This document shows, piece by piece, positions 1 through 64,000 of a stretch of 64,000 nt of DNA; within the stretch, counting starts at the first letter, position 1, and the number at the start of each line of letters is the position of its first letter. Below the pieces are notes generated by a model. That model saw only the letters and a list, made by a program, of their open reading frames with translations. It made no database searches and was not told the origin of the DNA. The stretch lies in NCBI RefSeq assembly GCF_001590905.1, contig NZ_BCTT01000012.1, positions 124,001 through 188,000 of the forward strand, given 5' to 3'. Both the position numbers and the translations under genes were made by a program. Source of the stretch: Serratia grimesii NBRC 13537 (lineage in GTDB: Bacteria > Pseudomonadota > Gammaproteobacteria > Enterobacterales > Enterobacteriaceae).

Positions 1-579
1 GTCCATCACCACCAACGGGATCGGTTCTCCAGCCTGAAAATAGTAATCCGCCGAGCAATACCACAGGGTTGGCGAAGTCCGCAACACAATGTGCGGGCGG
101 TCTTCGGTAGCCATTGTGGTAATCGCCAGATCGACTTCACCGTTTTCCAGCATGTCGGTCATAAACGAACTAGGTTTCACCCGAACATCAATTGCCAGCT
201 TTGGATACACTGACGTGACGCGGTTGAGGAGGAAAGGCAAAATGGTATCGGCGGTATCGTCAGAAGCACCGATAGTCAGAACACCCTTTATATTGTTGTA
301 CATCAGCGAAGTACAGGCTTCGTCGTTGAAGCGCAGGATTTTCCTGGCGTAGCCGAGAAGCTGTATACCGTGTTCGGTCAGTAATTTATTGCGCCCATGA
401 CGGGCAAACAACTCTTTGCCAACCAGTTGCTCTAACCGCTGCATTTGTTGACTGACGGCTGATTGGGTACGACAAACGGCAACTGCCGCCGCCGCAAAAG
501 TATTCAAATCAGCAACAGCAACAAAGGTTCTAAGCAGATCGAGGTCGAGATTGAGTATCGGACGATTTGCAGTTGTCAT
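1..579 (-). CDS. lrhA: LysR-family transcriptional regulator LrhA (HexA), 3' end cut by window edge
   Basis: The 193 visible residues start at the ATG at 579 and run off the window, so the C-terminal third is missing. They hold the N-terminal LysR winged helix (residues about 10-70, with the [13 protein letters not shown] recognition region) and the first half of the substrate-binding domain. The first 90 residues agree closely with E. coli LrhA as I recall it. In E. coli LrhA represses flhDC and so motility, and it also affects RpoS and fimbriae; in soft-rot relatives the orthologue HexA represses exoenzymes. The gene is divergent from alaA across a long intergenic region, as in E. coli. No frameshift is visible. 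The identity is firm; its targets in this organism are inferred. Confidence 0.93.
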
Positions 580-1441
580 AGTGTTTTCTTCACTTTTTGA
601 ATTCTAATTTACAAACTACCTTGGTGTATTTCTAAGACATCGTTTAAAAGGGACGATGCCAGACATGACAGTACCCCACTCATTAGTGGAGGGCAAAAAA
701 ATTACTTTTATTTCGTTACCTCTATCGCCTTTTAAAATGTGATCTATCGCAGATGCTTATAGAACGCCGTACTTTATTAGTGGTTAAAGTGTTTAATTTT
801 AACCTGCATAAATATTTTACTCATTCACCGCGCCTGATTTCCACTCCAATTGTGCTGCACAACTTCCGCACCCTGACTGGCCTCAGCGTCAATCGACACG
901 ATAAAACATAAATTTTTTTTCCTGTATCTTTCGGTTCGTTTTGTAACGAATTTAATAAATTCAACTAGTAACATTTATTCCATGAATAACTCCGGAATAA
1001 CCACTTAAATGTGGCTTAAGATACAAACTGTAATATTGCTAATGTAATTTGGCCTTATCATTTAGTGTGGATCGCCGATTAGCAACTCGCCATCAGACTA
1101 CTCTGGCATTATCATTTCTTTACATTTTATCTGTTTTAATCCTCGGTCCAGCTTAACAGTCGTGGACGTTTTATCGCTGCGGTCTTGATGCTTCTGGGCA
1201 ATTATGCCTGCACGCGCTCACCATAACAGAGTAAAAAACCAGAAAACAATTAAAATCCGGAGTTAAAACCCATTAAATTACTTTAGCGTTGTTTATACCC
1301 CCTGAAATTGCCCCCCTCCCCCTTCGTTTGCACCAAAGGCGTGCATAACCCTTCAAAAGCGCTATCGCCAGGAGTACATTGTGCAGGTTGCGGTGTTCCA
1401 CGGTAGGAACGCCCCCATCCCAGCAAAAGGCTCAACTTTTT
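580..1441. promoter_or_regulatory. Long divergent lrhA-alaA intergenic region
   Basis: This is 862 bp without a credible gene. It is AT-rich near lrhA and should carry the lrhA promoter and a long 5' leader, as known in E. coli, plus the alaA promoter. Visible elements are a small inverted repeat TTCGTT/AACGAA near 940 and, 29 bases before the alaA start, a hairpin with arms 1392-1399 and 1406-1413 around the loop ACGGTA. A C-rich stretch lies at 1300-1322. I cannot place transcription starts with confidence. Confidence 0.55.
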
Positions 1442-2656
1442 ATGTCCCCCATTGAGAAATCCAACAAACTGGACAACGTCTGCTATGACATTCGCGGCCC
1501 GGTGCTCAAAGAAGCTAAACGTCTTGAAGAAGAAGGCAATAAAGTCCTGAAACTGAACATCGGCAACCCAGCCCCGTTTGGTTTTGACGCCCCTGATGAA
1601 ATCCTGGTCGACGTGATTCGCAATTTGCCCACGGCGCAAGGCTACTCTGATTCCAAAGGGCTCTTCTCGGCACGTAAAGCGATCATGCAGCACTACCAGG
1701 CGCGTAACATACGTGACATGACCGTTGAGGATATCTACATCGGCAATGGGGTTTCTGAACTGATCGTGCAATCCATGCAGGCGTTGCTGAACAGCGGTGA
1801 CGAAATGCTGGTGCCGGCACCGGATTATCCGTTATGGACCGCCGCTGTCTCGCTGTCTGGCGGCAAGGCTGTGCATTATCTGTGTGATGAAGAAGCCGGT
1901 TGGTTCCCAGATCTGGATGACATCATCAGCAAAATTACCCCCCGCACTCGCGGTATTGTGATCATCAACCCGAATAACCCGACCGGCGCGGTATACAGCA
2001 AAGAACTGTTGGAACAGATTGTTGAGATCGCCCGTGAACACAACCTGATCATCTTCGCCGACGAGATTTACGACAAAATCCTGTATGACGAAGCCGAACA
2101 CCATTCTATCGCCGCACTGGCACCGGATTTGCTGACGGTGACTTTCAACGGGCTGTCTAAAACCTACCGCGTAGCCGGTTTCCGCCAGGGTTGGATGGTA
2201 CTGAACGGGCCGAAGAAACACGCCAAGGGTTACATTGAAGGCCTGGAAATGCTGGCGTCAATGCGCCTGTGTGCCAACGTGCCGATGCAGCATGCGATCC
2301 AAACGGCTTTGGGCGGCTATCAGAGCATCAGCGAATTCATTCAACCCGGTGGCCGTCTGTATGAACAGCGCAACCGCACCTGGGAACTGTTGAACGAGAT
2401 CCCTGGCGTTTCCTGCGTGAAGCCTCAGGGTGCACTGTACATGTTCCCTCGTATCGACGCTAAACGATTCAATATCCACGACGACCAGAAATTGGTACTG
2501 GACCTGCTGTTACAGGAAAAAGTGCTGCTGGTACAGGGGAGCGCCTTCAACTGGCCATATCCGGATCACGTGCGCATCGTGACCTTACCACGTGTGGACG
2601 AGCTGGAAATGGCAGTAGGCAAACTGGGACGCTTCCTCGAAAGCTACCGTCAGTAA
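1442..2656 (+). CDS. alaA: Glutamate-pyruvate aminotransferase AlaA
   Basis: The 404-residue protein belongs to the class I/II PLP-dependent aminotransferases. It transfers the amino group of glutamate to pyruvate and is a main source of L-alanine in E. coli, together with AvtA and AlaC. It keeps the NPNNPTGAVYS segment and the Schiff-base lysine in SKTYRVAGFRQGW. The start MSPIEKSNKL was chosen because it matches the E. coli protein and gives the same length; an in-frame start 63 bases upstream would add residues from the leader. It sits next to lrhA as in E. coli. A hairpin follows the stop codon. Confidence 0.97.
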   Translation: MSPIEKSNKLDNVCYDIRGPVLKEAKRLEEEGNKVLKLNIGNPAPFGFDAPDEILVDVIRNLPTAQGYSDSKGLFSARKAIMQHYQARNIRDMTVEDIYIGNGVSELIVQSMQALLNSGDEMLVPAPDYPLWTAAVSLSGGKAVHYLCDEEAGWFPDLDDIISKITPRTRGIVIINPNNPTGAVYSKELLEQIVEIAREHNLIIFADEIYDKILYDEAEHHSIAALAPDLLTVTFNGLSKTYRVAGFRQGWMVLNGPKKHAKGYIEGLEMLASMRLCANVPMQHAIQTALGGYQSISEFIQPGGRLYEQRNRTWELLNEIPGVSCVKPQGALYMFPRIDAKRFNIHDDQKLVLDLLLQEKVLLVQGSAFNWPYPDHVRIVTLPRVDELEMAVGKLGRFLESYRQ

Positions 2657-2666
2657 ATGAGTAGAC

Positions 2667-2702
2667 CCCGCTCAGGTAACCTCCTGACAGTTACTGAGCG
2701 GG
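2667..2702 (+). terminator. Hairpin after alaA
   Basis: The arms CCCGCTCAG-GTAAC and GTTACTGAGCGGG pair around a CTCCTGACA loop, with one bulged G. No T-tract follows, so it may be a processing or stabilising stem and not an intrinsic terminator. Confidence 0.45.
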
Positions 2703-2852
2703 AACGCTATCCCCGGTATCCTAAAATATTGTGTAACCGGGGTAGCCGCAGGCAGCCTAAAAATAGGCTGCTCGTAGCAAGAAGGATATTTGCATAAGCC
2801 GCAATCACTGCTCACAATGGAGACCTCACTTGCCGTTGTAAAAGAGAGCACC

Positions 2853-3452
2853 ATGAGCCAGAGCCACTTTTTTGCCCATCTGTCACGCTTGAAACTGATT
2901 AATCGCTGGCCGCTGATGCGCAATGTCCGTACCGAGAATGTTTCCGAACACAGTCTGCAGGTAGCGTTTGTCGCTCATGCGTTGGCCGTGATCAAAAACC
3001 GAAAGTTCAATGGCAACCTGAGCGCCGATCGCGTCGCCCTGCTGGCGATGTATCATGATGCCAGTGAAGTGATCACTGGTGACATGCCGACGCCGATCAA
3101 GTATTACAATCCACAGATCGCCCACGAATATAAGAAGATCGAAAAGATCGCCCAGCAGAAGTTGCTGGATATGATTCCCGCCGAGTTACGCAACGATTTC
3201 CGCTCCATTCTTGACGAGCACTATTACACTGAAGACGAAAAATTGGTGGTTAAGCAGGCAGATGCGCTCTGTGCCTACCTGAAATGTCTGGAGGAGTTGT
3301 CTGCCGGTAATAACGAATTCAAGCTGGCGAAAGCCCGGTTGGAAAAGACCCTGCAGCAGCGCAGCAGCCCGGAGATGGATTACTTCATGAATGTGTTTAT
3401 TCCCAGTTTCAGCCTGTCCCTGGACGAAATCAGCCTGGACTCCTCCCTGTAA
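2853..3452 (+). CDS. yfbR: 5'-deoxynucleotidase YfbR
   Basis: The 199-residue HD-domain phosphohydrolase removes the 5' phosphate from deoxyribonucleoside monophosphates in the cytoplasm. Metal ligands of the HD fold are visible as the early His in SEHSLQVA and the MYHDASEV pair near residue 68. The length equals that of E. coli YfbR, and the start [15 protein letters not shown] was chosen to match it; the upstream in-frame codons have no counterpart. It is convergent with yfbS, 30 bases apart. Confidence 0.96.
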
Positions 3453-3459
3453 CCTTCAT

Positions 3460-3477
3460 GGCGCAGCACGCTGCGCC
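3460..3477. terminator. Short GC hairpin between convergent yfbR and yfbS
   Basis: GGCGCAGC and GCTGCGCC flank AC; with a realistic loop the stem is GGCGCA/TGCGCC. It lies between two convergent stop codons and is followed on the plus strand by GTTAATT. It is a plausible weak bidirectional terminator. Confidence 0.5.
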
Positions 3478-3482
3478 GTTAA

Positions 3483-5315
3483 TTAAAAAGCATACAGCCA
3501 CGGCACAATAATCACGCTGACCAACATCACCAGTAGTGTGAATGGCACGCCCATACGGACAAAATCACCAAACTTATAGTTCCCCGGCCCCAGCACCAAG
3601 GTATTCACCGGCGAAGAAACTGGCGTCATAAACGCAGCTGACGCGGCGATAGCGATAATCATCGCAAACGGGTACGGCGAGACACCCATTTCACGCGCAG
3701 CGGCAATAGCAATTGGTGCCATCAGTACAGCCGTCGCCGTGTTGGAGATAAACAGCCCGATAGTGGCACACAGTGCGAACAGACACACCAGCATGACCCG
3801 TGGTCCAGCACCACCGGCAACATCCATTAACCCGCGGACGATCAAGTCCACCCCGCCTGTTTTTTGCAGTGCCTGGGCGAACGGCATCATGCCGACAATC
3901 AAGATAATGCTCGGCCAATGAATCGACTTATAGGCACTTTCCATGTCGATACAGCGGAACTTTCCCATCAATAAACAGGCAATCAATGCGGCGATGGGAT
4001 TGGGGATCTCATCAGTCAACATCATGGCCACCATCAGCGCCAAACAGAACAACGCATGCGGTGCCTGGGTGATCGCCGGTGCTACCTCGTCGACCTCTGC
4101 CGGCAAGTTGAGCACGATGAAATCATGGGTTTTTACCTGCAATTGACGAATGGCCTTCCAGTCACCGATCACCAGCAGGATATCGCCCAACGCTAGCGGT
4201 TCATCCACCAATTTACCCGGCAGCGTTTTACCATTGCGACGTATGCCGACCACGTTCAGATCGTAGCGACTGCGAAAGGTAGATTCACGCAGGCTTTTGC
4301 CCAACAGCGTTGAATCGGGGATTAACGACACTTCCGCCATACCCACGTTGCGTGATTGTTCGGAGAAGTAATCGCCGCGTAATACCATCGGCTCCAGTTG
4401 CTGATCACTGCAAAACTCGCGGAGATCCACCTGGCTGTCCGACATATCGAGCAAAAGTACGTCCCCTTCACGCAGCTCGGTGCTGCCGGATGCGCTTACC
4501 ATCACACGCCGAAAGCGTTTCCAACGTTCAATCCCCACCACGTTTGCGCCGTAGCGGGCGCGCAGATGCACTTCGTCGAGCGAGCGCCCCACCAGCGGAG
4601 ACCCGTTACGGATAGCCAGCCGGCGCGCCCTGCCCGTCAGCTTATAGTCGCGGATCAGATCACGGAAAGTGCGACGCTGCCAGGTTTCGCGCGTTTTGTC
4701 ACCGTCGTCATTGCTCAACCAGCGGCGAGCCACCAACATGTAGCCCACGCCCAACACCAGTACCGCTAACCCGACTGGCGTCACGCCGAAAAAACCAAAG
4801 CCGCTAATGCCCTCTCGCACCAATTCGCTGTTCACTACCATGTTTGGCGGCGTCGCCACCAGCGTCATCATGCCGCTAATCAGACCGGCAAAGCTCAGCG
4901 GCATCATCAACCTGCCCGGGGCAATTTTCATACGCGCCGCCACGCTAAGCACCACCGGAATAAAGATTGCCACCACGCCTGTCGAGCTCATGAACGCGCC
5001 CAGCCCGGCCACGGTGACCATCAGCAACATCAACATCTTGGTTTCACTACTACCGGCAACTTTCACCAACCAGTCACCCACCTGATAAGCCACACCGGTG
5101 CGTACCAACCCCTCACCGATCACGAACAGCGCAGCAATCAGAATTACATTGGGGTCACTAAAGCCCACCGTAGCCTCAGACAAGGTCAGTGTGCCACTTA
5201 GCACAAAGGCGATGATCACCAGCAACGCTACGACGTCCATACGCAGCTTATTCGTGGTAAACAGCACAATGGCAATCAACAGTAAACTCAGCACCCACAG
5301 TAATTCGCTGTTCAA
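3483..5315 (-). CDS. yfbS: SLC13/DASS-type membrane transporter YfbS with two TrkA-C domains
   Basis: This is a 610-residue inner-membrane protein with hydrophobic transport segments at both ends (about residues 1-195 and 420-610) and two soluble RCK/TrkA-C domains between about 200 and 390. The architecture is that of divalent anion:Na+ symporters; the substrate of YfbS is unknown. The start is a TTG at 5315 preceded by GATGAGG, which gives [12 protein letters not shown] and exactly the E. coli length. An ATG 78 bases further upstream would add a segment not found in relatives. It lies downstream of the hxpA terminator, so it probably has its own promoter. Confidence 0.92.
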
Positions 5316-5361
5316 AACGGCCTCATCCGGCAGAGATATCCAAGGGCTTAAAAAATAGCAT

Positions 5362-5384
5362 AAAAAAACCCCGCCGATGCGGGG
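5362..5384 (-). terminator. Rho-independent terminator of hxpA
   Basis: The CCCCGC/GCGGGG stem with loop CGAT is followed on the minus strand by seven T. It lies 36 bases after the hxpA stop codon and separates hxpA from yfbS. Confidence 0.9.
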
Positions 5385-5419
5385 TCTAATCAATTAGGGT
5401 GAAGATAGAGATCCTGGCG

Positions 5420-6076
5420 TTACGCCACCAGACGAATCTCTGCGCCCTGTTCCGTTTTGTGCACGGCGATCTGCTCAAGCGATGTCAGCAGCAAATCGAC
5501 CTGATCCCGTTTTGGTGCATCGGCAGGTGCATTGACTGCAATCACCTGGCAACCCGCAGCCAAGCCAGAAAGAATACCGGCAGCAGCATCTTCAACCACA
5601 ACGCAATCCTGCGGCGCCAAGCCGAGACGTTCAGCGCCCAACAGATACGCATCCGGCTGCGGTTTGCCATGTTTTACCTGTTCAGCAGTAATGAAAACTT
5701 CTGGCTCTGGCAAACCCCCTGCGCGACGGCGAGCGGTAGCGACCGGGATAGAGCCGGAGGTAACGATCGCCCACGGAATATCGAGTTGGTCCAACCGCGC
5801 CAGCAACGCCGCGGCCCCAGGCAGCGCAGTCACGCCATCGGTGTCCTGTGCTTCTACTTGCTCCAACAGCAAGAACTCTTGCTGAATAGCGTCCTCACTT
5901 TCACCCGGCATAAAGTGACGCAACGAGGTAATGGCCTGTTTACCGTGAATAAAATCCAGTACGTCCTGCGGATTAATGCCGCGGCGTGTGGCCCAATTGA
6001 TCCAGGCGCGCTCTACCGCCGGCAACGAATCCACCAACGTCCCATCAAGATCGAACAGAAAACCCTTACACTCCAC
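5420..6076 (-). CDS. hxpA: HAD-family sugar phosphatase HxpA (YfbT)
   Basis: The 218-residue protein is a haloacid dehalogenase-type phosphatase. Motif I is FDLDGTLVDS at residues 8-17 with the nucleophilic Asp, motif II is the Ser in IVTSGS, and motif IV is VVEDAAAG. E. coli YfbT acts on hexitol and hexose phosphates, and its length of 216 residues is nearly the same. It follows yfbU on the same strand with a 16-base gap, which suggests cotranscription, and it has a strong terminator. Confidence 0.93.
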   Translation of the reverse strand: MECKGFLFDLDGTLVDSLPAVERAWINWATRRGINPQDVLDFIHGKQAITSLRHFMPGESEDAIQQEFLLLEQVEAQDTDGVTALPGAAALLARLDQLDIPWAIVTSGSIPVATARRRAGGLPEPEVFITAEQVKHGKPQPDAYLLGAERLGLAPQDCVVVEDAAAGILSGLAAGCQVIAVNAPADAPKRDQVDLLLTSLEQIAVHKTEQGAEIRLVA

Positions 6077-6092
6077 AGGAAACCTCTTTTAT

Positions 6093-6587
6093 TCAGGCAT
6101 TGATAATTTGCGCTATCTCAACGGCGCTCAAATGATATTGGCGTGGGCATGACAGCCAGATCGCCAGCATACGCTGGTACTTTTCCCACATTTTGGTTTG
6201 GGCGTTAAAGCCGTGGCTGCCGGAATCGAAATGAGTATAACGCCCCTCGGTATTAACCAGGAAACGCACGTAGCTCAAATGACGTGCTTCGGTGGCAGCG
6301 TCAAAACCGAGAAACGCCAGTCGACGTGCCTCAATCCCCTGTTTTTCCTTCAGGTTATCCCAGGAAACCTGCAATGCATGGTGCATTTCCATCACATTGA
6401 TAATGGTGCGGCACACGTCTTCGCTCATTTCACCAAAATCGCGGTCCAGTTCGCGCATCTGTAGGCCGAAACCGCGTTCGATAATGGTCTGCAGGCGACG
6501 GTAACGTTCAGCGTTATCCGGATCAAGCAGGGTCATCATCTTGTATTGGTTTGACAGGATTAGCCGTTGAGCGTGGGTCATTTCCAT
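6093..6587 (-). CDS. yfbU: YfbU family protein
   Basis: The 164-residue cytoplasmic protein matches E. coli YfbU over its full length, for example YKMMTLLDP near the start and [17 protein letters not shown] near the end. Its function is not established; in E. coli it has been linked to cell death after DNA stress. Two adjacent ATG codons lie at 6590 and 6587; the second gives the E. coli start MEMT and the better spacing from the GAGGAA ribosome binding site. It is upstream of hxpA. Confidence 0.95.
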
Positions 6588-6698
6588 CATAATTTCCTCG
6601 ATAAATTGCTTATGGCGGAAGCATCGCACAGCGCAATATCGCAGGAAATCACAACTCACCGGTTCTTTGATTTAAACCGGGGTTATTGGTCACAACAG

Positions 6699-6730
6699 TA
6701 AAAAGGCCGCTGAAGAATGCGGCCATTTTT
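6699..6730. terminator. Bidirectional terminator after yfbV
   Basis: The stem GGCCGC/GCGGCC with loop TGAAGAAT is flanked by an A-run on the left and ATTTTT on the right. It lies 5 bases beyond the yfbV stop codon and should stop transcription on the minus strand before yfbU. Confidence 0.85.
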
Positions 6731-6734
6731 GATG

Positions 6735-7190
6735 TTACAGATCATCCAGGAAGGTTTTATCCAACTGCTTGAAGGCGCGTTTCAGCAGATCCGCCAATGC
6801 CTGATAGGTCGGCGTGCCTTCTACCGGCGCAACCGCCTGTCCGGCTTCCGTCAGCTTGTTACGCACTTCGTGGAACCATTGCAACAGCGTTGGCGGCAAT
6901 GGTGTGATCGAACGACGACCTAACCACCACAAACCTTGCATTGGCATGCTACAGGCGAACAATGCCGTGGCAATGGCCGGACCTAACTGACCACCAAGGG
7001 CAATCTGCCAGGTCAGGGTAAACACCGCCAGCGGCGGCATAAAGCGGACGGCAAAACGGGTGGCACTCGCAACGCGATTCTCCGGAAAGACCGGAGCCAG
7101 ACGTTTGTCTGACGGCCAGGTTTTCATATAATGCTGCCCGCGCTGGAATACCTGAAACCAGCTTACGGAACCGGACGGTTTGCTCGTCAT
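6735..7190 (-). CDS. yfbV: UPF0208 inner-membrane protein YfbV
   Basis: The 151-residue protein has two hydrophobic segments near residues 45-85 ([19 protein letters not shown] and the following stretch) and a soluble C-terminal part. It equals E. coli YfbV in length, and YfbV has been reported to affect chromosome macrodomain insulation. The start [15 protein letters not shown] was chosen by alignment to E. coli YfbV; the next in-frame start upstream adds 15 residues without a counterpart. It is divergent from ackA. Confidence 0.93.
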
Positions 7191-7545
7191 CACGTACCTC
7201 AACGTCACAAAGAAAAATAAGGGCACGGCAAACACAATACTAAAAAATTTGAAGCTTTAAATTTATTTTGTGTTTGCCTCAGGCTATCGGTATCCTAAGC
7301 CGGCCTTTTGGCCGGTAGAAGATGACAAGAATTCTGTCAACTTTTAGCCCTATAAAAATCAAGATTACTTAAACCGCAGAGAAATCATCGGTTTTTTCAT
7401 CATCATGTGGTTTGTGCAATTCACATGATGTTAATCATAAATGTCAACGGCATTATGCGCTACGCTTGTTGTCTGATTGACGATTAATTCACCACGTGTT
7501 TTGGTCTTTCCTTTAACAACACGAACTATTTAAGTAGGTACTTCC
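7191..7545. promoter_or_regulatory. ackA promoter and leader region
   Basis: The 355-bp gap between divergent yfbV and ackA holds a CCGGCC-TTTT-GGCCGG hairpin at 7300-7315. It also holds a perfect 9-bp inverted repeat, CATCATGTG (7401-7409) and CACATGATG (7422-7430), with a 12-bp spacer. The repeat looks like an operator, but its spacing does not fit a CRP site. No coding sequence was found. Confidence 0.5.
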
Positions 7546-8748
7546 ATGTCGAGTAAGCTAGTACTGGTCCTTAACTGCGGCAGTTCTTCCCTGAAATTCG
7601 CTATCATCGATGCTGTCAACGGTGAAGAACACCTCTCCGGCTTAGCCGAATGTTTCCACCTGCCTGAGGCTCGCCTCAAGTGGAAGATGGACGGCGCCAA
7701 ACATGAAGCTGCTCTGGGTGCCGGCGCTGCGCACAGCGAAGCACTGAACTACATTGTTAATACTATTCTGGCACAAAAACCGGAGCTTTCTGCACAGCTG
7801 ACCGCTATCGGTCACCGTATTGTGCACGGCGGCGAGAAGTTTACCGCTTCTGCTGTAATCAATGATGATGTTCTGCAGGGTATCAAAGATGCCGTACCAT
7901 TTGCACCACTGCATAACCCAGCGCACCTGATCGGTATCGCTGAAGCATTGAAATCCTTCCCTAAACTGGCTGATAAAAACGTTGCTGTGTTCGACACCGC
8001 GTTCCACCAGACCATGCCGGAAGAATCCTACCTGTACGCCCTGCCGTACAGCCTGTACCGTGACCACAGCGTTCGTCGCTATGGCGCACACGGCACCAGC
8101 CACTTCTACGTGACTCAAGAAGCAGCGAAAGCGCTGAACAAGCCTGTTGAAGAAGTTAACCTGATCACTTGCCACCTGGGCAACGGCGGTTCTGTAACTG
8201 CAGTGCGCAACGGTAAATGTGTTGATACCTCCATGGGTCTGACTCCACTGGAAGGCCTGGTGATGGGTACCCGCAGCGGTGACATCGATCCAGCCATCAT
8301 CTTCCACCTGCATGACGCACTGGGCATGAGCGTTGATCAAATCAACAAAATGCTGACCAAAGAATCCGGCCTGCTGGGCCTGACTGAAGTCACCAGCGAC
8401 TGCCGTTATGTCGAAGACAACTACGAAACCAAAGCCGATGCCAAACGTGCAATGGACGTATTCTGCCACCGTCTGGCCAAATACATCGGCGCATACAGTG
8501 CACTGATGGATGGCCGTCTGGACGCGGTAATCTTCACCGGCGGTATCGGTGAAAACGCGGGCATGGTGCGTGAGCTGACCCTGGATAAACTGGGTCTGCT
8601 GGGCTTCGAGATTGACCACGAGCGCAACATGGCTGCTCGTTTCGGTAAATCCGGTGCCATCACCAAAGACGGCAGCCGCCTGGCGCTGGTTATCCCGACC
8701 AACGAAGAATTGGTCATCGCGCAAGACGCATCCCGTCTGACCGCGTAA
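7546..8748 (+). CDS. ackA: Acetate kinase AckA
   Basis: The 400-residue cytoplasmic enzyme interconverts acetyl phosphate + ADP and acetate + ATP, the last step of acetate overflow. It has the ASKHA-fold signatures [11 protein letters not shown] at the N-terminus and HLGNGGS and FTGGIGEN further on. Its length equals the E. coli enzyme. It is followed by pta, with an ERIC element and a hairpin between the two. The start ATGTCGAGTAAG follows a weak AGGTAC site. Confidence 0.99.
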
Positions 8749-8758
8749 CGCTTTCCGA

Positions 8759-8790
8759 CACCGTCAGCCCAGGCTGGCGGTGCTGTTTTA
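8759..8790 (+). terminator. Hairpin with short T-run after ackA
   Basis: CACCGTCAGC pairs with GCTGGCGGTG (one G-U pair) and is followed by CTGTTTTA. It could be a partial terminator that lowers pta relative to ackA, or a stem protecting the ackA message. Confidence 0.5.
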
Positions 8791-8913
8791 GCCTTCATAC
8801 TTGAAGCCGCAGCCACGTTGACTGAACGCGTTCACCCGGGTCATTTAGTTATCTAAACGCTCAGGGCCGCACGTGTTTACTGCCTGGCTGCAACTTCAAC
8901 TATTTTGGCTATA
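8789..8913. repeat. ERIC element in the ackA-pta gap
   Basis: This is an imperfect palindrome of about 125 bp. The ends TAGCCTTCATACTTGAAG and CTTCAACTATTTTGGCTA are inverted copies, and the core has the GTTCACCCGGGTCA and ACGCTCAGGG arms. It belongs to the same family as the other ERIC copies here but is more diverged at the core. It would be transcribed if ackA and pta share a message. Confidence 0.75.
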
Positions 8914-8945
8914 GCCTCATGTTAAATCGTGAAGAGGACTATTCT

Positions 8946-11108
8946 GTGTCACGTACAATTATGTTGATCCCCACTGGCACCAGCGTCGGCCTGACCAGCG
9001 TCAGCCTGGGTGTCATCCGCTCCATGGAACAAAAAGGCGTTAGCCTGAGCGTGTTCAAACCTATCGCTCAGCCACGCACTGGCGGCGACTCGCTCGACCA
9101 AACCACCACCATCATCCGTAGCAGCAACTCCACGATTACAGCCGCTGAACCGCTGCGTATGAGCTACGTTGAAGGCTTGCTGAGCTCCAACCAGCAAGAC
9201 GTGCTGATGGAAGAAATCGTGGCTCGCTACCACGAGAACACCAAAGATGCGGAAGTGGTGTTGATCGAAGGTCTGGTACCGACCCGTAAGCACCAGTTCG
9301 CCAATGCGCTGAACTATGAAATCGCCAAAACGCTGAATGCAGAAATCGTCTTCGTACTGGCGCTGGGCAACGATTCCCCAGCACAGCTGAAAGAGCGCAT
9401 TGAGTTGGCCCGCAGCAGCTTCGGCGGCAGCAAAAACAAAAATATCACCGGCGTGATCATCAATAAGCTTAATGCACCAGTTGATGAGCAGGGCCGTACC
9501 CGCCCTGACCTGTCCGAGATCTTCGACGATTCCACCAAGGCCAGCGTAACCAACGTTGACCCGGCGCAACTGTTCGCCAACAGCCCGCTGCCAGTATTGG
9601 GCTGTGTGCCGTGGAGCTTCGATCTGATTGCAACCCGTGCTATCGACATGGCCCGTCACCTGAAGGCCACTGTGGTCAATGAAGGCGACATCATGACCCG
9701 TCGCGTGAAGTCTGTGACCTTCTGTGCGCGCAGCATCCCGCACATGCTGGAACACTTCCGTCCGGGCTCACTGCTGGTCACTTCGGCAGACCGCCCTGAC
9801 GTGTTGGTGTCCGCCTGTCTGGCAGCCATGAACGGCGTGGAAATCGGTGCCATTCTGCTGACCGGTGGCTATGCCATCGACGAACCGATCAGAAAACTGT
9901 GTGAACGTGCCTTCCAAACCGGCCTGCCGGTATTTATGGTCGACACCAACACCTGGCAGACCTCACTCAGCCTGCAAAGCTTCAACCTCGAAGTGCCAGC
10001 GGACGACCACCAGCGCATCGAGAAAGTGCAGAACTACGTGGCCAGCCACATCAACGCCGAGTGGATCGAGTCTCTGACCGCCACCTCTGAGCGTTCACGT
10101 CGTCTGTCTCCACCAGCGTTCCGTTACGAGCTGACCGAACTGGCACGTAAAGCCGGCAAACGCATCGTGCTGCCTGAAGGCGATGAACCGCGTACCGTGA
10201 AAGCGGCAGCTATCTGTGCCGAACGTGGTATCGCAGAATGTGTGCTGTTGGGTAACCCGGAAGAGATCCAACGCGTTGCCGCCGCTCAGGGCGTTGAGCT
10301 GGGTAAAGGCATCGAGATTGTTGATCCGGTCGCTGTCCGTGAACAGTATGTGCCGCGTCTGGTTGAGCTGCGCAAGAGCAAGGGCATGACCGAAGTGGTT
10401 GCGCGCGAGCAACTGGAAGACAATGTGGTTCTCGGTACTCTGATGCTGGAGAAAGGCGAAGTCGACGGTCTGGTTTCTGGTGCGGTTCACACCACTGCCA
10501 ACACCATCCGTCCACCGTTGCAGTTGATCAAAACCGCACCGGGCAGTTCATTGGTGTCGTCCGTGTTCTTCATGCTGCTGCCTGACCAGGTTCTGGTTTA
10601 CGGCGACTGTGCGATCAACCCGGATCCAACCGCAGAGCAACTGTCTGAGATTGCTATTCAGTCAGCAGACTCCGCTGCCGCCTTCGGTATCGAACCACGC
10701 GTAGCAATGATCTCCTACTCTACCGGTAACTCCGGTGCGGGTAGCGACGTTGAGAAAGTGCGTGAAGCGACTCGTCTGGCACAGGAAAAACGTCCTGACC
10801 TGATCATCGATGGCCCGCTGCAATACGACGCCGCCATCATGGCTGACGTTGCGAAGTCCAAGGCGCCTAACTCGCCAGTTGCAGGCCAGGCCACCGTGTT
10901 CATCTTCCCTGACCTGAACACCGGTAACACCACCTACAAAGCAGTACAACGCTCTGCAGATCTGGTGTCCATCGGGCCAATGCTGCAAGGCATGCGCAAA
11001 CCAGTGAACGACCTGTCGCGTGGCGCACTGGTAGACGACATTGTTTACACCGTCGCGCTGACCGCCATTCAGTCTTCTCAGGCTGATGCCGCAGCAATCA
11101 AAGCCTGA
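8946..11108 (+). CDS. pta: Phosphate acetyltransferase Pta
   Basis: The 720-residue enzyme converts acetyl-CoA and phosphate to acetyl phosphate and CoA. It has the long enterobacterial form: an N-terminal P-loop-like regulatory domain ([13 protein letters not shown] at residues 5-17), a DRTGG domain in the middle, and the C-terminal catalytic PTA_PTB domain (about residues 390-715, with [15 protein letters not shown]). The start is GTG at 8946, preceded by AGAGGA at a good distance; it gives [11 protein letters not shown], matching E. coli. An in-frame ATG at 8919 would add residues without homology. A strong terminator follows. Confidence 0.97.
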
Positions 11109-11127
11109 TAATTCCTGAGTTATCAGA

Positions 11128-11159
11128 TAAAAAAACCGGTCAATTGACCGGTTTTTTTT
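11128..11159. terminator. Bidirectional terminator between pta and yfcD
   Basis: A perfect 18-bp palindrome ACCGGTCAATTGACCGGT (11135-11152) has A7 on the left and T8 on the right. It serves pta and the convergent yfcD. Confidence 0.95.
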
Positions 11160-11173
11160 ATTGCGAGAACACG

Positions 11174-11731
11174 TCAGGCGTTTTCGTCGGTATCACGCAG
11201 TGGTTTACCGTAGGCCTGTTCATTGTTGCGTGTCAGCCACAGCGACAGTGCTTTGAGTGAATCCGGTGTGAATTCGTCGCAGCGTGCAGTGATTTCTTCC
11301 GGCGTCAGCCAGCTCACCTCAACCACTTCTTCTTCCTGCAGAGCAAACGGACCATGGGAGACACAGCTGAACAGCGCGCCCCAAACCCGGCACTGTTCTT
11401 CTTCGAAGTAGAACAGCCCATGCTCGGCGAAAGGAACGCCAGCAATACCCAGCTCTTCTTCCGCCTCGCGGCGCGCAGAATCCAGCACATTCTCCCCGCT
11501 TTGCACTACGCCACCCGCAGTGGCGTCCAGCCAGCCCGGATAGAAATCTTTAATGTCGGTGCGACGCTGCACCAGAATTTTACCCATTCCATCATGCACC
11601 ACAATATAGGTAGCACGATGACGCAGCCGTTGAGCACGCATCTGTTGGCGACTGGATTGAGCAATCACTTCGTTTTGCTCGTCGACGATATCAACCCACT
11701 CGGTATCTGCAGCCTGACCCTGTTCCGCCAT
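11174..11731 (-). CDS. yfcD: Nudix hydrolase YfcD
   Basis: The 185-residue protein has a complete Nudix box at about residues 73-95: [10 protein letters not shown] then [12 protein letters not shown], fitting G-x5-E-x7-R-E-x-x-E-E-x-G. It is related to isopentenyl-diphosphate isomerase-like Nudix proteins, but its substrate is unknown. It is slightly longer than E. coli YfcD (180). The E. coli gene yfcC, which I recall between pta and yfcD, is absent here. Confidence 0.93.
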
Positions 11732-11821
11732 CCTCTAAAACCTTCTATTTTGGCGCGATGCATCCCGCGCACTGGTTAATCAATGAGTGTTTTTCAAAGA
11801 TTTTTATTGTGTGTGTATAAA

Positions 11822-12373
11822 TTAGTGCGTTAATGCCACCTCTGCAACAGCCTTGCCGCTGTGCAACGTGACCACACTTAAAATGCCGTCCTCCAGTATG
11901 CCATAGCTGGCGGGAAAGCCCCCTTTCGGAATGCTGACCGACCCTGGATTAAAGCAGTAAATATCCCCCTGCCGCTCCGCCTGCGGTAAATGAGTGTGTC
12001 CATAAACCAGCACATCTCCGGCAGATAACGGCGGCAGTGCGGAAGGATGATAAAGGTGACCGTGGGTTAAAAACAATCGTCTTTTTTGCAATAGCACCTG
12101 CTGCCAAGACGCCGTGATAGGAAATGACAGTAACATCTGATCAACTTCACTATCACAGTTGCCGCGAACGGCGATGATCTTGTCGCTATAGCGATTCAAA
12201 TGCTCAGCAACCTGCGCTGGCTGATATCCCGCGGGTAACGCGTTTCGTGGCCCATGATTCAGCAAATCGCCCAGTAAGATCAGCCAATCGGCACCGCTTT
12301 GTTCAAAGTGATCCAGCACACTTTCGGTGGCAGGGAGTGAACCATGTATATCCGAGGCAAATATCAGCTTCAT
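11822..12373 (-). CDS. yfcE: Metallophosphodiesterase YfcE
   Basis: The 183-residue calcineurin-like phosphoesterase has the ordered metal-binding motifs ASDIHG (residue 6 on), GDLLNHG, GNCD, and the late histidines in LTHGHLY and VYGHTH. E. coli YfcE is a Mn-dependent phosphodiesterase active on model substrates, with unknown physiological role. It starts MKLIFASDIHGS behind AAGGA and lies divergent from yfcG. Confidence 0.94.
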   Translation of the reverse strand: MKLIFASDIHGSLPATESVLDHFEQSGADWLILLGDLLNHGPRNALPAGYQPAQVAEHLNRYSDKIIAVRGNCDSEVDQMLLSFPITASWQQVLLQKRRLFLTHGHLYHPSALPPLSAGDVLVYGHTHLPQAERQGDIYCFNPGSVSIPKGGFPASYGILEDGILSVVTLHSGKAVAEVALTH

Positions 12374-12621
12374 AACCTTGTCCTTGATAAGGAAATAAGC
12401 CCTATTTTAGCGCGCTGTCACTGCACGGCAAACCGCAGATTTACCTACAGAGAATTGTGAGGCATCTTGTGGAGATAGCATCAGACGAATCTCACATAGC
12501 CTGCTATTCTTAGCTGCTATTGTAGGTAATCCTATAGAAAGATCTCTGATATACCTTTGTGCGCGGCGAAGACCGCAACACCGTGTAATGACTTACAGAT
12601 CACCTTACCGCAGGAGGCAAC
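12374..12621. promoter_or_regulatory. Divergent yfcE-yfcG promoter region
   Basis: This is a 248-bp intergenic region. A perfect 9-bp inverted repeat, TTACCTACA (12441-12449) and TGTAGGTAA (12521-12529), brackets 71 bp. The yfcG ribosome binding site is GCAGGAGGCAAC, just before the ATG at 12622. No gene was found. Confidence 0.4.
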
Positions 12622-13251
12622 ATGATTGACCTGTATTACGCGCCTACTCCAAATGGTCACAAGATTACCCTGTTTCTGGAGGAGGTTGGCTTACCCTACC
12701 GTATCCACCGCGTAAATATCAGCGCCGGCGATCAGTTCAAGCCGGAATTTCTGAGCATTTCACCCAACAACAAAATCCCGGCGATCGTCGACCAGCAACC
12801 GGTTGATGGCGGAGCCCCTATCAGCCTGTTCGAATCCGGTGAAATTCTGCTGTATTTGGCAGAGAAAACCGGCAAACTACTGAGCAAAGGGCTACGCGAG
12901 CGCGCAGCTACGCTGCAGTGGCTGTTCTGGCAGGTGGCAGGATTTGGGCCGATGCTGGGACAGAATCACCATTTCAATCATTACGCGCCACAACCCGTCC
13001 CTTACGCCATTGAACGTTACCATCTGGAAACCAAGCGCCTGTATGCCGTACTGGACGCCGAGCTGCAAAAGCATCCATACCTGGGTGGTGATAACTACAG
13101 CATCGCCGATATTGCGACTTATCCATGGGTAGTGTCACACCCCCGTCAGCGCATCGATCTGGCGGATTACCCGGCAGTGCGCAACTGGTTCGAACGTATC
13201 AGTAACCGCCCGGCAACCGAGCGTGCTTACAAACTGGCTGAACAGGGTTAA
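12622..13251 (+). CDS. yfcG: GST-like disulfide-bond oxidoreductase YfcG
   Basis: The 209-residue protein has a thioredoxin-fold N-terminal GST domain (residues 1-85, with [24 protein letters not shown] and [11 protein letters not shown]) and a helical C-terminal domain containing [12 protein letters not shown] and [10 protein letters not shown]. It is very close to E. coli YfcG, which shows disulfide-bond reductase activity with glutathione and no catalytic cysteine. The neighbouring E. coli paralogue yfcF is missing here. A strong AGGAGG site precedes the ATG. Confidence 0.93.
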
Positions 13252-13259
13252 ATTTCCGA

Positions 13260-13280
13260 CTCCCCGGGCTCCGGGGAGTT
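13260..13280 (+). terminator. Hairpin after yfcG
   Basis: CTCCCCGG and CCGGGGAG surround GCT, followed by TTTCCC. The stem is strong and the T-run short, so it may be a partial terminator before folX. Confidence 0.6.
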
Positions 13281-13355
13281 TCCCTCGGCTCGTTATCTTT
13301 TCCTTACTTTCCGTGTATTCTGGGCGCAAATAATCAGACCTGTGGAGATTCTCTG

Positions 13356-13727
13356 ATGTCATTTAGTCAACCCGACGCCATTATTCGTATAAAAAATCTG
13401 CGGTTGCGTACTTTCATCGGTATCAAGGAAGAAGAAATCAACAACCGTCAGGACATCCTGATTAACGTCATGATCCATTATCCGGCAGATAAAGCGCGCG
13501 ACAGCGAAAACATTGACGATGCGCTCAACTACCGAACCATAACTAAAGCCATCATCCGCCATGTGGAAGATAACCGCTTTGCCCTGCTGGAAAAATTAAC
13601 TCAGGATGTGCTCGATATCGTGAAACAACACGCCTGGGTAACCTATGCTGAAGTGGAGATAGATAAACTATTGGCCCTGCGCTACGCCGACTCGGTTTCG
13701 ATGACCATGAGCTATCGCCGGGCCTGA
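13356..13727 (+). CDS. folX: Dihydroneopterin triphosphate 2'-epimerase FolX
   Basis: The 123-residue enzyme belongs to the FolB/FolX tunnelling fold. It epimerises dihydroneopterin triphosphate to dihydromonapterin triphosphate on the way to tetrahydromonapterin. The conserved stretches [27 protein letters not shown] and [12 protein letters not shown] match E. coli FolX nearly residue for residue. It is 26 bases before yfcH on the same strand, as in E. coli. Confidence 0.97.
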
Positions 13728-13753
13728 AACTACAGCTTCAGGGAGAATCGACC

Positions 13754-14668
13754 ATGCGGATCCTGATCACCGGCGCCACAGGATTGATAGGGAGCAGCCT
13801 GACACAGCGGCTGCTGGGCCTTTCTCACCAAATTACGGTGTTGAGCCGCAACGTGCAGCACGCACGTGAACGGTTTGGCGAACAAGTCGATTACTGGTCA
13901 ACGCTGCAAGATAAACCCTCACTGGAGGGTTTTGACGCCGTAATTAACCTGGCCGGTGAGCCGATCGCCGACAAGCGCTGGAGCAAGGCACAGAAAGAAC
14001 GCCTGTGTCACAGCCGTTGGGATCTGACCGAGCAGTTAGCAAAGCTGATTAATGCTAGCAGCACGCCGCCCAGCGTGCTGATTTCAGGCTCCGCAACCGG
14101 CTACTATGGCGATCAGGACCAGGCGGTCGTCACCGAAGACGAAGTCCCGCATGACGAATTCACCCATATGCTGTGTCAACGCTGGGAGTCATTGGCACTC
14201 CAGGCACAAAGCAATACCACCCGGGTATGTCTGCTGCGCACTGGTGTCGTCCTGGCAGCCAAAGGCGGTGCACTGGCGAAAATGCTTCCCCCCTTCCGTA
14301 TCGGGCTCGGTGGGCCAATGGGCACGGGTCGCCAATATCTGCCGTGGATCCATCTGGATGACATGATAAACGGCATTATTTATTTACTGGATCATCAGAC
14401 CCTGCAAGGGCCGTTCAATATGGTCGCCCCTTATCCCGTTCATAACGAGCAGTTTGCCGCTCAACTCGCTAACGTACTCGATCGACCGGCATTTTTGCGT
14501 GTACCGGCATTCGCCCTGCGTTTATTAATGGGAGAAGCGGCGGTATTGGTATTGGGGGGACAACGCGCAGTGCCGAAACGTCTGGAAGAAGCCGGTTTTA
14601 GTTTCCGTTTTTTGGAGCTGGAACAGGCATTGGATGATGTTATCAATCAGCGGCTAGACGATCGCTGA
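13754..14668 (+). CDS. yfcH: Putative nucleotide-sugar epimerase YfcH
   Basis: The 304-residue SDR-type protein has the N-terminal Rossmann glycine motif [12 protein letters not shown] (residues 5-16), the active-site-like Tyr in GSATGYYG, and the C-terminal DUF1731 region of the TIGR01777 family ([18 protein letters not shown]). Members are thought to be NAD(P)-dependent, but no reaction is known for YfcH. It follows folX closely, behind a CAGGGAGAA site. A 13-bp GC-rich stem follows. Confidence 0.92.
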
Positions 14669-14673
14669 GGATC

Positions 14674-14705
14674 TTGTAGGGGCCGGAGAGATCCGGCCCC
14701 TACAA
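14674..14705. terminator. Strong stem-loop between convergent yfcH and hisP
   Basis: TTGTAGGGGCCGG (14674-14686) pairs perfectly with CCGGCCCCTACAA (14693-14705) around AGAGAT. There is no long T-tract, but its place between convergent stop codons suits a bidirectional terminator or mRNA end stabiliser. Confidence 0.7.
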
Positions 14706-14708
14706 CTG

Positions 14709-15482
14709 CTATTTTAATGCGCCGGAAAGAAACTGCTGCAATCGGGGGCTTTTCGGATTACCAAACAACTCGGCCGGTGGCCCTTGTTCTTCAATCAGTC
14801 CCTTATGCAGGAAAATCACGTGGCTGGACACATGGCGTGCAAACTCCATTTCATGCGTCACTACCACCATGGTTTTGCCCTCTTCGGCCAGCTTCTGCAT
14901 GATTCGCAGTACTTCGCCAACCAATTCAGGATCCAGCGCTGACGTCGGTTCATCAAACAGCAAGACTTCAGGTTCCATCGCCAATGCCCGTGCGATGGAC
15001 ACACGTTGCTGTTGACCACCAGACAAGTGCACCGGATATTTGCCACGAGCACGCTCATCGATACCCACTTTATCCAGATAGCGGACCGCACGCTCACGCG
15101 CTTCCGTCTTGCTCAAACCCAACACCTGCACAGGTGCTTCCATCACGTTCTCCAGCACCGTCATGTGACTCCACAGGTTGAAGTGCTGAAACACCATCGT
15201 CAGGCGGGTACGCAGCAGTTGCAGCTGTTTTTTGTCAAACACCTTCAACTGACCATCCTTGTCACGCACCATACGAATATCTTCGTTGTTCAGGCTGATA
15301 GAACCTTCACTCGGCTTCTCCAGAAAGTTAATGCAACGTAAAAAGGTACTTTTACCGGAGCCGGAAGAACCGATGATGCTAATCACATCCCCGGCATTGG
15401 CCGCCAACGATACGCCTTTCAACACTTCATGGTCACCGTAGCGCTTGTGCAGTTCAGTGACGGCTAATTTATTTTCAGACAT
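14709..15482 (-). CDS. hisP: Histidine/basic amino acid ABC transporter ATP-binding protein HisP
   Basis: The 257-residue ATPase powers the HisQMP2 importer with HisJ. Walker A is GSSGSGKST at about residues 38-46, the signature is LSGGQQQRVSIARAL, Walker B is EVLLFDEPTSALD, and the H-loop is VVTHEM. Its length equals E. coli HisP. It is the last gene of hisJQMP, 19 bases after hisM. Confidence 0.97.
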   Translation of the reverse strand: MSENKLAVTELHKRYGDHEVLKGVSLAANAGDVISIIGSSGSGKSTFLRCINFLEKPSEGSISLNNEDIRMVRDKDGQLKVFDKKQLQLLRTRLTMVFQHFNLWSHMTVLENVMEAPVQVLGLSKTEARERAVRYLDKVGIDERARGKYPVHLSGGQQQRVSIARALAMEPEVLLFDEPTSALDPELVGEVLRIMQKLAEEGKTMVVVTHEMEFARHVSSHVIFLHKGLIEEQGPPAELFGNPKSPRLQQFLSGALK

Positions 15483-15501
15483 AGTTTCTTCCCGTCATTT
15501 A

Positions 15502-16206
15502 TCAGTGGCTAACATGCGCCATCCAGCGCCTTTCAGCTTTGCGGAACAAGCTGATTAACACATAAGAGATGATCAGATACAGCACCGCCGCAATCCCGAA
15601 GGCGTAGAACGGCTGATAGGTCGCCGCATTAATATCGCGTGCGATTTTCAGCAGGTCCGGTACGGTAGCGGTAAACGCCAGCGCGGTGGAGTGCAACATC
15701 AAGATCACTTCGTTGCTGTAGGCCGGCAGTGCGGTCCGCAACGCCGAAGGCAAAATAATGCAGCGATACATCTTAAAGCGGGAAAAACCATAGGCGTTGG
15801 CCGCCTCGATCTCACCGTGCGGCACCGAACGAATAGCCCCGGCGAAGATCTCGGTGGTGTAGGCGCAGGTGTTAAGCGTCAGCGCCAAAATGGTGCAGTT
15901 CAACCCGCTGCGGAAGAACGCATTGAGGAACTCGCTGCCACGCACGATCTCCAGACTGTACATACCGGAGTAGAACACCAGCAACTGCACATACAACGGT
16001 GTACCACGAAACACGTAGGTATAAAGCCATACCGGGAAGCGTACCCATCTTATGGAAGAGACACGCGCCACCGCCATCGGGATTGCCAGCAGGCCGCCCA
16101 TCACCACCGACGCAATAAGCAGCCACAGCGTGACCGCCACGCCGGTGAAACGATAACCGTCGCTCCAGAGTAACGATTCCCAGTATTGGTGCAAAATATC
16201 GATCAT
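15502..16206 (-). CDS. hisM: Histidine ABC transporter permease HisM
   Basis: The 234-residue inner-membrane permease belongs to the polar amino-acid HisMQ subfamily and has about five membrane helices. The EAA coupling loop is seen as EIEAANAYGFSRFKMYRCIILPSA. It pairs with HisQ to form the channel. Its start overlaps the hisQ stop by four bases (ATGA), which points to translational coupling. Confidence 0.96.
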   Translation of the reverse strand: MIDILHQYWESLLWSDGYRFTGVAVTLWLLIASVVMGGLLAIPMAVARVSSIRWVRFPVWLYTYVFRGTPLYVQLLVFYSGMYSLEIVRGSEFLNAFFRSGLNCTILALTLNTCAYTTEIFAGAIRSVPHGEIEAANAYGFSRFKMYRCIILPSALRTALPAYSNEVILMLHSTALAFTATVPDLLKIARDINAATYQPFYAFGIAAVLYLIISYVLISLFRKAERRWMAHVSH

Positions 16207-16889
16207 AGCTCGGCCCTCTTGACGCCCAATGAATAACGCCGTTCAAGCCACAGCAACACCCCGTTGGAAACCGTGGTGAAAACCAGATAAACCACACCAG
16301 CCACGATCGCGAAGAAGAACGGTTGGTAGGTACCTTTCCCGGCCAACTGAGTGGCTTTCACCACGTCATTAAGGCCAAGAATAGACACCAGTGCCGTTGC
16401 TTTCAGGATCACTTGCCAGTTGTTGCCAATGCCCGGCAGGGCAAAGCGCATCATCGCAGGGAACAGAATGCGGCGGAAAATCTGCGGACCGGAAAAACCA
16501 TAGGCGGTTGCTGCTTCTATCTGCCCTTTCGGTACGGCCATATAAGCACCGCGGAAAGTTTCAGTGAAGTAGGCACCGTAGATAAACCCGAGGGTAATGA
16601 TCCCCGCACTGAGCGGATCGATATCAATTTGCGAGAAGCCAAGCAGTTCAGTGAGGTTATTGAGCGCAATTTGCAGACCGTAAAAAATCAGCAGCATCAG
16701 CACCAGATCGGGTACACCGCGGATCAGCGTCGTGTAAGCACCGAAAATCATCGAGACCAGTGGGTTATGTGAAAGTTTACCGCCAGCGCCGATCAGACCA
16801 ATCACCACCGCCAGCACTACGGAACTGAGGGCCAGCTCCAGCGTCACCAAAGCGCCCTCAAATATCAATTGGGAATAGCCTTGCAGCAT
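16203..16889 (-). CDS. hisQ: Histidine ABC transporter permease HisQ
   Basis: The 228-residue permease is the partner of HisM, with about five hydrophobic segments and the EAA loop QIEAATAYGFSGPQIFRRILFPA. It lies 85 bases after hisJ, and that gap holds a 9-bp perfect GC stem. The size and order match E. coli and Salmonella. Confidence 0.96.
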   Translation of the reverse strand: MLQGYSQLIFEGALVTLELALSSVVLAVVIGLIGAGGKLSHNPLVSMIFGAYTTLIRGVPDLVLMLLIFYGLQIALNNLTELLGFSQIDIDPLSAGIITLGFIYGAYFTETFRGAYMAVPKGQIEAATAYGFSGPQIFRRILFPAMMRFALPGIGNNWQVILKATALVSILGLNDVVKATQLAGKGTYQPFFFAIVAGVVYLVFTTVSNGVLLWLERRYSLGVKRAEL

Positions 16890-16923
16890 TTACTTCACCC
16901 TGTCGTCATTGGATCCCGAACCA

Positions 16924-16947
16924 TCGGGGCCGGTGGGTCGGCCCCGA
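16924..16947 (-). other. Stable stem-loop in the hisJ-hisQ gap
   Basis: TCGGGGCCG (16924-16932) and CGGCCCCGA (16939-16947) form a perfect 9-bp stem around GTGGGT. In Salmonella and E. coli the same gap carries REP sequences that protect the upstream hisJ message. This stem sits in the same place and may play that part without being a REP copy. Confidence 0.65.
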
Positions 16948-16974
16948 AGTCACAACATGGAACGGTGCGCGGAA

Positions 16975-17757
16975 TTATCCGCCGTAGACGTCAAAGTCGA
17001 AGTATTTCTTCGCAAACTTGTCGTAACTACCGTCTTTGCGCATCTCGGCAAAGGCTTTATCTAATGCTGCCTTCAGTTCGGTATCGGTCTTACGCAAACC
17101 CATACCGGTACCGACACCAAAGAACTTGTCATCCTTCACCGACTCACCGGCAAACGCGTAATTTTTACCTGGAGGCTGTTTCAGGAAGCCATCGCTGCCA
17201 GCCACTTCGTCCTGGAAGGCGGCATCAATACGGCCTGATGCCAGGTCGGCGTACACCAGATCCTGGTTCTGATAAGGTACAACGGTGATGCCCTTAGGCT
17301 GCCACATGGCGTTAGCATAGGCTTCTTGAGTAGTACCTTGCAGCACACCGATGCTTTTGCCTTTCAGCGCGTCCACGGTAGGCAATAGCTTCGAGCCTTT
17401 CGGGGCGATCAGACGGGCGTTAGCGGCATACAGCTTGTCGGTAAAGGCAATTTCTTGCTGGCGTTTTTCAGTGATCGACAAAGAAGAGATAATGGCGTCA
17501 ATTTTCTTCGCCTTCAGGGAAGGGATCAGCGCATCAAAATCGCTTTCCACAAAGGTACATTGGGTATTTATGCGTTTGCACAGCTCTTTGGCCAAATCGA
17601 TATCAAAGCCGACCAGCTCACCTTTGGCATTTTTTGACTCAAAGGGGGCATAGGTCGGATCGGTACCTATCTTCAGCGTCGATGGTACAGCGGCAAATGC
17701 GCTGCTTACCGCGCTCAAAGCCAAGACTAAAGGAAGAACCTTAACCAGCTTTTTCAT
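16975..17757 (-). CDS. hisJ: Periplasmic histidine/basic amino acid-binding protein HisJ
   Basis: The 260-residue type II solute-binding protein has a signal peptide of about 22 residues ending SSAFA. The mature part begins [19 protein letters not shown] and shows [30 protein letters not shown] and the C-terminus FDFDVYGG. Overall it resembles HisJ more than ArgT, though [11 protein letters not shown] and the QDLVYADLA segment are ArgT-like. Only one binding protein is encoded here, where E. coli has argT plus hisJ, so it may serve both histidine and Lys/Arg/Orn. The ribosome binding site is GAGGGTAA. Confidence 0.92.
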
Positions 17758-18058
17758 AAATTACCCTCAAATTGATTTTTTGATGCCACTGCGGGCATTA
17801 CTTTTCCACCAAATCAATTTGCAGTAATCGTGCCACATTTGTTGCTGTAGGCGGAGGGAACGGCTCCGGCCTTCACAAAACTGTTTCCTGGGACGATAAC
17901 CGCAAAATTAAATCGGCCAGTCTTGGCCGCGCCACGGGCAGTGGGTAAATACCAAAGCCTTGAAACAGTGAGCGTGATGAAGTGGGATCATTATGGTGCA
18001 TGCGCCGCCCTAATTCAGTGCGGTGTTGCACAAATGTGCCAAATTGGGGAGAAATTTG
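17758..18058. promoter_or_regulatory. hisJ upstream region
   Basis: This 301-bp gap lies between ubiX and hisJ, both on the minus strand. Directly upstream of the hisJ ribosome binding site is a perfect 10-bp inverted repeat, AAATTGATTT (17769-17778) and AAATCAATTT (17811-17820). The 32-bp spacer contains TGATGCC and GGGCATTA, which pair partly, so the leader could fold into a long stem. I did not find a convincing ArgR box. No gene was found. Confidence 0.45.
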
Positions 18059-18631
18059 TTAATTGGCACCTTGCCAGCGGGTAAATAAATCCTTCGGTAA
18101 TTCAATGTCAAATTGGTCAACCACTCGGTTTACGGTTTGATCGATGATGTCTTCGACACTCTCAGGACGGTGATAAAACGCCGGCACTGGCGGCATAATT
18201 ACCGCGCCCATTTCCGCCGCCTGGGTCATCAGCCGCAGATGGCCAATATGCAATGGGGTTTCACGCACGCACAACACTAACCGGCGGCGTTCTTTCAAAA
18301 CGACATCCGCAGCACGCGTCAGTAAACCATCGCTATAGCTATTGGCGATACCGGATAACGTTTTGATCGAACAAGGTAAAATCACCATACCTGCCGTTTT
18401 GAACGAGCCGGAAGAAATGCTGGCACCAATATCGCGAGAATCATGCACCACATCGGCCAGTGCCTGCACTTCACGCAAGCTGAGCGTAGTTTCCAGAGAC
18501 AGCGTTTGCCGCGCGGCATTACTCATCACCAAATGGGTTTCTACCTCTGCGACATCGCGTAATACCTGTAGCAAGCGCACGCCGTAGATTGCGCCGCTGG
18601 CGCCGGAAATACCGATGATGAGTCGTTTCAT
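18059..18631 (-). CDS. ubiX: Flavin prenyltransferase UbiX
   Basis: The 190-residue flavoprotein makes prenylated FMN for the decarboxylase UbiD in ubiquinone synthesis. The N-terminus KRLIIGISGASGAIYGVRLL binds FMN, and the late PPVPAFYHRPESVEDIIDQTV region is typical of the family. The start MKRLIIG matches E. coli (189 residues); a further upstream Met would add 17 unrelated residues. It is the last gene after purF, 132 bases away. Confidence 0.95.
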   Translation of the reverse strand: MKRLIIGISGASGAIYGVRLLQVLRDVAEVETHLVMSNAARQTLSLETTLSLREVQALADVVHDSRDIGASISSGSFKTAGMVILPCSIKTLSGIANSYSDGLLTRAADVVLKERRRLVLCVRETPLHIGHLRLMTQAAEMGAVIMPPVPAFYHRPESVEDIIDQTVNRVVDQFDIELPKDLFTRWQGAN

Positions 18632-18714
18632 AAAACTGGCCTCTGCCACGAAAAAGATAGGATCAGGCAGACTTTGCCGCAATGGCGAGGGATAAGCAAG
18701 TCAGGGAGGGATAA

Positions 18715-18740
18715 TGCACTGCGACAGACGCCGCAGTGCA
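18715..18740 (-). other. Stem-loop in the purF-ubiX gap
   Basis: TGCACTGCG and CGCAGTGCA form a 9-bp stem around ACAGACGC, 24 bases after the purF stop codon. It lacks a T-tract and may end part of the purF transcripts or stabilise their 3' end. Confidence 0.5.
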
Positions 18741-18763
18741 CCTTGGTTGCACAACGCAGGAGT

Positions 18764-20281
18764 TTAACCTTCGTTATGCATTTCCAGATTTTCCGCCTCG
18801 GTTTGACCACGCAGTTCTTTGGCGTCGTCGTTACGCAGCGATTCCAGATACTCGAGATAACTTTGATCAACATCTTTAGTGACGTAGATACCGTTGAATA
18901 CCGAGCATTCGAACTGCGCGATATCTGGGTTCTCTTCGCGCACTGCTTCGATCAGATCGTCCAGGTCTTGGAAGATCAGGCCATCAGCACCGATGATCTG
19001 ACGGATTTCATCCACTTCACGACCATGAGCAATCAGCTCATTGGCACTCGGCATATCGATGCCATAAACGTTAGGGAAACGAACCTCTGGTGCAGCAGAA
19101 GCCAGATAAACCCGCTTGGCACCAGCGTCGCGCGCCATCTCGACGATCTGCTCCGAGGTCGTGCCGCGCACAATGGAGTCATCCACCAGCAGCACATTCT
19201 TGTCGCGGAATTCAGCACGGTTGGCGTTTAGCTTACGGCGTACTGACTGACGACGCGCCTGTTGGCCAGGCATGATGAAGGTGCGGCCGACATAGCGATT
19301 CTTCACGAAACCCTGGCGGTACGGCTTATCCAGAATGCGTGCGATCTCCAATGCGATATCGCAGGAGGTTTCCGGGATCGGAATCACTACATCAATATCC
19401 AGATCTTCCCATTCGCGAGCAATCTTCTCACCCAGCTTCTGCCCCATACGCACACGAGCGCTGTAGACCGAAATCTTGTCCATAAAGGAGTCTGGACGAG
19501 CGAAGTAAACATACTCGAACAAGCAAGGGTTGGTTTTCGGATTCTCTGCACACTGACGAGTGAACAATTGGCCCTTATTGGTGATATACACCGCTTCGCC
19601 CGGCGCTACGTCGCGCAGGAACTCAAAGCCCAGCGTATCCAACGCCACGCTCTCGGACGCCACCATATACTCATTGCGGCCATCTTCAAGCTGACGTTTA
19701 CCGATCACTAACGGACGAATGCCGTGCGGGTCACGGAATGCCAACAGGCCATGGCCGATGATCATCGCGACACAGGCGTAAGCACCACGCAGTTGCTGGT
19801 GCATGGCGGCAACGGCAGTGAAAATATTGTCGGATTCCAGCGGATAGTGTTGGAAACGGTCCAGCTCACTGGCCAGCACGTTCAGCAGAATCTCAGAATC
19901 GGACGTGGTATTGATATGGCGGCGACCGCTTTCGAACAGCTTCTGGCGCAGTTCATGAGCATTGGTCAGATTGCCGTTATGTGCCAGCGTAATACCGAAC
20001 GGCGAGTTGACATAGAAAGGTTGAGCCTCTGAAGCACTGGAGCTGCCAGCCGTCGGGTAACGCACATGGCCAATACCCATGTTGCCCTGCAAGCGCTGCA
20101 TATGGCGTGCCTCAAACACATCCTTCACCAGGCCGTTTGCTTTACGCAAGCGGAACCCGTTATGGGCATCAATGGTGACGATGCCTGCGGCATCCTGGCC
20201 ACGGTGCTGAAGCACCGTCAGCGCATCATAAATCGACTGGTTTACCGGCATAAAACCGGCGATACCGACAATACCGCACAT
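18764..20281 (-). CDS. purF: Amidophosphoribosyltransferase PurF
   Basis: The 505-residue enzyme commits PRPP and glutamine to purine synthesis by forming 5-phosphoribosylamine. It begins MCGIVGIAG, so Cys2 becomes the N-terminal nucleophile of the class II glutaminase domain (to about residue 235). The C-terminal PRTase domain has the PRPP loop [14 protein letters not shown]. It follows cvpA by 21 bases, as in E. coli, and is expected to be repressed by PurR through the box before cvpA. Confidence 0.98.
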
Positions 20282-20302
20282 GTTGTCTTTTCCTCATCAG
20301 CG

Positions 20303-20803
20303 CTACCGCCCAGGTAAATGGGTCGGTAAGAAACTCGACGTGCTCTGCAGGTAGTCAAAGAACCACCTGATGATGTAACTGAACTGGGGAATAAGCTGCG
20401 ACTGTTTCCAGTCGGCACTCTGTGAAAAGCCAGTAAAGGTATCCAGGAAAAACAGTATCGCCGAAACGATCAACACGCCGCGCAGTGCGCCGAAACAGAC
20501 GCCCAGCACCCGGTCGGTGCCTGATAACCCGGTTTTCTCTACCAGTGAGCTAATCACATAGTTAACAATAGCTCCTACGATCAGGGTCGCAATAAACAAG
20601 ATTGCAATCGCGATACCGTTTCGCACCAGTTCATCTTCAAAACGAGTGAAGTAGACCGCAAGGTAAGAGTAGAAATGGCTGGCAACAAAAAACGCACATC
20701 CCCATGTCACAAGTGACAATGCTTCGCGAACAAACCCTCGGATCAGGCTCACCAACGCCGAAAATCCAATCACCGCTATAATGACGTAATCAATCCAGAC
20801 CAT
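20303..20803 (-). CDS. cvpA: Inner-membrane protein CvpA
   Basis: The 166-residue protein has about four membrane helices, starting MVWIDYVIIAVIGFSALVSLIRGF. It is named for colicin V production in E. coli; more recent work links it to envelope stress and bile resistance. It is the first gene of cvpA-purF-ubiX, with a PurR box 59-74 bases before its start codon. It is slightly longer than E. coli CvpA (162). Confidence 0.95.
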   Translation of the reverse strand: MVWIDYVIIAVIGFSALVSLIRGFVREALSLVTWGCAFFVASHFYSYLAVYFTRFEDELVRNGIAIAILFIATLIVGAIVNYVISSLVEKTGLSGTDRVLGVCFGALRGVLIVSAILFFLDTFTGFSQSADWKQSQLIPQFSYIIRWFFDYLQSTSSFLPTHLPGR

Positions 20804-20861
20804 GAACTATTCCAATGATGAATCGCCCCTGCATCCATTTCGCGGCGAATTCTAACAGAAA

Positions 20862-20877
20862 ACGTAAACGTTTGCGT
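20862..20877. promoter_or_regulatory. PurR box upstream of cvpA-purF
   Basis: On the minus strand the site reads ACGCAAACGTTTACGT, nearly identical to the PurR consensus ACGCAAACGTTTTCGT and in the same place as in E. coli. It should repress cvpA-purF when hypoxanthine or guanine is available. Confidence 0.88.
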
Positions 20878-21007
20878 AGGGGTTTTCCTGCCCCGCTACA
20901 AATAAAAAACGGCGATAACAAAATTCCCAATCGCCGCGCCTACATAGGCCATTTCAACTACGAAAGGCACATTATTTTTAATGATTATACTGGTACGCAT
21001 AGGTTTA

Positions 21008-21029
21008 GGGGCACAGCATGCTGTGCCCC
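21008..21029 (-). terminator. Palindrome after dedD
   Basis: GGGGCACAGCATGCTGTGCCCC is a perfect 22-bp palindrome ten bases after the dedD stop codon. On the minus strand it is followed by TAAACC, so a T-tract is missing. It separates folC-dedD from the cvpA promoter. Confidence 0.6.
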
Positions 21030-21038
21030 TTCATCTTA

Positions 21039-21797
21039 TTAACGTACGCTGTATGGCTTCACCTGACCGCTCAAACCACTGAGGGAGTTAAGCGCAGGCA
21101 ATGAAGACTGCAGTTTCTGTTTCGAGGCGTCTGGACCGACGTAAATCCGAGTAATCTGCCCCTGTACCGGCGTGGATGGCACGGTGAAAGCACGATAGCC
21201 GGACAGTCGGAGTGACGCGACCACTTCGTTCACTTTGGCTGCATTCTTCAACGCACCAAGCTGCACCACATACGCCTGCCCTGCCGGTGCTTTCTCTTCC
21301 GCCGGTTTCTGCACAGGTGCAGGTGCAGGTTCAGGCTTCGGTGCTGGTTCAGGTTTCGGCTCTGGCTTCGGTTCAGGTTTCACCACCGGCTTCACTTCCA
21401 CCGGTTTCGGTTGCGGAACCGGTTTTGGTTTCACGTCCACCGGTTTGGTTTCTACCGGTTTAGGTTTCGGCGGTGGCGTTGGTTGTGGACGAGATTCAAC
21501 CGGTGGCGGCGTGATCTGAGCCGGCTGTTGTACTGCCTGCTGTGTCGCCGCCTCATTAGCCGCCTGCTGCTCAACCAACGCACCCGCGCCTTCCGGCGGT
21601 TGTGCCGGCAATGGTTGGCTTACCGGTGGCACCACGTCGTTCTCTTCCACATCACCGGCCTTCGGCACCAATGGGATGGCAGCGAATTCGTCCTCGTAAT
21701 GTTTCTTTTTACCGTCCAGCAGCCCTGGCAGGATAATCACCCCCAGCGCAACCAGAATCACGGTACCCACCAATCGGTTTTGAAATTTACTTGCCAC
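21039..21797 (-). CDS. dedD: Cell-division SPOR-domain protein DedD
   Basis: The 252-residue inner-membrane protein has one N-terminal transmembrane helix (residues about 9-27, RLVGTVILVALGVIILPGLL), a long Pro/Lys/Glu-rich periplasmic linker with KPEPKPEPKPEP-type repeats (about residues 85-170), and a C-terminal SPOR domain starting near AYVVQLGALKNA. SPOR domains bind septal denuded peptidoglycan. The start is GTG, directly after the folC stop codon, so translation is probably coupled. It is longer than E. coli DedD (220), mostly in the linker. Confidence 0.94.
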   Translation of the reverse strand: MASKFQNRLVGTVILVALGVIILPGLLDGKKKHYEDEFAAIPLVPKAGDVEENDVVPPVSQPLPAQPPEGAGALVEQQAANEAATQQAVQQPAQITPPPVESRPQPTPPPKPKPVETKPVDVKPKPVPQPKPVEVKPVVKPEPKPEPKPEPAPKPEPAPAPVQKPAEEKAPAGQAYVVQLGALKNAAKVNEVVASLRLSGYRAFTVPSTPVQGQITRIYVGPDASKQKLQSSLPALNSLSGLSGQVKPYSVR

Positions 21798-23063
21798 TCA
21801 CACTCCCCGCATCTCGTCTAACGCCGCCATCACGTGTGCAACGGTGTGGAACGATCCACAGACGATCACAATATCCTGTTTTTCAGCGTCCTGCATAGCC
21901 TGACGCCAGGCAGTTTCGACATCGGCAAACTGCCGCGGTTCCGTTAAATATTGCGCCAACAGCTCAACACCGGCACCACGCGGCCCTTCAAGCGGTGCAC
22001 AGTACCATTCATCGACCTGCTCACTCAGACAAGCCAATGTACCGGCAATATCTTTGTCCGAAAGCATACCCACCACAGCACGTACTTTGCCGCCATTACG
22101 CGGCAACGTCGCCAGGCGACCAGCCAAATAGCTTGCCGCGTGTGGGTTATGTGCCACGTCGAGGATCAATGTCGGTTCACGCCGCACAATCTGGAAACGT
22201 CCCGGTAGGGTCGCCTGCTGCAGACCAGCGAAAATCGCCCGCTCATCAATTTCCAACGCAGAATAATGTAACGCGGCCAGCGCGGTCGCCGCATTGGCTA
22301 AGGGTACGTTTGGCATCGGCAAGTCCGTCAATGAGGTGCCGCCACCCTCCCACTGCCAGCGTTCGCCCTGTTCGCTAAAGGTCCAAGCCTCGCCACGACG
22401 ATACAGTTGCGCACCCAGGGTTTCCGCTACTTGTCCAATAGTTGCCGGCATATCCGGTTCACCCACGACAGCCGGCTTACCACCACGGAAAATCCCGGCT
22501 TTTTCGCGGCCAATGCTTTCGCGGTCGCTGCCCAGCCAGTCGGTATGATCCAGTGCAATGCTGGTCACCACTGCCACACTCGGGTCAACAATGTTGGTCG
22601 CGTCCAGACGTCCGCCAAGACCGACTTCCAGGATCACCACGTCAAGCTTAGCTTGTTTGAACAGTTGCAAGGCCGACAGAGTGCCAAATTCGAAGTAGGT
22701 CAGTGACGTTTCGCCCCGGCCCGCTTCAATGGCTGCGAATGAGCGGCTGTGTTCTGCCTCGCTCAGCTCATCACCCTGAATGCGCACTCTTTCGGTATAA
22801 CGCACCAGATGTGGTGAGCTGTAGACGCCAACGCGCAACCCCGCCTCCATCAAAATCGCTTCCAGAGTGCGGCACGTGGTGCCTTTGCCGTTAGTGCCGG
22901 CAACGGTGAACACCGTCGGTGCAGGAGTGAGTAAATCAAGATGCGCCGCAACGCGCTGTACGCGTTCCAGGCCGAGTTCGATCGCCTGGCTGTGCAGACG
23001 TTCCAGATAAAAAAGCCACGAGCTCAATGGCGACGTGGCTTGGGGAATTTGGTGGTTTTGCAT
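21798..23063 (-). CDS. folC: Dihydrofolate/folylpolyglutamate synthase FolC
   Basis: The bifunctional Mur-ligase-family enzyme has 425 residues with this start. It adds glutamate to dihydropteroate and to folates. The P-loop is FTVAGTNGKGTTCRTLE near residue 50, with YSSPHLVRYTERV, the carbamylated-Lys region and DHTDWLG further on. I chose the ATG at 23063 (MQNHQIPQATSPLSSW), which fits the E. coli N-terminus; an in-frame ATG at 23090 has a GATGGATT site before it and cannot be excluded. It abuts dedD. Confidence 0.94.
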   Translation of the reverse strand: MQNHQIPQATSPLSSWLFYLERLHSQAIELGLERVQRVAAHLDLLTPAPTVFTVAGTNGKGTTCRTLEAILMEAGLRVGVYSSPHLVRYTERVRIQGDELSEAEHSRSFAAIEAGRGETSLTYFEFGTLSALQLFKQAKLDVVILEVGLGGRLDATNIVDPSVAVVTSIALDHTDWLGSDRESIGREKAGIFRGGKPAVVGEPDMPATIGQVAETLGAQLYRRGEAWTFSEQGERWQWEGGGTSLTDLPMPNVPLANAATALAALHYSALEIDERAIFAGLQQATLPGRFQIVRREPTLILDVAHNPHAASYLAGRLATLPRNGGKVRAVVGMLSDKDIAGTLACLSEQVDEWYCAPLEGPRGAGVELLAQYLTEPRQFADVETAWRQAMQDAEKQDIVIVCGSFHTVAHVMAALDEMRGV

Positions 23064-23140
23064 GAGTCCCGTCACTGAACTTGGGTTCATTAATCCATCA
23101 GGGCACCACCCTCACCGCGGTAAAGGCGATGCTCTGCATG

Positions 23141-23199
23141 ATACCCCATGTTTTTCAAGCCGCAGCGTTACTCGCTGTCACTCGATATTCATAGGGTAT
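23141..23199. repeat. Mini-ERIC (internally deleted, 59 bp) between accD and folC
   Basis: The ends ATACCCCATG and CATAGGGTAT are inverted copies of the ERIC terminal repeats, and TTTTTCAAGCCGCAGCG matches the ERIC left arm. The conserved GGGATTCAC/GTGAGTGAC core is gone. It lies 78 bases before the folC start. Confidence 0.6.
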
Positions 23200-23275
23200 T
23201 TCCAGCCGTCACTTAGCCACAAAATGACGACTGAACCCCGCGTTGGCTTGTGCCAACACGGGTAATTTCTTTGCC

Positions 23276-24184
23276 TCAGGCGTCGGCCTGATTTTCCTGC
23301 TCAGACACCGGCGCGGCTTCATCGAAATGCGGCTGCGGCTGGTTGGTCAGCTTGGACAGGATACTCGCCAAAGTCTGGCGCATTTCCGGGCGACGCACGA
23401 TCATGTCGATCGCGCCTTTTTCAATCAGGAACTCACTGCGCTGGAAGCCCGGTGGCAGCTTTTCACGTACAGTCTGTTCGATAACGCGTGGACCGGCAAA
23501 ACCGATCAGCGCTTTCGGCTCAGCGATATTGATATCGCCCAGCATCGCCAGACTGGCGGAAACGCCGCCCATAGTCGGGTCAGTCAGTACTGAAATGTAC
23601 GGCAGACCACGTTCCTGCAGTTTTGCCAGCGCTGCGCTGGTTTTCGCCATCTGCATCAGCGACATCAGCGCTTCCTGCATACGGGCACCACCACTGGCTG
23701 AGAAACACACCAGCGGGCAGTTATCTTCCAGCGCCTGCTCAACGGCACGAACAAAGCGCGCCCCCACTACAGACGACATGGAACCGCCAATAAAGGCAAA
23801 TTCAAACGACGCGGCGACAATCGGCATGCCATACAACGTGCCTTTCATCACGACCAACGCATCTTTTTCACCGGTTGCTTTCTGTGCCGCAACCAGACGA
23901 TCTTTATATTTCTTGGAATCCTTGAACTTCAGAACGTCTTTCGGCTCCAGTTCGCTGCCCAGCTCCACTTCACTGCCTTCATCGAGCAGGGTATGCAGAC
24001 GCATACGCGCAGTCATGCGCATGTGGTGGTCGCATTTCGGGCACACTTCCAGATTACGCTCCAGCTCGGCGCGGTAGAGAACCTGGCCGCAGCTATCGCA
24101 TTTGGTCCACACCCCTTCAGGAATACTCGCCTTACGGGTTTGGGTGATATTGCTCTTGTTAAGAATTCGTTCAATCCAGCTCAT
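23276..24184 (-). CDS. accD: Acetyl-CoA carboxylase carboxyltransferase subunit beta AccD
   Basis: The 302-residue subunit joins AccA to transfer CO2 from carboxybiotin to acetyl-CoA, the first step of fatty acid synthesis. A Cys4 zinc finger lies at the N-terminus (KCDSCGQ, then CPKCDHH). The carboxyltransferase core has [21 protein letters not shown] and [14 protein letters not shown]. The start [11 protein letters not shown] matches E. coli (304 residues); an upstream Met is not conserved. Confidence 0.97.
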
Positions 24185-24414
24185 CGATGACCTTTCTGTT
24201 TGAACCTGGCAGACGCCAGTCCGCTGTTCATGCTTTAACAATCCCCCCGAGAACACCAATGAAAAAATGCCTGAGCAAAACGCGTCATACGCGCGAGCAA
24301 GGCACAGGTTTCAAGGTTGTTAACAGGAACAGACCATAAATGTCGCTCATTAAACCATATCGGCCCGACTCTGTGGACAAAAAACTGGTCGAACCGACAG
24401 GTTAAGCGATGTTT
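24185..24414. promoter_or_regulatory. accD leader region
   Basis: The 230 bp between dedA and accD hold no gene. The accD ribosome binding site is AGAAAGGTCAT. No clear terminator for dedA is seen, so read-through into accD is possible. Confidence 0.35.
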
Positions 24415-25077
24415 TTACTGTTTTTGCTGGCGGGCAGCCGCACGCTTATGGCGCCAAATTTCAATGACACCCGGCAGAATTGAAACAATGATGATACCCA
24501 CGATCAACAGTTTCAGGTTTTCCTGCACGATCGGCAGATCGCCGAAGAGGTAGCCAGCATAAGTGAAGAGCAGCACCCAAACCAGTGCACCAATCACGTT
24601 GTAAGCGGCAAAGTGGCGATAGGACATATGCCCCATACCTGCGACGAACGGCGCAAATGTACGCACGATCGGTACAAAACGCGCCAAGATAATCGTTTTC
24701 CCACCGTGTTTCTCATAAAACTGATGCGTTTTATCCAGGTAACTACGACGGAAAATTTTGGAGTTCGGGTTGCTGAAAAGTTTTTCTCCGAATAGCCGCC
24801 CAATAGTGTAGTTCACCGCATCCCCAAGTATCGCCGCACCTATCATCAGCGCGACCATAGTGTGCACATTCAGATCATTGGTCGGCAATGCCGCCAACGC
24901 ACCCGCGACGAACAACAGAGAATCCCCTGGCAGGAATGGCGTAACCACCAGCCCGGTTTCGCAAAACAAAATCAGGAACAAAATACCGTATACCCACATA
25001 CCGTATTGTGCCACCAGCTCGGCCAGATGCACGTCAATATGCAGAATAAAATCAATCACAAACTTGATGATGTCCAT
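24415..25077 (-). CDS. dedA: DedA-family inner-membrane protein DedA
   Basis: The 220-residue polytopic protein has the family marks [19 protein letters not shown] near residues 38-56 and the later [22 protein letters not shown] with conserved arginines. DedA proteins are needed for membrane potential and lipid homeostasis, and relatives flip undecaprenyl phosphate or phosphatidylethanolamine. It lies between truA and accD as in E. coli, with an ERIC copy just upstream. Confidence 0.96.
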
Positions 25078-25153
25078 AGGTTCTCTCTTTTACCGGGTGT
25101 CTCACCCACTCGGTAGGTACACAAGGGAGCAACGCGTCGGGCGCGCCAGTGTT

Positions 25154-25277
25154 TATACCCGTCGCCTTTCAAATTACAGCGTTGTTACCTGCACTCACTC
25201 ACCCCAGTGACTTACTCAGTAAGCGCCTGGGGATGAGTGAGCTGGGCGCGTGGCTGCAGCTTGAAATTCATAGGGTA
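25154..25277. repeat. ERIC element between truA and dedA
   Basis: About 124 bp runs from TATACCCGTCGCCTTTCAAA to TTTGAA-type and CATAGGGTA ends. The core CACCCCAGTGACTTACTCAG and AAGCGCCTGGGGATGAGTGA is the classical ERIC core. The whole forms a long imperfect palindrome. Confidence 0.9.
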
Positions 25278-25284
25278 CATTTGT

Positions 25285-26106
25285 TTAATCGTCGGGTAAA
25301 AACAGTGGCCCCATCGGTGGCCGGGGTATAGCAAAGTGCTCAGGGTAATCAACGCTAACCAGGTATAACCCTTCTGCCCGCGCCGTCGCCGCAGCCAGAT
25401 TACGATCTTTCAGTGCCAGTAATTCGGCCATCCAGTTCTCACCCTGATTGCCGCAGCCAATTTCCATCAGGCTACCGACAATATTGCGAACCATATGATG
25501 CACAAAGGCATTCGCCTTGATATCTACCACAATATACTCACCATAGCGCGTAACCTTAACGTGTTTTACGTTACGCCATGGGGTACGTGACTGACATTGC
25601 ACAGCGCGGAACGACGTAAAGTCGTTTTCGCCCAACAACGCCTGTGCCGCCCTCTCCATACGATCGGCATCCAGTGGGTGATAAAAATGCGTCATCCCCT
25701 GCTGCAATACCGCCGGACGATAGCGGTGGTTATAAATAATGTAGCGGTAACGGCGTGCCGTGGCGCTGAAACGTGCATGAAAATCTTCAGCTACGTTAGT
25801 CACCCAACGCACAGCGATATCCGGCGGCAAATGGGTATTGACCCCCATCGTCCACGCGGCGTCCTTCCGCTGTGCTGTGGTTTCAAAATGCACCACCTGG
25901 CCGGTAGCGTGCACCCCGGCGTCGGTGCGCCCGGCACACAGCACGTTGATCGGCGCGTTGGCCACTTTACTCAACGCCTGTTCCAGACAGGCCTGCACAC
26001 TTGCCACTTCCTGTTGGCGTTGCCAGCCGTAATAACGGCTGCCGTCATATTCAATCCCCAGCGCGATTTTCAAGGTCGGCTGGGTGGGCAAGGCAACTTC
26101 AGACAT
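25285..26106 (-). CDS. truA: tRNA pseudouridine(38-40) synthase TruA
   Basis: The 273-residue enzyme makes pseudouridine at positions 38-40 of the tRNA anticodon arm. The catalytic Asp is D62 in [15 protein letters not shown], and the late [11 protein letters not shown] motif is present. Its ATG overlaps the usg stop codon by one base (TGATG), so usg and truA are probably translated together, as in E. coli. Confidence 0.97.
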
Positions 26107-27116
26107 CAGTACATCTGCTCCTGCACCAGACGCTCTGCAGTTTCGATCGCCATCAACGCGCCGCCAAAGCGTACGTTATCGGCTACCGACCAAAACTGCA
26201 GGATTTCAGGAATACCGTAGTCATTGCGCAAGCAGCCTACGCTCAGCGCGTCGCTGCCGGACGCTTCCGTCACCTGAGTCGGGTAATCGTCTTCTTCGCT
26301 CAGTTGGATATCATCCACCTGTTCCAGTTCGCTGCGTGCTTCTTCAGCAGACATCGGGCGCAGGGCTTCCAGATGAACGACCTGTGCATGGCCATAGAAT
26401 ACCGGCGACTGCACGCAGCTCACGGAAATCGGCAACCCTTCGTCCTGCAAAACTTTACGCACCTGATCGACAATTAAACGTTCTTCACGCACGCTGCCCT
26501 GCTCGTCGGTCATCAGCGGCAACAGGTTGAATGCCAACTGCTTGGCAAAAACGCCAGGCTCAGCAGGAATACCATTCAACAGACGTGCACTTTGGCCCGC
26601 CAGATCGTCAACCGCCACTTTGCCACGTGCCGATACCGACATCAGGGTCGTCACGTGCAGGCGGGAAAGCCCGGCCTGTTCGGTCAGCGGTTTGATTGCG
26701 GTCAGCAGTTGGCTGACCATACTGTCCGCCACGGCGACAATATTGCGGTTACGGTAATCAGCCAGCACCTGCGGGTTAACCCCAGGCACCACCAGTGGCA
26801 CGTCCGGTTCCAGCGCAAACAGGCCGCTGGTGTCGATCACCAGACACCCCATGTTGCCAGCTTCTTCCGCGTAGCGGGCCGAGGCCTCAGTACCGGCAAC
26901 GAAAAACGCTAACTGGGCCTGTGACCAGTCAAACTCTTCCGCTTTTTGCACCAGTACCGATTTGCCATTGAAGCGCACGGTCGCACCTGCACCACGCTCA
27001 CTGGCTAAAGGATAGAGTTCGCCCACCGGGAACTGGCGTTCCTGCAACAATTCCAGCAACGCTTCACCTACCGCGCCAGTGGCACCAAGTAGAGCGATAT
27101 TCCAGCCGTCAGACAT
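26106..27116 (-). CDS. usg: Usg, semialdehyde dehydrogenase-like protein without catalytic Cys
   Basis: The 336-residue protein has the aspartate-semialdehyde dehydrogenase fold with the Rossmann motif [17 protein letters not shown]. Where true Asd enzymes have the catalytic Cys (about residue 131), it reads [11 protein letters not shown], so it is unlikely to be a dehydrogenase. The same loss is known in E. coli Usg. Its role is unknown. It lies between pdxB and truA, and the E. coli operon has the same order. Confidence 0.93.
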
Positions 27117-27206
27117 TGGGTTTCTCCAGAGTATTTATTCAAATGCAAATGGGCGGCTAATGCACCGCCCTGATAACAAAATTAGTCGCTGTGGCTTAAG
27201 AAAGCC

Positions 27207-28328
27207 TTATGCCGTCAGGAAACTCAGCTTGTGTAACAGCTCCGCACTGGCGCTGTCATTGCACTGGACGCGCAGTGAAGACCATTCGCGGCGTTCCTGA
27301 TAGTGCTTGCGCAGACGGTCAAATTCGCCCGGCTGCCCAGCCACTTTACGCAGCGGCGCATCGTCGCGGCGCACATCATACACCAAGTGCATCAATCGTT
27401 TTAACTTGCCTTCATCCAGCGGCCCATTGAGCTGAATCTGGCTGAACTCAGGCACCGGCAACAACGAGGCCAGTTCGATCTGTTGGGGCTGACCCAGGTG
27501 ACGACTGAAGGCCTCAAAGACCTGCGTTGTACCGCGTGCTTTGCCTTCGAGCGTATAACCGGCAATATGCGCGGTGCCAATATCCACCCGCGCCAACAAC
27601 GGCAACGACAGCTCCGGCTCCGGTTCCCACACGTCCAGCACGGTACTCAGCTTTTTACCTTTCTCCAATGCCTGCAACAACGCGGCATTGTCCACCACCG
27701 GACCACGGCAAGCATTAATCAAAATGCGGTTATCCGGCAACGCCGCCAATAGCTCCGCGTCCACCAAATGCAGCGAGTGGTAAGGGCCGGATTTATTCAG
27801 TGGCGTATGGAAGGTCAGTACATCGGCTTCGGCCACCAGTTTTTCCAGCGGCCAAAATTCACCGTTATCGCCACGTTCAGCACGCGGTGGATCGCACAGT
27901 AAGGTACGCACGCCCAATGCTTTCAAGCGGGCATCCAGACGCGACCCCACATTGCCAACGCCGATAATGCCGACGGTTTTATCGCGTAATTGAAAACCGT
28001 CGCGTTCGGCCAACAGCATCAGTGCGGAGAATACATATTCCACCACCGCAATGGCGTTGCAGCCCGGTGCCGCAGAAAAACCAATGCCCTGCTGTTGCAG
28101 CCAAACGTCGTCTACATGATCGGTACCGGCGGTCGCGGTGCCGACAAAACCAATGCGGGTACCGGCTAGTAAGGCTTCATTCACTTTAGTGACCGAACGC
28201 ACCATCAGCGCATCAGCATCGGCCAGCGCATCACTCGGGATCGGGCGGCCAGGCACTGCCTGAACATCCCCCAAACGACTGAACAATTCAGTCGCGTACG
28301 GCATATTTTCATCAACCAGGATTTTCAC
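27207..28328 (-). CDS. pdxB: Erythronate-4-phosphate dehydrogenase PdxB
   Basis: The 373-residue NAD-dependent 2-hydroxyacid dehydrogenase carries out the second step of DXP-dependent pyridoxal phosphate synthesis. The NAD motif is [13 protein letters not shown] near residues 118-130; the catalytic Arg, Glu and His regions are seen as [14 protein letters not shown] and TAHIAGYT. The C-terminal PdxB dimerisation domain is present. It heads the pdxB-usg-truA group. An ERIC copy lies just upstream of its start. Confidence 0.97.
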
Positions 28329-28355
28329 TTATTGCTCCGACGGTTTACGGCTATT

Positions 28356-28481
28356 TATACCCCAAATAATTGGCGTTGCATCAAAGCGGCAAGAGCAGGA
28401 GTCCAGGAGCTTACTCAAGTAAGTGACTGGGGTGAGTGCTCGCAGCCAACACAGAGGCGACGTCGAGTATGAAGAGGTTAT
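28356..28481. repeat. ERIC element upstream of pdxB
   Basis: About 126 bp starts at TATACCCCAAATAATT and ends near GTATGAAGAGGTTATC. It contains AGGAGCTTACTCAAGTAAG and AAGTAAGTGACTGGGGTGAG, which is the exact ERIC2 primer core. It lies between the AraC-type gene and pdxB, 27 bases before the pdxB start codon, so it forms part of the pdxB leader or promoter. Confidence 0.93.
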
Positions 28482-28504
28482 CTGGGAAATAGTGTGCCAC
28501 TGAA

Positions 28505-29278
28505 TCATGCCCGACGAAAGCGCTCAGGGGTCGTGCCGGCGATTTGCTGAAACATGACGATAAACGCCGATGCCGAGCTATACCCCACTTCCAGCGCGAC
28601 ATCCTGCACGGTTTTTCCCTGTTCCAATAACGAAACGGCGTGCAAGAAACGCAGTCGCTGGCGCCATTCACTGAAAGACATACCCAGATCTTGCTGGCAA
28701 CGACGCGACAGCGTGCGCTCGGTGGTATAGACACGGGCGGCCCAGGCGGCAAGTGACGTGTTGTCTGATGGACAGTGCTCCAGTGCCTCCAGTATCGGTG
28801 CCAGAAACTTGTCCTCAGATGTGGGTAAATAAGTTTGTTGCACCGGCGAAACATGCAATTGGTCGATCAACGCCCGGCATAGGCGCAAATCCTGTTTGCT
28901 TTGTGGGATGTATTGTTTGCGGGCGTAAAAATCTTCGGCTATAGCGCGGAAAATCGGGGTAACGCTCACCAGACAAGGCGCCTCCGGCAGTCCGGCGCAC
29001 AGCGGCAATGCAATATCCACCATACGGCACTGCGCCAGACGTTGGTTATAACAGGAATGTTCAATTTCCGCCGGTGCCCACAACACAAACTCCGGTGGTG
29101 CCAGAAAACGCTGGCCGCCGATGCGCAGCACCATGACGCCGGCCTTGACCCACATCAACTGCCCCCAGCTATGACGGTGAGGCTGAAACTCTGTACGCGC
29201 ATTGAATTCCTCACAGCGGAACTGCACCGGGCGCGGCGCGGGGATCAGCGCTTCAGGGAAATGGCGGATTTCTGGCAT
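28505..29278 (-). CDS. AraC-family regulator with N-terminal cupin
   Basis: The 257-residue protein has an N-terminal cupin-like sensor (HRHSWGQLMWVKAGVMVLRIGG near residues 33-55) and a C-terminal AraC double helix-turn-helix (about residues 165-255, with TLSRRCQQDLGMSFSEWR and VQDVALEVGYSSASAFIVMF). It resembles the NimR-type regulators that control a neighbouring exporter. It is divergent from an EamA transporter 117 bp away and probably regulates it. Effector unknown. Confidence 0.85.
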   Translation of the reverse strand: MPEIRHFPEALIPAPRPVQFRCEEFNARTEFQPHRHSWGQLMWVKAGVMVLRIGGQRFLAPPEFVLWAPAEIEHSCYNQRLAQCRMVDIALPLCAGLPEAPCLVSVTPIFRAIAEDFYARKQYIPQSKQDLRLCRALIDQLHVSPVQQTYLPTSEDKFLAPILEALEHCPSDNTSLAAWAARVYTTERTLSRRCQQDLGMSFSEWRQRLRFLHAVSLLEQGKTVQDVALEVGYSSASAFIVMFQQIAGTTPERFRRA

Positions 29279-29381
29279 GGTTTCGCCCCGTTACTTGTCT
29301 TGTTTAGGAGAAAAATTGTCTGGATATCACTATATATAATAAACCGGACACGCGTAAACTAGCCAGCATGTCAGTCGTTAA

Positions 29382-29396
29382 TGAGAATAATTATCA
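29382..29396. promoter_or_regulatory. Fur-like box at the EamA transporter start
   Basis: TGAGAATAATTATCA matches the 7-1-7 Fur inverted repeat TGATAATNATTATCA at all specified positions except one (G for T). It touches the presumed start codon at 29396. An AT-rich promoter region (CTATATATAATAAA) lies about 50 bases upstream. Confidence 0.55.
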
Positions 29397-30298
29397 TGAA
29401 TATGCTCTTCCCTTTGCTGGCGGTCTTGATTTGGTCAATCAATGCCGTGGTCAGCAAACTCTCGGCCACCGCTATCGATCCGGCCGCCATTTCCTTCTAT
29501 CGCTGGCTGCTGGCGCTCGTCACCCTGACGCCGTTTGTCCTGCCTGGCGTGATCCGCCACTGGTCGGCAATACGTGCCAACTGGTGGAAATTGATGATTC
29601 TCGGCATGCTGGGCATGGTGCTGTATCAGAGTCTGGCGTACTACGCAGCACACAGTGTTAGCGCACTGTTTATGGGTATCATTGTTTCGTTGATCCCATT
29701 ACTGACCATTCTGATCAGCATTGTGCTGTTGCGTGTCGCGCCGACAGTAGGCATTGCGATCGGCAGCCTGTTGTCTTTGGGCGGTTTGATCTGGCTGGTG
29801 AGCGCCGGTAACCCCGGTGAGTTACTGAGCCACGGTATCGGTAAGGGTGAATTGATGATGTTTGCCGCTACCGCTTCGTATGCATTGTACGGCGTACTGA
29901 CCAAGCGCTGGGCGATTGCTCTGCCAAACTGGCAGTCGTTGTATGTGCAGATACTGTTCGGCGTGGTGTTGCTGTTACCGAATTTCCTGATGGCACAAGA
30001 CGTCGCGTTAACCAGCCAGAATATCCCGCTGGTCTTGTTCGCCGGCATCCCGGCGTCGATTATCGCGCCTTACTTGTGGATCCACGGGGTTATGCGTTTG
30101 GGGGCCAATACGGCATCAATCTTTATGAATCTGGCGCCGGTATTTACCGCCATCATTGCAGTGCTGTTCCTGCATGAACATCTGCACGGCTATCATCTGA
30201 TTGGCGGCGGTATTACCCTGCTGGGCGTGTTCCTGTCGCAGCGCCTGCGTACACCGTTGGCGCGCAAAGCAAAACAAGCCGCAGAGTGTAAAAGCTAA
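29396..30298 (+). CDS. EamA/DMT-family transporter
   Basis: This 300-residue protein has ten predicted membrane helices in two EamA repeats (first from LLAVLIWSINAVVSKLSA, second from GELMMFAATASYALYGVLTKRW). DMT exporters move amino acids, metabolites or metallophores; the substrate is unknown. I chose the ATG at 29396; starts at 29381 or 29402 are also possible. The stop codon overlaps the tctE stop by four bases (CTAA) on the opposite strand. Likely control comes from the divergent AraC regulator and perhaps Fur. Confidence 0.85.
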   Translation: MNMLFPLLAVLIWSINAVVSKLSATAIDPAAISFYRWLLALVTLTPFVLPGVIRHWSAIRANWWKLMILGMLGMVLYQSLAYYAAHSVSALFMGIIVSLIPLLTILISIVLLRVAPTVGIAIGSLLSLGGLIWLVSAGNPGELLSHGIGKGELMMFAATASYALYGVLTKRWAIALPNWQSLYVQILFGVVLLLPNFLMAQDVALTSQNIPLVLFAGIPASIIAPYLWIHGVMRLGANTASIFMNLAPVFTAIIAVLFLHEHLHGYHLIGGGITLLGVFLSQRLRTPLARKAKQAAECKS

Positions 30299-31713
30299 GG
30301 TAACAGTTGAAAACGCACCCGCACCAACAAGCCACCCAATGTGGCTGAGGTTAACAACTCTGGGCGGGTGCCGTGGTAACGAGTGATGTCACTCACCAAC
30401 GCCAACCCCAGCCCTGCACCGGGTTGGTCGCCCACGTTATCCAGTCGATGGAACGGCTGCAGTGCCTGCGCAGTGTCCTGTTGGGCAATGCCTGGGCCGC
30501 TGTCTTCAATTTCCAGTATCCCTTCCCCCGCCAAAGTATCCATGATTAGCCTTGCGGTGACTGTGCCCTGATTCGGCGTATACTTCAGCGCATTATCTAA
30601 CAGGTTTGCACACAGTTCGGTCAGCAGCAGCGCCTCTCCGCCTACCCAACATACCGATTCGCCCTCATAACCGAGATCGATACGTTTACTGCGCGCCTGT
30701 GGCAGACGAGAAAAACACGCATCACGCAATACTTGCGCCAGGTTCACTGGCTGCAACTTGCGATCGGCATCGTGTTCATGGGCTTTAAGCCTTGAGAGAT
30801 AAAGCAGACGATCGGTTAACGCCACGGTGTTATCCAATGTGGCGCTCATCGCCACCAGACTTTCCCGCCACTGCTCTGGCTTATCGCTGGCCAGCGCCAC
30901 CCCCACCTGCGTTTTCAGCACGGTTAACGGCGTCCGCAACTGATGTGAAGCATCAGCGCTGAAACGTTCCTGACGCGCCACCATTACACGCAACCTTTCG
31001 ATATAGCGGTTAAACGCCAGCAGCAGCGGCTGCATTTCCGACCATGGTAGTACCATGGGTAATGGCGTTAATTCACCCGGATCCCGTCGCAACATGATGC
31101 CTGAAAGCTTGCGCATCGGTTTAAGCACTCGCTTGAGAAGTGCAAAGGCCAGGATCATGGTCAGCACCACCACTGTACCCTGGCTGAGCAACGCGGAGAG
31201 CATCATTTGCCGCGCCAGATAGCGGCGTGATTCCAGCGTTTCTGCCACCAATATGGTTGCCATGCCCATCACGCCGGATTCGTTGATCGGTTGGAATAAT
31301 GCAGCCACACGAATGGGCCGTCCGCGGTATTCGGCATCATAGAAATGCACCAACGCGGGATACAAGCTCGATCGCAGAATATAAGGTGGCATGGGCGGCA
31401 GATCGTCATAGCCAGAAATGCTTTGGCCTTCTGGGGAAATCACCTCGTAATAGAGCTGATCGTTCATGTTGCGCTCAAAACTGTCGAGTACCACATAAGG
31501 GACATCCGCTTCGAGGCGGCCGTTACGCACCACCAGCCGCTCCGCTACCGTACGCGCCGATGCTAGCAGCGTACGATCATAGGCAAGGGTAGCGGCGTTC
31601 ATTGCACTGAAATAGTGGGTATAAATCGAGATACTGCCCAGCACCAAGAGTGGCAAACCAAAAAACAGTAACAACTGATAAAACAACGATTGCGGTGCGT
31701 TAAACCACCTCAT
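30295..31713 (-). CDS. tctE: Sensor histidine kinase TctE
   Basis: The 472-residue inner-membrane kinase has an N-terminal helix (LFYQLLLFFGLPLLVLGSISI), a periplasmic 2CSK-type sensor domain (about residues 40-165), a second helix and HAMP region, the phospho-accepting His in SADASHQLRTPLTVLKTQ, and the ATPase N, D and G boxes (LLDNALKYTPNQG, EIEDSGPGIA, GAGLGLALV). It pairs with TctD to sense tricarboxylates in Salmonella. The start MRWFNAPQSLF overlaps tctD by 14 bases and gives the expected length. Confidence 0.93.
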   Translation of the reverse strand: MRWFNAPQSLFYQLLLFFGLPLLVLGSISIYTHYFSAMNAATLAYDRTLLASARTVAERLVVRNGRLEADVPYVVLDSFERNMNDQLYYEVISPEGQSISGYDDLPPMPPYILRSSLYPALVHFYDAEYRGRPIRVAALFQPINESGVMGMATILVAETLESRRYLARQMMLSALLSQGTVVVLTMILAFALLKRVLKPMRKLSGIMLRRDPGELTPLPMVLPWSEMQPLLLAFNRYIERLRVMVARQERFSADASHQLRTPLTVLKTQVGVALASDKPEQWRESLVAMSATLDNTVALTDRLLYLSRLKAHEHDADRKLQPVNLAQVLRDACFSRLPQARSKRIDLGYEGESVCWVGGEALLLTELCANLLDNALKYTPNQGTVTARLIMDTLAGEGILEIEDSGPGIAQQDTAQALQPFHRLDNVGDQPGAGLGLALVSDITRYHGTRPELLTSATLGGLLVRVRFQLLP

Positions 31714-32374
31714 TGCAAAGCTCCAGGCTGTAGCCCAGACCGCGCAAGGTGATAATTGCCACATTGCTGCCCTGCAGCTTTTTCCGCAGCCGATGAACAT
31801 AGAGCTCAATGCTCTCAGGGTTAGCCTCATCGGCCAAGGTAAAAACCTGTTCGAACAACTGTTGTTTAGCAACGGGACGTCCACGACGATGGATCAATGC
31901 CGTCAGCACCGCCAGTTCACGCGGTGTCAGTTGCAGCGGCTTGTCGTCCAGTTGGAAATAACCCTCATCGTGATAGGTCAGCGCACCGTATTGCAGGGCT
32001 TGCTGAGTGACGCCGACGCTGCGGCGTAGCAACGCCCGAATTCGAGCTTCCAGCTCATCGAGTTCGAAGGGTTTAGTCAGATAGTCATCGGCCCCAAGAT
32101 TCAAACCCTTAACCCGATCGGCCACGTCGGTTCTGGCCGTCAAGAGCAATACCGGCAAGTCCTGCCCACGTTTACGCAACCGGGCCAGCAGTTCCAGACC
32201 ATTCAGACGCGGCAATGCCACGTCCAACACCACCAACGCATAGGTTTCATTTAACAACAAATGGTCAGCCGCCAACCCGTCCGGCGCAACATCGACGGCA
32301 AAACCGACGCCGGTCAGCGCCTTTTGCAGCCAGTGGGATAACTCAGGATGGTCCTCAACCAATAACAGACGCAT
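31700..32374 (-). CDS. tctD: Response regulator TctD
   Basis: The 224-residue OmpR-type regulator has a receiver domain with phospho-acceptor D51 (VVLDVALPRLNG) and Lys in YLTKPFE, and a C-terminal winged helix (ELAVLTALIHRRGRPVAKQQLFEQVF). In Salmonella TctD activates tctCBA in response to citrate or tricarballylate. Here tctDE and tctCBA are divergent, separated by about 840 bp that contain one small unknown gene. Confidence 0.93.
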   Translation of the reverse strand: MRLLLVEDHPELSHWLQKALTGVGFAVDVAPDGLAADHLLLNETYALVVLDVALPRLNGLELLARLRKRGQDLPVLLLTARTDVADRVKGLNLGADDYLTKPFELDELEARIRALLRRSVGVTQQALQYGALTYHDEGYFQLDDKPLQLTPRELAVLTALIHRRGRPVAKQQLFEQVFTLADEANPESIELYVHRLRKKLQGSNVAIITLRGLGYSLELCNEVV

Positions 32375-32595
32375 GTTTCCATTCCATTGATTTATCTATG
32401 CTCGCAGGCCGAATACTGCGCTATCGCATCAGGATCCGGCTTAACGAAAATTAACATGTTTATAACAGAAGAATGGCATGGAAGCCGCTGTGATAGAAGG
32501 GTTATGCCGGACCAGTTTTGGGAGCTGGAACACAATTGCGGCACTGAATAAACCCTGATCTACTGACGACGGTGGTTAATGTCGTGATCGAGGCA

Positions 32596-32916
32596 TTACT
32601 TTTCGCTATCAGCGAGGGCGATATCCAATACCGGCTGTAATTTGGCCGGGCTGAACGGGGGTGAAACCAATACAGTGCGGTTATTGCTGGCAAAAACAAT
32701 ATCAATGCCGGTAATGCATGCAGTCATCTGGCAAGCATATTTCTCGCCATTCTCTTTGGAAAAGTGCAGTTCAAAAACGCCGATATCTGGGCGCAGGCGT
32801 TTCAGCCGACAATGCCCAGTAGCCCCTGTCATCTCATCATAGGCCGCTGGTAACATCTTGATTGCACTAACTTTGGCACTGTCCCTACCACCGAATAATT
32901 TCCCTAACGAAAACAT
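32596..32916 (-). CDS. Unknown 106-residue protein between tctD and tctC
   Basis: The protein begins MFSLGKLFGGRDSAKVSAIK and has no signal peptide or membrane helix. It contains two Cys (in GHCRLKRL and YACQMTAC there are three in total). I do not recognise its family. The start is preceded by GAGGGG at about 10 bases, a good ribosome binding site, and base use looks like the neighbours, so it is probably real. It lies on the tctDE strand, upstream of tctD, and may be unrelated to tricarboxylate transport. Confidence 0.6.
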   Translation of the reverse strand: MFSLGKLFGGRDSAKVSAIKMLPAAYDEMTGATGHCRLKRLRPDIGVFELHFSKENGEKYACQMTACITGIDIVFASNNRTVLVSPPFSPAKLQPVLDIALADSEK

Positions 32917-33216
32917 AGCAATCCACCCCTCGTCATTTTATTTTTAGCCATTTTATCTCAAGGCAAAGAGAGCAAAACTGACATTACACAGGCTTTAAGC
33001 GAGGTTTACGGGCTGTTATTGCCCCCTGACATGTGTTAGCGCACTGGACAATCGGCTCTTTCAGCACCGGTATTTTGCCTCCAACAGGAGATGCGTATCA
33101 CATCCCGAAAACTTTTCCCGCGGTTGAAAGGTAAATGAAAGGTTGTTGATTTAACAATCCAGCAACCCGTATCGGCGGGGATCCGCAACGACAGAAAAAA
33201 CACCTTGGGGAAAGCA
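32917..33216. promoter_or_regulatory. tctC upstream region
   Basis: The 300 bp before tctC hold no gene. The tctC ribosome binding site is TGGGGAAAG. The TctD operator should lie here, but I cannot identify it from sequence. Confidence 0.4.
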
Positions 33217-34197
33217 ATGAAAAAAATAATCACCCGCACTCTGACCGCTACCGCCCTGCTGTTGGCAGCCAATCAGGCCTTTGCCGTGGAAGCACCGAAA
33301 CGCACCGAATGTATCGCCCCTGCCAAGCCTGGCGGTGGATTTGATCTGACCTGTAAGCTGATTCAGGTGTCCTTGCAGGAAACCAACGCCATCGATAAAC
33401 CGATGCGTGTCACCTACATGCCCGGTGGTGTCGGTGCAGTGGCCTATAACGCCATTGTCGCCCAACGTCCGGCAGAGTTTGGCACGGTCGTCGCTTTTTC
33501 CGGTGGGTCATTGTTGAACCTGTCACAAGGAAAATTCGGCCGTTACAACGTGGATGATGTGAAATGGCTGGCTGCTGTCGGTACCGACTACGGCATGATT
33601 GCCGTCCGCGCCGACTCGCCGTACAAAACGCTGAATGACCTGATGGATGCCTTCAAAAAAGATCCAAACAGCGTGGTGTTCGGTGCCGGTGCCTCTATCG
33701 GTAGCCAGGACTGGATGAAAACCGCCTTGCTGGCGCGTGAAGTTGGCATCGATCCTCATAAAATGCGTTACGTGGCGTTCGAAGGCGGCGGCGAGCCCGT
33801 TACCGCACTGCTCGGCAACCACATTCAGGCAGTCTCAGGCGATCTGAGTGAAATGGTTCCTTACCTGCAGGGTGATAAAATTCGCGTGCTGGCGGTCTAT
33901 GCCGACCAACGCCTGCCAGGCCAATTAGCCAATGTACCCACCGCCAAAGAACAGGGATTCAATCTGGTTTGGCCGATTATCCGCGGCTTCTACGTAGGCC
34001 CGAAGGTCAGCGAAGAGGAATACCAGTGGTGGCTCGATACCTTCCAGAAAATGATGAAGACCGAAGAATTCAAAAAGCAACGTGATCTGCGTGGCCTGTT
34101 CGAATTTAACCTGACCGGCAAGGAACTGGATGCCTACGTGAAAAAACAAGTCGAACAGTACCGCGAACAAGCCAAAGTTTTCGGCCTGGCCAAGTAA
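33217..34197 (+). CDS. tctC: Tricarboxylate-binding periplasmic protein TctC
   Basis: The 326-residue protein has a 23-residue signal peptide ending NQAFA. It is the solute receptor of the tripartite tricarboxylate transporter, and in Salmonella it binds citrate, fluorocitrate and tricarballylate. The family signature AKPGGGFDLTCKL lies near mature residue 20, and GAGASIGSQDW and FEGGGEPVTALLGNHI are also present. It is the first gene of tctCBA, as in Salmonella. Confidence 0.95.
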   Translation: MKKIITRTLTATALLLAANQAFAVEAPKRTECIAPAKPGGGFDLTCKLIQVSLQETNAIDKPMRVTYMPGGVGAVAYNAIVAQRPAEFGTVVAFSGGSLLNLSQGKFGRYNVDDVKWLAAVGTDYGMIAVRADSPYKTLNDLMDAFKKDPNSVVFGAGASIGSQDWMKTALLAREVGIDPHKMRYVAFEGGGEPVTALLGNHIQAVSGDLSEMVPYLQGDKIRVLAVYADQRLPGQLANVPTAKEQGFNLVWPIIRGFYVGPKVSEEEYQWWLDTFQKMMKTEEFKKQRDLRGLFEFNLTGKELDAYVKKQVEQYREQAKVFGLAK

Positions 34198-34209
34198 CCG
34201 GGGGATACC

Positions 34210-34641
34210 ATGAGCGATCGCATTTTCGCTGGTTTCTGGCTGCTGTTGTGCATCGGTGGTCTGTTTATCGGCTGGGGAATCCAGAGCGAATACAGTTATG
34301 AACCCCTGGGGCCACGCCCCTTCCCTCTGGCCATTCTTAGCTTGATGGCACTGTGTGCCGCGCTGCTGCTGTTGAACAAGCCGCAGGTCGTTGAGTGGCC
34401 ACATAGCAAGGTGATGCAACGCCTGCTGGTGCTGGTCATTACGTTGGTACTGTATGCCTGGGGCTTCGAATGGTTGGGCTTCCCGCTGGCAACCGCATTG
34501 CTGACCTTCAGTATTGGCCTATTGTTCCAGGCCAGTCTACTGGCAGCAGCGGTGTCCGGCGCAGTCATGGGCGTTGCGTTGTATTACGCCTTTGACCGCT
34601 TACTTGATGTAACACTGCCACTCGGCGTTTGGCTGAGCTAA
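34210..34641 (+). CDS. tctB: Tricarboxylate transporter small membrane subunit TctB
   Basis: The 143-residue protein has four predicted helices and is the small, poorly conserved membrane component of TTT systems. It follows tctC by 12 bases and ends 11 bases before the tctA start. The length is as in Salmonella TctB (144). Confidence 0.92.
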   Translation: MSDRIFAGFWLLLCIGGLFIGWGIQSEYSYEPLGPRPFPLAILSLMALCAALLLLNKPQVVEWPHSKVMQRLLVLVITLVLYAWGFEWLGFPLATALLTFSIGLLFQASLLAAAVSGAVMGVALYYAFDRLLDVTLPLGVWLS

Positions 34642-34652
34642 CGGGGGCGATG

Positions 34653-36170
34653 ATGGATACCTGGATGTACTTATCTCAAGGGTTCGAAGTGGCACTGGTG
34701 CCACAGAACCTGATTATCGCCCTGATTGGCTGCTTCGTTGGCACAATTGTCGGCTTGCTGCCGGGGTTAGGGCCAATCAACGGCGTGGCAATCCTGTTGC
34801 CACTGGCGTTTGCCCTTAAGCTACCGGCCGAATCTGCACTGATCCTGCTGGCAACGGTGTACATCGGCTGTGAATACGGCGGTCGTATCTCCTCAATACT
34901 GCTCAACGTCCCGGGTGATGCCGCAGCAATCATGACCGCACTGGACGGCTACCCGATGGCGCAGCAAGGCCGTGCCGGTGTGGCACTGTCGATCTCGGCG
35001 GTCAGCTCCTTTACCGGTTCACTCATTGCTATCGGCGGGATTATCCTGTTCGCTCCCCTGCTGGCACGCTGGTCGCTGGCGTTCGGCCCAGCCGAATACT
35101 TTGCCCTGATGGTGTTCGCTATTGCCTGCCTGGGTAGCATGATGAGCCAAAACCCTCTGAAATCGCTGCTGGCGGCGCTGATTGGTCTGGGACTGGCAAC
35201 GGTCGGGGTAGACGCTAACACAGGTGTTTATCGCTTCACCTTCGACAGCATCCACCTCTCCGATGGTGTGCAATTCATCGTGGTCGTTATCGGTCTGTTC
35301 TCGGTCAGTGAAATTCTGTTGATGCTGGAAAGCACCAGCGGCGGACAAAAACTGGTGCGCAAAACCGGTCGGTTATTGTTCAACCGCAAAGAGGCCGCTC
35401 AGTGCGTTGGCCCAACATTGCGCTCTTCCGTGGTGGGGTTCTTTGTCGGCATTCTGCCGGGTGCCGGCGCAACAATTGCCAGCGCACTCACATACATGAC
35501 CGAAAAGAAAATCAGCGGCAACAGCGAAACCTTCGGTAAAGGGGACATTCGTGGTGTCGCAGCGCCAGAGGCAGCCAACAACGCTTCAGCCTGTGGCTCA
35601 TTCATCCCTATGTTAACGCTGGGTGTTCCTGGTTCCGGCACCACTGCGGTCATGATGGGCGCACTGACGCTGTACAACATCACCCCCGGCCCGGCAATGT
35701 TCACCGAACAGCCGGATATTGTCTGGGGGCTGATCGCCGCACTGCTGATTGCCAACGTCATTCTGTTGATCATGAACCTGCCGTTGGTGGGTCTGTTCAC
35801 CCGCATGCTGACCATTCCACTGTGGTTCCTGGTACCGGCGATTGCTGCCGTATCCGCGGTGGGCGTATACGCCGTACACAGCACGACCTTTGACCTGCTG
35901 TTGATGATCGGACTCGGGGTGTTTGGTTATATCTTGAGGAAAATGCATTTCCCGATGTCACCGCTCATTCTGGGTTTCGTATTGGGAGAGATGTTAGAAC
36001 AAAACCTGCGCCGAGCGCTGTCAATCAGCAACGGAGAGTTTGGCATCTTGTGGAGCAGCAGTATCGCGCAAACACTGCTGGTATTGGCGGTATCTGTATT
36101 GGTGCTGCCACCTTTGCTGCGTAAATTGCGTAAACGCCGTATGTCGGCGGAAGCGGCTAAAGCCGAATAG
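34653..36170 (+). CDS. tctA: Tricarboxylate transporter large membrane subunit TctA
   Basis: The 505-residue protein has about twelve helices. It contains the two glycine-rich family motifs LLPGLGPINGVAILLPLAFA and GILPGAGATIASALTYM, and LGVPGSGTTAVMMGAL. It forms the Na+-coupled transport channel with TctB. Two adjacent ATG codons occur at 34650 and 34653; the second gives MDTWMYLSQGF, the Salmonella start. A strong terminator follows. Confidence 0.95.
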   Translation: MDTWMYLSQGFEVALVPQNLIIALIGCFVGTIVGLLPGLGPINGVAILLPLAFALKLPAESALILLATVYIGCEYGGRISSILLNVPGDAAAIMTALDGYPMAQQGRAGVALSISAVSSFTGSLIAIGGIILFAPLLARWSLAFGPAEYFALMVFAIACLGSMMSQNPLKSLLAALIGLGLATVGVDANTGVYRFTFDSIHLSDGVQFIVVVIGLFSVSEILLMLESTSGGQKLVRKTGRLLFNRKEAAQCVGPTLRSSVVGFFVGILPGAGATIASALTYMTEKKISGNSETFGKGDIRGVAAPEAANNASACGSFIPMLTLGVPGSGTTAVMMGALTLYNITPGPAMFTEQPDIVWGLIAALLIANVILLIMNLPLVGLFTRMLTIPLWFLVPAIAAVSAVGVYAVHSTTFDLLLMIGLGVFGYILRKMHFPMSPLILGFVLGEMLEQNLRRALSISNGEFGILWSSSIAQTLLVLAVSVLVLPPLLRKLRKRRMSAEAAKAE

Positions 36171-36173
36171 GTA

Positions 36174-36205
36174 AAAAGGGCGGGTTAATCACCCGCCCTT
36201 TTCAT
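36174..36205. terminator. Terminator between tctA and the acetyltransferase
   Basis: AAAAGGGCGGGT (36174-36185) pairs with ACCCGCCCTTTT (36191-36202) around TAATC, followed by CATTT. It serves both convergent genes. Confidence 0.9.
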
Positions 36206-36216
36206 TTATCTGATCA

Positions 36217-36846
36217 CTAACGCTCAATACCTCTTACCACCCGCTCAAGTCCCGTAATATCATCACTGGCCAGCAAGGGTTGCACACAAGCAAAATCCTC
36301 GGCTGACAAATCATAAATACGCAAAGCAAGTAATCGGGCAATGATCTGCGGGGTAAATCGCTGCTTTATCGGTCGTGCCGGATTACCGCCTACAATGGTG
36401 TAAGGCTCAACGTCCGCCGTCACAATGCTACCTGCGGCAACAACCGCCCCTTCCCCAATGGTCACGCCCGGCATTAACATCGCCCGCATACCTATCCAGC
36501 AGCCATCTCCCAACCGGGTATCCCCTTTCGGCCGATAGGCAGCCTGGATGCTTTCCATCATCGGGTACAAGCAAAACCAATCGGTGCGGTGGGTATGGTT
36601 CCCCCCCATCAGGATTACGGCTTCAGCGGCAATACAGACATAATCGCCAATCAGTAATTGGTCTATCGTCCCGAGCGGTTGCCACTGCTGGCTGACCGCA
36701 TCGCCGTGCAAATAGCGCACCACAGAGCGTTCAAAGCCATCATCCAGGTAGTCACTGTAATAGCTGTGGGTCCCCTTGACGATAATGTTGGGGTTGGTTA
36801 CCGTTTGGTGCAGCAATTCTGTTTTTGACCAGTGTTTTTCAGTCAT
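36217..36846 (-). CDS. CatB/Vat-type xenobiotic O-acetyltransferase
   Basis: The 209-residue left-handed beta-helix (hexapeptide) acetyltransferase resembles type B chloramphenicol and streptogramin A acetyltransferases. The catalytic His is H86 in [15 protein letters not shown], the hexapeptide repeats run from about residue 112 ([19 protein letters not shown]), and the family ending [16 protein letters not shown] is present. It could use acetyl-CoA to inactivate chloramphenicol, a streptogramin or a related hydroxyl compound; the real substrate is unknown. Its weak AAGAG site lies in a hairpin, and the leader holds two tiny reading frames. It is downstream of an EamA transporter on the same strand. 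Confidence 0.88.
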
Positions 36847-36882
36847 GGCGTTTTCTCTTGAATCTGTTACAAGAGCCACAGC

Positions 36883-36912
36883 CTACTGTCTGTGGCAGTG
36901 TTTTTCGGTCAT
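36883..36912 (-). CDS. Tiny leader frame 2 (MTEKHCHRQ)
   Basis: Nine codons then TAG. The first 17 bases differ from the acetyltransferase start at one position, giving MTEKHC against MTEKHW. The start codon lies in the loop of hairpin A, and the ribosome binding site is poor. It may be a duplication remnant, not a translated peptide. Confidence 0.25.
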   Translation of the reverse strand: MTEKHCHRQ

Positions 36913-36926
36913 AAAACACTGCCCGG

Positions 36927-36968
36927 TTAAGCGATTAACGCCCGTTTTAATCTTGGGTTGTTAGTCAT
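36927..36968 (-). CDS. Tiny leader frame 1 (MTNNPRLKRALIA)
   Basis: Thirteen codons then TAA, behind GGAGG with a 5-base spacer, 35 bases after the stop codon of the EamA gene. The RLKR stretch resembles the Arg/Lys-x-Arg/Lys motif at which macrolides arrest ribosomes in some erm leader peptides. It could also be a chance frame or a remnant of a longer gene. It is the best-initiated tiny frame in the region. Confidence 0.4.
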   Translation of the reverse strand: MTNNPRLKRALIA

Positions 36969-37002
36969 TAATGCCTCCAAATTTCGGCGTAAGGGTAACA
37001 AA

Positions 37003-37998
37003 TCACGCCTCGACCGTCTTGCTCTTCAGCATCAATACTCCGCCCATCACCAGCGCGCTACCCAGCAACTGTAACTGATTCATGTTTTCCCCCAGCAGGA
37101 AATAGGCGATCACCGCCGTGAATACCAGTTCCAGCGACAAAATCAGGTTAGCCACCGCCAGCGGCAAGGTTTTTAGGCTGATGTTGTACAAACCGAATCC
37201 CAACAACGTCGGGCCAGCCGCTAAAGTCAGCAGCAACAGCCAACCGCGCCACTCGATCCCCTGAACGCCCTGGGACAAGAACCACAACGAGCCGGTCATG
37301 CCATGAAATGCGGCCAGCGGATATAACGTCAGCGCAGCATTGAACACCCACTGATAGATCGCTGAAAAACCGAACACATACAAAATGGTATTCCATACCG
37401 GGTAATGACGTTCTGTCGCCACCCGCCCACCCAACGTGTAGAGGGTATAACCAATGCCGGACAACATGCCCACCAGCAATCCCAACAAATTGAAATGGCT
37501 GTTGCCCATGCTGTCGCCGTTACTGACTAAGAAGCAGCCTCCCAGGCTGACCACAATCACCACTAATTGGCGCAGGCTCAGGCGTTCGCTGTACATCATC
37601 CAACCAAGGAACACGGTAAAACCGACTGAACAATACGTCAGGATGGTTGCCACCGACGCGCCGTTCAGCGCTACCGACAGTGTCCACAGGCTGTTGAACA
37701 CCGCCAGTAACAGGCCATAACAGGCATAAAATGGGACCTGTGAACGCTGTAAACGTGCCCACTCAGGCTTGAATAACAACAACACCGGCAATAATACCAG
37801 TGCAACCAGCGCTGCTCGCCAAAAGGCCAGCACAAAGGTCGGCAGGTGATAATACTCCGTAAGGACACGAATAATGATGGCGGTAAAAGCCAGTAGCATG
37901 GCGCTGATAATCGCGATCACATACCCCTGACTGCTGCCTTGTAACAGACGCGCGCCCGGGAGAACCGGCCGGGCTGAAACCCCTGATGGTAATGACAT
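37003..37998 (-). CDS. EamA/DMT-family transporter next to a MocR regulator
   Basis: The 331-residue protein has ten predicted helices in two EamA repeats (GYVIAIISAMLLAFTAIIIRVL onward, and NLLGLLVGMLSGIGYTLYTLGGR onward). Its substrate is unknown. It is divergent from a MocR/PdxR-type regulator, with AAAGTGG direct repeats in the gap, so a pyridoxal-related or drug substrate is conceivable. The acetyltransferase lies 156 bp downstream on the same strand, with no terminator between, so the two may share a transcript. Several start codons are possible; ATG at 37998 is the longest. Confidence 0.85.
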   Translation of the reverse strand: MSLPSGVSARPVLPGARLLQGSSQGYVIAIISAMLLAFTAIIIRVLTEYYHLPTFVLAFWRAALVALVLLPVLLLFKPEWARLQRSQVPFYACYGLLLAVFNSLWTLSVALNGASVATILTYCSVGFTVFLGWMMYSERLSLRQLVVIVVSLGGCFLVSNGDSMGNSHFNLLGLLVGMLSGIGYTLYTLGGRVATERHYPVWNTILYVFGFSAIYQWVFNAALTLYPLAAFHGMTGSLWFLSQGVQGIEWRGWLLLLTLAAGPTLLGFGLYNISLKTLPLAVANLILSLELVFTAVIAYFLLGENMNQLQLLGSALVMGGVLMLKSKTVEA

Positions 37999-38067
37999 GA
38001 CACCCTCAAAAAACTGCGGTAATACACCCAGGCAGAGATTCTAACGCCACACAACTTTGCCACCAGA

Positions 38068-38100
38068 GCCACTTTCCCCTGATGTTATGCAGGCCACTTT
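38068..38100 (-). promoter_or_regulatory. AAAGTGG direct repeats, candidate MocR operator
   Basis: GCCACTTT occurs at 38068-38075 and 38093-38100, that is AAAGTGGC twice on the minus strand, 25 bp apart from start to start. The core recalls sites reported for PdxR-type MocR regulators. They lie between the EamA start and the MocR promoter. Confidence 0.4.
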
Positions 38101-38107
38101 TATCCGC

Positions 38108-38135
38108 TTGAAGGCCAGTGGCTATGGGGTATAGT
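38108..38135 (+). promoter_or_regulatory. Candidate sigma70 promoter of the MocR gene
   Basis: TTGAAG (38108-38113) and TATAGT (38130-38135) are separated by 16 bp. If it is used, transcription starts near 38142, which supports the start codon at 38169. Confidence 0.45.
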
Positions 38136-38168
38136 AAAAACCAGCAACGCTACCCGAGCCAATTACGC

Positions 38169-39641
38169 ATGCATATTCCGTTAGACCGTCAGCAAGATGT
38201 TCCGCTGTATTTGCAAATTGAAGAGGCACTGCGGCGGGCGATCCTGAGCGGTGTTTTTGTCGATGGTGATAAGCTCCCCTCCACCCGTACACTTGCCAGC
38301 GAATTGGCTGTCAGTCGACTGACGGTAGAGAATGCCTATGCCGAGCTGGCCGCTAAAGGTTTTCTGCATCAACGGCGCGGCAGCGGTGCTTATGTATTAC
38401 ACCCATTGCTACAACCCGTTCAGCCGCGCCCAACACCCGATATGCCTTTCCCGGCAGAACGTTTCACCACCCTGACCTCACGGCTGGATGGCTACCCCGA
38501 TACGCCTTTGCCGGACAATTTCATCAACTTTGCCGCCGGTGTTGGCAGCCCGAAAGTGTTCCCTCAGGAAGAATTCCGCAAGATATTGCTGTCGGTGCTC
38601 AGTCGCCATGCGGAGGAGGCATTCAGCTATGGCGAGTACTGCGGATATTATCCGCTGCGCGATACATTGGGGCGCATTCTCACCGCTCAGGGCATTCCTA
38701 CTCATGCTGAACAGTTGTTGATTACCAACGGTTCACAGCACGCCATCAGCCTGATTGTACAAAGCCTGCTGGAACCGGGAGATACGGTGATCGTCGAACA
38801 ACCTACGTACGCCGAAATTCTGGGATTACTGCGCCTGCATCGCATTAATATCGTCACCATCCCCAGCGATCGGCACGGAATGCAGGTTGAACAACTGCCT
38901 GCGCTACTGGAAAAGCACCGCCCAAAGTTGATTTACACCATTCCCAACTTCCATAACCCTACCGGACGTTGTCTGAGTGAAGCCCGTCGTCGGCAACTAC
39001 TGGCGCTGGCCCAACAGGCTGGCGTGATGATACTGGAGGACGATTTTGTCGGTGATCTGCGCTACAACGGCAAACAACTTCCGTCTCTGCGGGCACTGGC
39101 ACAGCCAGGCACGGTGATTTATGTCAGTACGTTTTCCAAAATGCTGCTACCCAGCATGCGCATCGGCTATCTGGTGGCAGACAGAGAACAATACCAGCAG
39201 ATTGCCCGACTAAAGCACGTTGACAGTTTCACCAGCTCGAACCTGATCCAGCGGGCGCTGGACGCATTCGTAACCATTGGACGCTATGACAAACAGCTGC
39301 GACGCGCCGGGCGCATCTATCGTCAGCATCGCGACACGATGGTGGCGGCATTACAACAACACCTGCCGCATGGCTGTCAGTTTGAAACACCGGAAGGCGG
39401 GCTGTTTATCTGGTTAACGCTACCGACCAGCGTCAGTACCGAAGCCTTGATGCCGGTCGCCTGGAAAGAGGGGGTGACCTTTGCGCGAGGAGAATGCTTT
39501 TATGCAGAGGAACAACGTGGCGCTCATGGCATGCGATTAAATTTTGCTGCCAATACGCCGCCGCTCATCGAAGAAGGAATCGCCCGGCTGTGCCGGGCGA
39601 TTCGTCAGGTGATGGCGCCAAAACAGGCCGCTACATCCTAA
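38169..39641 (+). CDS. MocR/PdxR-type GntR-aminotransferase regulator
   Basis: The protein has 490 residues from the ATG at 38169. It carries an N-terminal GntR winged helix (PLYLQIEEALRRAILSGVFV, then LPSTRTLASELAVSRLTVENAY) and a C-terminal fold-type I aminotransferase domain with the PLP-binding region TFSKMLLPSMRIGYL. MocR proteins sense PLP or PLP adducts. In-frame starts at 38118 (GTG) and 38124 overlap the predicted promoter, so I prefer 38169 (MHIPLDRQQDVPLYLQ). It probably controls the divergent EamA gene. Confidence 0.87.
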   Translation: MHIPLDRQQDVPLYLQIEEALRRAILSGVFVDGDKLPSTRTLASELAVSRLTVENAYAELAAKGFLHQRRGSGAYVLHPLLQPVQPRPTPDMPFPAERFTTLTSRLDGYPDTPLPDNFINFAAGVGSPKVFPQEEFRKILLSVLSRHAEEAFSYGEYCGYYPLRDTLGRILTAQGIPTHAEQLLITNGSQHAISLIVQSLLEPGDTVIVEQPTYAEILGLLRLHRINIVTIPSDRHGMQVEQLPALLEKHRPKLIYTIPNFHNPTGRCLSEARRRQLLALAQQAGVMILEDDFVGDLRYNGKQLPSLRALAQPGTVIYVSTFSKMLLPSMRIGYLVADREQYQQIARLKHVDSFTSSNLIQRALDAFVTIGRYDKQLRRAGRIYRQHRDTMVAALQQHLPHGCQFETPEGGLFIWLTLPTSVSTEALMPVAWKEGVTFARGECFYAEEQRGAHGMRLNFAANTPPLIEEGIARLCRAIRQVMAPKQAATS

Positions 39642-39670
39642 ATCATGGGCGTTATATCATGTATGCCGGG

Positions 39671-40171
39671 TTACACTCCGGCCCACCACAGCCGCAGCTT
39701 CATCCCCCAATAGCTGGTCCAGCCGGTAGTACTCTGCACCACTTTGCCTTTGGAAATGATCACCAACGTTGGTGTCACACCGATTTGCCATTGCGCCGAC
39801 AGCGCACCCTGCGGATCGTTAACCACGGGTAACGTCAAACGTTTAGCTGCCATCCACTGCGCTACCTGGCGATCGTCGCCAGAGCGTAATGCCACAGTCA
39901 ACACGTTATTCCCTTCGTCAGCCAGTTTGGCAACATACGGCGTGGTGAAACGGCATACGCCGCACCAGCTGGCCCAGAAATAGACCAGCAGTGGCTTATC
40001 CTGACTGAGCTGAGCCAGTGACACCTGCTGACCATTTAGCGTCGTCAACACTTGCGAATCGAACGCCGCCGGTGCCTGCGGGGCACGTAACCAGTCCATG
40101 CCAAACGCCGCCACCAAGACGATCAGCAGCAAGACCAACAGTTCGCGCGCCCAGCGCCGCAGCCTAGCCAT
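39671..40171 (-). CDS. scsD: Membrane-anchored thioredoxin-like protein ScsD
   Basis: The 166-residue protein has one N-terminal membrane anchor (LLVLLLIVLVAAFGM) and a periplasmic thioredoxin domain with CGVC at residues 70-73 (FWASWCGVCRF) and the cis-Pro loop GVTPTLVI. In Salmonella the Scs proteins give copper and redox-stress tolerance. Its start overlaps the scsC stop by eight bases. It is the last gene of scsABCD. Confidence 0.9.
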   Translation of the reverse strand: MARLRRWARELLVLLLIVLVAAFGMDWLRAPQAPAAFDSQVLTTLNGQQVSLAQLSQDKPLLVYFWASWCGVCRFTTPYVAKLADEGNNVLTVALRSGDDRQVAQWMAAKRLTLPVVNDPQGALSAQWQIGVTPTLVIISKGKVVQSTTGWTSYWGMKLRLWWAGV

Positions 40172-40880
40172 TTTTCACTTTCGCCAGTTGCTGCTTCACC
40201 ATTGTTTCCAAGTCTTCATAAGAGACTGCGCCCGGCAGCATCTGATCCCCGATCAGCGTCGCTGGCGTTCCTTGCACACCCAGCTTCTCTGCCAACTCCA
40301 TATTTGTACGCAACGTGGTCATGCTCAGTTCACTCGGTGCGACCTCTTTTACGCCAGTTTTCTGCTGCGCAGCGGCAATGCTGGCATTGTCGTGGAAGCC
40401 TTTTTTCGCCATCAGGCGTTGATGCAACGCCCAGAATTGGTCCGGATGTTGCTGCCAGGTCGTTAATGCCACCCGCGCCGAACTGACTGAGCTTTCCCCT
40501 TTGAAAGGCAGTAATTTAACTACCAGTGCCACATCTGGGTATTGTTTGACGATCTTCTCCAGCATCGGGTCAAAACGCTTGCAGTACGGGCAGTTGTAAT
40601 CGGTAAAGGTCACCATGGTCAGTTTGGCATTGGCAGCCCCCATACGTGGACTGGCTGGATCTTCGTACAGCACATTGGCATTTTGTTTGATCGCCTGGCT
40701 AATTTGCTGTCCCGTTGTCTGTTGCTGCCAGGCATCAACTGCCTGTGCCAGAATATCCGGATTAGATACCAAGGTTTCACGGATCAGCTCTTTAATGCGC
40801 ACCTCTTGCTCAGGCGTAAATGGCGCAGCAGCCCAAACAGGGGTAACAATCAGCATCAGTAAAATCATTAATTTTTTCAT
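40164..40880 (-). CDS. scsC: Periplasmic disulfide isomerase-like protein ScsC
   Basis: The 238-residue protein has a 17-residue signal peptide (MKKLMILLMLIVTPVWA), an N-terminal helical oligomerisation region (about residues 20-70), and a DsbA/DsbG-like thioredoxin domain with CPYC at residues 97-100 (DYNCPYCKRF). The cis-Pro motif is GTPATLI. Proteus ScsC is a trimeric disulfide isomerase reduced by ScsB. It overlaps scsB by four bases (ATGA). Confidence 0.92.
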   Translation of the reverse strand: MKKLMILLMLIVTPVWAAAPFTPEQEVRIKELIRETLVSNPDILAQAVDAWQQQTTGQQISQAIKQNANVLYEDPASPRMGAANAKLTMVTFTDYNCPYCKRFDPMLEKIVKQYPDVALVVKLLPFKGESSVSSARVALTTWQQHPDQFWALHQRLMAKKGFHDNASIAAAQQKTGVKEVAPSELSMTTLRTNMELAEKLGVQGTPATLIGDQMLPGAVSYEDLETMVKQQLAKVKNG

Positions 40881-42913
40881 TGTACGTTTCCTTTGGCGGC
40901 GGACAGAGTTTGTAATACGGCATCGCGGGTCAACAGCGGGGATAACACCACGCCATCGGGGCTGCCGGGGCCATAAATTTGGTTAAAAGGCACGGCAACG
41001 CTGCCGCGCTGTTGCAGGAAGGCACTAATCTCGGCCGATGGACGGCTCCAATCGCCACGCAGAGCAACAACGTCATCGGCGCTTAGCGCCTTTTGTACAT
41101 CGTCACGCAGCATGACATTGAATTTATTGGCTTTACAGGTCACACACCAGTCAGCTGTCACGTCGACAAATACCCGTTTTTTCTGGGCCAGTGCCTGGGT
41201 GATCGCCTGCTCGCTCAGCGGTTGCCAAGCCACGTTGTCGTGTAGCGGTTGACGCCACAGGCCAGCAGTGAGTGAACCGGCCAACAACACGCCCCCAACC
41301 AACACCAGCGTGCCGGCAGCCAACTTAGCGGCCAGGCGAGCACCATGTTGCCAACCAACGGCCAACAACAAAGCCAGCAGCGCGATACCGCCCACCACCA
41401 GCGTCGACAACATGCCAATATGGTTGACCATCAGGCTCAGCAACCACAATGAAGAGGCAAGCATCAGCAAACCCATCACCAACCGCAAACTGTTCATCCA
41501 ACGGCCCGGTCGTGGCAAACGCAGCGCCAGTGACGGCCAGGCTGCAATGAGTAGCCATGGCAGGCTCATGCCTATACCCAGCGCGACAAACATCCCCCAC
41601 AACACCGGCAAAGGTGCTGCCAATGCAAAGGCCACTGCGGTACCCAGGAAAGGTGCAGAGCACGGCGTTGCCAACAAGGTAGCAAAAGCACCTTGCCAGA
41701 AATGCCCCCCCAGGCCACGGCCGTTATGGGTCGCCAGTTTGGTATTTAATGAAGAGGAGAGTTGCAGGTGGAACAGGCCAAACAAGTTAGCGCTGAACAG
41801 CAGCGTAACCAGAACCATAAAACCAATGAACCACGGGTTTTGGAACTGAATGCCCCAGCCAAGCGCCTGATTGCTCAACCGCAGCAGCGTCATTAGCAAC
41901 GCTAACGCCATAAACGAGGCCACAATACCAAGGGTCGACGCGAGGAACTGTAACCGGATGCTCTGACGATCGCGATGCTCTACCTGGAGAATTGAACCCA
42001 GTTTAATGCCCAAAACCGGCAGTACGCAGGGCATCAGATTGAGAATCAACCCACCCGCCAGCGCCATCAGCACCGCCTGCCACAACGAGAAGCTTGCCGC
42101 AGTTGGCAAAGCCAGCGGCCCACCAATCGGCAGGGTCACCTGCTGCGCCAACCCGCCATCGCTGATCACCAGCGTCAAGGTTTTACCACGTAGATCCGGT
42201 GCGCTGTCCCCCCAACCATCGCTGACCGGTACCCGCGCTAACATGCGCACACCGTCGCGACTCACCTTTGGCTTGCCGAGGTCAGCATCTTCCAGGGTGT
42301 CGAAGAACAGTTCAGGCTGCTGCCAACCGGCGTCACGCTCAGCGCTGATTTGCAGTTCGCCACTCTGGTAGCCGGCCTTAATACTGTCCACTAACCCATC
42401 AGCAATCGGTACCTGCCCCATCGCTTGGGCAAAATCATGGGTAAATTGCGCGTCAGACGGCGTGCCAAGATCCAGGCTGAATGGATAGTCGGTCAAGATA
42501 CAGACGTTGCTGCAAGTTGACAGTGTCAAGGTCCCTGCCAACTGGCGCGGTGTTGTGCCCTTAATCACTATAGGGAGCTCAACCCGATCGTGATAACCCT
42601 GGGTAGAAATACCAGCAACATCAAAGCGCTGCGGCGTCGGCCAGAACCAGGTGGCCGGAGGTGGGTTACCCTGCCAGGTTATTGCCGGTGCGATACCGCC
42701 TTCCCCCGGCGAACGCCAATACGTTTTCCAGCCTTTTTGCAGTTCTATTGCGAGCAGTAATCGGGTTTCCCCATTTTGCGAAGTATCGGCGCGCAACCGT
42801 ACCTTCGCGTGATCATTCGTCGGACTTTGCAGCCAGCCGCTATCCGCCGCCTGTAAAGCAGGCAGCCATAGCATTAACAGGCAGGCTAACGCCGACCTGA
42901 TGATATTCAACAT
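40877..42913 (-). CDS. scsB: DsbD-like thiol reductant transporter ScsB
   Basis: The 678-residue protein has a signal peptide, a large periplasmic domain (about residues 22-270), eight or so membrane helices with the conserved CVLPVLGIKLG and TPCSAPFLGTA cysteine motifs, and a C-terminal thioredoxin domain with CVTCK near residue 590 (VDVTADWCVTCKANKF). It passes electrons from cytoplasmic thioredoxin to ScsC and possibly ScsD. Confidence 0.93.
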   Translation of the reverse strand: MLNIIRSALACLLMLWLPALQAADSGWLQSPTNDHAKVRLRADTSQNGETRLLLAIELQKGWKTYWRSPGEGGIAPAITWQGNPPPATWFWPTPQRFDVAGISTQGYHDRVELPIVIKGTTPRQLAGTLTLSTCSNVCILTDYPFSLDLGTPSDAQFTHDFAQAMGQVPIADGLVDSIKAGYQSGELQISAERDAGWQQPELFFDTLEDADLGKPKVSRDGVRMLARVPVSDGWGDSAPDLRGKTLTLVISDGGLAQQVTLPIGGPLALPTAASFSLWQAVLMALAGGLILNLMPCVLPVLGIKLGSILQVEHRDRQSIRLQFLASTLGIVASFMALALLMTLLRLSNQALGWGIQFQNPWFIGFMVLVTLLFSANLFGLFHLQLSSSLNTKLATHNGRGLGGHFWQGAFATLLATPCSAPFLGTAVAFALAAPLPVLWGMFVALGIGMSLPWLLIAAWPSLALRLPRPGRWMNSLRLVMGLLMLASSLWLLSLMVNHIGMLSTLVVGGIALLALLLAVGWQHGARLAAKLAAGTLVLVGGVLLAGSLTAGLWRQPLHDNVAWQPLSEQAITQALAQKKRVFVDVTADWCVTCKANKFNVMLRDDVQKALSADDVVALRGDWSRPSAEISAFLQQRGSVAVPFNQIYGPGSPDGVVLSPLLTRDAVLQTLSAAKGNVQ

Positions 42914-42963
42914 GTTCTTTCTCCATAAAATAAATCAATCACCAAACCAAACGGGCAATTAAC

Positions 42964-43329
42964 TCATTCACGGAAGACGCATAATCGGAGATGCACCCTA
43001 AGGGTGGTGGGGGATATCACTCTGGGAGGTGGAATGCGCAGGCGCGCAGCCACGGTAGGTGCCAGCAGCACCAGTAATAAGCCAAGACCGAACAGTAACG
43101 TTTCAAATATCACCGGCGGTGAGGCCAACAAGGATTTGGCACTCAGTTCGCAAGGGGTCGGTTGGGCATCAGCAGCGTCATCGGTCGTAGACGCGACAGC
43201 GCTAGCGACTGGCAGGCCAAGAGCTTGTTGCAACGCATGCAAGCTCGCCATGCGCTGAGTCATACAGATCAGCACCACCAGGCAAGCCAAGCATAAAAAC
43301 CATTTTGCAATCCGCTGCTGTTTAACCAT
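42964..43329 (-). CDS. scsA: Copper-tolerance membrane protein ScsA-like
   Basis: The 121-residue protein has an N-terminal helix (WFLCLACLVVLICMT) and a second near residues 70-90 (PPVIFETLLFGLGLLLVLLAP), in the place and size of Salmonella ScsA (120). It has Cys13, Cys16 and one Cys in the loop (TPCELSAKS). Its function is unknown beyond copper tolerance of the operon. It lies 50 bases before scsB. The sequence match is less certain than for scsB-D. Confidence 0.75.
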   Translation of the reverse strand: MVKQQRIAKWFLCLACLVVLICMTQRMASLHALQQALGLPVASAVASTTDDAADAQPTPCELSAKSLLASPPVIFETLLFGLGLLLVLLAPTVAARLRIPPPRVISPTTLRVHLRLCVFRE

Positions 43330-43633
43330 GCCGTCCTCAATTCCAAGTCTGCGCTTATCTTAGCGGCGCAGGCGCGTTTAGCAATGTTTTGCCTGTAAAG
43401 AAATGTCTGTGGACGGTATTGATGATGGCCGTTTACAGGTATCATAAGCGCAAACCTGTGCTTTTCGCCGGGTACGACGATTATTCTCTCCCCAAAGTAA
43501 GGGGTGTTACGGCCAGGCGGCAAGCACGTGGGTCTCGATGAACGCACGACAGTACGTGATTCGAGTGAAATTGTGCAGCCAATACAGCAGTAACGCCAAG
43601 TAAGCTGGGGATACACAGCGAAGGACAGGTGAT
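43330..43633. promoter_or_regulatory. Divergent scsA-flk region
   Basis: The 304 bp hold promoters for scsA (minus) and flk (plus). An inverted repeat CCTGTAAA (43392-43399) and TTTACAGG (43432-43439) is visible. The flk ribosome binding site is AAGGACAGG. No gene was found. Confidence 0.4.
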
Positions 43634-44662
43634 ATGCAACCTTTGAGTGGACCGGGTACCCCGATCGCCAGCGATCGTCCCCCAAGCCCGGATAAAACCA
43701 CAACCACTGACTGTAGTCCGCTCTCCCCAGCTCAACGTACTACGCTGGAGAAGCTGGTCGTCAAGATCATGGCACTCAGCCCGGCCAAGTCCGCCGAGAT
43801 TTGGGTTACGCTGCGTCATGACCTGCAAACGGACAACAACAGTGAACTGTTGGCTCGCCATTTTCAGCCAGCCGAACAACTGTTGCAGAACCGATTGGCG
43901 CAGGCACAACAGAGCCACGCCAGCCGCCAGCTGTTGCAGCAACTCACCGAACTGTTACCGCAGGGCAATAATCGCCAGGCCGTCAGCGATTTTATTCGCC
44001 AGCAGTTTGGGCACACGGTATTGAGCCAGTTGAGCCACCCGCAGTTGCAACAGGTACTCAACCTATTGCAAACCGGTAGCCTGACCATTCCTCACCCGCA
44101 ACAGACAACGACCAGCGATCGACCGCTGCTGCCTGCCGAACACCAAAGCTTGCAACAGCAGGTGACCAAGCTCAGCGCCGCTACCGGTGAATCTCCGGCT
44201 AAAATCTGGCAGACTCTGTTTGATCTGGCTGGGGTAAAAACCAACGATCCCCTACCGGCTCGCCACTTCCAACTGTTGAATCAGTTTTTGCAGGTGAAGG
44301 TAGCGTTGAGTCCACAGACAGCACCAACGCTGAATAACCTGTTGGCCGCACTCAAACAGCCGGCAGACCCGCAGGAGCAACAGCAGCTGAATGACTACTG
44401 CCAGTCGCGTTTTCACTGCAACGCCACTGCGCCGCTAACTCATCCGCAGATGAGCGATGTGATCAACCAACTGTTTGCGCGCCGTCTGGAAAAGACCGGT
44501 CCGGCACAGCCGCTGTCCTTCAGCCACGCCGAACCACAGCCGTTGCTCAACCCACTGATTGCCGCCCTGCCCCAACCGCTGCAAAAAGCGCTGAGCAAAC
44601 CGGCCGTAGCGTTTATCCTGTTTATTCTGGTGCTGGCTCTAATATTGGCGCTGGTGTTTTAA
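43634..44662 (+). CDS. flk: Flagellar assembly regulator Flk (RflH)
   Basis: The 342-residue protein is a cytoplasmic, Gln/Leu-rich protein with a single C-terminal membrane anchor (VAFILFILVLALILALVF). Stretches such as QAVSDFIRQQFGHTVLSQLS, TDRPLLPAEH-like SDRPLLPAEH and LSAATGESPAKIWQ match E. coli Flk. Flk couples flagellar P- and L-ring assembly to late gene expression by limiting early FlgM export. In E. coli flk is next to pdxB; here the two are 15 kb apart. Confidence 0.9.
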   Translation: MQPLSGPGTPIASDRPPSPDKTTTTDCSPLSPAQRTTLEKLVVKIMALSPAKSAEIWVTLRHDLQTDNNSELLARHFQPAEQLLQNRLAQAQQSHASRQLLQQLTELLPQGNNRQAVSDFIRQQFGHTVLSQLSHPQLQQVLNLLQTGSLTIPHPQQTTTSDRPLLPAEHQSLQQQVTKLSAATGESPAKIWQTLFDLAGVKTNDPLPARHFQLLNQFLQVKVALSPQTAPTLNNLLAALKQPADPQEQQQLNDYCQSRFHCNATAPLTHPQMSDVINQLFARRLEKTGPAQPLSFSHAEPQPLLNPLIAALPQPLQKALSKPAVAFILFILVLALILALVF

Positions 44663-44666
44663 CCCC

Positions 44667-45122
44667 TCAGGCACAGCCGCAGTCTTCTCCGGCAGCACTT
44701 CCCAACAGCGATCCCGGCTGTTCACCGGTGGCCAATGGATGGCCATCGCGTAGCCAGAAGTCCAACCCACCAATCAGCTCTTTCACCCGGAATCCCTGTT
44801 GCGCCAGTTTGTACGCGCCTTTGGTTGAGCCGTTGCAACCAATGCCGTCACAGTAGGTCACATAAACTTTGCTGCGATCCAGATGTGCCGTACCCGCCTC
44901 GTCCATCAGCCGATGGGGCAAACTGATGGCACCGGGAATATGCCCGGCTGCGTACTGGGCTTCTGCGCGTGTGTCGATCACCAGGATCTCACTGATACCA
45001 TTACGCAGATCTTCTGCCACGTCCCAAGCGTCCGCGTAATAACTCAGTTTCGCCGCCAAATAATCCAGGCTCTGCGCCGCCGTCCCCGGTGGGAATGCCA
45101 AAACCAATGAAGATACCGTCAT
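44667..45122 (-). CDS. Rhodanese-like sulfurtransferase
   Basis: The 151-residue single rhodanese domain has the CH2A motif VIDTRAEAQYAAGHIPGA and active-site Cys91 in YCDGIGCNGS, with a second Cys in the loop. The C-terminus ends DCGCA, a possible metal or disulfide site. It is divergent from a MocR regulator with 93 bases between, and ends four bases after the flk stop with no terminator between. It is cytoplasmic, with no signal peptide, and its acceptor is unknown. Confidence 0.85.
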   Translation of the reverse strand: MTVSSLVLAFPPGTAAQSLDYLAAKLSYYADAWDVAEDLRNGISEILVIDTRAEAQYAAGHIPGAISLPHRLMDEAGTAHLDRSKVYVTYCDGIGCNGSTKGAYKLAQQGFRVKELIGGLDFWLRDGHPLATGEQPGSLLGSAAGEDCGCA

Positions 45123-45169
45123 GGAATTTACCTCTGTTGATAAAGACTGATGACAATATTGCCTGATTT

Positions 45170-45190
45170 TGGTCTTATAATTGATACCCA
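45170..45190. promoter_or_regulatory. Candidate MocR operator/promoter between rhodanese and MocR genes
   Basis: TGGTCTTATAATTGATACCC forms an imperfect dyad and contains the -10-like TATAAT at 45176-45181. It lies 26 bases before the MocR start codon and could serve autoregulation. No good -35 at 17 bp is seen. Confidence 0.35.
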
Positions 45191-45215
45191 TTTTCAGTCG
45201 TTGGTAAGTCCCATT

Positions 45216-46649
45216 ATGACGAATGCCCTGCTTACCCTTTTTCGCCAACCGGAACACACAAACGGTACCTTGCGTGAGCGCGTGTGCAGTACATTACGTC
45301 GGGCTATTCATGCCGGGGCGCTCATCAATGGCCAACGCTTGCCCTCATCCCGAATACTGGCCAAAGATTTGGGCGTATCACGCGTGACGACGGAGGCAGC
45401 CTATAGCCAACTAGAGGCCGAAGGCTATCTGCAACGCCGAGTAGGTCAAGGGACCTTCGTGGTTATAAGCATCGTTAAATCCCCGCCCGTCGCCAAAGCG
45501 TTAGGTGAACCGCACTTGTCACTCCGCGGCAGGCAGATCGTACAAACAGGTGGTTGCCACGATCCCCAACAGCCGCTGCCCTTTGCCGCCGGTTCGCCGG
45601 ATCTGCGCGTCTTCCCACTAAAACTGTGGAAGCAGCTCACCGCCCAGCAATTACGCTTACGAGGAGAAGCCCTGATGCGCTATGGCGATCCGCAGGGTTA
45701 CCTACCGTTACGCGAGGCCATTGCCGGCTATGTCAGCCAAGCACGCGGCGTTAATTGTGACGCGCAGCAGGTCATGGTACTGACCAGCTCTCAGCAGGCT
45801 CTGCAGTTGATTGCTACTTTGCTGTTGGATAATGGCGACAAGGTCTGGATGGAAGAACCCGGTTATCGCGGTGCCCGGAATGCCTTCACCAGTGCCGGCG
45901 GCGAACTGGTACCGGTCAGTGTCGATGAAGCCGGTATGCTGGCAGATGAAAAACACCCTGCTCCCCGGCTGATTTATCTGACACCCTCACACCAATATCC
46001 TACAGGTGTAGCGCTGAGTCTGGCTCGGCGGCTCGAATTGCTGGCATTGGCGCAACGGCAACAGGCATGGATTATTGAAGATGATTATGACAGTGAATTT
46101 CACTATGACGGTCAACCTATGCCAGCGATGCAGGGGCTGGATCGGCGGGGCAATGTGCTTTATCTGGGTACGTTTTCCAAGGCGCTATTTCCCTCGTTGC
46201 GGCTGGCATATTTAGTGCTCCCGCCTGCATTGGTAGAACCTTTTACCACCGCTCGCACGGTTTATGACGGCCACAGCGCACAACTGATGCAGGCAGTGAC
46301 CGCCGAATTCATCCTGCAAGGGCATTTTGCCGCGCATATCCGCTATATGCGCCAGTTGTATCGCAGCCGTCGTGACAGACTATTGTTGGAGGTAGCAGAG
46401 AAGCTCGGGCATTTTGCCCGTCCGCAACCTGCAAATGGCGGATTGCAACTCAGCGTTTGGCTTCCCCCAGGTCAAGAAGCCGCCCTCACCCTTCAGGCAC
46501 AACGTTTAGGTGTGATAACCCCCGGACTGGCGGCACAGTATCAAACAGCAAACATGCGGCGCGACGGTTGGTTATTGGGCTTTTCTGCCCTGACACCGGG
46601 AGAGATTCGTGCGGCTGTTGAACGGCTAAGCCAGGTCATTCCCGTTTAG
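45216..46649 (+). CDS. MocR-type GntR-aminotransferase regulator (divergent from rhodanese)
   Basis: The protein has 477 residues from ATG 45216. The N-terminal GntR helix is [20 protein letters not shown], then [22 protein letters not shown]. The C-terminal aminotransferase domain has SPSHQYPTG-like [19 protein letters not shown], and the PLP Lys in [16 protein letters not shown]. The target is probably the divergent rhodanese gene. A start at 45150 would extend into the promoter. Its 3' end overlaps yfcJ by 14 bases on the other strand. Confidence 0.88.
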
Positions 46650-47823
46650 CATTGCTGCGCGCAAACAATAGGGTGAAAACTATCCCGGTTAATGCACATA
46701 CCACGCCAGCCATAAAGACTGACGAATAACCCAACGAGGTAGCCAGCAGCCCGGCCAACGGACCGGTTGCAGCATAAGAGACATCCTGAAATGCCGCGTA
46801 ACCACCAACAGCAGTGCCGCGTGCCTGTGGCGGTACTCGTTTGACCACCTCCACGCCCAATGCAGGGAAGATCAGCGAACAGCCAAAACCGGTAAAGGCA
46901 GCACCGATCAAAGCCACTAAAGGCGTAACGGCTGAAAACAGCAACAACAGCCCAAAGGCTTCGATCACCAGTGAGACCAGCGCCACGCGGACGCCACCAA
47001 ACTTATCAGGATAATGGCCGAACAGCAGGCGCATCACGACAAAAGCTACGCCGAACATCGTTAACGCCAGACCGGCGTGCCCCCAGCCGTTTGCACTGAA
47101 ATACAGTGAAACAAAGGTACCGATCACCGCAAAACCCACGCCCTGCAAGGCCAACGCCAACCCGGGTTGCCAAATACTGCCCACCACTTTCCACAGCGAA
47201 GGGCGTTCGCCGTGCGTTGGTGCTACCGCGGCAACACGCATATTCAGCAGCATGGCAATCAATGGTAGCAGCAACGTAGAAACGCCGAGAGCCACAAATC
47301 CCCAGTGCTGATTCAGCATCAGCCCGATGGGTGCACCGGCCGCAAGAGAGCCGTAAATCGCCATACCGGTCCAGGACATCACCTTACCGGATCGGGCGGG
47401 TCCCATCAGGCCAAAACCCCAGGTCAGAGTGCCAGTCAGTAGCAAACTTTCACCATAGCCCAAGATCAGCCGCCCAAGGATCAGCAAGGCAAATCTGATT
47501 TCCGCTGCCGCCGGTAACAATGCCGACCCCAGATAGGCCGTTCCCGCGAGTGCGCAGGCAATCATCCCCTGCCACGCCGCACGTTTACCGCCAAGACGAT
47601 CGGCCAATCGCCCGGCATAGCCCCGAGTCAGCACCGTCGCCAGAAACTGAATGCCGACAGCTATGCCAACCATCAGGTTGCTCATGCCCAGTTCAAAATG
47701 CACATACAGTGGGATTACCGGCAGCGGCAAGGCCACGGTCAGATAGGTCAGGAAGATAGCGCCGGTCAACGAAAGCAACGCTTTATTAGCGGAAGGTTCC
47801 GCGTGTGAAACTACAGATGACAT
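46636..47823 (-). CDS. yfcJ: MFS transporter YfcJ
   Basis: The 395-residue protein has twelve predicted helices. Its N-terminal half is nearly the same as E. coli YfcJ ([44 protein letters not shown]) and so is [20 protein letters not shown]. It belongs to the arabinose-efflux-like DHA group; substrate unknown. In E. coli it lies between flk and fabB, as it does here with extra genes inserted. Confidence 0.9.
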
Positions 47824-47980
47824 AGATGCTCACTCTAAAAGGGGAAAAACAAAGAGAGAGCCAGATGACCCCAACACTCTCTTTTCTCGTTGCAAAGCAA
47901 CAAGAACGAGTGCGTTGGATTACGTGAACGCTTACGCAGACCGGATAACGGGCTGTATCGGCAGATATTAACCAGTGTGT

Positions 47981-48001
47981 CCGGCGACTGTCAATCGCCG
48001 G
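47981..48001 (-). other. Hairpin after the EEP-family gene
   Basis: CCGGCGA and TCGCCGG pair perfectly around CTGTCAA, 13 bases beyond the stop codon at 48015. No T-tract follows on the minus strand. Confidence 0.45.
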
Positions 48002-48014
48002 GCCGTAGATTACA

Positions 48015-48911
48015 TTACTGCTCGGTCAGCCGCAGTTCGGCAACCACCGGTAGGTGATCGCTGACCGCTGGCCAGTGAATACCATTCCAGTCACCACTGA
48101 CATTGGGCACTGTCAGGCTATCCAGATGCCAGCGCTGGGCATTGCCGCTAAAGATATAATCGACTTTAATTTCGGCATTTTCCGCCGGCCAACTGCGACC
48201 ATCTTGCGCGGCAGGCATGATGTCGTTCCAGTAGCGGCTGAGCTCGGTCCAGGTAACGCTGCCCGGAACATCGTTCATGTCGCCAAACAACAGCTTGATG
48301 CCGCGCATTTCGATGGTGCGGTCGTTCAACTCGCGCACCTGATCCAAACGCATAGCCGGATCTTCTTTGGTATCAAGATGAGTATTGATCAAGGTGATTG
48401 GTGCCGGGAACTCGGGCACGTCGGTCTGGGCGCTAAAAGCAATACGCTGTTCACGCTGCCCGGACGGCAGTGGGTAAATCTTGCTGTCATACAGCGGATA
48501 TTTTGACAGGAACGCCAGGCCATATTCACCGCCGTCAAAGTCAATTGCGCGACCAAAGGCCACGTGCATTCCTGTCAGCTTTGCCAGCTCTTCAGCCTGA
48601 TCCACTTTACCGCTGCGGCCCGTCAGCTTATCCACTTCCTGCAATGCCACCACATCAACGTTCATCGCCTTGATTGCCTTGGCGATGGCGGTCATGTCGC
48701 TGACCTTGCCGGCGGCAATATTAAAGCTGGCTACGCGAATCTTCGGTGCCTGTTCCAGGTTATAGGTTTTGTTCTTCAAGCCACCAAGTGCGCTGGCCAC
48801 TTCACGACTATTGGCATTGCTGTTGGCATGACCGCCGTCGGTAGAGGACCAGGCAGTATGAGATATTCCCAAGGATAACAGAGTAATAAGCAAAGTATGA
48901 CGTGAGCGCAT
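48015..48911 (-). CDS. Exported endonuclease/exonuclease/phosphatase-family protein
   Basis: The 298-residue protein has a signal peptide of about 22 residues (ends HTAWS). The DNase I-like fold has all main motifs: SFNIAAG (Asn), ALQEVD (Glu metal ligand), NTHLDTK (His), FGDMNDVPG (Asp/Asn) and SDHLPVVAE (Asp-His). It probably acts in the periplasm or outside the cell on a phosphodiester or phosphomonoester; the substrate cannot be named. It stands alone between yfcJ and the peptidase gene. Confidence 0.85.
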   Translation of the reverse strand: MRSRHTLLITLLSLGISHTAWSSTDGGHANSNANSREVASALGGLKNKTYNLEQAPKIRVASFNIAAGKVSDMTAIAKAIKAMNVDVVALQEVDKLTGRSGKVDQAEELAKLTGMHVAFGRAIDFDGGEYGLAFLSKYPLYDSKIYPLPSGQREQRIAFSAQTDVPEFPAPITLINTHLDTKEDPAMRLDQVRELNDRTIEMRGIKLLFGDMNDVPGSVTWTELSRYWNDIMPAAQDGRSWPAENAEIKVDYIFSGNAQRWHLDSLTVPNVSGDWNGIHWPAVSDHLPVVAELRLTEQ

Positions 48912-49126
48912 GAATTCTCCTTTAAGCGTTCAGATTTTTGTTGAGGCACCCGAACCCCACAGCTAACAATGATTTTGCCGCAGTTACCCGCGACTATTTC
49001 CTAGTTATCTCGCTATTTTTTTATTCTGCGCCGCATCTCGCATTCCGATAGTGAAAGTATTGCACCATTGGACAACAGGCTGAATTAGCTTTAAAACCGA
49101 TAGACCGCTTACCGAGAGGAACCCAA

Positions 49127-50359
49127 ATGACCCGCGCCATAGCCGAACAGCTCACCGAACGTTTCTTCCGCTATCTGGCGGTGACCAGCCAGAGCGATGC
49201 CGCTGCCACCACCCTGCCCAGCACACCGGGGCAGCATGACATGGCCAAGCTACTGGCGGCCGAACTGCGCCAATTGGGGATGCAAGACGTACAGATAGAT
49301 GAGCATGCGACCGTCACTGCACGTAAACCCGGTAACCAACCGGGGGCACCACGCATCGGTTTTATCACCCATATCGATACCGTTGACGTCGGCCTGTCAG
49401 CGCATATTCACCCACAGTGCCTGCACTTTAACGGCCAGGATCTGTGTCTGAATGCAGAGCATGACATCTGGCTGCGCACCGCCGAGCACCCGGAAATTCT
49501 CGCCTATCCAAATGAAGATATTATTTTCAGCGACGGTACCAGTGTACTCGGCGCTGACAACAAAGCGGCAGTGACGGTAGTGATGACCTTGTTGGCTAAC
49601 CTGAGTGCTACAGATCGTCACGGCGATATTCTGGTGGCCTTTGTGCCGGACGAAGAGATTGGCTTACGCGGTGCCAAAGCACTTGATTTGGCGCGCTTTG
49701 ACGTGGATTTCGCCTATACCATTGACTGCTGCGAATTGGGCGAAGTGGTATATGAAAACTTTAACGCCGCTGCGGCGGAGATCCATATTGAGGGCGTTAC
49801 CGCGCACCCAATGTCGGCGAAGAATATCCTGATCAACCCGATTCGCATCGCCAATGACATTATTAACCAATTTGATACCCTGGATACACCAGAACATACC
49901 GAAGGGCGCGAAGGCTATTTCTGGTTCAACGACATGGTTGCCAACGCCAACCTCGCCACCTTAAAAGTGTCGATCCGTGATTTTGATCTGACAGCGTTCA
50001 ATGCCCGTAAAGCGCGTATACAAGAAGTAGTACAGCAGGTGGCAGCAGATTACCCACGCGCTAAAGTGAGTTGCACGGTCACCGATATCTACAGCAATAT
50101 CAGCAACTCTATCGGTGATGACAAACGCGCCATAGAACTGATTTTCGGCGCCCTCGCCGCCCATGGTATTCCACCAAAGGTTATCCCCATGCGGGGAGGC
50201 ACTGACGGCGCAGCGCTGTCCAGTCGTGGGTTGATAACACCCAATTACTTCACCGGTGCACACAATTTCCATTCACGCTTTGAGTTCCTGCCGGTCGGTG
50301 CCTTTGTGAAGTCATATCAGGTGACCCGCAGCATTTGTTTGCTGGCTGCCCGCGGTTAG
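49127..50359 (+). CDS. Peptidase T-like M20B metallopeptidase
   Basis: The 410-residue cytoplasmic enzyme has the M20 zinc-site motifs GFITHIDTVD, GTSVLGADNKAAV, PDEEIG and PMRGGTDGAALSSRG. It is related to the tripeptide aminopeptidase PepT, but divergent enough from E. coli PepT that it may be a paralogue. The catalytic DEE pair and metal ligands are intact. A canonical pepT may exist elsewhere. The ribosome binding site is GAGAGGAA. It is convergent with the YbiR-type gene. Confidence 0.85.
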   Translation: MTRAIAEQLTERFFRYLAVTSQSDAAATTLPSTPGQHDMAKLLAAELRQLGMQDVQIDEHATVTARKPGNQPGAPRIGFITHIDTVDVGLSAHIHPQCLHFNGQDLCLNAEHDIWLRTAEHPEILAYPNEDIIFSDGTSVLGADNKAAVTVVMTLLANLSATDRHGDILVAFVPDEEIGLRGAKALDLARFDVDFAYTIDCCELGEVVYENFNAAAAEIHIEGVTAHPMSAKNILINPIRIANDIINQFDTLDTPEHTEGREGYFWFNDMVANANLATLKVSIRDFDLTAFNARKARIQEVVQQVAADYPRAKVSCTVTDIYSNISNSIGDDKRAIELIFGALAAHGIPPKVIPMRGGTDGAALSSRGLITPNYFTGAHNFHSRFEFLPVGAFVKSYQVTRSICLLAARG

Positions 50360-50369
50360 CAAACACCCC

Positions 50370-50404
50370 TAAGCGCGATATTTAATGCAAAGATATCGCG
50401 CTTA
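50370..50404. terminator. Stem-loop between convergent peptidase and ybiR genes
   Basis: TAAGCGCGATAT (50370-50381) pairs perfectly with ATATCGCGCTTA (50393-50404), and the right arm overlaps the ybiR stop codon. No T-tract, but the location fits a bidirectional terminator. Confidence 0.6.
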
Positions 50405-51514
50405 AGCCAGTAACCAGCCGAGTACCCCACCCCATGCCAGTAATGGCAATGAGTAGTAATGGAATTTCAGCCAAATTTTACGCTCACCCGCCATACGCAA
50501 CGCAATCAGATTCGCCAGGGAGCCGATCGCCAGCCCAAAGCCACCGGCATTCACCGCATAAGCCAGCAGTTGGCTGGAAGGCACGTAATTGAGCAGTAAA
50601 ATGGTTGCCGGCACATTGCTGATCATCTGTGACAGACCAATTCCGAGAGCATAGATACCGCCGTTGTTCAGCGAGGAAATGCCAGCGAACCAAGATTGAA
50701 ACGCCTCAAGCCGGGTGAACAAACCTACGTCGATAAACATGGCAATAAAGACAAAAATCAGGCTCCAATCAATCTGCAGCAGCACCCGGCGTGCCACCAG
50801 TAAAAAACCGGCGAACACGGCCAACAGGCCATACAGTGGCAGATCAATATCCAGACACAGCAGAAAAATCACGTACAGTGCCACACAGCTCAGCAACAGG
50901 CGTCGCTGGTAAGGGTAACCTTCGGTATGTGGAGCTTTAACGATCTCCCGTGCAGGGAAACTGAACCAGGTTAGCAACAGCAAGCTGGCCAGCATCGCTG
51001 CACCAAAAGGTGCCATCTGGGCAATAAAACCCAGGAAAGACAGCGAGGACTTGCTCCACAACAAAATGTTCTGCGGGTTGCCAATCGGCGTCAGCAACGA
51101 GCCGGCATTAACCGCCAGCGCCTGGAAGATTATCAACCGACTAATCGGCAGCGAAGACAGTTTTTTTAGCGTGATAGTCAGCGGAATAACGATAAACAAC
51201 GCTACGTCGTTCGTCAGGAATGAAGACAACAATGCAGCGGAAAACACCAGAAACATCGCCAGCCGTCGCTCACTATGCAGTGTGTTGACAATCTGACGGC
51301 CAATAAAGTCAAAATAGCCGCTGACCTCAACCCCCTTGGTCAACAACATCAATCCCAACAGCGTGATGATGGTACGCCAGTCGATAAAACCGCTGAGCGC
51401 AGGCAGTGGTTGCGGATGAATAACCAGCATCAGCACGCCGGCCACCAGCAAAATATGTAAAAAACGATCTTTCAGGAACGGCTGGAACAGCCGCACAACG
51501 GCGTTTGAACTCAT
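50402..51514 (-). CDS. ybiR: YbiR-type anion transporter
   Basis: The 370-residue protein has about ten helices and the arsenite/anion permease fold (IT superfamily). FLTNDVALFIVIPLTITLK, AVNAGSLLTPIGNPQNILLW and GIGLSQMISNVPATILLLNYVP are nearly the same as in E. coli YbiR. Substrate unknown. The start MSSNAVVRLF at 51514 was chosen for length; seven more codons upstream are open. Confidence 0.87.
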   Translation of the reverse strand: MSSNAVVRLFQPFLKDRFLHILLVAGVLMLVIHPQPLPALSGFIDWRTIITLLGLMLLTKGVEVSGYFDFIGRQIVNTLHSERRLAMFLVFSAALLSSFLTNDVALFIVIPLTITLKKLSSLPISRLIIFQALAVNAGSLLTPIGNPQNILLWSKSSLSFLGFIAQMAPFGAAMLASLLLLTWFSFPAREIVKAPHTEGYPYQRRLLLSCVALYVIFLLCLDIDLPLYGLLAVFAGFLLVARRVLLQIDWSLIFVFIAMFIDVGLFTRLEAFQSWFAGISSLNNGGIYALGIGLSQMISNVPATILLLNYVPSSQLLAYAVNAGGFGLAIGSLANLIALRMAGERKIWLKFHYYSLPLLAWGGVLGWLLA

Positions 51515-51670
51515 GTTGAGCGCTTCAAAAAACAACCAGGGATCAAGAACCAGACGTTAGCCCAAGCGCGACGGCAACGCCAGTAAAATGCTCTTTTACC
51601 TTTAACCGCTTTTCATTCGCCCCACTTTGCTTTATTTGTAGCGCCTTCCCCTGTTTCGAAGGATTTTTTC

Positions 51671-52702
51671 ATGGCTAACGTTTTTGCCAAAGGGCTTCTG
51701 CTGAGTATGACGCTCAGCCTGCTTAGCGCCTGTAATGACCAAGATTCCCGCCCGCAGATTGATCTCGAGGGCAAAACCATGGGTACCTTCTACAGCGTCA
51801 AAGTCAGCGGCGATATAGCCATCAATAAACAACAGTTGCAGCAGCAGGTCGATGCCGTGTTGGAACGGGCTAATGACGATATTTCTACTTACCGTACGGA
51901 TTCGGTGCTGTCGCGCTTTAATCAAACTCATAGCGCTGATCCACAACCCATCCCGCGCGGCATGGCAGACATTATTCTGATGGCTCAACGTATTGGCCGC
52001 GATACTCAGGGCGCGATGAATATCACCGTTGGCCCCCTGGTGAATCTGTGGGGCTTTGGCCCGGATAAGCGCGCGGTAAAAGTACCGAGCCAACAACAAA
52101 TAGAGGCAGCGCAAAAAAATGTTGGCCTGCAACACCTCAAATTGATCAGCGACGATCGCGGCGAATGGCTACAGAAAGACCTGCCAGAAATGTATGTCGA
52201 TCTCTCAACAATGGGCGAAGGCTATGGCGTCGACCAACTGGTAAAACTGATGGCACGTAATGGCATCACCAATTATTTAGTGTCCGTCGGTGGTGCAGTC
52301 TCCTCACGCGGTGTTAACGGCAAGGGCAATGCCTGGCGAGTAGCGATACAAAAACCAACCGATCGTGAAAATGCCGTACAGGCACTGGTCGATCTGCAAG
52401 GCTACGGTATCAGTACCTCCGGCAGCTATCGCAACTATTTCGAACAAGATGGCCAGCGCTATTCGCACGTGATCGACCCCACGACAGGTCGGCCAATTAC
52501 CCACCGCCTGGTATCCGCCACTGTGATCGCACCAACCGCGTTAGAAGCCGACGGCTGGGACACTGGGTTGATGGTGCTGGGCACAGAAAAAGCACTCAAA
52601 CTGGCGGAAGAAAAAGGGCTGGCAGTGTATTTGATCAGCAAAACCGATGACGGTTTCAGTGCAGTAATGACACCGCAGTTTAAAGCGTTTCTGGTGAAGT
52701 AA
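51671..52702 (+). CDS. apbE: FAD:protein FMN transferase ApbE
   Basis: The 343-residue lipoprotein has the lipobox LLSAC at Cys21, which points to a lipid-anchored, periplasm-facing enzyme. It attaches FMN to Thr of target proteins such as the Nqr and Rnf subunits. GKTMGTFYSVKV, VDLSTMGEGYGVDQLV, the Mg-binding region and SHVIDPTTGRPI are present. It is normally near nqr or rnf genes; none lie in this window. A good terminator follows. Confidence 0.95.
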   Translation: MANVFAKGLLLSMTLSLLSACNDQDSRPQIDLEGKTMGTFYSVKVSGDIAINKQQLQQQVDAVLERANDDISTYRTDSVLSRFNQTHSADPQPIPRGMADIILMAQRIGRDTQGAMNITVGPLVNLWGFGPDKRAVKVPSQQQIEAAQKNVGLQHLKLISDDRGEWLQKDLPEMYVDLSTMGEGYGVDQLVKLMARNGITNYLVSVGGAVSSRGVNGKGNAWRVAIQKPTDRENAVQALVDLQGYGISTSGSYRNYFEQDGQRYSHVIDPTTGRPITHRLVSATVIAPTALEADGWDTGLMVLGTEKALKLAEEKGLAVYLISKTDDGFSAVMTPQFKAFLVK

Positions 52703-52744
52703 TTATTGGTTCAGTAATAGCAGCGCCCTACATCAGCCAAAGAA

Positions 52745-52767
52745 AAAGCCCAGCGAAGCTGGGCTTT
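52745..52767. terminator. Terminator between apbE and the lipoprotein gene
   Basis: AAAGCCCAGC and GCTGGGCTTT pair perfectly around GAA, with A-run before and TTT after. It works on both strands, 42 bases after the apbE stop codon. Confidence 0.9.
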
Positions 52768-52794
52768 ATACGGATAAATTCACCGATGGGAAGG

Positions 52795-53016
52795 TTATTT
52801 GGTTAACGCGATAATACCCAGCGTCAGACCGGCAACCGCCGCCGCACCACCGGCGATAGCGCCTGCGGTTTCCCAGTTATCCTGTGTCGTGCCTTTCATA
52901 CAGGTGTTGGTGTGCACCAGACGGCCCTGATCATCATAGACCGGTACGCAAGGTGAATCAGTCGCGCACCCAGCCAAAATGACCGACAGTAACCCAACTG
53001 CAATTAACTTTTTCAT
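52795..53016 (-). CDS. Small lipoprotein of unknown function
   Basis: The 73-residue protein has a lipobox LAGC at Cys17 and a short mature part with two Cys (SPCVPVYDD and NTCMKG). A hydrophobic Gly/Ala-rich C-terminal segment (AGAIAGGAAAVAGLTLGIIAL) resembles a glycine zipper. It should be an outer- or inner-membrane lipoprotein facing the periplasm. I do not recognise its family. The ribosome binding site is TGAGGCAATA. Confidence 0.8.
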   Translation of the reverse strand: MKKLIAVGLLSVILAGCATDSPCVPVYDDQGRLVHTNTCMKGTTQDNWETAGAIAGGAAAVAGLTLGIIALTK

Positions 53017-53178
53017 ACTATTGCCTCAATGTTCGACCACTCTGAAAAGCTACGCCGAGTGATAATCGCGCTATGGAGCCATTGTATGCCCAAAAGGCTG
53101 AACAAAGCGTTAATGATCCGTCAGCAGATGTAATTTGGGATAACTCTGAACGGCCAACCCACCAAGCCTGCAGACAGC

Positions 53179-53206
53179 AAAAAGCCCGCGAATAAGCGGG
53201 CTTTAT
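53179..53206. terminator. Terminator after fabB
   Basis: AAAGCCCGC (53181-53189) and GCGGGCTTT (53196-53204) pair around GAATAA, with an A-run before them that becomes T on the minus strand. It lies 23 bases beyond the fabB stop codon. Confidence 0.92.
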
Positions 53207-53226
53207 TCTAAAACCTTGAGCCGGAA

Positions 53227-54441
53227 TTACTTCTGCAGTTTACGCATCACCAGCGTGGCGTTAGTGCCACCGAAACCGAAGCTGTTGGACATCACGGTAG
53301 TCAGCTCACGTTGAGTCGGCTGAGTCACGATGTTCATGCCTGCGGCTTTCTCATCCAGGTTTTCGATGTTGATGCTCGGCGCAATAAAGCCGTGCTCAAC
53401 CATCAGCAGGCTGTAGATCGCTTCCTGCACGCCAGCGGCGCCCAGTGAGTGACCGGTCATGGCCTTGGTGGAGGAGATTGCCGGGGTGTTGTCGCCAAAC
53501 ACTTCACGGATAGCACCCAGTTCTTTCACATCGCCAACCGGCGTAGAAGTCCCGTGCACGTTCATGTAGTCGATTGGGGTGTCAACGCCCTGCATTGCCA
53601 TCTTCATGCAACGCACCGCGCCTTCGCCTGATGGCGCAACCATGTCTGCGCCGTCTGACGTTGCACCGTAGCCGATGATTTCAGCATAGATGTGCGCGCC
53701 ACGTGCCAGTGCATGTTCCAGTTCTTCTACTACGACCATACCGCCGCCGCCTGCAATGACGAAACCGTCACGCGCTGCGTCATAGGTACGGGACGCTTTT
53801 TCTGGGGTGTCGTTGTAGCTGGTGGACAGAGCGCCCATCGCATCAAACTCACAGGCCATTTCCCAGCACAGTTCTTCACCGCCGCCAGCAAAGACTACGT
53901 CTTGCTTGCCCAGTTGGATCAGTTCAACCGCGTGGCCAATACAGTGTGCAGAGGTTGCGCAGGCAGAGCTGATGGAATAATTAACGCCACGAATTTTAAA
54001 TGGGGTTGCCAGGCAGGCAGAAACACCTGAAGCCATGGCCTTGGTCACCATATATGGGCCAACGCCGCGCAAGCCTTTGGCGCGCATGCCGTCAGATCCA
54101 GCAACCTGGTTGCGCGGAGAACCGCCACCTGAGCCAACCACCAGACCGGTGCGATCATTGGAAACCTGATCAGCAGCCAGACCAGAGTCTTTGATGGCTT
54201 CTTCCATGGAAAGATAGGCATAAACGGACGCATCACTCATAAAGCGCATGACTTTACGGTCAATCAGACCCGTGGTGTCCAGTTTAACATCGCCCCATAC
54301 GTGACTACGCATGCCGGAATCTTTCAGCTCCTGGGAGAACGTGATCCCAGAACGACCTTCCTGCAGGCTCGCCAGGACCTCCTGTTGGTTGTTACCAATG
54401 CTGGAGACGATTCCCAGGCCAGTAATCACTGCACGTTTCAT
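53227..54441 (-). CDS. fabB: 3-oxoacyl-[acyl-carrier-protein] synthase I FabB
   Basis: The 404-residue condensing enzyme elongates unsaturated acyl chains and is essential for unsaturated fatty acids. The nucleophile is Cys161 in [12 protein letters not shown]; the two catalytic His are in [11 protein letters not shown] and [13 protein letters not shown]. Its length is close to E. coli (406). It is divergent from mnmC, and the shared promoter region holds a FabR operator. Confidence 0.98.
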
Positions 54442-54489
54442 TCAATACCTCTTCCACAATTTTACATTCGGGATTTTGCATCGCACTTT

Positions 54490-54507
54490 AGCGTACAGAT
54501 GTACGCC
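54490..54507. promoter_or_regulatory. FabR operator upstream of fabB
   Basis: AGCGTACAGATGTACGCC is an 18-bp inverted repeat agreeing with the known FabR site of the fabB promoter. It lies 49 bases before the fabB start codon. A weaker FadR-like sequence lies at 54509-54525. Confidence 0.85.
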
Positions 54508-54611
54508 GAACAAGTCCGATCAGCGTTTTTCAGCTTTATTCTTATCCAGTTTGCGCCATAGCGCCAGCACCGTTAGAATCCCGTCACCCCTTGAGTTATG
54601 AGCAACTAACC

Positions 54612-56633
54612 GTGAGCCACGCCCCGATCCAAACCGCAGCGTTATCCTGGAATGAACAGGGTACACCTGTTTCGAAACAGTTTGATGACGTCTACTTTTC
54701 TAATCAGGATGGGCTGGAAGAAACCCGCTACGTATTTCTTAAGGGCAACCACATTCCTCAACGTTTCATCGATCATCCCCGCCCCCTGTTTCTTGTGGCG
54801 GAAACGGGCTTCGGCACCGGGCTTAATTTTTTAACCTTATGGCAGGCTTTTGCCGGCTTCCATGAGGCAGCGCCGAACGCCACGTTGCAGCGGCTGCACT
54901 TTATCAGTTTTGAAAAATTCCCCTTGTTACAGGCCGACCTCGCCGCTGCACATGCACGCTGGCCGGAGCTGGCAACCTATGCCGATGAGCTGCGTGCGCA
55001 ATGGCCACTGCCGCTACCGGGCTGTCACCGCCTGCTGTTGGCAGAAGGCCGTATTACACTCGACCTGTGGTTCGGTGACGTCAACACGTTATTGCCGCAC
55101 TTCGACCCCAGCATGAACCGCCAAATCGACGCCTGGTTCCTCGACGGCTTTGCACCGGCTAAAAATCCGGACATGTGGACGGAACAGCTGTTCGCCGCAA
55201 TGGCTCGTTTCGCCCGACCTGGCGGCAGTCTTGCTACCTTCACCGCAGCAGGCTTCGTGCGGCGCGGATTGCAACAGGCCGGATTTGAAGTCATAAAGAG
55301 CAAAGGTTTCGGCCAAAAGCGTGAAATGCTGATTGGTAAGCTGCCTGACGATGCACCCGCTATCACGCATCCCTCCCCTTGGTCACTCCGTCCGGCAGCG
55401 GACAGTACCGACGATATTGCGATCATCGGCGGTGGCATTGCCAGCGCGTTAGCCGCCCTTGCGTTGTTACGCCGCGGCGCGAAGGTTACGCTGTATTGCG
55501 CCGATCTTCGGCCCGCCGAGGGAGCTTCCGGCAACCGACAGGGCGCGCTTTATCCATTGTTGAATGGTCGGGGTGACGCTCTGGAAAACTTTTTCAGTGC
55601 TGCTTTCCCCTTTGCCCGCCGCCAGTACGATGCGTTAGTGCAACAAGGTGTGGAATTTGACCATAAGTGGTGTGGTGTCAGTCAGTTAGCCTTTGACGAG
55701 AAGAGTGCCGGAAAAATAGCAAAAATACAGGCGGTCGAATGGCCTCAGGCACTGGCAATGCCAGCCGATCGCGCCACGCTCAGCACTTTGTGCGGCATCG
55801 ACAGCGGTTTTGGCGGCATTAACTACCCACAGGGAGGCTGGCTGTGCCCGGCCGAGCTGACACGCAATGCGATTGCGCTGGCACAATGCCAGGGGCTGGA
55901 GTGCCATTATGAGTCTGCGCTCAGTACGCTGACCGCCACTGACACCGGTTGGCAGCTCAGTTTTAGCCAGAATGAAACCCGACAGCATGCGACGGTGATT
56001 TTGGCCAACGGCCATCGTGTTTCCGAACTGGAACAAGGTGAAGCGCTGCCGGTTTATGCGGTACGCGGTCAAGTCTCCCATATTCCCACTACCCCAACGC
56101 TGAGCGAATTGAAACAGGTGCTGTGTTACGACGGCTATCTGACACCGGTTAATGCTAATAACCATCAGCACTGTATCGGTGCCAGCTATCAGCGTGGCGA
56201 AACCGACATCGAATATCGCGAAGAAGAGCAGCAGGACAACCGCGCTCGCCTGCTACGCTGCCTGCCAGACCAATCCTGGCCCCGAGAGGTCGATGTCAGC
56301 GGTCGCCAGGCCCGTTGCGGCGTACGCAGCGCCACACGCGATCATTTACCGATGATCGGCGCAGTACCGGACTATCAAGCCACGCTAGCGCAATATCAGG
56401 ATCTTCAACGTCAACATCAACGCGGTGAAGCTATCGCCAATGCGCCGGTTTATCCAAATCTGTTTGTTATTGGCGCATTAGGCTCACGCGGGCTGTGTTC
56501 GGCACCGCTGGCGGCGGAAATTTTGGCGGCGCAACTGTTCGGCGAACCCTTGCCGGGCGACGCAGAAATGTTGGCGGCATTGAATCCGAACCGAATGTGG
56601 GTAAGAAAACTACTGAAGGGACGTGCGGTTTAA
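54612..56633 (+). CDS. mnmC: Bifunctional tRNA mnm5s2U34 biosynthesis protein MnmC
   Basis: The protein has 673 residues. The N-terminal methyltransferase domain (MnmC2) has the SAM motif [16 protein letters not shown], and [17 protein letters not shown] is conserved. The C-terminal FAD-dependent demodification domain (MnmC1) starts with [21 protein letters not shown]. It makes 5-methylaminomethyl-2-thiouridine in the wobble position. The GTG at 54612 gives the same distance to GTPVS as E. coli; an in-frame TTG at 54591 lacks a ribosome binding site. Confidence 0.95.
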
Positions 56634-56641
56634 TGTCAGTT

Positions 56642-56672
56642 TTACAGGGCGCTGTTATCGCGCCCTGTAAAC
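56642..56672. terminator. Stem-loop between mnmC and yfcL
   Basis: TTTACAGGGCGC and GCGCCCTGTAAA pair perfectly (12 bp) around TGTTATC, between convergent stop codons at 56633 and 56677. T-tracts are short. Confidence 0.7.
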
Positions 56673-56676
56673 TGGA

Positions 56677-56958
56677 TCAGGCCATCGGCAATGCCGTTTG
56701 GTACAGGTTTTCCCACATACCGTACACCAACACCTGGTCCGGTGGTGACAGCTCACCGGCAGCGATGGCTTTATGCAGGCTAGTTTCCACCTGTGCCTTC
56801 AGCGCTTCAGCGGTGTGCTCACCCTGTTCTTCCACTTCAGCAACCGCCAGCGTCAGATGACCGCGCAGGTAGCCACCGGCAAACAGTTCATCATCGCTGG
56901 CGTGCTCTACCATGTCATCAATCAGCGCCAAAATGCGCGCTTCGAATTCTGCGATCAT
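56677..56958 (-). CDS. yfcL: YfcL family protein
   Basis: The 93-residue acidic, helical cytoplasmic protein is close to E. coli YfcL (92). Function unknown. The ATG at 56958 follows GAGGAAATTTG; an overlapping TTG one codon upstream is less likely. It is 31 bases after epmC and probably in the same operon. Confidence 0.92.
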
Positions 56959-56989
56959 CAAATTTCCTCATTAAATAACAAACTGACGG

Positions 56990-57538
56990 TCAGTTGAGAT
57001 CTTCCGGATAGGGGAAAAGCTCAGCCGTCAGCGGTGGCGTATTGTAAAACGATTGTAACGCCTGAATAAAGCGCGCAGGTCTTGTGGGTATTCCCTGCTC
57101 CAACAGCAACCGCACCCGCTCGCGAACCTTACGCTGGAAGGCGATGCGGTCCGGTTCGCAGTCACCGTTCAGGTTGTCGCAACTGACATTGAACGGAAAA
57201 CCGGCCGCTACGCAGAACATCCATTCCAGCGACTGCGGTTTAATTTCTACCGCTTCGAATTCGCTTTGCGTCTGTGCGTCGCGCCCGTCCGGGCAATACC
57301 AGTAACCGAAATCGACCAGTTTACGGCGTTGTTCACCGGCAATGCACCAGTGTGAGATCTCATGCATACCGCTGGCGTAATAGCCGTGAGCAAAGACGAT
57401 ACGGTTGTACGGCAATTCGTCGTCGGCCGGCAGATAGATTGGCTCATCGTCACCTTTAACCAACCGGGTATTGTAATCTTCACTAAAGCACTGATTAAAG
57501 ATATCAATCAGTTGGGAATATTGGTGTGTATCAGACAT
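56990..57538 (-). CDS. epmC: Elongation factor P hydroxylase EpmC (YfcM)
   Basis: The 182-residue enzyme hydroxylates the beta-lysylated Lys34 of EF-P, the last step after EpmB and EpmA. The metal-site motif HEISHWC and LVDFGYWYCPDGRDAQTQSEFE are conserved with E. coli, and the length is the same. The start MSDTHQYSQL fits; seven upstream codons have no counterpart. Confidence 0.95.
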   Translation of the reverse strand: MSDTHQYSQLIDIFNQCFSEDYNTRLVKGDDEPIYLPADDELPYNRIVFAHGYYASGMHEISHWCIAGEQRRKLVDFGYWYCPDGRDAQTQSEFEAVEIKPQSLEWMFCVAAGFPFNVSCDNLNGDCEPDRIAFQRKVRERVRLLLEQGIPTRPARFIQALQSFYNTPPLTAELFPYPEDLN

Positions 57539-57600
57539 AAAAGACTCAAATAACCACAAATTTAAAGTGGTAATTATACCCTAACCGCGCTTTTGGCATA

Positions 57601-58401
57601 CTATATATGCAACGCCAGCCACTGCTGAATTTCTGTACCGTGATTGTCGTACAACAGCTTACAACTCATCACCAGCGAAACGATGACGATCATCGGGCGG
57701 ATCAGCTTTTGCCCACGGGTCATTACCATATGTGCCCCAAGACGGGCACCCAGAACCTGCCCTACCAACATCACCAGACCGATACTCCATACCACTTTGC
57801 CGCCGATGATAAACAACACCAGACTGCCAAAGTTGGACGTGAAGTTCAGTACCTTGGCGTGGGCGGTCGATTTGGCCAGGTTAAAACCACACAGCGTCAC
57901 ATACGCCAGCGCGTAAAATGAACCCGCGCCAGGACCAAAAAAGCCATCGTAAAAACCCACGCAGCCACCGGCCACCAGGCCAAACGGCAAGGCGCTCAAA
58001 CGGCGCTGCCGATCGTTCTCCCCCAGGCGCGGAGTCAGCAAAAAGTACAAGCCGATGCCGATCACCAGTAAAGGCAACATTTGCCGCAGCAAATCGGCGC
58101 GCATGTGTTGCACCAGGATCGCCCCAGCGACAGAACCGATCAGCGCCAACAGGATAGTCAGTTTTTGATCGTTAAGATCAACGGCTCGTCGGCGGATGAA
58201 GTACAGACTGGCGGATAAGGAACCGCCCACCGACTGTAGCTTGTTGGTTGCCAGCGCCTGCGCCGGGGGTACCCCCACCGCCAGCAGTGCCGGCACGGTC
58301 AACAGCCCGCCACCGCCGGCAATGGAATCAATAAAGCCCGCCAGCAATGCCACCACAAACAAAACCCCGAGCATCTCGGGGCCAACGACGAACCAATCCA
58401 T
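57601..58401 (-). CDS. yfcA: TauE/SafE-family membrane protein YfcA
   Basis: The 266-residue protein has about eight helices with the family motifs LLAGFIDSIAGGGGLLTVPALL and GFYDGFFGPGAGSFY. The family exports or imports sulfite or sulfonates; the YfcA substrate is unknown. Its start codon lies one base from an ERIC element, and the SD-like GAGGGAT lies inside the ERIC end. Confidence 0.94.
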   Translation of the reverse strand: MDWFVVGPEMLGVLFVVALLAGFIDSIAGGGGLLTVPALLAVGVPPAQALATNKLQSVGGSLSASLYFIRRRAVDLNDQKLTILLALIGSVAGAILVQHMRADLLRQMLPLLVIGIGLYFLLTPRLGENDRQRRLSALPFGLVAGGCVGFYDGFFGPGAGSFYALAYVTLCGFNLAKSTAHAKVLNFTSNFGSLVLFIIGGKVVWSIGLVMLVGQVLGARLGAHMVMTRGQKLIRPMIVIVSLVMSCKLLYDNHGTEIQQWLALHI

Positions 58402-58402
58402 T

Positions 58403-58529
58403 TATATCCCTCTGACTTGAAGCCGCATCTGTGTTGGTTGCACTTACTCACCCGAATCACTTGCTGAGGTAAGCTCATCGGGCTTTATTCCCTTACCGCC
58501 TTGATGCAACTCCAATTACTTTGGGTCTA
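58403..58529. repeat. ERIC element exactly between mepA and yfcA
   Basis: About 127 bp from TATATCCCTCTGACTTGAAG to CCAATTACTTTGGGTCTA, with core CTCACCCGAATCACTTGCTG and AGGTAAGCTCATCGGG. It fills the gap: the yfcA ATG ends its left side and the mepA TAA begins at 58530. Confidence 0.9.
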
Positions 58530-59357
58530 TTATTCCGCAGCGAAATGGTTATTCAGCAAGGCCTGACAGGTAGGCGGCAATGGCGGCGGCACCGGTTTAC
58601 CCGGTTTGGCGCTAGGCTGATGTGGAACGAACCAACTTGCCAGCTCGGCGCCACAGCCGTCACCCGGTGGCGGCGTATCCTGTTCTTTGCACTCCAGGCT
58701 ACCTGCCGGACAACGCAGTCGCACATGCATGTGCGCACGGTGACCGAACCATGGGCGTACCTTGTGCAACCAGTCACGATCGGCACCCGCATCTAAACAC
58801 AGGCGCTGCTTGATCGCCGGGTTGACGAAGATACGCGTCACTTCCTGATCTTGAGCCGCCATTTTGATCAGCGATTCAATCTGCGGCTGCCACTGGCGTG
58901 CAACAACCTGCTTACCGTCACTGGAAACCAAATCGATCGGCTGCGGCTTCAGAAGTTGCTGTGCACTCCAACGTTGGCGCGGCAACTGTAACCAGATGTC
59001 GACATCAAGCCCAGATTGATGGCTGGCATGACCGCTACTAAAGCGCCCACCAGCCGGCATTGCCATATCGCCGATCAGTACCGTACCGAGGTTTTTTTGG
59101 TTCGCCTTATTGCTCAGACGCTGAATAAACGCCAGCAGATCAGGGTGACCGAAATAACGACGTTGATCGGGTCGCATCACCTGATAATCCGGCGAACTCA
59201 ACGGCAACGGCTGCGCACCGATTATACAACCGTTGGCAAAACCACCCACGGCCTGCGGTGCACCGGCAACCGGGTGATCAATTTTCTGCCAAGGCGTCAA
59301 CGCCATGGCGGAGCTCGATGCCATCAGGGCAACGATGCCCAACATCCAGTTTTTCAT
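58530..59357 (-). CDS. mepA: Penicillin-insensitive murein endopeptidase MepA
   Basis: The 275-residue periplasmic LAS-family zinc peptidase has a 19-residue signal peptide. It cuts D-Ala-mDAP crosslinks. Metal ligands are in [16 protein letters not shown] and the late [12 protein letters not shown]. Its length is like E. coli (274). It is five bases after aroC, as in E. coli. Confidence 0.96.
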
Positions 59358-59362
59358 GGTGA

Positions 59363-60448
59363 TTACCAGCGTGGAACGTTAGAAACCACATCACCGTTTT
59401 GCGCACGTTGGCGCAACAGGTGATCCATCAGCACAATCGCCATCATCGCTTCGGCAATGGGTACCGCACGGATGCCTACGCAAGGATCGTGACGGCCGCG
59501 GGTAACCATTTCCACGGCTTCGCCCTGGCGATTGATGGTTCGACCCGGCACCATGATGCTGGAAGTCGGTTTCAGCGCCAGATGTGCAATCACCGCCTGA
59601 CCACTGCTGATGCCGCCGAGAATGCCGCCCGCATGGTTGCTCTGGAAACCTTCCGGCGTAATTTCATCGCGGTTTTCGCTACCACGTTTGGTCACGACGG
59701 CGAAGCCATCACCAATTTCTACACCTTTCACCGCATTGATGCTCATTAGCGCATGCGCCAGATCTGCATCGAGGCGGTCAAAAACTGGCTCGCCGAGGCC
59801 GACCGGCACATTTTCGGCAATTACGCTGACTTTGGCGCCAATCGAATCGCCCTCTTTCTTCAGTGCACGCATCAGTTCGTCCAGCGCTTCCAGCTTATCC
59901 GGATCCGGACAGAAGAACGGGTTCTGTTCGACCTGCTCCCAGTCTTTCAGCTCACAAACTACGTCACCGATTTGAGCTAAATAACCGCGTACCTGCACGC
60001 CGAATTTCTGCTGTAAGTATTTCTTGGCAATCGCCCCCGCTGCAACGCGCATTGCGGTTTCACGCGCCGAAGAACGGCCGCCGCCGCGATAGTCGCGCAC
60101 ACCGTATTTTTGTTCGTAGGTGTAGTCTGCATGTCCCGGACGGAACACGTCTTTGATAGCACCGTAGTCCTGCGAACGCTGGTCGGTGTTTTCAATCATC
60201 AGCCCGATACTGGTGCCGGTAGTCACGCCTTCAAACACACCGGAAAGAATACGCACCTGATCCGGCTCGCGGCGTTGGGTGGTATAACGCGAGGTGCCCG
60301 GACGGCGGCGGTCCAGATCGTGCTGCAAATCAGCTTCAGTAAGCGGAATGCCTGGTGGCACACCGTCTACGATACATCCCAGCGCCACACCGTGAGATTC
60401 ACCAAATGTGGTGACGCGGAAAATCTGCCCAATACTGTTTCCTGCCAT
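59363..60448 (-). CDS. aroC: Chorismate synthase AroC
   Basis: The 361-residue enzyme makes chorismate from EPSP using reduced FMN, the last step of the shikimate pathway. Signatures: [36 protein letters not shown] and [19 protein letters not shown]. Same length as E. coli. It lies between prmB and mepA in the conserved order. Confidence 0.98.
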
Positions 60449-60481
60449 CGCGGCTCCTTACCCTTAATTATTATCTTTGTG

Positions 60482-60502
60482 GGGCCCGCCAAAGCAGGCC
60501 CG
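60482..60502 (-). other. Stem-loop in the prmB-aroC gap
   Basis: GGGCC and GGCCC arms with partly paired centre (GGGCCTGCTTTGGCGGGCCC on the minus strand) lie just after the prmB stop codon. It could lower read-through into aroC. Confidence 0.45.
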
Positions 60503-60510
60503 AAGAATGC

Positions 60511-61443
60511 TTAGCTGCGGTAGAGGCTGAAGTGATCTTTGCAATCCACCAACTGTTGTTTAGTCAGCATGAACACACCGTCACCGCCGTTTTCAAATTC
60601 CAGCCAGTTGAACGGAATATCCGGATACTGTTCCATCAGATGTACCATGCTGTTACCCACTTCACAAATCAGCACGCCGTCGTCGCTCAGGTAATCCGGC
60701 GCACAGGCCAGAATGCGGCGCACCAGCTTCAGGCCGTCACTGCCCGCTGCCAGACCCAGCTCAGGTTCAAAGCGGAATTCCTGCGGCAGATCGGACATGT
60801 CTTCTGCATCGACATACGGTGGGTTGGTGACAATCAGATCGTACTGGATCGCAGGAACGTCGCGGAACAGATCGGAACGGATTGGAGTCACTTGCTGTTC
60901 AACACCCAACGCCTGAATATTGCGCTCGGTCACTGCCAATACGTCGGCGGAAATGTCTACTGCGTCCACTTCTGCTTCCGGGAAAGCGTAACCGCAGGCA
61001 ATGGCGATACAACCGCTGCCGGTACACATGTCGAGAATATGGCTCGGCGGATGTGGGATCAGTGCGCTAAAGCGATCGTTGATCAGTTCGCCAATCGGGG
61101 AACGCGGGACCAGCACACGTTCATCGACATAAAACTCTAGGTCGCAGAACCAGGCTTTGTTGGTCAGATAGGCGACCGGAATACGCTCGTTGACGCGGCG
61201 GATCACGCGCTCAACGATGCGGTGGCGCTCGCTGGAGGTCAAACGTGCGGTGTGCATGTCCTCTGGAATATCCAGTGGCAGGAACAGGCTTGGCAGCACC
61301 AATTGCACCGCTTCGTCCCACGGATTGTCGGTTCCGTGACCATAGTAGATATCGGCGGCATTAAAACGGCTCACCGTCCAACGCAGCATATCTTGAATGG
61401 TGTGCAGTTCATTCACTGCTTCCTCGACGAAAATTTTGTCCAA
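60511..61443 (-). CDS. prmB: 50S ribosomal protein L3 glutamine methyltransferase PrmB
   Basis: The 310-residue SAM methyltransferase acts on Gln150 of ribosomal protein L3. The SAM motif is [20 protein letters not shown] and the catalytic NPPY motif is [13 protein letters not shown]. The start is TTG at 61443 behind GGAGG with 5 bases between; this gives [13 protein letters not shown] and exactly the E. coli length. An ATG at 61509 would add 22 codons with no match. Confidence 0.96.
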
Positions 61444-61613
61444 TTTGCCCTCCGGCAGGCACTGTGATTCATGATTTAGCCGCATAGTTTGCCATGAAGC
61501 CCGCGACAAATCACGCTAACCGCTTGCGCTTTTCATTTTGGCGCGAATTTTGCGTCGACAGATACCCGCGACACGGTAAACTACCGCGATAAATGATTTC
61601 CGGTGAATGAAAA

Positions 61614-62144
61614 ATGAAGAACAAGCACCCTCTGAGCAAAGATGAATTGCAGCTCTTCAGAGAGTCGGTAGTAGACGCAAAAAAGCTGCGTCAGGACACC
61701 ATTGTCCACCGTAAACCCAAACCAAAAACCAAACAGATTGCCCCGCAGCGCCTACTACAGGAACAGGTAGACGCCAGTTATTATTTCTCAGATGAATACC
61801 AACCACAGTTGGAAGAGGAAGGCCCAACACGCTATGTGCGCCCAGGCTACAGTGCATTCGAATTGAAGAAACTGCGCCGTGGCGATTATTCGCCAGAGCT
61901 GTTTCTCGATCTGCATGGGCTGACCCAGATGCAAGCCAAGCAGGAGTTGGGGGCGCTGATCGCCGCTTGCAAGCGTGAACACGTACACTGTGCCTGTGTC
62001 ATGCACGGCCACGGCAAGCACATCCTTAAACAACAAACCCCACTGTGGTTGGCGCAGCACCCCGACGTGTTGGTGTTCCACCAGGCCCCCAAAGAATGGG
62101 GCGGTACCGCCGCGATTTTATTGTTGGTCGAACTGGCCGAGTAA
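61614..62144 (+). CDS. smrB: Ribosome rescue endonuclease SmrB
   Basis: The 176-residue protein cuts mRNA at collided ribosomes. It has an N-terminal extension and a C-terminal Smr domain with [17 protein letters not shown] and [17 protein letters not shown]. It is divergent from prmB. E. coli SmrB is a few residues longer (183). A terminator follows. Confidence 0.96.
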
Positions 62145-62158
62145 ACGGCAGAAATGAC

Positions 62159-62190
62159 AAAGGGCGATGTAAACATCGCCCTTTCGTTTT
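62159..62190. terminator. Terminator between smrB and sixA
   Basis: AAAGGGCGATGT (62159-62170) pairs with ACATCGCCCTTT (62173-62184) around a 2-base centre, then CGTTTT. It serves both convergent genes. Confidence 0.92.
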
Positions 62191-62209
62191 GGACCCGGCA
62201 TGCGGCGCC

Positions 62210-62692
62210 CTACACTTTAGCCATCACCTGCGATGGGCTGACTTGCCATTCGAACTTACCGTAGCTGCCATCTGTCGCCAGATCAACGTTGGCGATCGCA
62301 GAGGTTGCGAACATTGGCGGGCATTCCCCTGGGCAAAGCTCAGCCACCAGGTAACCCACCAGCGGTAAGTGAGAAACGATCAACACAGCGTGGATCCCCT
62401 GCTGCGCCAGAACCTGCAAATAACTGCCTACCAGACTAGCATCCCCACCCGGCGTCAGTTCAGGCAATACTTCTTCGCTTGCCGGCAACGTTAAGGCTTC
62501 GCGTACCGTAGCCAGCGTCTGTTCTGCCCGCAGATAAGGGCTGACCAGCACTCGTTCAATATCCACAGACTTGGTGTTTAACCAGGCCGCCATCTGACGT
62601 GACTCATCACGGCCACAAACAGTAAGGGGTCTTACCGAATCGCTGGCCGCATCGAGTGCCGCCTCTCCGTGACGCATAATCAAAACTTGCAT
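62210..62692 (-). CDS. sixA: Phosphohistidine phosphatase SixA
   Basis: The 160-residue enzyme removes phosphate from phosphohistidine, best known for NPr of the nitrogen PTS (earlier ArcB). The catalytic His is in VLIMRHGEAALDAASDS. The length matches E. coli (161). It lies downstream of fadJ with a 406-bp gap. Confidence 0.95.
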   Translation of the reverse strand: MQVLIMRHGEAALDAASDSVRPLTVCGRDESRQMAAWLNTKSVDIERVLVSPYLRAEQTLATVREALTLPASEEVLPELTPGGDASLVGSYLQVLAQQGIHAVLIVSHLPLVGYLVAELCPGECPPMFATSAIANVDLATDGSYGKFEWQVSPSQVMAKV

Positions 62693-63098
62693 ATTGCACC
62701 GCTGTTGTTGACAAAATAACGCTATACAGAAACGCCGAGCGTGCTGTATCGCCGAGTTTTACAACCCTAAAGCAAAAGCTTTGAAACGATAACGCGCCGT
62801 CTCTTTATGGCGGCCGGGCATTTTGCCTGAAAGTTCACGTAAAGAAAACGCTGTTTTTTACATCAATGGCGTCTTGTTCTGAATTTGACGCTCACATAAC
62901 AACCAATTCAACGGGTTAAATTTTAACCTACTCATCATGAATTTTATTGATGGCGGCCAGTTTCGCACCGCCATCAGGTTACGTTACCTCGTCCCTATCT
63001 CCCTGTATAGGGTCCGGGATTGCCGGTATGCCAAGGAGTGATAACGATCACAATGCATCCTTGATCCTACTCTAGTACAAATCACATCACTGTGCCGC
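62693..63098. other. Gap between fadJ and sixA
   Basis: The 406 bp hold no gene. A dyad GGTTAAA/TTTAACC is centred at 62921. A GATGGCGG/CCGCCATC hairpin lies at 62949-62975, about 125 bases beyond the fadJ stop codon, and may help end its transcript. The sixA promoter should lie here. Confidence 0.4.
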
Positions 63099-64000
63099 TC
63101 ACGCCCCCAGCGGATAGAAGCGTTCACCCTGCTGCGCCATGCGCTGCAAGCGTTCGCAAGGTGCAAAATATTCACCGTACTGACGCTGCAGGTACTCCAG
63201 CGTTTTAACCACTTTATCGGCACCAAGCTGATCCATATAGCGGAATGGTCCCCCCAGGAACGGTGGGAAACCAATACCGAAGACGGCACCAATATCGCCA
63301 TCACGCGCACTGCGGATTACTCCCTCATCCAAACAACGCGCCGCTTCATTCAGCATCATCATCACGCAACGTTGGGCGATAACCGCCTGCTGTAGATGTG
63401 ATTTCGGTGTAATACCCAATAAAATATACACTGACGTATCGGCACGTTTGTTCCGCTGACGTTGCTGACCTTCACTCGGATACAGATAAAAACCACGGGC
63501 ATTTTTGCGCCCTTTGCGCCCGTCTTTCAGCACGGCATCAAAGGCAGCGGGGGCAGAAAATCGCGGTCCCAACTGTTCAACCAGTACTGGGATGATCTTG
63601 GTGCCAACGTCAATGCCGACTTCATCGAGCAGCGTTATCGGACCGACCGGGAAACCAAAGTCTACTAAGGCTTTGTCCAACGACTCAATCGGCTCGCCCT
63701 CCAGCAGACAACGTGCGGCTTCATTTATATAGGGTGCCAAAATGCGGTTAACGTAGAAACCTGCACGATCGGCAACCACAATCGCCGTCTTGCCCTGCTT
63801 GTGTGCCAGCGCCACAGTGGTGGCAATGGTTTCTTCGCTGGTGGTTGCGTGTGGGATGACTTCAACCAACGGCATTTTATCCACCGGGCTGAAATAGTGC
63901 AGACCGATAACCTGGTCTGGACGTTGCGCCTTGGCAGCGATCTGACCAATAGGCAGCGATGACGTATTGGAGGCAAAAATGGTGTGTGGGGCAGCGTGCT
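63099..64000 (-). CDS. fadJ: Fatty acid oxidation complex alpha subunit FadJ, 5' part cut by window edge
   Basis: The C-terminal 299 residues are visible. They cover the 3-hydroxyacyl-CoA dehydrogenase domains ([17 protein letters not shown] with the catalytic His region, [34 protein letters not shown], and [20 protein letters not shown]). The reading continues past the window upstream without a start. The enoyl-CoA hydratase part is outside. FadJ acts with FadI in beta-oxidation. It is the expected neighbour of sixA. Confidence 0.95.

Follow-up and report, generated by a model that had tools for sequence, protein, structure and literature searches.

Introduction

In the translational attenuators of ermC, cat and cmlA, a short leader frame and alternative stems that hide or free a start codon precede a resistance-type gene. 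The cmlA leader is described as encoding 9 amino acids and being followed by two alternative stem-loops, with the Shine-Dalgarno (SD) sequence and the initiation codon sequestered (PMC8876359). Sensory upstream open reading frames (uORFs) also occur in Gram-negative bacteria, as with toiL of topAI-yjhQ in E. coli; there the ribosome-binding site is concealed under repression, pairing to the target SD is made by the uORF itself, and stalling is effective at several positions (PMC12121999). The same paper describes uORFs before the Gram-positive resistance genes vga(A) and vmlR, which sense lincosamides, streptogramin A and pleuromutilins and in which stalls are likely at start codons (PMC12121999).

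The locus described here lies in a 64,000-nucleotide stretch of the Serratia grimesii NBRC 13537 genome, hereafter the window, and follows the ermC, cat and cmlA plan ahead of a CatB/Vat-type acetyltransferase gene; its switch is predicted to work as those attenuators do. Unlike those systems, it has a leader, with the motif P-[LR]-L-K-Q-P-R-[IV], that differs from the ones known to us, a start codon region that forms a fourth segment resembling the 5' arm of one hairpin (B), and a loop-loop pairing that is conserved outside the window's clade. In contrast to toiL, a separate switch lies 3' of the peptide, and whereas vga(A) and vmlR uORFs likely stall at start codons, the conserved site here is codon 12. 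We know of no precedent for the peptide motif or for the start-codon mimicry. Our literature searches, outside which lay most subscription papers and all preprints, returned no report of such a leader in titles and abstract openings, and none of the strings LLKQPR, PLLKQP, NNPRLKR and LKQPRI in the texts searched. We put at roughly three in four the probability that a ribosome-dependent translational attenuator controls the acetyltransferase.

Results

Layout of the leader region

A preliminary description of this DNA had drawn a leader frame with a GGAGG site and three hairpins, A, B and C, with overlapping arms, and each of these elements is present where it was drawn. The features of the locus are as follows.

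37998-37003, minus strand: EamA transporter gene, the upstream neighbour; the leader sits between this gene and the acetyltransferase gene.
36974..36978, minus strand: leader SD sequence GGAGG; a purine-rich SD-like run also lies 5' of the frame in same-genus relatives.
36927..36968, minus strand: leader peptide frame MTNNPRLKRALIA (DNA ATGACTAACAACCCAAGATTAAAACGGGCGTTAATCGCTTAA), 13 codons plus TAA, conserved in the genus and before homologues.
36933..36935, minus strand: Ile12 codon, which in the alignment corresponds to the family's I/V residue, where strong conservation of the peptide ends.
36894..36923, minus strand: hairpin A (segments 1:2), 11 bp, arms 36923-36913/36904-36894, from folding and a compensatory change.
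36875..36896, minus strand: hairpin B (segments 2:3), GCCACAG/CTGTGGC, 7 bp, putatively anti-sequestering, arms 36896-36890/36881-36875, from covariation.
36875..36880, minus strand: segment 3, TGTGGC, whose partner is the 5' arm of B or the start codon region.
36855..36875, minus strand: hairpin C, 6 bp, over the acetyltransferase SD AAGAG, arms 36875-36870/36860-36855, nested in helix D.
36844..36849, minus strand: segment 4, GCCATG, the acetyltransferase start codon region, which can pair with segment 3 as helix D.
36217..36846, minus strand: CatB/Vat-type hexapeptide acetyltransferase, 209 aa, from profile and solved-chain scores.

Hairpins A and B overlap by 3 nt and hairpins B and C by 1 nt. 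The region 36990-36820 folds at -45.4 kcal/mol against a shuffle mean of -33.2 (sd 3.1; z -3.90), and 0 of 200 dinucleotide shuffles folded as well. The start-region GCCATG, which had gone unnoticed, is an alternative partner for the 3' arm of B. A four-segment switch fits this RNA: A shares bases with B, and the 3' arm of B, GUGGC, takes part in B or pairs with GCCAUG as alternatives. Rfam gave no match over the element in a search of 36000-38000, where three sub-threshold matches all fell at 36084-36241, and returned only a tRNA in five relatives.

The leader peptide in Serratia and beyond

Of 30 same-genus genomes searched at the DNA level, among them that of the window, 26 gave a match; 23 of these carry the whole region (L001-L023) and three the EamA end only (L024-L026). 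One of the latter retains a remnant of the acetyltransferase gene; in L024 the leader and much of the gene are gone by deletion. The leader frame, with a clear SD in the Serratia loci, is kept in 23/23 loci with the full region, synonymous changes being present, and this conservation is far above chance. The variants found are MTNNPRLKRALIA, MTHNPRLKRALIA, MIDNPRLKRALIA, MTNNPRLKKAIIA, MINNPRLKKAIIA, MMNNPRLKRALIA and MNNPRLKRALIA. Seven distinct Serratia-type cores among L029-L143, one of them from Xenorhabdus, show synonymous variation only at codons 4 to 8 and 10 and variation of both kinds at codons 9 (R/K) and 11 (L/I); codons 12 and 13 are invariant.

The leader and switch are not confined to Serratia. 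A homologue of the acetyltransferase at E<=1e-40 was found in 30 of 295 genomes of the order by protein search, of the 379 relatives met in a scan of genome contigs we retained the best 80, and homologues of 60% identity or more gave 95 distinct upstream regions. A related peptide (loose core or Serratia form) is present in 73 of the 95; the loose core alone occurs in 71, against a mean of 0.17 (maximum 1) over 30 shuffle rounds. Nine further upstream regions have an AYLK[QR]P form, 12/95 have no recognisable leader, and in one (L109, Vibrio sinaloensis) a stop codon interrupts the core, with the RNA arms retained. The family consensus of the core is P-[LR]-L-K-Q-P-R-[IV], and core frames include MKLIPLLKQPRIH (Vibrio and others), MLINPLLKQPRIA (Cedecea), MKRIPLLNQPRIS (Photorhabdus), MINNPLLKKPRIARG (Wohlfahrtiimonas and plasmids), MIKNNPLLKQPRVAAGDLF and others. 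The Photorhabdus leaders have no evident SD. The Serratia and Vibrio peptides align without gaps and match at P5, L7, K8 and I12, and the residue after the I/V position, which is the last strongly conserved one, may be A, H, S, Q, T, Y or D.

Across 54 strict-motif cores, 4 Pro, 6 Leu and 6 Arg codons are used. This variety of synonymous codons indicates that selection acts on the peptide, and since the codons vary freely the leader would be read as a nascent chain and not as codons. Homologues of lower identity (L044-L058, 39-54%) all lack the motif. Aeromonas-type homologues (L044-L051, 50-54% identity) have a different conserved leader, for example MQRPRLPQALGCSTLCVPRLLVWIY, which lies 48-54 nt before the gene and ends VPR[LM]LVWIY. 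In L059, L060 and L107 a TATAAT stops 6 nt short of the leader ATG, so close that the mRNA may begin almost directly with the leader.

The motif is specific to this gene context. A degenerate DNA pattern for PLLKQPR[IV], outside which the Serratia form falls, matched 11/295 genomes of the order, against 2 for the pattern read backwards. Ten of the 11 matches lie directly before a homologous acetyltransferase and the eleventh before a truncated copy (L149, genome G248), where leader and spacer are retained. In a sample of the class the pattern occurred in 2/369 genomes (backwards, 1), both matches being unrelated: one lies within a long frame and the other in a 52-residue frame without such a gene. 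Scanning with a covariance model, R1, gave matches in 6/295 genomes, five of them at the acetyltransferase; the sixth (G103) was rejected as a false positive, a terminator after a gene read as enolase. Against 29 sources, R1 matched the window and L073 well and L107, L059 and L060 weakly (E 0.019-0.029), leaving the remaining 24 unmatched. No acetyltransferase protein of this kind was found in the viral contigs searched.

Helix B covaries clearly and the start-codon helix D partly

Same-genus clades differ in hairpin A, which reads GGCAGTG/CACTGCC in some and GGCCGTG/CACGGCC in others, a compensatory replacement of A-U by C-G. For the wider family we used alignment A3, which holds 32 related loci selected for the A/B/D layout and in which helix B occupies columns 46-51/66-71, the loop-loop pairing K columns 30-34/61-65 and helix D columns 66-74/96-106. 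In helix B, 94.3% of cells are paired and both sides change in 5/6 pairs. Taken together, B and K have 92.5% of cells paired and double changes in 8/11 pairs, against 30-37% of cells paired in slid controls; three measures exceeded all of 500 shuffles and the number of pairs with a double change was reached in 2/500, whereas the number of further pair types (462/500) was not above the shuffles. Most of K is mismatched within the clade of the window, outside which it is conserved.

Helix D has 88.5% of cells paired and double changes in 5/9 pairs (slid controls, 26-63%, with 62.9% still paired at slide -3). Of its five measures three exceed all 500 shuffles; the other two, pairs with a double change and further pair types, lie within the shuffled range (154/500 and 271/500, respectively). 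Unpaired cells are few in the six core pairs (3/192) and more frequent in the outer three (30/96), where most of the double changes also fall. At columns 46, 71 and 101, G-C-G becomes A-U-A together in six Photorhabdus sequences and one Providencia sequence, and in L095 the pair 47-70 is U-A and 70-102 is A-U; these joint changes represent few independent events, and in two loci A at column 101 occurs with C71 retained and no pairing there.

Hairpin A forms in 31/32 single-sequence folds, its 3' arm then overlapping the 5' arm of B by 1-6 nt, so that in these 31 loci the stems would be mutually exclusive, one of them hiding the downstream SD or start. RNAalifold alone recovered only B. The preliminary description had made hairpin C, over the SD, the main gate; we rejected this because C shrinks to 4 pairs in L065 and the 3' arm of B is the more conserved partner of the start codon. 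Another candidate, pairing of the 5' arm of A with early acetyltransferase codons (AAAACACTG), was attractive in the window and was discarded since it is lost in the marcescens-type clade. The attenuator-like layout that the same description had proposed, a conserved leader and alternative hairpins before the acetyltransferase, is borne out by the alignments, in which the peptide is conserved and the stems show covariation with compensatory changes.

Spacing between the I/V codon and the start codon

The distance from the I/V codon to the ATG was taken first from the 32 selected loci, where it is 85-92 nt, and then from all 79 distinct leader loci. In 49 of the 79 it is 80-95 nt (sd 2.63), and in the same 49 loci the distance from stop to ATG runs from 45 to 86 nt (sd 8.87). 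Thus in the window's spacing class the I/V codon is nearly fixed relative to the ATG while the stop moves. The other spacing classes, 17 loci at 60-71 nt and 13 at 166-332 nt, are uninformative on anchoring, because there the stop is fixed relative to the I/V codon. In L073 (Serratia silvae) the stop lies 208 nt from the ATG, compared with about 80 nt, and a palindromic-looking insert separates hairpin B and the switch from the SD.

Hairpin A starts 9-12 nt past the first base of the I/V codon in 23/32 loci (range 0-12). Footprint 3' ends are reported at +16 to +18 of start codons (PMC12121999). A ribosome with the I/V residue in the P site would extend some 15-17 nt further, and would therefore cover the base of A, which is shared with B.

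In the window, opening the region from -15 to +3 costs 9.3 kcal in the free RNA, 9.6 kcal when the RNA starts at +12 of the first base of Ile12 and 4.1 kcal when it starts at +15, and in the predicted structures B takes the place of the base of A and of D. Among 84 leader loci (79 distinct), we modelled the 66 distinct sequences with spacers of up to 120 nt, using energy calculations that cannot include K. The mean drop was 2.46 kcal, compared with 0.45 kcal for spacer shuffles (60 each), and modelled release reached p<=0.05 in only 30/66 sequences; the window itself has p 0.02. By group, this level was reached by 11/13 Serratia-type, 2/8 Photorhabdus, 7/17 short-spacer and 13/28 A/B/D loci, the last counted among those with computed frames. 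The short-spacer loci (Vibrio, Shewanella, Moritella and Aliivibrio; 51-62 nt from stop to ATG), ten of 17 of which fall short of p<=0.05, include L126, L127, L135, L136, L138 and L140, with drops of 5-10 kcal and p 0.00. In L126, L138 and L039 an apparent single hairpin extends from just past the stop to just before the SD.

The enzyme and its mobile relatives

CatB and Vat belong to the same hexapeptide acetyltransferase family, and the enzyme here scores below both NCBIfam cut-offs: the best profile is CatB (NF000490) with 162.9 bits against a cut-off of 350, and Vat (NF000311) gives 114.3 bits against 300. The closest solved chains are likewise CatB-type, with up to 143 bits (6pu9), and VatA gives about 92. 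The His of GNHTHRTDW, which we take to be catalytic, aligns with the His of GNQGHRTDW in 6pu9. By family membership the enzyme would act on a drug that targets the ribosome.

A 67% identical relative with the leader MINNPLLKKPRIARG is carried on plasmids, where it adjoins a MarR gene. On pKP85-1, the one large plasmid examined, it also adjoins an ABC-F-like gene (339.8 bits, below the cut-off of 380) near tet(X4). With coverage of at least 80%, a 781-bp segment that takes in leader and gene is present in 83 plasmid records and in 46/5,426 E. coli genomes, and the plasmid peptide MINNPLLKKPRIARG is identical in Wohlfahrtiimonas (L107, L120). In the K. pneumoniae plasmid pKP85-1 (L060) a three-codon frame, ATGAACAATTAA, follows GAGG and precedes the ABC-F-like gene at 5678-7291; it is possibly that gene's own drug-sensing leader.

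Discussion

The attenuator reading is well supported by the conservation and specificity of the peptide and reasonably by covariation and spacing. Our data consist of conservation, covariation, spacing and computed energies; that ribosomes arrest, where and with which drug they do so, and that the gene is thereby induced, we infer as follows. During normal translation the leader would be made and released, and hairpin A would form. A would then occupy the GCC that begins hairpin B, leaving the 3' arm of B, GUGGC, to pair with the start region GCCAUG; in this closed state the GUGGC/GCCAUG helix and hairpin C would together shut the acetyltransferase start. Arrest with Ile12 (I/V in the family) in the P site would place the ribosome over the base of A and free the GCC, whereupon B could form and the start codon would be released. 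A disturbance of translation, for which an antibiotic is the most likely cause, would thus probably switch on the gene. The likeliest trigger would be a ribosome-targeting drug that the enzyme acetylates, of the chloramphenicol or streptogramin A type. Stalling of the chloramphenicol type has a context with Ala, Ser or Thr at the penultimate position; such a context is not a family feature, A/S/T occurring anywhere in the core in 13/50 distinct leaders. For streptogramin A we sought a sequence context in PMC13410324, the accessible text of which mentions streptogramin B alone.

The use of a dedicated arrest peptide has to be weighed against a general translation-stress sensor. At least five classes of drug act on toiL, by stalling ribosomes at different codons (PMC12121999), and any slow or stalled leader ribosome might likewise open the RNA here, since a stall at or past codon 12 would act regardless of its cause. 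We nevertheless consider such a sensor unlikely: the core is conserved as amino acids with synonymous change free, the window-class RNA keeps its distance to the I/V codon and not to the stop, which points to one preferred site, and in the window a cut at +12 leaves the start closed whereas one at +15 releases it.

Release of translation might instead be a side effect, with intrinsic or Rho-dependent transcription attenuation as the main output, much as repression of translation leads to Rho termination at topAI (PMC12121999). This is improbable for the locus described here, where the conserved pairing involves the start codon and a consensus terminator scan of 36150-37150 found the minus strand free of terminator-like sites from the leader to the start of the gene.

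The preliminary description had also likened RLKR in the leader to the +x(+) motif arrested by macrolides, and within the window the likeness stands, R6-L7-K8 fitting the Arg/Lys-X-Arg/Lys motif at which ketolides mainly stall ribosomes (PMC8298421). It does not extend to the family, as R/K-x-R/K occurs in the core of only 8/50 distinct leaders, and a ribosome holding K8 or L7 in its P site would have its edge 12-15 nt short of the modelled release position. To our knowledge this acetyltransferase family does not act on macrolides, and we think it quite improbable that the leader belongs to the macrolide-arrest class. Least credible is a trp-type attenuator responding to an amino acid or to tRNA charging, which would share the four-segment layout and could draw on the AGA and CGG/CGA Arg codons of the Serratia leaders, codons that are rare in enterobacteria, but the leaders lack a run of any single amino acid, the codons for core residues vary over many synonyms across genera, and the family of the downstream gene is not a biosynthetic one.

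Returning to the translational attenuator, we tentatively suggest, as a more specific proposal that is somewhat less probable than even, that P-[LR]-L-K-Q-P-R-[IV] may be a new drug-dependent nascent-chain arrest motif, found in Serratia, Vibrio, Photorhabdus, Shewanella and others, which drives an RNA switch in which the 5' arm of B mimics the start region. Outside the window's clade the closed state would be a pseudoknotted three-helix fold consisting of A, the A-loop pairing GAACG/CGUUC and GUGGC with the start codon, and a relative of this element would be carried on plasmids of Enterobacteriaceae. If this is true, the leaders would form a widespread Gram-negative antibiotic-sensing family with an arrest motif unlike those known to us, and they would have a defined stall codon and toeprint position, at about 36920-36918. 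It would also suggest that CatB-related enzymes so far named only by similarity are drug-inducible.
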